Assembly (NCBI GenBank): GCA_001789555.1
Contig: MFZZ01000044.1
Location: forward strand, 15,924-50,011
Direction of reading: 5' to 3'
DNA: 34,088 nucleotides
Source: Candidatus Roizmanbacteria bacterium RIFCSPHIGHO2_12_FULL_38_13
GTDB taxonomy: Bacteria; Patescibacteriota; Microgenomatia; UBA1406; GWC2-37-13
Part shown: in pieces, positions 1-34,088 of the stretch
How positions within the stretch are numbered: the first letter of the stretch is position 1
Layout of the letters: each line of letters opens with the position of its first letter
The notes under the pieces: generated by a model
What the model saw: only the letters and a program-made list of their open reading frames with translations
Databases searched by the model: none
What the model was told of the DNA's origin: nothing
Made by a program: the position numbers and the translations under genes

Positions 1-159
1 GGACCAGTGATATGTGACGTAATGACTCCCCACTGGCAAGCGCTTATACCAAGATCAGCCTCGGTCAAAGATAAAGATGGTTCACTAATCGCCAAACCAT
101 TTGAAGACATGTATCCGTTCCTACCGAAAGAAGAACTTGAGTCAAATATGATGAAATAA
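1..159 (+). CDS. C-terminal fragment of a TPP-dependent acetolactate-synthase-like enzyme (truncated by window edge)
   Basis: Frame 1 reads GPVICDVMTPHWQALIPRSASVKDKDGSLIAKPFEDMYPFLPKEELESNMMK*; co-linear with the C-terminus of the 10467-12266 product (GPVLCELNVHPDQHRIPKATSFRKADGTLESRPLEDMAPFLPRKEV). Confidence 0.75.
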   Translation, partial: GPVICDVMTPHWQALIPRSASVKDKDGSLIAKPFEDMYPFLPKEELESNMMK

Positions 160-160
160 C

Positions 161-2434
161 TTATTTAGCTTCGTCTTTAAGGTAAATAGATGTAAATTTT
201 CCTCCCAGTCGTCTCGCGTCTTGCGAACCGGGGAACACTTTGACGGGCTGATATTCATTTTCGAAGATAAAATGGACCGTGTTAATACCTGTTTTAAAGA
301 GATCCGAATCTATAGATACCTTATATGTTTTTAACGTGGTTGTCACATCGACATTGGTAATCTTCCGTTTGTTTACATAAACAGTAACTGGCTGATCTTT
401 GTAAAATGATCCTATGTTGAAAATTAAATCCATATCTCTTTGCTTATTCAACTTAAACATGACAGAAGATCTTCTATCTACCCAACGAAAGTTGTCCTCC
501 AAAGGATGCCAGCCTTGAGCCAGCAAAAGTCGGCTAATGGGGTTACTGATGTCGGCTTTCAAAAATTCTTTTTTTTGAGGTTCTCGCATAAGAAGTGTAT
601 AGATAGCTTGTTTTTGTACTATCTTGTATCCCATTTTCTGAAGTTGTGGAAAAATTATCTTGTTGTTAAATACATCGTTTTTGAAAATAATATACTTGAT
701 ATTGAGAAAGTCGGCAGTTTTTTGACTTGATGCGATATTCAAACTGTGCCATTGATCAGAATCGTCGTGAAGATAACCAGGATTTTGATCACCTACTACA
801 TCAATCTTACGGCCAATATAGCCAAAAAGTGGATTCTCCAAATAATAGTTTTTGACATGATGAGGAAGACGTCCTGAATATCCTCCAAGTACCGGTTTAT
901 TATAATGAGACTGACCGACAATTGTATAAATAGCGTTGTTATCTCCAAAATAAGTAAATCCGTCACGAACTGTAAAAGGAATTTCAAGAACTGTTACATC
1001 ATGCGGATTTTTTTTTATAGTTTGATAGATACTATAGGGAAATTTATAAGGAGTGATAAGTATACCTTCATTATATTGATGATCAATAATAAAGATTATA
1101 AACAAGAAAATAAAAAATATGTACCGCTTTCGTAATGATAATTTTCCGACGATGTAATTTAAAAGATAAGCCACAACAATATATGCAAAAAAAATAAAGG
1201 CCACAATTATTCTACCCGGAACCCTAATGTTTGCTAGAAAAGGTATATAGTGCAATATGATATACGGAAGAGGAAAAACAACCTTAATACCATCATCAAG
1301 GGTTGGTGCCCATCTTCCTGCTATATGTAAAAATGGGCCGAGGGTAAGGACCCAGAATACTAAACTGACAATAAGAAACGGTTGAATAGCTTTTTTGAGT
1401 TTACCGGGAATTTTTTTTCTGTAATAAAGAAAATATCCAGCATACGTTAGAAGAATAATTATACCCGGATAGGTGAAATTTTCATACATTCCTTGAGCGA
1501 ATGCTACATCTTTAAAAATCCGTGGTATGAGCGATCCATAATATTTATTGTAGCCACTGGGAATGAAGTATCCAAGTAAATCTGAAGAAAATTCTACTGC
1601 ACCGCCCCAGCCGTTGGTGATAGGCGGATTTGTAAAAATAAATGTTTCATAAAGTGCTGTGAGCCAGGGTAAAAGAAAAACGAGTAAAAGGACTGAGGAA
1701 AAGAGTATATATATAAAATTGGTTCGAATAAATGGCAATATTTTGTTTCTATGGACTAGCAATACATATACACCAAAAACTGTCAGGGATATGAGTAGCA
1801 TTATGAAGTAATACATATTGCTCCAGAGTGTCATAACAAAAAAAAATGGAATTCCAATTCCTGCGAGTATTTTTTTGAAAATTGACTTGTTTAAAAGAAA
1901 AGTGAATAGTGAAAAATAAAACCACGGAAAAAGAAAATGCATGACATATGAGGGTTGTCCCAACTTTACCGTAATAAATGTCATATATCCATAGGCAAGA
2001 GCAATAATAACTGCTATCGGACGTTTGGTCTCAAGGTGTATTAGTAAAAGATACATCCCCATATTTGCTAGTAGAAAAGCTAGAATAACAAACATGACAA
2101 ATGACTGATGCATAGACAGCCATGGACGGAAAAAAAGAAACCAAAAACCGAGACCTACATCGGCTCCAACTGTATCTACTCCAAAAGGATAGAGTAATGT
2201 TTTAATAGGTGTGAATGGACTCTCACCAGAAGCAAGCTTGTTGTATATTTGTTCTGATCCCCACTCAACTGCATAAACTTCTCCAGTTACCGCGCCGTTA
2301 AAGGACGTGTCGTTTAATAATTCACTCCAATATACCTTATGGTTAAAAAAAATATTGACGCTAAGAAATATGAAAAATACAGTTAGCCACCAATGTTTTG
2401 AAGCTAACAACTTTAGTTTTTTGATATATTTCAT
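161..2434 (-). CDS. Polytopic membrane protein, GT-C-like / putative glycosyltransferase with C-terminal soluble domain
   Basis: 757 aa ORF, many hydrophobic helices followed by a soluble C-terminal region; located in a glycan cluster. Confidence 0.7.
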   Translation of the reverse strand: MKYIKKLKLLASKHWWLTVFFIFLSVNIFFNHKVYWSELLNDTSFNGAVTGEVYAVEWGSEQIYNKLASGESPFTPIKTLLYPFGVDTVGADVGLGFWFLFFRPWLSMHQSFVMFVILAFLLANMGMYLLLIHLETKRPIAVIIALAYGYMTFITVKLGQPSYVMHFLFPWFYFSLFTFLLNKSIFKKILAGIGIPFFFVMTLWSNMYYFIMLLISLTVFGVYVLLVHRNKILPFIRTNFIYILFSSVLLLVFLLPWLTALYETFIFTNPPITNGWGGAVEFSSDLLGYFIPSGYNKYYGSLIPRIFKDVAFAQGMYENFTYPGIIILLTYAGYFLYYRKKIPGKLKKAIQPFLIVSLVFWVLTLGPFLHIAGRWAPTLDDGIKVVFPLPYIILHYIPFLANIRVPGRIIVAFIFFAYIVVAYLLNYIVGKLSLRKRYIFFIFLFIIFIIDHQYNEGILITPYKFPYSIYQTIKKNPHDVTVLEIPFTVRDGFTYFGDNNAIYTIVGQSHYNKPVLGGYSGRLPHHVKNYYLENPLFGYIGRKIDVVGDQNPGYLHDDSDQWHSLNIASSQKTADFLNIKYIIFKNDVFNNKIIFPQLQKMGYKIVQKQAIYTLLMREPQKKEFLKADISNPISRLLLAQGWHPLEDNFRWVDRRSSVMFKLNKQRDMDLIFNIGSFYKDQPVTVYVNKRKITNVDVTTTLKTYKVSIDSDLFKTGINTVHFIFENEYQPVKVFPGSQDARRLGGKFTSIYLKDEAK

Positions 2435-2443
2435 AAAATGTTT

Positions 2444-3379
2444 TCAAAAATTAATTTTTTCTTTTATGATTACAAACGGTTTTTTACGCACCTGTGAATG
2501 TATAGCGCCAATATATTCTCCAATAATTCCAATGAAAAAGAGTTGAACGCCGAAAAAAAATACTATCAAAAATAGGACCCAAAAAAAGCCCTCCAAAGTA
2601 GCTTTAACCAAAAACACATGGATAATTAAATAAACTACCACCCATAATAAGCTTCCGACTGCAATTGTCAAACCAAAAAACATACAAATGCGCATTGGCG
2701 CAATTGAGTAGCTAACTATGGCGTTTAAGGTAAAATCAATTAAATAGCCTAGATCGCTTTTTGATTTTCCTTTTCCCTTAGGTCTAGTATTTCGTTTATA
2801 TTCTATTTCTTTATGTTTAAATCCTACGGTTGTAATGAGACCTCTCAAATAAGGTTTATAATCATCTATATCTTTTACTGCGTCAATAATACGACGATCA
2901 ATTAATGCAAACCCACCAAAATACAACGGCAATTTTTCTGTTGAAAGGAGATTCATTATTCGATAAAAACTTCTTCTGGCAAAGGCAAGAAAAAAATTAT
3001 CGGCAGTTTCCTTACGTACACCATATACAAGTTCGTAACCTTTTTCCCAGTACTTGATAAATTTTGGAATTAGATCAACCGGATCCTTCATATTAGCCTC
3101 AAAAAGAACTACTCCATCACCTGATGCATGTTTAATTCCAGTTATGCCACTTTTTATCGGGCCAAAATTTTTCGAGTAGGAGAGGATCTTCACATGTTTA
3201 TCATCTGACGCAATTTTTTTTAATATTGCAAGAGTACTATCTGTACTACAGTTATCGAGAAAAATATGTTCATATTGATAACTCTTGAACCTATTAAGCA
3301 AGTTTTTTATTGCCCTATATGCGTCTTCAACAATAAGCTCTTCGTTGTAAACACCAGTGATAATTGTTATTTTTTTCAT
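2444..3379 (-). CDS. Family 2 glycosyltransferase (DPM1/GtrB-like) with C-terminal TM helices
   Basis: KKITIITGVYNEELIVEDAYRAI...LDNCSTDSTLAIL GT2 N-terminus; two hydrophobic C-terminal segments and IGIIGEYIGAIHSQVRKKP. Confidence 0.85.
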   Translation of the reverse strand: MKKITIITGVYNEELIVEDAYRAIKNLLNRFKSYQYEHIFLDNCSTDSTLAILKKIASDDKHVKILSYSKNFGPIKSGITGIKHASGDGVVLFEANMKDPVDLIPKFIKYWEKGYELVYGVRKETADNFFLAFARRSFYRIMNLLSTEKLPLYFGGFALIDRRIIDAVKDIDDYKPYLRGLITTVGFKHKEIEYKRNTRPKGKGKSKSDLGYLIDFTLNAIVSYSIAPMRICMFFGLTIAVGSLLWVVVYLIIHVFLVKATLEGFFWVLFLIVFFFGVQLFFIGIIGEYIGAIHSQVRKKPFVIIKEKINF

Positions 3380-3392
3380 CTTCGACTTGCCT

Positions 3393-4571
3393 CTATAGAA
3401 GTATTATTTTCCCTTTGTATTTATATCTATCAAGAAGGACTTTCTTAATGGCCTTCCCATGAATGTAAGTCGAAACTAACACTGCCATTTTTTTATTTTT
3501 TAATATATCAGGTGAAGCTATTTTAATTCTGTTTATTAGTTGCCCTTGAACACTCTCATTACTATCTACGAAAGCCGAAATGTTGGCTGCTCGTAAGTTG
3601 GTTGTCGCAAGCAGCCTTGATGTTAATGATCCTACTCCCCAAACAACTACTTGTTCCTGAGTTTTGACAAGGATATTAATCTGTTTTTGAACCTTATTTA
3701 ATAAGTCTTTACTACTAACTAAATATTTAAGCATCCTCTCTTCACCAAGAGTATCTTTTTTTATAGTTAATGTTTTATCATGTCCTGCTTCCCACAAAGA
3801 ATCTAGGGGATAAGAATCAAATGTCTTTATCGATCTTGTTTCAAAAGCCTTATTTCTAAATCCATATTTATGTAGTAAGTTACGTAGACTTGCACGTGTG
3901 AAATAATTAATATGTTCTAAGGAAAATTCTAAAAATGGTTCCTTTAGTTTAGTTCCGAATCGCTCTCCGTTGGGAACAGATAAAAACAGTAATCCATCCT
4001 TTTGCAAGAGCGATAATATTTTTTTAAAAACACCGTCCAGACGGTTCATATGTTCAAGTACACTAGCAAGCATTACCAAATCAAACTTATTTTTGTTTTT
4101 ATACTCTGAAAGGGTTGCGCTGACAACTTTGACACCATACAATTTTTTGGCGACTATCCTGCAATCTGGCGCCGGATCTAAACCTTGAATATTTTTATAG
4201 CCCTTTTTTTTTAAACAATGTAACAAATATCCCGAGCCGCAGCCAACATCAAGTATCGCTAAATTGAATCTTTTATTCGAAAATTTATTTTTTAAATAAG
4301 TGTCAATAAATTCAAATGAAGTATTATGTAGGGTTATCGCATATTCTGGCATACTCCCACTATCGGCTTTATAAGCATATTTTTCATTTTTTTTGTAAAA
4401 CTTTTCTAAATCTTTGGGGGAAGGTAAATTTGAAGCAAATAAAAACCCACATTTCTTGCAGACAACTACATCATATCCGCTAAACAGCTCGCTTTCACTA
4501 AAAGTAACAAACTTTTGACGATATATTTTTTTAATTTTTTTCCCTCCGCATATTTCACAAGTTCTTTTCAT
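3393..4571 (-). CDS. SAM-dependent C-methyltransferase-like protein with N-terminal zinc-binding motif
   Basis: CEICGG...CKKCGF zinc-binding pairs, LDVGCGSGYLL SAM motif I, C-terminal VVVWGVGSLTSRLL domain. ORF opens at 4622, but MKRTCEIC at 4571 matches the paralogue start better. Confidence 0.8.
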   Translation of the reverse strand: MKRTCEICGGKKIKKIYRQKFVTFSESELFSGYDVVVCKKCGFLFASNLPSPKDLEKFYKKNEKYAYKADSGSMPEYAITLHNTSFEFIDTYLKNKFSNKRFNLAILDVGCGSGYLLHCLKKKGYKNIQGLDPAPDCRIVAKKLYGVKVVSATLSEYKNKNKFDLVMLASVLEHMNRLDGVFKKILSLLQKDGLLFLSVPNGERFGTKLKEPFLEFSLEHINYFTRASLRNLLHKYGFRNKAFETRSIKTFDSYPLDSLWEAGHDKTLTIKKDTLGEERMLKYLVSSKDLLNKVQKQINILVKTQEQVVVWGVGSLTSRLLATTNLRAANISAFVDSNESVQGQLINRIKIASPDILKNKKMAVLVSTYIHGKAIKKVLLDRYKYKGKIILL

Positions 4572-4656
4572 ATACAAGTATTTTTGATTCTTGAAACTAT
4601 TATGGAATAATTTCTCAAACAAGTATACATTAAAAAAGAAAATTATATACTATAGT

Positions 4657-5298
4657 ATGAAAATTTTTGTGGTCATTCCTGCATTCAATGAAGAAAAAAT
4701 GATTAAAAATGTTGTTAAAGAATTACTTATTCACGTTAAAAATATTGTTGTTGTCAACGACAGTTCAACTGATAATACAGTTCGTATTCTTAAATCACTT
4801 CCTATCAAGTTAATCACTAACACTACAAATATCGGTTACACTAAATCTTTGGAAAAGGGAATATCATATGCAGTCAACGTAGGAGCAGACTATGTCATTA
4901 CCTTTGATGCAGATGGACAACACATAGCCGAAGATGTTGCAAAATTTACCGAAATTATTGAAAAATTCAAGCCTGATTTAATCCTTGGTGTAAGGTCAGA
5001 TTATAATCGCTTTATGGAGCATATATGGTCGTATTATACTCGCTTTAAATATGGGTTTACTGATCCGCTCTGCGGTCTCAAAGCATATAAGAGAAATATC
5101 TTACTCAAATATCCAGTGCTAGAAAAACACTATACTATTGGAACTGAAATTATATTTAAAGCACTTAAAGATGGTGCCAGTTTTAAAGAAGTACCTGTCA
5201 AAATAAAAAAACGTTCTACCGTATCACGATTTGGGAATCAATTTGTTGGAAATTGGCTAGAATTCAAAGGGTTAGTCAGTGTTATAGTCAGCACGTAA
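4657..5298 (+). CDS. Family 2 glycosyltransferase
   Basis: MKIFVVIPAFNEEKMIKNVVKELL...VVNDSSTDNT...FDADGQH; start refined from 4591 to the ATG at 4657. Confidence 0.85.
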   Translation: MKIFVVIPAFNEEKMIKNVVKELLIHVKNIVVVNDSSTDNTVRILKSLPIKLITNTTNIGYTKSLEKGISYAVNVGADYVITFDADGQHIAEDVAKFTEIIEKFKPDLILGVRSDYNRFMEHIWSYYTRFKYGFTDPLCGLKAYKRNILLKYPVLEKHYTIGTEIIFKALKDGASFKEVPVKIKKRSTVSRFGNQFVGNWLEFKGLVSVIVST

Positions 5299-5301
5299 CT
5301 G

Positions 5302-6501
5302 TCAATTCTTGGTATCGTATAACAAAATAATTTCATTGCTCAACCTCATTTGTTTTATTTGATTTAAAATTGCCTCTTGGTATCCTTTGGATGATATTAA
5401 TATTGGCAACTTACTTTTTTTCTTTAATGCTTCCGGACTCATAATCGGCTTATTGACAAGTTTTCCGTTTTTATAAGAATCGTTGGAATCGATAAAGGCC
5501 ACTATATTGGCATGGATCAAGTTGGTAAGTGAAAGCATCCTTTGAGTGTGAACACCGGCTCCCCAAACATATATTTTCTTCTTATTTTTGACAACCTTAT
5601 CAATTATTGCAGTTAAATTTTTCAATAGAGCTGCGGATTCTTTTATGTATTTTCTAATTTTTCCTTCAATAATTTTATCTTTTTTAACTGGTTTTTTTTG
5701 CCAGACCCCGGAAAGTATTGCAATTACAGAAACTTTGGTTGCAAGTGACACTTTTTTAAATTTAAGAGAATTCATCAGATTTGCCAAAGACGTTTTTGTA
5801 AAAAAATTGATGTGCTCCACAGAAAATTGCTGAAAGGATTCCTGGTGTTCCGGAAGGAATTTACTTGATTTACTAATAAAAAAATTGTCAGCATTCGGGC
5901 TTTCGATATAGATCTTTCCTCCCGGAGCTAGATATGAAGAAACTTTATGAATAAACAAACGTAAGTCTTTAATATGCTCCATTACATGAGCAAGAATAAT
6001 GAAATCGAATTCACCAATGGATAGATCGTCAAATGCGCTGGCCGTTATGACCTCTATGCCGTACCACTTTTTTGCAAGTTTTACTGCATAATCCGAAGGA
6101 TCAATACCAAGAATATTTTTATAGCCCTTGTTTTTCAAAATAGCCAACATTTCTCCTGTGTAGCAACCAACATCCAGTATTCTATCTTTTTTTGAAATAT
6201 GCTTTTCGATGATAGGCATGGTGAATTTTATTCTTTTATTCATTTCCTTATCATAATAGGTATCTTTGTTTGATTTTTCGAAAATCTTTTTTTCTAAATA
6301 AAATGTTTTTTTTGACATCTCCTTATAATATTCTTCAAAAAATTCTTGTTCAGGGATGTTGTCTGCATAGACAAAGCCACAATTATTACAAACTGCAACA
6401 TCGTATCCGCTGTGGAAAAAATATTTTGTGGGAAGAACGAAACGCTGGTGATACAGAATTTTGTTATTTCGACTGCTGCAGACCTCACAAATTCTTTTCA
6501 T
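5302..6501 (-). CDS. SAM-dependent C-methyltransferase-like protein with N-terminal zinc-binding motif (paralogue of 3393-4571)
   Basis: CEVCSS...CNNCGF, ILDVGCYTGEML, C-terminal YVWGAGVHTQRMLSLTNL; co-linear with 3393-4571. Confidence 0.8.
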   Translation of the reverse strand: MKRICEVCSSRNNKILYHQRFVLPTKYFFHSGYDVAVCNNCGFVYADNIPEQEFFEEYYKEMSKKTFYLEKKIFEKSNKDTYYDKEMNKRIKFTMPIIEKHISKKDRILDVGCYTGEMLAILKNKGYKNILGIDPSDYAVKLAKKWYGIEVITASAFDDLSIGEFDFIILAHVMEHIKDLRLFIHKVSSYLAPGGKIYIESPNADNFFISKSSKFLPEHQESFQQFSVEHINFFTKTSLANLMNSLKFKKVSLATKVSVIAILSGVWQKKPVKKDKIIEGKIRKYIKESAALLKNLTAIIDKVVKNKKKIYVWGAGVHTQRMLSLTNLIHANIVAFIDSNDSYKNGKLVNKPIMSPEALKKKSKLPILISSKGYQEAILNQIKQMRLSNEIILLYDTKN

Positions 6502-6583
6502 GTTTAAAATGCAAATTGTAATAAAGTTTAAAAATTATTTATTGAATTGTAACAAAAAAAATTTGTTTATTAATAACTCAAAA

Positions 6584-7654
6584 TTAAAAAGTGATATGCT
6601 TCCAAGTAATATGGTCTCCTTTTTTAAGTGATTTAATGAGTTTTTTCTTAAGTAATTTATCTATCTTGTATGGCTCAACTCCTGAAGGTGGGATGGGCCT
6701 AAGAGCTTCGAGATAATCTTTTCTTAGTATTGTTCCTTTTGGTAAATCTTGAGTCGCGCGCAAACCACGGCGTTGAATGATCGCGGTTTTCTTTTCATTT
6801 TTTTCTATTCGTTTAATTCCATCTCCGAGAGCATATTCCAATTCTCTTGTTCTTTCGACCATCTCTTTCCAGGTTTTTGGAGTCATCGCAAATTTATGGT
6901 CAGGTCCTTCGCGACCGTTATCATCAGTGAAATGTTTTTCTATTACGCGAGCCCCGAGTGTAACCGCCCCAAGTACCGTCGCATGGCCTGGCGTGTGGTC
7001 AGATAATCCTAAAATAACATTTGGATATAATCGTCGATATTCTGTCAAAACATTCAAGTTTGAATATTTAAAATTTTCAAGAGAAGCTGTATAGTTGGTA
7101 TTGCATTGAAACAGAACAATCTTACTTGAGTATTTTTTAAGTTCCTTCATGGCACGTTTGACATCGTCAAGAGTCGATGCGCCGGTGGCAATGAAAACAG
7201 GTTTTCCTTTTTTTGCAATATATTTAATGATTTCCAGCCAGGTAATATCTCCAGAACCAATTTTATACATTTTCACAAATGGGTCAACAAGGTCAACAGA
7301 ATCAAAATCATAGGGACTCGTGAAATATTCAACTCCAGCCTTATCACTGGTTTCTTTTAAAATGCGTGTCCATTTTTCATTAATACTCGCGTTTTTATAT
7401 ACTTCAAATACAGATTTTTTCCATTTAGCCTGATGAGATACTTGATCCTTCATATGCACGAAACCTTCTTTACTGACTATTTTATGCGCTTTAAAATTTT
7501 GAAATTTTACTGCTTCCGCTCCTGACTCAGCACAAAGATGTATTAGTTCTTTTGCTCGACCGAGATCACCATCATGATTGGCACCAATATCAGCCACAAA
7601 ATATATTGGATGATTGTCTCCAATGACTCGTTTACCTATTTTTAAAGTTTTCAT
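6584..7654 (-). CDS. neuB: NeuB/PseI-family sugar-PEP condensing synthase (N-acetylneuraminate/pseudaminate synthase-like)
   Basis: FVADIGANHDGDLGRAKELI, AVKFQNFKA, KIGSGDITWLEII, GLSDHTPGH, IEKHFT, C-terminal SAF-like region RRGLRATQDLPKGTIL. Confidence 0.85.
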   Translation of the reverse strand: MKTLKIGKRVIGDNHPIYFVADIGANHDGDLGRAKELIHLCAESGAEAVKFQNFKAHKIVSKEGFVHMKDQVSHQAKWKKSVFEVYKNASINEKWTRILKETSDKAGVEYFTSPYDFDSVDLVDPFVKMYKIGSGDITWLEIIKYIAKKGKPVFIATGASTLDDVKRAMKELKKYSSKIVLFQCNTNYTASLENFKYSNLNVLTEYRRLYPNVILGLSDHTPGHATVLGAVTLGARVIEKHFTDDNGREGPDHKFAMTPKTWKEMVERTRELEYALGDGIKRIEKNEKKTAIIQRRGLRATQDLPKGTILRKDYLEALRPIPPSGVEPYKIDKLLKKKLIKSLKKGDHITWKHITF

Positions 7655-8549
7655 CCCGATTTATAAAATTTTTAACTAATATAGATATTGATCGTGCTGA
7701 TTTTGGAAGCATGCGACAACTAAGCTTCTCATATTCTTTGGAATCTAGGGTGAGATCTTTGTGAGTATTGATCATGAGTGTTAATTTTTCTATACTGCCT
7801 TGAGTTATCAACTTCGTATCCAATTTTAATTTTTTAGCCAAATTGTAACCAAAATCATATTTAGAAATAATCTCTGCGCCTGCTATATGAAGAATTTTAA
7901 TATTTTTAACGGTTGAGTAATTCTCAATAAGCCATGAAAGCTCTGATGCAAAATGCCATATCGAGATAGGAGTAAACACAACGTCAGAAAAAAGAGTTAT
8001 GTGTTGTTTCCGTAATAAAGAGTTCACGATCCATTCGGCTAGAGAGGAGTTTTTATTTTTATTAATATTTTTACCTACTATGACTGTGCGGACACTCATT
8101 GATTGAGTAGGAGACTGCAAAATATATTTTTCTCCCAAAACTTTTGATTTTCCATAAACAGTTGTCGGATTTACAGGATCTTTTTCGGTCGCAAGATGTG
8201 TGTTTGGCGCAAATACTTTGTCTGAAGATATGAAGATCAATTTTGATTTTGTAAACACATCAAGAAGTTTTTTTACCGATTCGCCATTTGTATTCATCGC
8301 TTTTTGTGGAATTCTTTCGCATAATTCAACATTGGTCATTGCTGCGGAGTGGATGATATATTCAGGATTAAAAACCTTCGCCAAATCACGATAATTGTCT
8401 TGTGATAAATCAAATACTTTATAATTCCTTGCAGGATTGGCAGGAAAATCAGATCCGCCAGTCGCAAAAACAGTATATTTATCTTGCCAGAGAGAAACCA
8501 ACGTAGCTCCAAGCATACCTGATGCACCGGTAATTAAAACTTTTTTCAT
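7632..8549 (-). CDS. SDR-family NAD(P)-dependent reductase, RmlD-like
   Basis: KKVLITGASGMLGATLV, IIHSAAMTNVELCE, FISSDKVFA, TVYGKSKVLGE. Confidence 0.8.
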   Translation of the reverse strand: MKKVLITGASGMLGATLVSLWQDKYTVFATGGSDFPANPARNYKVFDLSQDNYRDLAKVFNPEYIIHSAAMTNVELCERIPQKAMNTNGESVKKLLDVFTKSKLIFISSDKVFAPNTHLATEKDPVNPTTVYGKSKVLGEKYILQSPTQSMSVRTVIVGKNINKNKNSSLAEWIVNSLLRKQHITLFSDVVFTPISIWHFASELSWLIENYSTVKNIKILHIAGAEIISKYDFGYNLAKKLKLDTKLITQGSIEKLTLMINTHKDLTLDSKEYEKLSCRMLPKSARSISILVKNFINRDENFKNR

Positions 8550-9559
8550 ATAGCAGCGGCCATTTTTAAGATCTGTTTTTTACTCAGCCACTCGGTATTA
8601 GTATTACTAGCGTAATTACTAAACTTCATTTTCTTTCCTTTTTTCCATAATAAATTTTTTGGTTCCCTAAAAAGGGTCTTAGAACGTATGGCAAACATAT
8701 CCTTAAATTCAAAAGTATTTTGATTTTCTTCATCCGATATAAGGACTTCATGTAATTTTTCACCTGGACGTATACCAATAAAATTGATTTTACATTCCGG
8801 AGCTATGGCTTTTGCCAGATCGACAACTTTCATACTTGGAATTTTTGGAATAAAGACTTCGCCACCATTCATGAGTTCAATACATTTGATAACAAAGTGT
8901 ACTCCCTGATCAAGCGTGATCCAAAAACGGGTCATTCTTTTGTCCGTAATAGTTATCAATCCTTTCTTTTTCTGATTTATAAAAAGAGGGATCACACTGC
9001 CACGGCTACCAACTACATTACCATATCGTACACAACTTAGTTTTGCGCCGTCAATACTCGAATAATTATTACCCTGAATAAACAACTTTTCTGCAACTAA
9101 TTTTGTTGCTCCATATAAGTTTATAGGGTTTACTGCCTTGTCTGTACTTAATGCAATAACTTTCTTGACCCTATGATCAATCGCGGCATTTATTATATTT
9201 TCCGCGCCATCGATATTGGTCTTGACTGCCTCAATTGGGTTGTACTCTGAAGCTGGCACTTGCTTCATGGCTGCAGCATGCACAATCACATCAATATTAA
9301 TCATAGCCCGATATAATCGTTCTTTATCGCGTACATCACCTATAAAATAACGTAAGCGTTCGTCATCGAATCCGTACATTGTTCTCATCTCCTCTTGCTT
9401 GAGCTCATCACGACTATAAATGACAAGTCTTTTAAAATTGTAATTATCAAGTACCGTCCTAATAAACTTTTTCCCGAATGATCCGGTGCCACCTGTGACT
9501 AGGAGAGTTTTGCCGTCAAGATATTGTTTTATTGATTTCTTTTTTTTAGGCATAATCAT
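8546..9559 (-). CDS. pseB: UDP-GlcNAc 4,6-dehydratase-like SDR (PseB/CapE/FlaA1 family)
   Basis: LDGKTLLVTGGTGSFGKKFIRTVL, YSRDELKQ, HAAAMKQVPASEYNP, STDKAVNPINLYGATKLVAEKLF, GSRGSVIPLF. Confidence 0.85.
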   Translation of the reverse strand: MIMPKKKKSIKQYLDGKTLLVTGGTGSFGKKFIRTVLDNYNFKRLVIYSRDELKQEEMRTMYGFDDERLRYFIGDVRDKERLYRAMINIDVIVHAAAMKQVPASEYNPIEAVKTNIDGAENIINAAIDHRVKKVIALSTDKAVNPINLYGATKLVAEKLFIQGNNYSSIDGAKLSCVRYGNVVGSRGSVIPLFINQKKKGLITITDKRMTRFWITLDQGVHFVIKCIELMNGGEVFIPKIPSMKVVDLAKAIAPECKINFIGIRPGEKLHEVLISDEENQNTFEFKDMFAIRSKTLFREPKNLLWKKGKKMKFSNYASNTNTEWLSKKQILKMAAAI

Positions 9560-10443
9560 GTATTTTTTATTTTTGATCTGGCAAAATAATTATCACGTAT
9601 TATAGCGTCTTTATCTAAATTATTTCTAATTGATTTGTAATATTTATATAACTTGTTTAGTCCTTGGTCATATGAAGTAAATTTGAGATTAGGTATTTCT
9701 GCAACCAAACGATTATTACTAGCTGTATACTGATAATTCATTTTTTTATTTACTACCATCATTTTTTTCTTAACTTTGGAAATTTTAATTATTTTTTTTA
9801 CTAATGATGAGAGCGATATCGATTCAGTTGGCGTAATATTATACGAAGAATATTTCCAATTGTGTTCGATAAAATATTTCACTATAGGAATAAGGTCATC
9901 GATATATAAATAATCAAAAATAACATCCTGTTTTATTTTTATAGGTAAGTCAAATAATGTTTTAACTATTGAATTTGAGATAAATTTATAACGATAATCT
10001 TCATACTTGCCATAAACTCCAAAAAGTCTTAAATTTACAATTTTCTTCTCATTTTTTATGATGTGATGTAACATATATTTGGCAAGTCCATAATCATCTT
10101 TTGGAATAAACTCATCCCAATCGATTTCTTTTACTTTGATAAGATCGCGGGTTTTAGCATATTCTGCACCTGATCCAAAGTGAATAATTTTTTCTACTCC
10201 ATCTATGACGCGCATCAAAGTAGCAAACATACGAAGAGTGCTGTCAAGGATCGTACTTCCTCCACGAACAGCAGCGTTTATGATGATATTTGGTTTTTCT
10301 TTTTTAACATAAATTTCGAATTTTTCATAGTCTAGCAAATTTAAATCTCGACTTGATGGGGCAATAATGTCATAATTTTTCTTTAAAGACTCATGAAGAT
10401 TTTTACCGACAAACCCAGATCCACCTGTAATCAAGATTTTCAT
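9556..10443 (-). CDS. NAD-dependent epimerase/dehydratase (extended SDR)
   Basis: MKILITGGSGFVGKNLHESL, FGSGAEYAKTR, DDYGLAKYMLH. Confidence 0.8.
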   Translation of the reverse strand: MKILITGGSGFVGKNLHESLKKNYDIIAPSSRDLNLLDYEKFEIYVKKEKPNIIINAAVRGGSTILDSTLRMFATLMRVIDGVEKIIHFGSGAEYAKTRDLIKVKEIDWDEFIPKDDYGLAKYMLHHIIKNEKKIVNLRLFGVYGKYEDYRYKFISNSIVKTLFDLPIKIKQDVIFDYLYIDDLIPIVKYFIEHNWKYSSYNITPTESISLSSLVKKIIKISKVKKKMMVVNKKMNYQYTASNNRLVAEIPNLKFTSYDQGLNKLYKYYKSIRNNLDKDAIIRDNYFARSKIKNT

Positions 10444-10466
10444 AAAGGAATTATACTAACATTGTT

Positions 10467-12266
10467 TTAATCAAATAAATGCATATTCTCCCTGACTTCT
10501 TTTCTTGGCAAAAAAGGGGCCATATCTTCAAGTGGTCTTGATTCGAGTGTGCCATCGGCTTTGCGAAATGATGTGGCCTTGGGAATCCTATGTTGATCGG
10601 GGTGTACATTGAGTTCACAAAGCACGGGCCCTTCCATATTTAACACTTTTTTAATCATTGTTTTTATTTGATTATTATTCTTAATAAAAGCGTATTTAAT
10701 GTTATATGTTGTTGCCAATTTTTTGAAATTGGGATTAGTTACTCCAGAGTTTTTATCAGAACCAATGAATCTGCTTTCAAAAAAATTGGTCTGTGTTGTG
10801 CGAATAGATTCATAACCTTCGTTACTCACGACAAATATCTTAAGAGGAAGACGATAGTAACTTACTGTAGCAAGCTCCTGAATATTAAACTGTATACTGC
10901 CATCACCGGTCACAAGTATAGTTCTTTTTCTATTATTTGCGACGCATGCTCCAATGCTTGCGGGCAAGCACCAACCCATGGCGCCAAGATTGGCATTTGT
11001 GAATACTCGCTGGCCAGACTTCACTTTAAATGCTTGATACATGCTTACTGCATCAAGAGAATTGCCAGAGAGTACGACATCACCAGCTTTAAGAAGATCC
11101 GAGAGTATGTCAAAAAAAATATAAGTATTGACGTATTTTTTGTCTTTTAAAAATTCAGGAATTATTTGCAGATACTTCTTTTTCCAAAGATTTGAGGCAT
11201 CAAGCCATTTTTTATCCGGATAAAATTTTTGATCTATGGTGAGTCTAAGAAATTGTTCTATAAACAATTTTGCATCCGAGTGAACAGCTAGATCTAAACT
11301 TACGGTAGGCTTTGTCAATTCGCCTTTGTCGATGTCGACCATGATTCTTTTTGCTTTTGGAGCAAATCCTTTGAGATCAAATCCTCGTGAAGCAAGACTA
11401 AGACTTGCGCCAATAACAAGTAATAAGTCTGCATTTTGAAGAATAAAATTACCGGCTCTATTTCCTACAGGTCCAAATTTACCAACCAGAAGTGGTTCGC
11501 TATGAGGAACCAAATCAAGTCCATTGTAGGGAAGTAAAATAGGAGCGCGGACTTTTTTAATAAATTCTTTAAGTTGTTTTTCTGCATGTGCAAGACGAAC
11601 TCCATGTCCTAGTATGAGTACAGGTCGTTTGGCTTTTTTAAGTAGTTGTATGGTTTTTTTTATTTGTTGAGTAAAAATTTTCGGAACTTCCTTTTTTTTT
11701 TGAGTAAAACCTTGTAACTTGCTAACGTCAATAGTTGCACCCTGTATATCAAGCGGCACATCAATCCACACGGGTCCTGGTCTTCCTGTAGTTGCGATGA
11801 AGTAGGCCTTTTCAAGTTCATAGCGAATACGGAGAGGATTTTTTATGGTTACGGCATATTTTGTTATGTGCCGAGCCATGCCTACAATATTCAATTCCTG
11901 TGGCCCCAATTGCCGCAGTTTTTTATAATCTGCGATAATATCGGTACGTACTTGGCCCGAGATGATAATCATAGGCACTGAATCTGTCCACGCTCCAGCG
12001 ACTCCGGTAAACGCATTTGTACCTCCAGGTCCCGTGGTTACGAGACAAGCCCCGACGTTGTTTTTAACACGCGCATATCCTTCTGCACCCATCGCCGATG
12101 CCTGTTCGTGATGATTTGATATATATTTAATCTTTTCATTTTTTCCAACAGAATCACAAAGATGCATTATACCTCCTCCTGATACTAAAAAAATATCAGT
12201 TATTTCTTTTTCTACCAAAAAATGGACGATATAATCTGCAACTTTCATACGATTTTTGTGTACCAA
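10467..12266 (-). CDS. TPP-dependent acetolactate-synthase-like enzyme (candidate sugar-modifying, YerE-type)
   Basis: FLVSGGGIMHLCDSV...HHEQASAMGAEGYARV, GPGGTNAFTGVAGAWTDSVP, TPP/Mg motif GDGSIQFNIQELATVSYYRLPLKIFVVSN. Confidence 0.85.
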   Translation of the reverse strand: MVHKNRMKVADYIVHFLVEKEITDIFLVSGGGIMHLCDSVGKNEKIKYISNHHEQASAMGAEGYARVKNNVGACLVTTGPGGTNAFTGVAGAWTDSVPMIIISGQVRTDIIADYKKLRQLGPQELNIVGMARHITKYAVTIKNPLRIRYELEKAYFIATTGRPGPVWIDVPLDIQGATIDVSKLQGFTQKKKEVPKIFTQQIKKTIQLLKKAKRPVLILGHGVRLAHAEKQLKEFIKKVRAPILLPYNGLDLVPHSEPLLVGKFGPVGNRAGNFILQNADLLLVIGASLSLASRGFDLKGFAPKAKRIMVDIDKGELTKPTVSLDLAVHSDAKLFIEQFLRLTIDQKFYPDKKWLDASNLWKKKYLQIIPEFLKDKKYVNTYIFFDILSDLLKAGDVVLSGNSLDAVSMYQAFKVKSGQRVFTNANLGAMGWCLPASIGACVANNRKRTILVTGDGSIQFNIQELATVSYYRLPLKIFVVSNEGYESIRTTQTNFFESRFIGSDKNSGVTNPNFKKLATTYNIKYAFIKNNNQIKTMIKKVLNMEGPVLCELNVHPDQHRIPKATSFRKADGTLESRPLEDMAPFLPRKEVRENMHLFD

Positions 12267-13207
12267 CGATAGATGCGTGATGAGGTAGTAATAACTGTAG
12301 ATTTTGCCTCCCAGCCGATTTTTTTCCTGATTTTTGTGTAGTCAAGCGACTGATAAGGGATCTCATTTTTGGCTTTATCAAGTATTTTATACTTCAATTT
12401 TTTCTTTAATGATTTTTCGACAATCCGAATCAACTCTAAAACCGAAAAAGTGTCATCAGATCCGAAGTTAAAAGCTTCACCTTTCACTTCCCGAATATTA
12501 TTTGCCAACATAAGATATCCACGCACCACATCTTTGACATAAAGATAATCGCGTACATACTTACCGTCACTTCTAATGGACAATACTTCATCTTTTATTA
12601 AAGATTTCATAATCCCCGGTATTATGCGTGAATAATTTAAATCACCTTCACCATAAATGTTTCCAAATCTAGTGATGACAACTGGCACTCCATATGTTTT
12701 GTAATAAGAATAGGCGATAAGATCGGCTGCGGATTTTGATACTTCGTAAGGGTGATCGCCGCGTAAAGAATCCGACTCAACATATTTTGATTTTGAAAGT
12801 TTGCCGTATGCTTTATCGGATGAGGCAACAATGACTCCTTTGATGCGAGGATAAAGTCGTGCACACTCTAAAATATTCGTCGTCCCAGAAATGTTTGAGT
12901 CAAGTGTGCGGCGTGGGTGATAATATGCTGCTTCAACCAGTGGCTGGGCGGCAAGGTGAAAAATGAAATCAACTTCATATTTTGTAATTAAGTCAAAAAT
13001 TCGCTCAAAATTGACGATGTCAACTGGGGCGAGAACTGTTTTTTTATCAAGTTTTTGAGTAAAAAAATAAGACTTCGGATCTAATGATTGATAAGTGGTT
13101 ATAACATTTGCACCCTGATCGATAAGTTCTTCGACCAGATGTGAGCCGACAAAACCCGTCCCACCCGTAACTAAGATTGTTTTGTTTTTTAGATTGTTCA
13201 TTTCCAT
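12245..13207 (-). CDS. rfbG: CDP-glucose 4,6-dehydratase-like SDR
   Basis: KTILVTGGTGFVGSHLVEEL, SSDKAYG, PYEVSKSAADLIAYSYYKTYGVPVVITRFGNIYGEGDLNYSRIIPG; directly follows rfbF. Confidence 0.75.
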   Translation of the reverse strand: MEMNNLKNKTILVTGGTGFVGSHLVEELIDQGANVITTYQSLDPKSYFFTQKLDKKTVLAPVDIVNFERIFDLITKYEVDFIFHLAAQPLVEAAYYHPRRTLDSNISGTTNILECARLYPRIKGVIVASSDKAYGKLSKSKYVESDSLRGDHPYEVSKSAADLIAYSYYKTYGVPVVITRFGNIYGEGDLNYSRIIPGIMKSLIKDEVLSIRSDGKYVRDYLYVKDVVRGYLMLANNIREVKGEAFNFGSDDTFSVLELIRIVEKSLKKKLKYKILDKAKNEIPYQSLDYTKIRKKIGWEAKSTVITTSSRIYRWYTKIV

Positions 13208-13977
13208 ACCTTCCAGGGAGGATTTTTACCCAGCCAAAGCTTATTTAAATCTTCAAGCTCTTTATAAGTGTCAATGGCGTACCAAAAACCTTCATGTTTA
13301 TAAAGCGAAAGCTGTTTTTCACGGGCAAGCCTTCTTAGCGCCTCATGTTCCATTTCACCAGCTTTAAGATAATCAAATACTCGTTTATCAAAAATCATAA
13401 AGCCTCCGTTTACCCAGTCTGAAAGTACCGGTTTTTCCTGAAAACCGAAAATTTGATTTTTTTTGCCGACCTTAACAAGACCGTACTTTGATCTGGGATG
13501 TACTCCGGTTATTGTGCCGATTGTTTTTTGTTTTTTATGATATTTGACAAGTAATTGAGGGTCAATATCAGCAACTCCATCTCCATAAGTAACCATAAAA
13601 TATTTATCGTTTTTAGGAATATATTCTTTACAACGTAGGATGCGTTCACCAGGCAAAGTGTCAATGCCGGTATCTACAAATGTTATTTTGAACCGGTCCA
13701 AGTAACGTCTATTTTCAAAATGAAAATTGGTTTTATGAGTATTGGTGTCCAGAGTAAAATCGGTCGTGAACGCCTTTTGATTTAGAAAAAAATCCTTGAT
13801 GTAATCTGCTTTATAGCCCAAAGCTAAAATAAATTCATTGAAGCCGGCAGAAGCATAGATTTTCATGACATGCCAGATGATAGGTTGGTTGCCGACATAA
13901 ACCATCGGCTTTGGTTTGAACTCCGTCTCTTCTTTTAAGCGTGTTCCCGTGCCGCCACAAAGGATAATGACTTTCAT
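13198..13977 (-). CDS. rfbF: Glucose-1-phosphate cytidylyltransferase
   Basis: MKVIILCGGTGTRLKEETEFKPKPMVYVGNQPIIWHVMKIY, VTYGDGVADID, WVNGGFMIFDKRVFDYL, EGFWYAIDTYKELEDLNKLW. Confidence 0.92.
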   Translation of the reverse strand: MKVIILCGGTGTRLKEETEFKPKPMVYVGNQPIIWHVMKIYASAGFNEFILALGYKADYIKDFFLNQKAFTTDFTLDTNTHKTNFHFENRRYLDRFKITFVDTGIDTLPGERILRCKEYIPKNDKYFMVTYGDGVADIDPQLLVKYHKKQKTIGTITGVHPRSKYGLVKVGKKNQIFGFQEKPVLSDWVNGGFMIFDKRVFDYLKAGEMEHEALRRLAREKQLSLYKHEGFWYAIDTYKELEDLNKLWLGKNPPWKVWK

Positions 13978-14028
13978 AAATTTACTAGTCTATTTTAAAT
14001 CTTTTTCGCGCTTTTGCAAGGAAAGCAA

Positions 14029-14220
14029 TCACTGCGCGCATGTATGTTGTTCACCTTCCATATAAAGGGCACCGCATTTCTCGCATTTCATGCGTTTTTC
14101 AAATGTATGTCCTTTATGTGCGCACCCTTCCGTGCCGCATGCTGTAAGCCCACCATCGAATTGCTCTTGACTGATAACAGCTCCGCATCCTCCCGTACAA
14201 ATGTATACTGTTTTATCCAT
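14029..14220 (-). CDS. Small zinc-ribbon-like protein
   Basis: 63 aa with multiple Cys pairs: YICTGGCG, CGTEGCAHKGH, MKCEKCGALY. Confidence 0.6.
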   Translation of the reverse strand: MDKTVYICTGGCGAVISQEQFDGGLTACGTEGCAHKGHTFEKRMKCEKCGALYMEGEQHTCAQ

Positions 14221-14222
14221 AT

Positions 14223-14327
14223 TTACGTGTAACTTGTAACTCGAAACTCATAGCTTGAAACTCGTAACTCATAGCTTACTTGATTCCAAGCTCCAAGTTA
14301 TGAGCTCCAAGTTTTAAGTTACGTGTT
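14223..14327. repeat. Heptanucleotide (TAACTYR/AGTTAYR) array A, two arms in opposite orientation
   Basis: taacttg taactcg aaactca tagcttg aaactcg taactca tagctta ... caagctc caagtta tgagctc caagttt taagtta. Confidence 0.75.
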
Positions 14328-15191
14328 TCATTTTACTTTCTTAACAACCGCAACAAGTGTCAACCCCAATGGCAAGCCGCCGATCATATTTTCTATTTTT
14401 AATATACTATCAAGAACGGCTCGAACAAATTTACTAATAAACGATTTACTATAACGCATTTCTTCGTTTATCTGTTTGTGAAGTATTTTTTCATACAAAA
14501 AATAAATAAAGTAGCCGACTATATTCCAAAAAGTTAAAGTCTCAATTTCATAATATTCGTCATGCCGAACTTGTTTCGGCATCTCTCCAGATCCTGAAAC
14601 AAGTTCAGGATGACGTCTGCTAATCGATTCAATAATTCTTTTTTTTAAGACTGATTTATCATATCTTCGATAATGACCCCATGCTTTATCTCGTTTCCCA
14701 TAAAGATGCAAGTGAGCTGGAACCGTAATGACAAGTCTGCCACCAGGTTTTACAAATGACCATAAGTTCTGAAGTGCCTTTTTGTCCTCACTGATGTGCT
14801 CAATTACATCGCTTGCGATAACCACATCATAAGTTTCGTTCCCAGTCATTTTTGTGATATCTCCTTGTCTTACATCAATTTCCTTAAGCCTTGGATCTTT
14901 TTTAATATTTTCTACAAGCTCCATCTCAAGCTCATATCCTGCAACTTCAAAACCTTTATTCTTGAAAAACTTCAGGAAAAGACCATTTCCGGCACCAACG
15001 TCGAGAAGTTTTGGCTTTAGCCGAACGTCATGCCGAACTTGTTTCGGCATCCCATTGGATCCTGAATTAAGTTCAGGATGACGACCTACTAACTTCGAAT
15101 AAATAAACCCCGCCAAATTCGTGATCCGCAGGTCATAATCAGTAGTGGCAAGATGATGTTGTTGTGAACCGAGGTCTTTATCTGCTTTCAT
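14328..15191 (-). CDS. Class I SAM-dependent methyltransferase carrying two in-frame palindromic-element peptides
   Basis: KLLDVGAGNGLFLKFF, VVIASDVIEHI, VKPGGRLVITVPA; internal RHPELNSGSNGMPKQVRHD and RHPELVSGSGEMPKQVRHD. Confidence 0.8.
   Translation of the reverse strand: MKADKDLGSQQHHLATTDYDLRITNLAGFIYSKLVGRHPELNSGSNGMPKQVRHDVRLKPKLLDVGAGNGLFLKFFKNKGFEVAGYELEMELVENIKKDPRLKEIDVRQGDITKMTGNETYDVVIASDVIEHISEDKKALQNLWSFVKPGGRLVITVPAHLHLYGKRDKAWGHYRRYDKSVLKKRIIESISRRHPELVSGSGEMPKQVRHDEYYEIETLTFWNIVGYFIYFLYEKILHKQINEEMRYSKSFISKFVRAVLDSILKIENMIGGLPLGLTLVAVVKKVK
14558..14615. repeat. 58-bp palindromic element, copy 1, inside a methyltransferase ORF
   Basis: cgtcatgccgaacttgtttcggcatctctccagatcctgaaacaagttcaggatgacg: outer CGTCAT/ATGACG and two inner arms. 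Confidence 0.9.
15026..15083. repeat. 58-bp palindromic element, copy 2, in the same ORF
   Basis: cgtcatgccgaacttgtttcggcatcccattggatcctgaattaagttcaggatgacg; same length as copy 1 with 7 differences by eye. Confidence 0.9.
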
Positions 15192-15222
15192 AGGTATAGC
15201 TCAAATTTTACAAAAGATATGA

Positions 15223-15245
15223 AGTATAATCTACAGCATGTCTGA
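15223..15245 (+). repeat. 23-bp direct repeat, left copy (contains TATAAT and ATG)
   Basis: agtataatctacagcatgtctga, identical to 16241-16263. Confidence 0.95.
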
Positions 15246-15355
15246 TATTCGCTTTTTCAATAAATAACAAAATAGTATTCATATAATATTCGTTAGCTAA
15301 AAAATAACCTATAATATTGAAACGCTGACCTTCTTTAAGTATAATATCGTTCAAC

Positions 15356-16231
15356 TTGGAAAATATACGACGTCGATTCTCAAATCTATGGGAAACCCCT
15401 CATAAACAACCTCCTAGGGAGGCATATCAGTTTTATCAAGAACTAATACAGCCTGATAACATTGTAGGAGTCATTGGACCATTTAATAACTTTATTGACA
15501 AACCCGCACTAATGCAAGCTTGTCATTGTGTTTCGGGTGGAAATGGTTCTGTATTTGTGATTGATCCTCAATGGGGACCTCAAAAGGAGCCAATAGACGA
15601 ATCGAGTGAAAAGCAGAAAAAGCACTTTAGTGAAGTAGCAGGACTTGGAGATTTTTCAAGTAACCATTTGAGACAAATTCAGATAGCAAAATCCAATGGT
15701 ATTAAATTAACATTACCTCAATGGCTTGGTCCAGACAGCGCTGCACAAAAAATTGAATTGCCAAATGACTCTCTTGATGTAATAGTAGATCATAGTGTTT
15801 CTGTATTTCTAAGCGGCGGTCGCCTTAACCGTGATCCTATAGAATGTATGTCAACAATGAATTCATGCTACAGAGAGTATAATCGAGTTCTAAAACCCGG
15901 AGGCATATTAATATTACAAACTGACAGAAGCGAATATAGATTAAAAAACAATCCATTTATAAGGTCACTATTGGACGTTTTTTTAGAAAATAACGGTTTT
16001 GATATCGAAGAATTTCGGGTAACTGACGCTTTTAGAATTCCTGTATCAACTGATGTATATGATAATTGGGAGCAAAGAGAATTCCCCAAACCTTTTGATT
16101 CTGATAAATTCAGCGCATACAGCATGTTCAAAAGAATGGTAAATATTGATGGAGCATATTATCTTGTTTTAGATAAACCATGGTCGCAGGGGCCAGATAT
16201 GCTGATATGTACAAAAGCAAATGAATCATAA
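15356..16231 (+). CDS. SAM-dependent methyltransferase-like protein (TTG start)
   Basis: EYNRVLKPGGILILQTDRSEYRL motif; GNGSVFVIDPQWG. Only in-frame N-terminal start is TTG at 15356. Confidence 0.55.
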   Translation: MENIRRRFSNLWETPHKQPPREAYQFYQELIQPDNIVGVIGPFNNFIDKPALMQACHCVSGGNGSVFVIDPQWGPQKEPIDESSEKQKKHFSEVAGLGDFSSNHLRQIQIAKSNGIKLTLPQWLGPDSAAQKIELPNDSLDVIVDHSVSVFLSGGRLNRDPIECMSTMNSCYREYNRVLKPGGILILQTDRSEYRLKNNPFIRSLLDVFLENNGFDIEEFRVTDAFRIPVSTDVYDNWEQREFPKPFDSDKFSAYSMFKRMVNIDGAYYLVLDKPWSQGPDMLICTKANES

Positions 16232-16240
16232 TCTATTTCG

Positions 16241-16263
16241 AGTATAATCTACAGCATGTCTGA
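16241..16263 (+). repeat. 23-bp direct repeat, right copy, overlapping promoter and start of the next ORF
   Basis: agtataatctacagcatgtctga; the ATG is the start of 16256-16678. Confidence 0.95.
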
Positions 16264-16678
16264 CACGGAACCGATTGTAGGAAACGCGATAACTGCTGAC
16301 AGGCTTTCTCAAATACCCGATTACCGTAATCAATGGTACTCCCGCACAGAACATCTACCGAAATCTGAAGACATACTACCTCCAGATGACATTGATAACT
16401 CTATTGATCAAACCATTCAGATCGGAGACTATCTGAGAAACAATTTAAGACAGAATGAAGCGTTTATGGAAGTGATCAATACTCAAGGAATACGTAGTAT
16501 GCGTATGGCGAAACAACAAAACATGATCCCAGACAGCGCTCAAGCTTATGTCTACGCCATGCCCACAGTAGGCGGACCACAGGCAATGGAATACAGGACG
16601 CGGGAAGTAAAAGGAACAGTATTTTATGCTCTTACGGGACAATCCTCATTTGGAGCCGCGAAGTATGAGTTGATATAA
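16256..16678 (+). CDS. Hypothetical protein, 140 aa
   Basis: Intact ORF with TATAAT 7 nt before the ATG; no family recognised. Confidence 0.6.
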   Translation: MSDTEPIVGNAITADRLSQIPDYRNQWYSRTEHLPKSEDILPPDDIDNSIDQTIQIGDYLRNNLRQNEAFMEVINTQGIRSMRMAKQQNMIPDSAQAYVYAMPTVGGPQAMEYRTREVKGTVFYALTGQSSFGAAKYELI

Positions 16679-16695
16679 AAAATCTAACATTAAAT

Positions 16696-17562
16696 ATGTC
16701 ACAAGAAAAAAATATATTTAACCCAAGCTCCATCGCCATCGCTATGATAACGCATTACCCCAAATGGTATCGCGGAAATATGCAAAGCATTAAGAATACC
16801 GATAAAATCCGAGGGGATCTGGCAATCGAGACCATAATCAAAGCACGACAACAAGGTTATCACGTTCTGGTCGCAGACGGTCAAAGCTCAAAAACTTTCA
16901 GAAAAACTCTTTCTCAAATGCCAGAGCTCAATCTCATCAAGCGCGAGTCGATGAAGCGGAGACTGGCAAGAAAGCAGGTCATCAAAATGGCTCAAAAACT
17001 GAATGAAGTTAAAGTGATCGTAGAGACAGAGGCAGAAAAAGTATCTCTCATCACAAAATGCATTCCAATGATTACAGACTTAATTCTGAATAACAAAGCA
17101 GATATCGTGGTTCCGAAGCGAAATCTTGAGCTTTTCAAAAAAACCTACCCTAATTATCAGTACGAGTCAGAGATAGAAGGAAATATTTTATATAACGAAA
17201 TACTGAAAACTAGTGGTTTCAGAGATCAAAAAGATGAGGATCTTGATCTTTTTTTTGGTCCGGTGGCAATGAAAAATACTAAAATGGTTGTAGAGTTATT
17301 TTTAGGAAACTTTGGTTTTAAAGTCGATTTAAATGCCAAATCAAGACAGTTTTTTCAACAAGATGAATACGGATTTTTACCGATAGTCGCTGCTCTAAAG
17401 AACAAATTAAGAGTAAAAAGTGTAGAAGTGCCTTTTGAATACCCAAAAACTCAAAAAATGAACGAACTGGCTGCCGTAGGAGAACTCTTTCGAGAAAAAC
17501 GAAGAAACCAGCGGATGAGTATTTTGATTGACTTACTGTATTTTGTTCAATATTTGAAGTAA
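16696..17562 (+). CDS. Hypothetical protein, possibly GT-A-like glycosyltransferase
   Basis: 288 aa; ETIIKARQQGYHVLVADGQSS...KRRLARKQVIKMAQ...VIVETEAEKVSL is loosely GT-A-like; follows 16256-16678 by 17 nt. Confidence 0.5.
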   Translation: MSQEKNIFNPSSIAIAMITHYPKWYRGNMQSIKNTDKIRGDLAIETIIKARQQGYHVLVADGQSSKTFRKTLSQMPELNLIKRESMKRRLARKQVIKMAQKLNEVKVIVETEAEKVSLITKCIPMITDLILNNKADIVVPKRNLELFKKTYPNYQYESEIEGNILYNEILKTSGFRDQKDEDLDLFFGPVAMKNTKMVVELFLGNFGFKVDLNAKSRQFFQQDEYGFLPIVAALKNKLRVKSVEVPFEYPKTQKMNELAAVGELFREKRRNQRMSILIDLLYFVQYLK

Positions 17563-17600
17563 TATTCTCAATGGAACTCATATAGATTAAGCTCGTGGAT

Positions 17601-18767
17601 TTATTCAGGTAAAATATCATGGATTTTTTCTAATCGGGCATCCCGAAATTCTGATTGAAATATTCCAAAAGAGTTATTTTTTTCAAAAAGAAAGGCATCT
17701 GGACTTGTATTTGGTACTCCACAACCGGTTCCAGGAATGCCTTCATATTTTGCTTCAGAAATATTTTCTTCAACCACCCAATCATTTACTCCGTTAATGA
17801 CATATCCGTATCCAAAATAATCACCGGAAAGCTTATTATTTTTTATAACTGCGCCAAAATTTGAAGATATGTCATCATCTGAAGGGCAATGCCAAATCTT
17901 TGAACCCATAGCAATACCAGCCCGTATATAGCTTCCATCTGAAATAATTTTATTATTAATTACCTGAACATTTTTGTAATTACCTTTATAATCGTTATAA
18001 TCAACTAGGGCAATACCAACAAGAAGTGGCTGTTTTTCTGCATAAATGTGATTATTAATTATTTTAGATTTCGGTGCGCCAAAGATTACAATGCCGCCAT
18101 CTGTTACATCAACAATAGTATTATCTTCAACAAGACTTTCTTCACACTGCACAGATATTCCATCCGACCATTTTCCTGTAGTTGTTTCTCCAGAAGGTCC
18201 AACTATATTATTTGTTACATGCACATCTTTACAAGAAGTATGTTTGTTGCCATTCTCATCATCATAGAAATTTCCCCAGTTTACATGAATCGTAGACCAA
18301 CTTCGAGAATCATATGCCTCGACGCTGTCTACCTGCTGATATAAAACATTTCCGCCAACAATAATAAGCGCATGACTTACGAGTTGACCTAATTCACGAC
18401 GGTTTCCATCAACTTTTATATTTTTAATTTTTACATTATTTTGATTAAATGCATTCACTGCCAAAGAAACATTTTTATTGACTATTTTTAAATGGGCTTT
18501 TTTACTTGAGTCTGTAGGTAAACCTTCGGTAAAAAGTTCCTGATCTGAATGGGTAAAGTTAATAGTATCGCTTAAAAAAAATACCGATTTCTGACAAAGT
18601 TTTGCTTTCGAACCCTTTCTTATTAGAGCATCTTGAATATCACTTCCATCACCCGAAGAAATACAGGGTTGCCAATTAAAATATGCATAAATTCCTATAT
18701 AGATAGGTATTACTATTAACAGTAAAATTAAATATTTCGCTTGTTTCCTCTTTTTTTTGAATTTCAT
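17601..18767 (-). CDS. Membrane-anchored right-handed parallel beta-helix repeat protein
   Basis: N-terminal TM (YLILLLIVIPIYIGIYAYF) then repeated strands such as VEDNTIVDVTDGGIVIFGAPKSKIINNHIYAE. Confidence 0.8.
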   Translation of the reverse strand: MKFKKKRKQAKYLILLLIVIPIYIGIYAYFNWQPCISSGDGSDIQDALIRKGSKAKLCQKSVFFLSDTINFTHSDQELFTEGLPTDSSKKAHLKIVNKNVSLAVNAFNQNNVKIKNIKVDGNRRELGQLVSHALIIVGGNVLYQQVDSVEAYDSRSWSTIHVNWGNFYDDENGNKHTSCKDVHVTNNIVGPSGETTTGKWSDGISVQCEESLVEDNTIVDVTDGGIVIFGAPKSKIINNHIYAEKQPLLVGIALVDYNDYKGNYKNVQVINNKIISDGSYIRAGIAMGSKIWHCPSDDDISSNFGAVIKNNKLSGDYFGYGYVINGVNDWVVEENISEAKYEGIPGTGCGVPNTSPDAFLFEKNNSFGIFQSEFRDARLEKIHDILPE

Positions 18768-18847
18768 TGTTTATTGTAATTGTACTATGATGAAGATCGT
18801 GCTTAAGAAAAAACGAAGTAATAAGTTTATCATTGCCGCATTGATAA

Positions 18848-19834
<987 letters not shown>

Positions 19835-19903
19835 TTAAGTTTAAGTATAGTAAATCCTGAAATTATAGCAAGTAATTAGATAATTGTTCAGATAACAATA
19901 ACT

Positions 19904-19932
19904 TTGACATTCTGCCTTATTATTTATAAAAT
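19904..19932 (+). promoter_or_regulatory. Sigma70-type promoter: TTGACA-N17-TAAAAT
   Basis: TTGACA 19904-19909, 17-nt spacer, TAAAAT 19927-19932; predicted start about 19938, at the 5' strand of the closing stem. Confidence 0.7.
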
Positions 19933-19936
19933 TAGT

Positions 19937-20187
19937 TAGCTCTTTGAAAAATGAGATAATTTTCAGGCGTGTGGTCCCGCCATCGGCGGGAAAACGAGGA
20001 GAAGGACCCGCCGTTTTAGGCGTGGAATCGGACCTCTCCCGATCTAAATCGGGAGGGAGTATCTGCGGAAACCTTCAGGTTGTGATTGACAACCTTCAAT
20101 GTTTTGTACAAATTTTGGAGTAATCCAGAAACCAAAAGCAAGACAATTCAATAATTCATTTTTTCCTATCTCATCTTCAAATAGCTA
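19937..20187 (+). ncRNA. Putative structured non-coding RNA, ~250 nt, unidentified class
   Basis: Ends pair: TAGCT/AGCTA (5 bp), TTTGAA/TTCAAA (6 bp), ATGAGATA/TATCTCAT (8 bp) between 19937-19958 and 20167-20187. Inner hairpins: CCCGCC-ATC-GGCGGG, CTCCCGAT-CTAA-ATCGGGAG, GGTTGT-GATTG-ACAACC, TTTTGG...CCAAAA. No ORF across it. Confidence 0.65.
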
Positions 20188-20211
20188 CATTATTATTTTA
20201 TACTTAAAGCT

Positions 20212-21984
20212 ATGTGCGGCATCTATGGTTACATTGGGTCAAAGAGTGCTCATGAAGTTATAACTGATGGACTAAAACGTCTGGATTACCGTGGCTATGA
20301 TTCGTGGGGCGTGGCCGTAATGAATGAAAAAGACATCGAAGTTACCAAAGACGTGGGCTTGGTAAAATCGATTGAGGAGACAGCGGCAAAACACAGCCAC
20401 ATTGGCATCGGACATACTCGTTGGGCGACCCATGGTGCAGTGACGGTATTGAATGCCCATCCTCATTTATCAACCGATAAAACATTCACACTTGCCCAAA
20501 ATGGTATTGTAGAAAACTTTAAAGAGCTCAAAGACGACCTTGTCAAAAAGGGTTATAAATTTGAGTCGCAAACAGACACCGAAGTAATAGTTCGTCTCAT
20601 CGAGGAAGAAATGAAGACTTTACCCAATATTCATGACGCCATCATCAAGACATTCAGGAAACTCACCGGCAGAAATACCATTATTGTGTTAACACATAAA
20701 GGAGAAATAATCGCGGCTCGCAACGGCTCGCCGCTCGTCATTGGTCAAAATTCGAAAACAAGCGAAATGTATGTTTCATCAGATACACTGTCATTTGCGC
20801 CATATGTCGACGAGATATTGGTCATGGAAAACATGCAGATTGTGTATCTGACCGAAAATAAGATCAAAGCCCACGATATGGCAAAAGGCACGGATTTTGA
20901 TCCGCAGTTTGAAAAACTTGATGTGAAAAATAGCATTGTTGACAAGGCGGGATATGAACACTACATGCTCAAGGAAATCCACGAAACCCCAGAGTCAATA
21001 AGCGCAATACTGCACTCAAACACCGAAAAATATCTAAGCCTTGCCGGTCTTTTAAAGACGTCAAGAACTGTTTACACAATGGGGTCGGGGAGTGCGGGTG
21101 TAGCAGCAGCACAGATAGCGTTTTACTTACGACAGAATTCTAAACTAAATGCGATCAGTCTAATCGGTGCAGAAGCCCAAGAATATTTTCCACTTTTTAC
21201 AAAGGATGACGTTATTATTGTACCTTCACAAAGTGGTGAGACTGCAGATGTACTTGAGGTTCTTGAAGTTATTAAAAAGAAAGGTACACACATCGTGAGT
21301 TACGTCAACATGCCAGGCTCCATGATAACGCGCATGTCCGAGATCGGTTTTCTCGCCGAAGCAGGCCCAGAGGTTTGTGTCATGTCAACAAAAGTATTTA
21401 CATCGCAAATTGCCTGGGGATACTATGTTTCCAAATATATCATGGGCAATAAAGATCTTGGCGAAAAGGAGTTGATAACTTTGACAAAAACTATGAAGGG
21501 CTATCTTGAGGATAAGAAAAATCATGATGCTCTCATAGAGCTTGCGAAAATGCTCAAAGAAAAACACGATATTTTTCTGCTTGGCAAGTATCAAAACTTT
21601 GCCGTGATGCACGAAGGTATGATCAAGCTCATCGAGGGAACTTACAAACATGCTCATGCGCTGCCAGCCGGAGATCTGAAACATTATGCAATCACGCTTA
21701 TAGAGCAGGGAGTGCCGGTGATCGCAGTATACGGTGATGACATAGCAAACTCTGATATCGAAAATTCAATAAGTCAGGTTAAAGCGCGCGGCGCAACAGT
21801 TATCGGTGTCGGACCGATACGACATGGTAATCTTGATCATTTCCTCCGGATCCCAAATACTGGAGAAACTCAAGCGATAATGAATATCATTCCGCTACAA
21901 TTACTCGCATATTATCTTGCTAAAGAACTGGGAAACAGCATTGATAAGCCAAGGAATATAGCTAAAAGTGTCACCGTGAAGTGA
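20212..21984 (+). CDS. glmS: Glutamine-fructose-6-phosphate aminotransferase (isomerizing)
   Basis: MCGIYGYIGSKSAHEV, LDYRGYDSWGVAV, HTRWATHGAV; C-terminal SIS domains, ending LAKELGNSIDKPRNIAKSVTVK. Confidence 0.95.
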   Translation: MCGIYGYIGSKSAHEVITDGLKRLDYRGYDSWGVAVMNEKDIEVTKDVGLVKSIEETAAKHSHIGIGHTRWATHGAVTVLNAHPHLSTDKTFTLAQNGIVENFKELKDDLVKKGYKFESQTDTEVIVRLIEEEMKTLPNIHDAIIKTFRKLTGRNTIIVLTHKGEIIAARNGSPLVIGQNSKTSEMYVSSDTLSFAPYVDEILVMENMQIVYLTENKIKAHDMAKGTDFDPQFEKLDVKNSIVDKAGYEHYMLKEIHETPESISAILHSNTEKYLSLAGLLKTSRTVYTMGSGSAGVAAAQIAFYLRQNSKLNAISLIGAEAQEYFPLFTKDDVIIVPSQSGETADVLEVLEVIKKKGTHIVSYVNMPGSMITRMSEIGFLAEAGPEVCVMSTKVFTSQIAWGYYVSKYIMGNKDLGEKELITLTKTMKGYLEDKKNHDALIELAKMLKEKHDIFLLGKYQNFAVMHEGMIKLIEGTYKHAHALPAGDLKHYAITLIEQGVPVIAVYGDDIANSDIENSISQVKARGATVIGVGPIRHGNLDHFLRIPNTGETQAIMNIIPLQLLAYYLAKELGNSIDKPRNIAKSVTVK

Positions 21985-22000
21985 AAATATAAATTGTCTT

Positions 22001-22100
22001 CGTCATCCCGAATTTATTTCGGGATCTAAAATGTCATTCCCACGAAAGTGGGAATCCAGGATCAATAACTGGATCCCCGATCGGGGTCGGGGATGACTAA
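22001..22100. repeat. Composite of palindromic CGTCAT-type modules between two convergent genes
   Basis: cgtcatCCCGAAtttaTTTCGGGatc; gtcaTTCCCACgaaaGTGGGAAtccag; ctggaTCCCCGATcggggTCGGGGATGAC. Confidence 0.8.
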
Positions 22101-22945
22101 AGTGAATATTTCATTTCCTCGCGAGTTTTTATAAATGAAGATACTCCATTTGCAAAAGCATATTGCTTTATTTCAATTGAAGATTTTTCGACTGTAACAT
22201 GATTGAAATATCCAACACCATTTGAAAGGAATATGACATCCTCATCATCAGGAGCATTACGAAAATTCACGAATGTACTCCCAGCGCTAGAGTAGAGAAT
22301 GCCGTCTTTGGTCAAAATAGTACCTTGATGAATATGTCCTGAAAATACTCCCACAATTTTTGATGAGTATTTGTTAAAAATTTTTAATATATCTTCTGCG
22401 TTGAGGATGGTCATCGTTTTTTTAAGCCAAATACTATCGGGAGGAATGGTCGGATAATGATTAAAAATCGTTATATATCCTTGTGTCTGGCTAAGAATTT
22501 TATCAAGTTCATCAAGTTGGTCTGGAGGCAGTCTTCCGTGCGGATCTTCTTCTTTAGTTGTTTTTGCATCAAGAACCAGAAAATTATGTCTATTAAATTT
22601 AAATGTATAAAATAGCCTGGAGTCGTCTGTTGACAAATCCTTTTTTTCACCAAACTTAAGAATTCGGCTCATCAGTGAAGCGTTGTCATGATTGCCAGTA
22701 AGATAATACATCGACACTTTGATATTATCAAAAATTTTTGCCGCAAGTTCGTATTCTTTTTGCGTTCCGTCAACCGAAGCTACGTCACCCGTGTGGACAA
22801 CAAAATCAAAAGGGAGTGTAGATTTGTTGATCGCCTCAACTGCTTTTATAGCTGCATCATAGACATTAATACCATACATTTTAGCTTTGGGATCATCACG
22901 AAGATGCGTGTCACTGATATGAATGAATCTCACTGGTTTATACAT
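22097..22945 (-). CDS. Calcineurin-like metallophosphoesterase
   Basis: RFIHISDTHLRDD, VVHTGDVAS, YLTGNHDNASL, FNHYP, GVFSGHIHQG. Confidence 0.9.
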   Translation of the reverse strand: MYKPVRFIHISDTHLRDDPKAKMYGINVYDAAIKAVEAINKSTLPFDFVVHTGDVASVDGTQKEYELAAKIFDNIKVSMYYLTGNHDNASLMSRILKFGEKKDLSTDDSRLFYTFKFNRHNFLVLDAKTTKEEDPHGRLPPDQLDELDKILSQTQGYITIFNHYPTIPPDSIWLKKTMTILNAEDILKIFNKYSSKIVGVFSGHIHQGTILTKDGILYSSAGSTFVNFRNAPDDEDVIFLSNGVGYFNHVTVEKSSIEIKQYAFANGVSSFIKTREEMKYSL

Positions 22946-22981
22946 AATGACAATAAATGTTGTACTAGGGAGTAAATCAAA

Positions 22982-23062
22982 TCGTCATGCTGAATTTATT
23001 TCAGCATCTCTATCTCTAGATTCTGAAACCTGCTTGTCGCAGACAGGCGAGTTCAGAATGAC
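22982..23062. repeat. Palindromic CGTCAT...ATGACG element
   Basis: cgtcatgCTGAAtttaTTTCAGcat ... aTTCTGAAacctgcttgtcgcagacaggcgaGTTCAGAAtgacg. Confidence 0.8.
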
Positions 23063-23107
23063 GTTTATGTCCAAGTCATAATTAACATTTTATAATATTT
23101 TCAAGCC

Positions 23108-23142
23108 GTGAGCTACGAGTTCCAAGTTACGAGTTATAAGTT
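23108..23142. repeat. Heptanucleotide array B
   Basis: gagctac gagttcc aagttac gagttat aagtt. Confidence 0.7.
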
Positions 23143-23162
23143 TTTTTTGATAGAATTAATAA

Positions 23163-24443
23163 ATGTTGCAACGTCTTATAAGTTTTATTAAAGAGCCAAC
23201 GAGAAAAAATATTGCCATAAACACAATCGGCAACTACCTAAATGTATTTTTTATTGCACTTTTTGCACTTATTCTGGTACGAATTATGACTCCGGCAGAA
23301 TATGGAGTCTTAAGTGTCCTTCTCGGGATATCCTACGTCCTAGCAACTATTTTGGATTTTGGCACGACGGCGACGATTTACTCATATGTACCGGCTTTAC
23401 ATGCAGAAAATAATCCGCGTCTCTTCCGATTTATCAAAAGTACTTTTTTTTATCAATCGCTTTTTTCTATTATAGTAATCGGAATTTTGTTTTTGACCTT
23501 CCCTTATCTGGATAGGATTTTTTTTAAAACCAACGCCCAGACCTGGGTACTTAATTTGACCATTTTATCCGTTCTATTTTTTATCTGGCAGAATTTTTTT
23601 ACAAACATTTTATTTGCGGCAAAAAAATTTCTAAGAGCCAATCTTTACATTAACATTGGCAATGTTGTAAAAACAATCGTCATTGGTCTGATGGCATATT
23701 TTGGCACTCTTTCGGTCGGAGAAGTAATTTTCGTATTTGGACTGTTGGGTCCAGTTGTGTTTTTTATTTTACTTCTGTTTACAAACAGGCGTCATGTGTC
23801 TACAGTATTTAGGGCGAAGATCGCCAAAGAAGAGTTCAGGTTTGGTTATACTTTGACTTATTTTTTAGGTTCACAGTTTTACAACTTGGGACTACGAATG
23901 GATCTTTTCTTGCTATCGTATTTTGCACTAGGCGAACAGATTGGCTACTATGGTTTGGCACAAAAAATTATTCTTAGCATAATTGCGTCAATTGTCAGTA
24001 TCACCCAAGTACTATCTCCGCGCTTTGCTACTATTAAAACAAAGAAAGATGCAAGATCAGAGATGAAAAGAGCTTTTAAATATTTGCTTATCCCGAGCGC
24101 AATTTTTATTCTTTTATATTTTACTCCCAAAATCATTTTTGAACTGGTTTTTACTGGCAATTTTTCTCAAACCGAGGCCGCCACAAAAGCACTAGCTTTG
24201 CCGTTTATTCTGAATGCTGTAGGAAGCGTACCGATGCTTTTTATTTTATACACGGTTAAAAAACCAGGCTACATCTTGTGGTCAAACCTCATTTTCTTCT
24301 TGATAATTACGCTTGGATCATATTACCTTATTCCGCAAAGAGGCATGTTTGGTCCTCCTATTGCTATATTTTTTGCGTTCCTTATTGCTACCGCAATCCA
24401 AACCGTGGCAATGATCAGAGAGTATAAAAAATTACCTTTGTAA
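23163..24443 (+). CDS. Polysaccharide flippase, MOP superfamily (Wzx-like)
   Basis: 426 aa, ~12 TM; NIAINTIGNYLNVFFIALFALILVRIMTPAEYGVLSVLLGISYVLA typical N-terminus. Confidence 0.88.
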   Translation: MLQRLISFIKEPTRKNIAINTIGNYLNVFFIALFALILVRIMTPAEYGVLSVLLGISYVLATILDFGTTATIYSYVPALHAENNPRLFRFIKSTFFYQSLFSIIVIGILFLTFPYLDRIFFKTNAQTWVLNLTILSVLFFIWQNFFTNILFAAKKFLRANLYINIGNVVKTIVIGLMAYFGTLSVGEVIFVFGLLGPVVFFILLLFTNRRHVSTVFRAKIAKEEFRFGYTLTYFLGSQFYNLGLRMDLFLLSYFALGEQIGYYGLAQKIILSIIASIVSITQVLSPRFATIKTKKDARSEMKRAFKYLLIPSAIFILLYFTPKIIFELVFTGNFSQTEAATKALALPFILNAVGSVPMLFILYTVKKPGYILWSNLIFFLIITLGSYYLIPQRGMFGPPIAIFFAFLIATAIQTVAMIREYKKLPL

Positions 24444-24484
24444 TCTTGCTGAAACTGTTAAATAAATGTACAATGTTCATAGTT

Positions 24485-24533
24485 TGTAGCTTGTAACTCA
24501 TAACTTAAAACTCGTAACTATTAACTGTTAACT
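24485..24533. repeat. Heptanucleotide array C, opposite orientation to array B
   Basis: gtagcttg taactca taactta aaactcg taactat taactgt taact; ends 7 nt before the GTG at 24541. Confidence 0.75.
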
Positions 24534-24540
24534 AAATAAA

Positions 24541-24744
24541 GTGTGTTTCCAAATTCCCAAAAAAATCAAACTCTTAAAAAAGAATGTGGCAGTGATGGAA
24601 GATGGCACAAATGTAAAACTGGGAAATTTGAAGGCAAATAAAGGCGACTATCTTAGTATTTACGGTGATATGGCGGTTGAAATACTTGATAGTGATAAGG
24701 CCAAAAACGCCAGATTATTTATCAATAAAATAGAAAATAAATGA
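24541..24744 (+). CDS. hypC: HypC/HupF-like hydrogenase maturation chaperone (GTG start)
   Basis: N-terminal MCFQIPKKI (MCxxxP signature), GDYLSIYGDMAVEIL; 67 aa; next to hydrogenase genes. Confidence 0.75.
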   Translation: MCFQIPKKIKLLKKNVAVMEDGTNVKLGNLKANKGDYLSIYGDMAVEILDSDKAKNARLFINKIENK

Positions 24745-25643
24745 AAAAGGGAATTTATTTAGCGCTAACAACAGCAGTTATTTCGGGTTTTTCTATATTC
24801 GCCTCAAAAATATTCGTTGCCAAACTTGATCCGATCGTTTTTACTACTCTAAAAAATTTATTTGTTGCGGTCATTTTAACCTTCGTAATTTTGAATAGAC
24901 GACATCTTCAATCTATTTCTAAATTAAATCGACAAGATATTTTACGATTAACACTAATCGGGATCATTGGCGGCGGCATACCTTTTGCTTTATTTTTTAC
25001 CGGTCTCACGATGACAAGCGCCGCAACCGGGGCAATCATTCATAAAACTCTTTTTATCTGGGTCGCGATCCTCGCATATTTTTTCTTAAAAGAGAAACTC
25101 AAATCCGTACAAATAATTGGCTACATACTGATAATGGCAAGTGCAATTTTTATCGCGAAAATAACTAAATTCACGCTTGGTGACGGAGAACTCATGATTT
25201 TAGGTGCGACAATTTTGTGGGCAATAGAAAATGTCATTGCAAAACGAACATTAAAAAATGTTTCATCGGAACTCGTGGCTTGGGCACGAATGACTGTCGG
25301 ATCTATCGTTGTTTTCTCTGTTGTAATTTTTCAAGGCAAAAGCATCGTGATAACCGGTCTTTCTCAAGAACAAATAATATCTGTATTAATTGGCGGTATC
25401 TTACTGACAGCTTACGTCTTGACATGGTACAAAGCTCTTTCTTATGCACCGGCTTCACTTGTCGCGGTAATTCTCACACTTTCGACTCTTATCACAAGTT
25501 CGCTTTCCGCGATGTTCATCACACACAATTTTCCGGTTACTGATTTCGCAAGTAATGCACTATTGATCGTGGGAATCACCTTAATTATTTATCTGTCAAT
25601 TCAAGACAAAATAGCGAAAAAAGTTACGAGTTACAAGTTATGA
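24741..25643 (+). CDS. EamA/DMT-superfamily transporter
   Basis: ~10 TM; GGGIPFALFFTGLTMTSAATGAIIHKT, VWVAILAYFFLKEKL-type repeats. Confidence 0.85.
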   Translation: MKKGIYLALTTAVISGFSIFASKIFVAKLDPIVFTTLKNLFVAVILTFVILNRRHLQSISKLNRQDILRLTLIGIIGGGIPFALFFTGLTMTSAATGAIIHKTLFIWVAILAYFFLKEKLKSVQIIGYILIMASAIFIAKITKFTLGDGELMILGATILWAIENVIAKRTLKNVSSELVAWARMTVGSIVVFSVVIFQGKSIVITGLSQEQIISVLIGGILLTAYVLTWYKALSYAPASLVAVILTLSTLITSSLSAMFITHNFPVTDFASNALLIVGITLIIYLSIQDKIAKKVTSYKL

Positions 25644-25656
25644 GTTACAAGTTGTG
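25622..25656. repeat. Heptanucleotide array D spanning a gene junction
   Basis: agttacg agttaca agttatg agttaca agtt. Confidence 0.85.
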
Positions 25657-26403
25657 ATCTCCGGCTTATTGACTTGTGCCGCATATGCCTTCCCGCCAAA
25701 TGAGCTGAAATATTGTGGTCCGTTTGATAAAACCGATGATCTAAAAGGTTACCAAGATGAGCAAATTAATGATGATGGCCTGAAAAATATTCTGGCAGGA
25801 TTTCATACTTTATATCCATATTTATCACTCATAGCATATGAAAATAATATCCGCGACCCATTGGACGCACGGGTTGTTGAAGCCTACTGGATCGGAAACT
25901 CACTCCTAAAAAAAATTCCGGGAAAGAAACTTTATGATCATTTTTCGGAAGCTTTAAACCTTAGAAAAAAAATCACCAAAAAAGATTTTTCATATTTGGT
26001 CGGCAAAATCGATGACGGTGCTTTACCGCATCATACTTTTCATGTATTGAATGTTTTTACGCGCACCGGACACCAGAATATTGTACATACTCTTGAAACC
26101 ATGGATGCCTGTCGGATCGGATGGGGAAAAATAGTTAATAATTTAAAGTTAAGAGTTAAAACTGACAATACAATCTGTGTTGAAACACAGCCGCTTGTTT
26201 TAAAAAACGGCAAACTCGCTCTCGGAAAACCGCTTATAAAAAAGATTTATAATCCTTTAATTCGGAAATCGGAAATCGGAAATCAGATATCTACAATAAG
26301 TTTTCACTGGAATACGTTTTGTGACATATTGTCAGACAGACAAGTAAAAAATTTGAAATTCTATACTGAAAAAGCGATACAACTTGCAAATCTTACCTTA
26401 TGA
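25654..26403 (+). CDS. DUF6390-like hydrogenase-associated protein (GTG start)
   Basis: YAFPPNELKYCGPFD, ALPHHTFHVLNVF, DACRIGWGKIV; located between hypC-like gene and maturation protease. Family name recalled, not searched. Confidence 0.6.
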   Translation: MISGLLTCAAYAFPPNELKYCGPFDKTDDLKGYQDEQINDDGLKNILAGFHTLYPYLSLIAYENNIRDPLDARVVEAYWIGNSLLKKIPGKKLYDHFSEALNLRKKITKKDFSYLVGKIDDGALPHHTFHVLNVFTRTGHQNIVHTLETMDACRIGWGKIVNNLKLRVKTDNTICVETQPLVLKNGKLALGKPLIKKIYNPLIRKSEIGNQISTISFHWNTFCDILSDRQVKNLKFYTEKAIQLANLTL

Positions 26404-26891
26404 ACGTTTATATTTTCGGCAACTCGATAGTTCCAGAAGATAATCAGTCTGTAAAACTTTTGCCTGATCTAAAGGCAAACTTCCCCAAAATTCATTTTAT
26501 CCACGCCGACCCTACCGGCAACTGGTGGAAAGGCGATAAAAACTTGGTCATAATCGATACCGTCCAGGGGATTGACCAAGTAACTGTATTCACATCTTTT
26601 AAAGAATTACAGGCAAGCGAATCACTCACTGTGCATGACTATGATCTTTATATGGATTTAAAACTTATGAAAAAACTGGGAAAAATAGAATCGTTTAAAA
26701 TTATCGGGATACCTTCCTTATTATCTTCAGCTTCAAAAAATGTGAAGCACAAGACATACAAGGGTCATAAGCGCGGACAATCTTCTCAAACTCAAGTGAA
26801 AGCTCTTCTTTCGGAGTTTCAAGATGATCTTTTGCGAAATGATAAAGTGACTGTTCGATCGCGATCTGATTCTGGCCTGTCGGGACAATGA
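26400..26891 (+). CDS. NiFe-hydrogenase maturation protease (HycI/HyaD-like); 3' end overlaps the hydrogenase gene antisense
   Basis: MNVYIFGNSIVPEDNQSVKLLPDL, LVIIDTVQGID, LTVHDYDLYMDLKLMKKLGKIESFKIIGIP; later residues are antisense to 26701-28005. Confidence 0.7.
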   Translation: MNVYIFGNSIVPEDNQSVKLLPDLKANFPKIHFIHADPTGNWWKGDKNLVIIDTVQGIDQVTVFTSFKELQASESLTVHDYDLYMDLKLMKKLGKIESFKIIGIPSLLSSASKNVKHKTYKGHKRGQSSQTQVKALLSEFQDDLLRNDKVTVRSRSDSGLSGQ

Positions 26892-28005
26892 TTCTGCCGT
26901 TCGTCACTATTCCCTTGTCATCGACTTCATAACGATGATAGAGTGTCCCTCGCGGCGCCTCAACAACGCCGACTCCGATACCGGGTTTTACACTGAAACG
27001 TGCCGGCTTCTCGTCCTGAATATGAATTTTTTCGAGAATGGCGATTGAGTCATCGATACAATGCAATATCTCAATCGCTTGCGCCAGATTGTTGTGATAT
27101 ATATTTTTTGATGGAAATAATTTGAGCGCCTCACTTGCGTCTTCGAGAGTCGCTGGATTTAAAAATTGTTTTGATAAATTGACACGCGCCAGTGCTCCGA
27201 CAATATAAGTTTTCCCTTCAAATTTGTAGCCCGAGGCCTGCGAGTAGGGGATAACAATGTGTTCGAGATGGCTGGCATATTCGGCGTCAATAATGCGCTT
27301 GCCGCCTGCAGTCACTATGCTTCCATCCAGAAAATCAAAATTCGTGCTCTGAAGAGCGGAAAATGACACGTCTTCCTCCTGAACAAAATCACAGTTTTGA
27401 AAAATGGAAATGAGTTTCAACACTCGTGGTCTTATCGATTTTAATTGTGAAATAAGTTTATCTTTTTCAGTGAGAAGAGGAAGTTTTAAAAATCCACCAA
27501 CTGTAGGGTTTGGCGCATGGACGCTACGTCCGCCTGCCCAGATCGCCAGTTGATTACCGCCCTCTTTGACAGCAAAAGCATCATGAAGCAGCTCGTGTTC
27601 TTCGTGGTCATTTTCGTCAAAGTCAAGGAGTGAATCGCGTTTATAAATGTCGGGCAATGCAAAAACATACAGATGCAGGCCATGATCGCGGATCATAAGC
27701 CCATTTACAAGAATTCGGCGCAATATTTTAGTTTGCTCCGATGGAATGATACCTTGAGATGCCTCGATCGCTTTTATCGAACATAATAGGTGAGCATTAC
27801 TACAGGTTCCGCAAATCCGTGCGACCATTTGAGGGATGGAATTAATGGGTTTTTTGCGCACCGCTTGAGTGTAAAACCTTTTGTATTCCGGTATGCTGAA
27901 TTTACATTCAGTGATGACGTCATCTTTGACCTTCAGGCTAAGTGATGCATGCCCTTCTATTTTTGTTATCTGATCTAATGTTAGATCAAGTGTTCCCTGG
28001 TGCAT
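26701..28005 (-). CDS. NiFe-hydrogenase large (catalytic) subunit
   Basis: N-terminal RICGTCSNAH, C-terminal DPCMSCASH followed by a 12-aa tail FLKLKIIRKVSR consistent with a cleavable extension. Confidence 0.9.
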   Translation of the reverse strand: MHQGTLDLTLDQITKIEGHASLSLKVKDDVITECKFSIPEYKRFYTQAVRKKPINSIPQMVARICGTCSNAHLLCSIKAIEASQGIIPSEQTKILRRILVNGLMIRDHGLHLYVFALPDIYKRDSLLDFDENDHEEHELLHDAFAVKEGGNQLAIWAGGRSVHAPNPTVGGFLKLPLLTEKDKLISQLKSIRPRVLKLISIFQNCDFVQEEDVSFSALQSTNFDFLDGSIVTAGGKRIIDAEYASHLEHIVIPYSQASGYKFEGKTYIVGALARVNLSKQFLNPATLEDASEALKLFPSKNIYHNNLAQAIEILHCIDDSIAILEKIHIQDEKPARFSVKPGIGVGVVEAPRGTLYHRYEVDDKGIVTNGRIIVPTGQNQIAIEQSLYHFAKDHLETPKEELSLEFEKIVRAYDPCMSCASHFLKLKIIRKVSR

Positions 28006-28456
28006 ATTTTTCCATCAGTTCTAAAAACCTTTTCTCATCCATTGGACAGCCTGGAACCGACTCATCGACCTTTACATATTTAGATAATGGTTCAACTCTT
28101 GGCAGGTGAGAAAAACGTTCAACAATAAATTGAATCTCCTTTTTTGTTTCTTCATCAAATGTATTTCTCCACCCAGACGGCATTGCGTTCACGGCGCAAG
28201 CTCCGATTGCAACCAAAATTTTTGAATTATCACGTATTTCTTTAAGTTTTTTTGCCTGCTCGTCTGAAGAGATTGAGCCTTCAACAAAAGAAATGTCGAG
28301 ATCTTTAAGCTCCCGATTGGTTTTGAGTATACGAGCGTTCACAAACTCAATCTTTTCTTTCCACGTATCCCAGTGCGTATTGAGAAGTTCGGTAAAAAGA
28401 ATGGTCGAGTCTTCACAGCAAGTGAATGTAAACCAGCCGACGCGAAGTTTGGGCAT
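27986..28456 (-). CDS. NiFe-hydrogenase small subunit (short form)
   Basis: 156 aa; VGWFTFTCCEDSTILFTELL, AIGACAVNAMPSG, VPGCPMDE; no additional ferredoxin-like Cys motif. Confidence 0.85.
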   Translation of the reverse strand: MPKLRVGWFTFTCCEDSTILFTELLNTHWDTWKEKIEFVNARILKTNRELKDLDISFVEGSISSDEQAKKLKEIRDNSKILVAIGACAVNAMPSGWRNTFDEETKKEIQFIVERFSHLPRVEPLSKYVKVDESVPGCPMDEKRFLELMEKYAPGNT

Positions 28457-28536
28457 ATGACTATTCTAGAATATTTAAGTTAAAAAAACATGTTTACCTG
28501 ATTTATATTTGAGATTAATATTGATATAATCTGTAA

Positions 28537-29517
28537 ATGGTTTCTAGCCATTCAACAATACTATACACCAAAAATTTGCGGAAAACTTTTTTTACAAAAG
28601 ATAAAAAAGATGTCCAGGCTGTCAAAGGAGTGGACCTCGATGTAAAAAAAGGTCAGATTTTCGGCTTCCTAGGACCAAATGGGGCCGGAAAAACAACTAC
28701 ACTTCAAATGCTGACGACATTACTTACTCCGACGAGTGGTGAGGCTATGGTAGTAAACTTCGATCTTAAAACACAACCTCAAAAAATTCGCGAGCATATC
28801 GGATATGTTTCGCAGTCCGGTGGCGCCGATCGCACTACAAATGCCATACAGGATCTCATACTTCAAGCGATGCTCTATGGATTAAATCTAGATACAGCAC
28901 AAAAACGCGCAAAAGATCTTATCGATCGGTTCGAGCTCACGGAGTTTGCAGATCGGATAATATCTTCGTATTCGGGAGGACAGAGGAGAAGGCTTGATTT
29001 GGCACTTGGCGTGATTCATGAGCCTGACATAATATTTTTGGATGAACCGACAACGGGGCTTGACCCGCAAAGTAGAGCCCGTTTTTGGGAAGAAATCCGA
29101 ACTATCAAAGATGATGGTACGACGATATTCCTGACTACACACTATCTTGATGAAGCAGATAGCCTGTGTGATTATCTGGCAATTGTCGATCATGGAAAAA
29201 TCGTTGCCAAGGGCACGCCTACAGCTTTAAAACACAAAATTGGAGGAGAGAGCATCATCGTTGCCATGAAAGATGATAAGGAACTCGAAAAAGGTAAAAA
29301 TCTGATGGAAAAACAAAAATTCGTCGAAAAAATATTTGTCCGGGAAAATAAGCTGTATTTGTTTGTCAAAGAGGGTGAAAAACTATTGGCAGATGTCCTA
29401 AGATTGCTCGACAACGAAAAAATCGGTCTGCTGACTATTGAATTATCGAAACCCTCACTCGATGACGTATTTTTACAGGAGACCGGACGATCTCTGCGGG
29501 AAGGAGGAGAACTATGA
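28537..29517 (+). CDS. ABC transporter ATP-binding protein (DrrA-like)
   Basis: Walker A GPNGAGKTT, signature YSGGQRRRL, Walker B IIFLDEPTTGLDP, C-terminal DDVFLQETGRSLR. Confidence 0.93.
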   Translation: MVSSHSTILYTKNLRKTFFTKDKKDVQAVKGVDLDVKKGQIFGFLGPNGAGKTTTLQMLTTLLTPTSGEAMVVNFDLKTQPQKIREHIGYVSQSGGADRTTNAIQDLILQAMLYGLNLDTAQKRAKDLIDRFELTEFADRIISSYSGGQRRRLDLALGVIHEPDIIFLDEPTTGLDPQSRARFWEEIRTIKDDGTTIFLTTHYLDEADSLCDYLAIVDHGKIVAKGTPTALKHKIGGESIIVAMKDDKELEKGKNLMEKQKFVEKIFVRENKLYLFVKEGEKLLADVLRLLDNEKIGLLTIELSKPSLDDVFLQETGRSLREGGEL

Positions 29518-30275
29518 AATTTATTCAGGATACCCAAATATTATTTGTGCGCAATTTCAAAAAAACCTTGAGAGAGCCATTGTGGTTGTTTATCGGTATC
29601 ATGCAACCTGCCTTATACATCTTGCTTTACATGCCCTTGTTGAAAAATATTGGCAATACGTCGGCATTGCCTCTGGGAAAAATTGCCCAGATTTTTGTGC
29701 CGGGCATGCTCATCATCATGGGAGTTTCTTCACTTTTTGCAGGATTTGGTTTCATTCCGGAAATTCGCGAAGGCTATATCACTAGACTTCTGGTCACTCC
29801 TGTCAACCGGTTTGCTATTTTGTTAGCTATGGTCATGGATCAGCTTTTCACCTTGCTCATGCAATCGGTCATCCTGATTTTTATTGCTTTACTTCTTGGT
29901 CTACGTACCTCGGTGATCGCAGTCATTTTATCGCTTATTTTAGTGATAATAGTAGGCGCGACAACGTCTTGCATCTCATATATCATCTCTATTTCAGCGA
30001 GGCACGAAGATGGACTCGCCTCAACGGTTAACACTTTGTATTTGCCGATAATGCTTTTGTCAGGGATAATGCTGCCGATCTCACTTGCGCCACAATGGCT
30101 CAAAAATATCGCCGGTTTTAACCCTTTTTATTATGCGGTCGAGGCAGCACGGGAGCTTTTCCTGGGGAACTTTACCAGCTTTACAATAGTCAAAGGTTTT
30201 TTGATAATGAGTGTGTTTGCAGCTGTTGCCTTGTGGTTTGCCGTCAGGTCGCTTAGAAAGATGGCTGTCATGTAA
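29514..30275 (+). CDS. ABC-2 type permease
   Basis: 6 TM; GYITRLLVTPVNRFAILLAMV, LPISLAPQWLKNIAGFNPFYYAVEAARELF; ATGA overlap with 28537-29517. Confidence 0.92.
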   Translation: MKFIQDTQILFVRNFKKTLREPLWLFIGIMQPALYILLYMPLLKNIGNTSALPLGKIAQIFVPGMLIIMGVSSLFAGFGFIPEIREGYITRLLVTPVNRFAILLAMVMDQLFTLLMQSVILIFIALLLGLRTSVIAVILSLILVIIVGATTSCISYIISISARHEDGLASTVNTLYLPIMLLSGIMLPISLAPQWLKNIAGFNPFYYAVEAARELFLGNFTSFTIVKGFLIMSVFAAVALWFAVRSLRKMAVM

Positions 30276-30345
30276 AGTAATCAATCAATAATATTCTTAA
30301 TTTTGGGTTGAAATTTATACATATTATTGATATATTTTCAATAAT

Positions 30346-30672
30346 ATGAGTTGGAATCCCAAACTACTTTTAGCAATGGGACTGACAGCGATTGGTGCCT
30401 TGGGTTGTGCAGAATTTGGTCCAAGAAATGTTGAGACCGAGTGCTACCAAACATCCGGACTTTATGATTCAAATGGAGAATTGCCCGGAGGTAAACTATC
30501 TACTCTTGAACAAGAAATTTGTTTTGATAAGGGCAGTGAGCATCAGACTCCAACTTGTCCCCAAGAGATGATCGGAGAAGTTCTTATCGGCGCTGGGGGA
30601 ATACCGATATTGGCCCAAGCCGAACGTGTTCCTGATAGTGTCTGTACTGTCACACGAATGGAAAGAAGGTAG
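30346..30672 (+). CDS. Small putative lipoprotein
   Basis: Signal peptide with lipobox-like LLLAMGLTAIGALGC; 108 aa. Confidence 0.55.
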   Translation: MSWNPKLLLAMGLTAIGALGCAEFGPRNVETECYQTSGLYDSNGELPGGKLSTLEQEICFDKGSEHQTPTCPQEMIGEVLIGAGGIPILAQAERVPDSVCTVTRMERR

Positions 30673-30753
30673 TTTTGTACACCTTTTCCAGTTTTAATTA
30701 AATAGTTCTACCGTCTTTCTTTTTATTGATCAAATCCATCTAACATAATTCAT

Positions 30754-31287
30754 TCAAAATATCTTCCCTTAAATTTGTAAATTATAAACCAGGCAATTAT
30801 CGCGGCAGTTATAACTAAAATCCAGGAATCGAAAGAAATTGACGCAGCAATTTAGTCCTCCAGTGGCAAATCGTAAAAAAACCGCAGCCTCTATCTGATT
30901 TTTTTGCTTTAGCTTTATGTTAGATATTTTTTTGGATATTACCTTCCCAAGTATATGGTTAAGAAGAGAATAACCATATTTTTTACCTAAAAAGTAGGAA
31001 ACAGTTGCTCCGATTCCACTTCCTATGATGTCGGCAATATAGGCTTTTTCCCAACCGATAAGTGGAATTGAGGCTATTGTCAAAAAAACTCCAGGCATCG
31101 GGGGATAGATAATACTTAATGATTTTAAGACGGTCAGTGCGATAAGATAGAGGAGAAGATAATTTTGGACGATATGAATTATGTTGCTCACAAATGATGT
31201 TTGAGAAGCGAGTTGAAATACGATAGCAGGGATTAATATGACAATGAGAAGTAGTATCCTATTTAGTATTTGAATAGTCTTTTGCAC
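30754..31287 (-). pseudogene. VTT/DedA-like membrane protein with probable frameshift
   Basis: ORF 30769-31287 (GTG start) loses hydrophobicity after FLRFATGGL; the other frame continues IAASISFDSWILVITAAIIAWFIIYKFKGRYFE*. Confidence 0.55.
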
Positions 31288-31317
31288 ATGACTATTATAG
31301 TTAATCTTAGTAGGTTC

Positions 31318-31419
31318 TTAATTCGAAAAATGAATTGGGCAAATGGACGTGTTCACGTTTAAATCATGGGCAGAAGCCGGCATAAGAGCAGTTCCTTCGG
31401 TAAAAATCAGGATTTTCAT
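31318..31419 (-). CDS. 33-aa short ORF, possible truncated gene
   Basis: MKILIFTEGTALMPASAHDLNVNTSICPIHFSN*; starts 12 nt after the 31431-31901 stop. Confidence 0.25.
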   Translation of the reverse strand: MKILIFTEGTALMPASAHDLNVNTSICPIHFSN

Positions 31420-31430
31420 TGATATAGAAA

Positions 31431-31901
31431 TTAATGACATCGTGGATCGTTGTTCGGCGCATAGCCAATCTCTGCGCTTACTAATAGATAGCTGTTCCGA
31501 TCTCCGGTTATAATATGGTCGATTTTGTTATATAAATCAGGAGATAACCGACTAATATCTTTTAAATCCTTTTCATCTTTTAATATAAATAAGTCCACTT
31601 CGTGGTATGGCTGTTCTTCAACATAATTTGGAGTAGTTAAAATAGGCCTATAGAAATCATATATCTCTTTGGGTGAGAGTTTAGTATTCCGCACATCTCC
31701 CACAATAAAACCACACTGGTTTGAAGCAGGAGCGAAGTTTGCGACCATCGAAATCCTCCTTTTCAATTGTGAATCTGAAGGATGCTGATATTCTTCTGTC
31801 TTTTTTTTTAGAAAGCCAAGATGGATAGAATTGTCTACAGTGTCTCGTACAAAAGTAAAAGCTATGAAAAAAATCACGAAAATACCAAATAATGTTGTCA
31901 T
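31431..31901 (-). CDS. Hypothetical single-TM protein
   Basis: N-terminal TM (TTLFGIFVIFFIAFTFV), soluble remainder; ATGA overlap with 31898-32788. Confidence 0.6.
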   Translation of the reverse strand: MTTLFGIFVIFFIAFTFVRDTVDNSIHLGFLKKKTEEYQHPSDSQLKRRISMVANFAPASNQCGFIVGDVRNTKLSPKEIYDFYRPILTTPNYVEEQPYHEVDLFILKDEKDLKDISRLSPDLYNKIDHIITGDRNSYLLVSAEIGYAPNNDPRCH

Positions 31902-32788
31902 GGTTGTTTTAGAATCTTTCTTACTAATTCGTAAAACTCTCCAGCAATCTGTTTCCCACGTTCATTTGGGATAGGATTTTGATGTGGCCGGCCACCCTGA
32001 GAGTACAAAGTGGCGATAACAGCAGTAGTCAACTTCTTACCAGCTACAGGACTCCATGAATCCACTATATCTTTTATTATTGCTGCGGCAAATAAAATAT
32101 TATGTTTTTGGTTAATTAAATAGGTATAAAGGTGTATCCGAGCTTCTTGATTGAGTCTTTTAAAAGGTAATTTCGGATCTTTTGTATTGGGGTTATACAA
32201 ACCAAGTTTTATAATGTTATTGGCAGTATCTGTCTTTACTTGGGCAATACCGACTGACGTGTTGCCCCCTATAATCTCTACACCCACGACATCAAGCATT
32301 TCTTCAAATGGAAGCAAACGTGCGATTTCATCAACAATAATCGCTCCAAGTAGATAGGGATCAAGGGTGAATATCTTAGCAGCAGCAAAAACAATACTTC
32401 GAACTCTCTTGAGTTTTTTCTTTACGCCTTCAACAAGCACTTCTGACTGTCCAACCGGCTTTATGAATTGTTCGGTTTTTTGTAAATGTGTGCGATATAA
32501 TTCTATGAAAAGATTAAGTACTGGTAAAATTTTTGTAACATTAGTATTGTGTAAATAGAGAATGAGGTTCTTGGCTGTAATTGAAAGAGCGTCAAATTCA
32601 TCACTTTCGGAAACTTTTGGATATGTACGAATGTATGTGGTGCTCCCTCTTTTAACCACATACGCTCCATTAATTTCCCCCGCACGTGCCAACTTGACAG
32701 CTTTTTCTAGTGAATATGCGTCTAGTTCCTCCGTAACAAAAACTAAACTTTTTCTTTTAGAATTTGTTACAATTAATACTATTTTCAT
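31898..32788 (-). CDS. DUF3892-like N-terminal domain plus putative lysozyme-like C-terminal domain
   Basis: AYSLEKAVKLARAGEINGAYVVKRGSTTYIRTYPK resembles DUF3892; LDPYLLGAIIVDEIAR...GGNTSVGIAQVKTDTAN is transglycosylase-like. Confidence 0.5.
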   Translation of the reverse strand: MKIVLIVTNSKRKSLVFVTEELDAYSLEKAVKLARAGEINGAYVVKRGSTTYIRTYPKVSESDEFDALSITAKNLILYLHNTNVTKILPVLNLFIELYRTHLQKTEQFIKPVGQSEVLVEGVKKKLKRVRSIVFAAAKIFTLDPYLLGAIIVDEIARLLPFEEMLDVVGVEIIGGNTSVGIAQVKTDTANNIIKLGLYNPNTKDPKLPFKRLNQEARIHLYTYLINQKHNILFAAAIIKDIVDSWSPVAGKKLTTAVIATLYSQGGRPHQNPIPNERGKQIAGEFYELVRKILKQP

Positions 32789-32864
32789 ACTGACTTAGAG
32801 ATAATTTTGTCATAATCTTTTTATATCCTTTTTTATTACGTCAATAATTTTATCTTTTATTATC

Positions 32865-33083
32865 TCATTTTTTTACTAACAGATTAAGTGCTTTTGCAGT
32901 TTTACTGGTTATAACTTTTCTGCCTGTCCTTGACTCAATATCTACTCTTGCATTACCAGCAACACTTCCTCCTTCTTTTGCAACTTTTTTATTTTGATTA
33001 AAATTTTTTGGTTTTCGTACTTTAGAAATTTCTGTAGTAGAAGTCTCTGCAAGCATATTTAGCACGATTTCTAGGTTCGTCAT
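32865..33083 (-). CDS. C-terminal part of a BRO/DinD-like protein, separated by a frameshift
   Basis: MTNLEIVLNMLAETSTTEISK...NKKVAKEGGSVAGNARVDIESRTGRKV continues the upstream ORF in another frame. Confidence 0.65.
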   Translation of the reverse strand: MTNLEIVLNMLAETSTTEISKVRKPKNFNQNKKVAKEGGSVAGNARVDIESRTGRKVITSKTAKALNLLVKK

Positions 33084-33691
33084 ATTATCTCGTAAGTTTC
33101 TTTCTTGAGACCTTTAAGATTTTTGTACTGCTTGGTTGTAAGACCTGCCCATGCTTTTATAATCTCGTCAGTTAATATTGCAAATTCATGACCTTCTTTG
33201 ACCCCTCGCTTTTCCCATTCATCTGTTAAAGCCTTACGAACTTCAATGCTCTTTAGACGCTGATTAATCCAATCTTTGCTATAACCCTTTTTTAAGTATG
33301 TTTTAAGAGCACGATTTATAGCGAGCTCAGGGTCTGCAATTTCTTCAACTCTTTCATAACCGACTCTGGCTAACCATCGTTTAAATGGTTCGGCTTTGGG
33401 AGAGGGGATAGACTGGATTATGCGAAAAGCGTTTTCAGTATTAACAACTTCCGTCAAGTACATTTTATTATCAGAGGATTTTAATTTCAGTTGTCGACAA
33501 AATGTCGACAACTCAACTCCACTTGATTCTTTTTCTCTCTGTTTCATCCGATACCAGTAATCACGGGGTTTGTCGCTATCAGTTAGTGCTTGAATCATAT
33601 CCACAACGGAAAAATACCATAATTCTTTCTCATTATCCCAATGCCTTCTTATTTTCTTTCCTTGAAAAAGAATAATTTTATGTTTCTGCAT
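33080..33691 (-). CDS. BRO-N-domain / DinD-like protein, N-terminal part
   Basis: RHWDNEKELWYFSVVDMIQALTDSDKPRDYWYRMKQRE, ILTDEIIKAWAGLTTKQYKNLKGLKKE. Confidence 0.75.
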   Translation of the reverse strand: MQKHKIILFQGKKIRRHWDNEKELWYFSVVDMIQALTDSDKPRDYWYRMKQREKESSGVELSTFCRQLKLKSSDNKMYLTEVVNTENAFRIIQSIPSPKAEPFKRWLARVGYERVEEIADPELAINRALKTYLKKGYSKDWINQRLKSIEVRKALTDEWEKRGVKEGHEFAILTDEIIKAWAGLTTKQYKNLKGLKKETYEII

Positions 33692-33713
33692 AACATTTTA
33701 ATGGTAACGTATT

Positions 33714-33942
33714 TTACCTCAATTTTTTTGTCATTTCTAATCCATAGTTATTACCCACAAAAGATGCGATTGCCATAAGGAGAAGTGATACAGTGGTTAC
33801 AGTAAAAAGATAAATCGATCTTTCAGAGAGCGGGAAAACAGATACGGCCGGTTTGATAACAAACCTTTCAAGACCAGTGATTAAAAAGGGGAGTGCGGCT
33901 AGTGCCGAAAGTACTATTATCCTGAGTTTCCCACTTTTTCAT
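33714..33942 (-). pseudogene. Small membrane protein with apparent 1-nt frameshift near its start
   Basis: Frame reads KLRIIVLSALAALPFLITGLERFVIKP...VTTVSLLLMAIASFVGNNYGLEMTKKLR*; ATGAAAAAGTGG start lies in another frame; removing one G of GGG would join them. Confidence 0.5.
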
Positions 33943-34012
33943 TCCAAAATTAAATAGGTATTTTGACAGTATATTTGTTGTTAAAAAGTAGTGTTAAACC
34001 GCACTACGATGA

Positions 34013-34043
34013 ATGTCATTCCCGTGAAGACGGGAATCCAGTC
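34013..34043. repeat. Palindromic element TTCCCGTGAAGACGGGAA
   Basis: aatgtcattcccgtgaagacgggaatccag, similar to 22030-22058. Confidence 0.75.
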
Positions 34044-34088
34044 TATAATTACCTTGTATGTCTGGTAAAACATATTGTGTTTATATTT

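Follow-up and report, generated by a model that had tools for sequence, protein, structure and literature searches.

The window analysed here is a stretch of 34,088 nucleotides from the genome of a Microgenomates bacterium (Patescibacteria). Within it, the region 19904-20190 sits between two divergent genes: a gmd-like gene on the minus strand (18848-19831; TIGR01472, 406 bits, slightly below the cut-off of 415), and glmS on the plus strand (20212-21984), encoding a glutamine--fructose-6-phosphate transaminase (isomerizing) of 590 aa (TIGR01135, 511.9 bits, cut-off 418). A 288-aa ORF (16696-17562, plus strand), near the gmd-like gene, a beta-helix protein and a polysaccharide flippase, has no NCBIfam or Pfam match.

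The elements of the region described below are all on the plus strand. It opens with a sigma-70-type promoter (19904-19932): TTGACA at 19904-19909, a spacer of 17 nt, and TAAAAT at 19927-19932. With 11 of 12 consensus matches this is the best of six promoter-like sites in the region, where 1.6 would be expected. The start predicted from it, at about 19937-19940, falls on the base of a long closing stem, here called P0, which has 19 pairs, one mismatch and one small internal loop; further hairpins lie inside. The 281-nt segment folds at -90.6 kcal/mol, far more stably than dinucleotide shuffles (z -5.8; 0 of 200 as stable), and no long ORF crosses 19904-20190. In these respects the original prediction described the region correctly: promoter, closing stem, inner hairpins and absence of a crossing ORF were all found as it had them.

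Identity and distribution of the leader RNA

The original prediction did not recognise the class of this RNA. A covariance-model search (cmscan, Rfam 15) places it in a family already described: the glmS ribozyme, RF00234, matches end to end at 19955-20155 (model positions 1-167; 56.5 bits against a curated threshold of 37; E 1.2e-10). This is the sole Rfam match within the whole window, and from 19850 to 20260 no other family appears up to E 0.1. The alignment takes in the cleavage segment, P1, the ACGAGGA core, P3, and P4 with P4.1; 57 nt separate the match from the ATG of glmS. The identity of the ribozyme core is near certain.

Between ribozyme and glmS there is no terminator-like site, the only one in the region being the ribozyme's own P3 hairpin; moreover, relatives keep the order promoter, ribozyme, glmS, with glmS directly downstream at nearly every related locus. 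The structured RNA is therefore the 5' leader of a glmS mRNA, containing a glmS ribozyme, and not a separate RNA. A promoter-like site of its own and a closed, discrete fold would also suit a separate, new structured ncRNA, as originally predicted; but the end-to-end family match, the missing terminator and the glmS context here and in relatives leave that reading with next to no probability, and it was rejected. The TATACT sequence before the ATG, which had been taken for a promoter of glmS itself, is a weak site (9 of 12) in an AT-rich tract, and gives no argument for a separate transcript. What stands of the prediction is a structured RNA upstream of glmS with its own promoter and a real closing stem; the new class and the separate transcript do not.

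At E <= 0.001, RF00234 is matched in the family by 22 of 72 genomes and in the order by 25 of 83; among sampled genomes the figures are 51 of 373 for the class (43 of them above the Rfam cut-off) and 23 of 380 for the phylum. One Microgenomates genome carries, in addition to its full match, another that is weak (29.7 bits, below the cut-off); the two lie at G272:C11:9882-10089 (L051) and G272:C2:5885-6094. A Candidatus Kaiserbacteria record carries a SAM riboswitch (RF00162, 62.3 bits; L033:4525-4621, minus strand). In the paper collection searched, none links Saccharibacteria or the Candidate Phyla Radiation to the glmS ribozyme, or Patescibacteria to glmS and riboswitch; the one paper on riboswitches and Microgenomates leaves the glmS ribozyme untreated. 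Little work has been done on gene regulation in Patescibacteria, and the present result assigns a metabolite-dependent ribozyme to Microgenomates and to other members of this group.

Variants of the ribozyme core

The RF00234 alignment, at model positions 12/13, puts the predicted self-cleavage site between G(-1) and G1, at 19966-19967. The P2.2 5' strand follows at 19968-19973 (C2 G3 U4 G5, bulged U6, G7), pairing with 20063-20067; then come the P1 hairpin (19975-19991; UCCCGCC-AUC-GGCGGGA), present both in the alignment and in the MFE fold, and the ACGAGGA segment (19994-20000), which in the alignment is the first strand of P2.1 and part of the active site. Inside P2 (20001-20076, with 20001-20005 paired to 20072-20076; alignment and sequence inspection) lie the P2.2 3' strand and an insert peculiar to the lineage, which contains a 10-bp hairpin (about 20034-20059); a stretch here has 59 nt vs 12 in the RF00234 model. 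The alignment also gives the P3 hairpin (20077-20100, with 20077-20083 paired to 20089-20095), and P4 with P4.1 (20100-20145, with 20113-20119 paired to 20124-20130). By inspection, the P3 loop AUUG (20085-20088) can pair with CAAU (20097-20100) as a 4-bp P3.1 pseudoknot.

Numbered after the published core (PMC7125110), the window reads G(-1)/G1 C2 G3 U4 G5 U6 G7 G8, with C52 U53 G54 C55 G56 as the P2.2 3' strand. C2-G56, G3-C55 and G7-C52 are kept, as is G at +1; U4.G54 and G5.U53 are wobbles, and U6 is bulged. The counts that follow are approximate for P2.2 and the core, the automatic choice of the P2.2 3' strand being evidently wrong for a few loci (e.g. L009, L025 and L059). The tandem U.G/G.U at 4-54/5-53 is the commonest state of the class (29 of 54 loci), vs C-G/C-G in 20 of 21 Clostridia/Bacilli loci. 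ACGAGG, at 19994-19999 in the window, is kept in 52 of the 54 class loci scored. The base at -1 is G in the window and three other class loci; the remaining 50 of 54 class loci, and all 21 Clostridia/Bacilli, have A there.

Such changes raise the question of decay. The G at -1 and the two wobbles might mark an inactive ribozyme, the more so as changes at 4, 5 and 53 are mostly strongly harmful in the consensus background (PMC7125110). Against this, the three Watson-Crick pairs, ACGAGG and the bulged base are all kept, and 29 of 54 class loci share the identical P2.2 combination, which argues for a maintained variant; in addition, U6 and G8, both present here, were slightly more active than the consensus in vitro and rescued other mutants (PMC7125110). 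A decayed or inactive core is thus very unlikely.

A different arrangement is found in family f64 and some members of the class, where GCG(A/G)CUG or GCGUAUG stands opposite CAGCGG, mismatched in the standard register. Moving the bulge to position 4 or 5 restores the pairing (C5-G54 with U6-A53, or U4.G54 with U6-A53); judged by sequence, the P2.2 bulge in these loci is apparently at 4 or 5 and not at 6. This reading agrees with a bulge shift inferred from double mutants (PMC7125110). The Patescibacteria variants, tandem G.U and apparently shifted bulge alike, resemble, in natural form, rearrangements that until now had been deduced from maps of mutants in vitro. The f64 loci L073-L078, L080 and L082-L086 are compact glmS ribozymes of about 130-140 nt.

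The closing helix P0

P0 joins a 5' arm upstream of the cleavage site (19937-19958) to a 3' arm (20167-20187) by three helices: an outer one of UAGCU (19937-19941) with AGCUA (20183-20187), a middle one of UUUGAA (19943-19948) with UUCAAA (20176-20181), and an inner one of AUGAGAUA (19951-19958) with UAUCUCAU (20167-20174). The first 19 and last 10 positions of the RF00234 model are unpaired, so P0 is an architectural addition outside the curated model: the match to a known family settles the core as described, and does not extend to the closing stem. Pairing of the flanks by P0 is a variant; unpaired flanks are a feature of the curated model, not a requirement of the ribozyme class.

The original prediction had proposed a search for covariation in this stem, and both arms do co-vary in relatives. 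The swap test used exchanges 3' arms among loci, leaving unchanged the composition and whatever sequence is conserved within an arm. True pairings were the more stable both at 25 loci of the window's order (z -5.5, P<=5e-5) and at 29 other loci of the class (z -6.1, P<=5e-5); with the 3' arm reversed as a control, z was 0.25 for the order and -2.5 for the other class loci, and part of the swap signal in the latter may be composition. Longer arms gave z -6.6 (order) and -4.9 (rest of class), or -3.8 and -2.0 after removal of the six strongest loci; the co-variation holds when any one locus is omitted. The window's 5' arm scores -20.9 with its own 3' arm vs a mean of -11.2 (sd 2.7, best -18.9) with those of 53 relatives. 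These complementarity tests are blind to strand, the opposite strand being about as strong in the class; the strand is fixed by RF00234 and glmS.

At the level of single pairs, MAFFT alignment of whole arms left some helices out of register, and 16 helices of 7 bp from the order were therefore registered by hand; the percentage paired is biased by this, and the swap test is free of the bias. In these helices two-sided changes occur at all seven pairs of the inner P0 helix (17 cells; 0 of 500 shuffles), and the fourth pair alone is seen as U-A, G-C, C-G, A-U and U.G.

In most class loci P0 encloses the core directly, through linkers that are several nt long and variable; a clear P0 is absent at L023, L024, L065 and L090. 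In family f64 the swap test does not support P0 by co-variation (z +2.4), and there a short GGGA:UCCC stem is conserved in sequence. At 21 Clostridia/Bacilli loci the swap test gave z -0.6, which leaves P0 unsupported as a feature of that group, and so as a general glmS feature. Single loci among them (L112, L113 and L115) do have P0; with wider flanks in the test z was -3.1, in a set including L111, by far the strongest pairing.

The comparison of sequences gives good evidence that P0 is a real, conserved helix, and we read the locus with high confidence as a glmS leader that contains the ribozyme and a P0 both genuine and conserved. As a lineage-specific addition it is probably, not provably, new. 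No description of a P0-like stem was found in the literature; an earlier mention is possible in McCown et al. 2011, reportedly the main survey of glmS ribozyme variants.

Possible roles of P0 and likeness to known systems

For most loci of the window's order the predicted starts, taken from the best consensus promoter-like site near each locus and not from mapped ends, coincide with the base of P0, at its AGCUC (median 34 nt upstream of the cleavage site). Those of f64 fall 19 nt upstream (IQR 19-20), at the GGGA of a P0 of 4-7 pairs; placement is looser in the rest of the class (median 39, IQR 29-49), and scattered in Clostridia/Bacilli, where P0 is absent as a rule.

One way to account for P0 is as a seal on the 5' end. 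Transcription would start at the base of P0, and about the first 20 nt of the mRNA would pair with the segment just after P4; the 5' triphosphate end would be sealed in the helix, and the uncut message protected. When abundant, glucosamine-6-phosphate (GlcN6P), the product of GlmS, would serve as cofactor of self-cleavage between 19966 and 19967; the cut would fall inside P0, 3' of its 5' arm, and part the message from the sealed end; the mRNA, left with a 5'-OH, would be open to RNase J, and glmS expression would fall. RNase J is encoded in the window's genome (487 bits, cut-off 400). The scheme follows Bacillus subtilis, where cleavage is GlcN6P-dependent and the 5'-OH glmS product decays by RNase J1 (PMC3997798; PMC11780869). 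RppH of B. subtilis acts poorly on a 5' end whose first bases are paired, since it must have two or more unpaired nucleotides there (PMC3997798); hence the proposal that P0 protects the uncut message. The idea of a shield is weakened in that, with 19 bp, P0 would not let go of the short 5' piece once the cut is made; even so, the 5'-OH end thus created would be free of the seal. A protective role of P0, taken alone, has a probability somewhat short of even. That Patescibacteria glmS ribozymes are in general sealed at the 5' end by P0 until a metabolite-triggered cut, and that P0 replaces a Shine-Dalgarno-like stabiliser of Clostridia, we put forward tentatively. If P0 is indeed a 5' shield severed by the ribozyme, there would be a simple physical reason for one cut near the 5' end to silence the message.

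Nearly as good is the idea that P0 aids folding, closing the domain, bringing the substrate strand to the core, preventing misfolding of the leader, and so raising the cleavage rate; we regard it as a serious but still doubtful candidate. Its placement directly around the core in most class loci fits, as do the class core with its P2.2 wobbles, which might need help, and the known stabilisation of the glmS core by peripheral helices (PMC11602151). The length and variability of the linkers fit less well; Clostridia manage without P0, and folding aid does not predict a promoter placed at the P0 base. P0 might instead act in translation, the 3' arm shutting the ribozyme off from the AU-rich region where glmS starts, so that this region stays single-stranded: the arm ends 24 nt before the ATG in the window, the interval is AU-rich without a Shine-Dalgarno sequence, and in 15 of 25 order loci the ribozyme has a stretch containing CATTA downstream of it. 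But within the order ribozyme and ATG stand 37 to over 140 nt apart, and at other loci of the class P0 occurs together with a separate Shine-Dalgarno sequence near the ATG; this role is unlikely.

The CATTA-type stretch of the window (CATTATTA, 20189-20196) is the same or similar in L006, L007, L009, L012, L013, L014, L019, L021, L023 and L025. In the order it mostly stands directly after the P0 3' arm; elsewhere it occurs in 1 of 29 other class loci, 1 of 12 f64 loci, and 4 of 21 Clostridia/Bacilli loci.

The closest known system is the RF00234 ribozyme itself, studied in B. subtilis, B. anthracis and Thermoanaerobacter tengcongensis. The window shares with it P1, P2, P2.2, P3, P4, P4.1, the ACGAGG core, and the position before glmS; it differs in being wholly enclosed by the extra P0, which the Rfam model lacks, in having tandem U.G/G.U for C-G/C-G in P2.2 and G at -1, and in the long insert that adds a hairpin ahead of the P2.2 3' strand.

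Stab-SD, of the Bacillus thuringiensis cry3A type, likewise sits near the 5' end and may guard mRNA against 5'-exonuclease, and comparable anti-SD complementarity exists in Clostridia glmS leaders, upstream of the cleavage site. Paired with the 16S 3' end, the leader before the cleavage site has a mean anti-SD energy of -12.7 kcal/mol in Clostridia/Bacilli (z -2.5 vs shuffles) and -5.6 kcal/mol in the window's order (z -0.3). The order would thus use a helix and not a ribosome-binding sequence; the comparison is one of how things work only. Shine-Dalgarno-like sequences upstream of the ribozyme are seen in Clostridia (L099-L101, L103, L105-L107, L109, L111, L113 and L114) and at class loci L040, L041, L044, L045, L047, L050 and L055, 20-50 nt before the cleavage site and far from any glmS start codon; they resemble Stab-SD 5' stabilisers, and self-cleavage would remove them.

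A final likeness is to the 5'-terminal stems that guard bacterial mRNAs from RppH and RNase J/E: the window likewise pairs its first nucleotides, if the predicted start is right. Unlike those stems, its loop is a whole self-cleaving ribozyme, so that a metabolite could cancel the protection; the resemblance is analogy, not homology.
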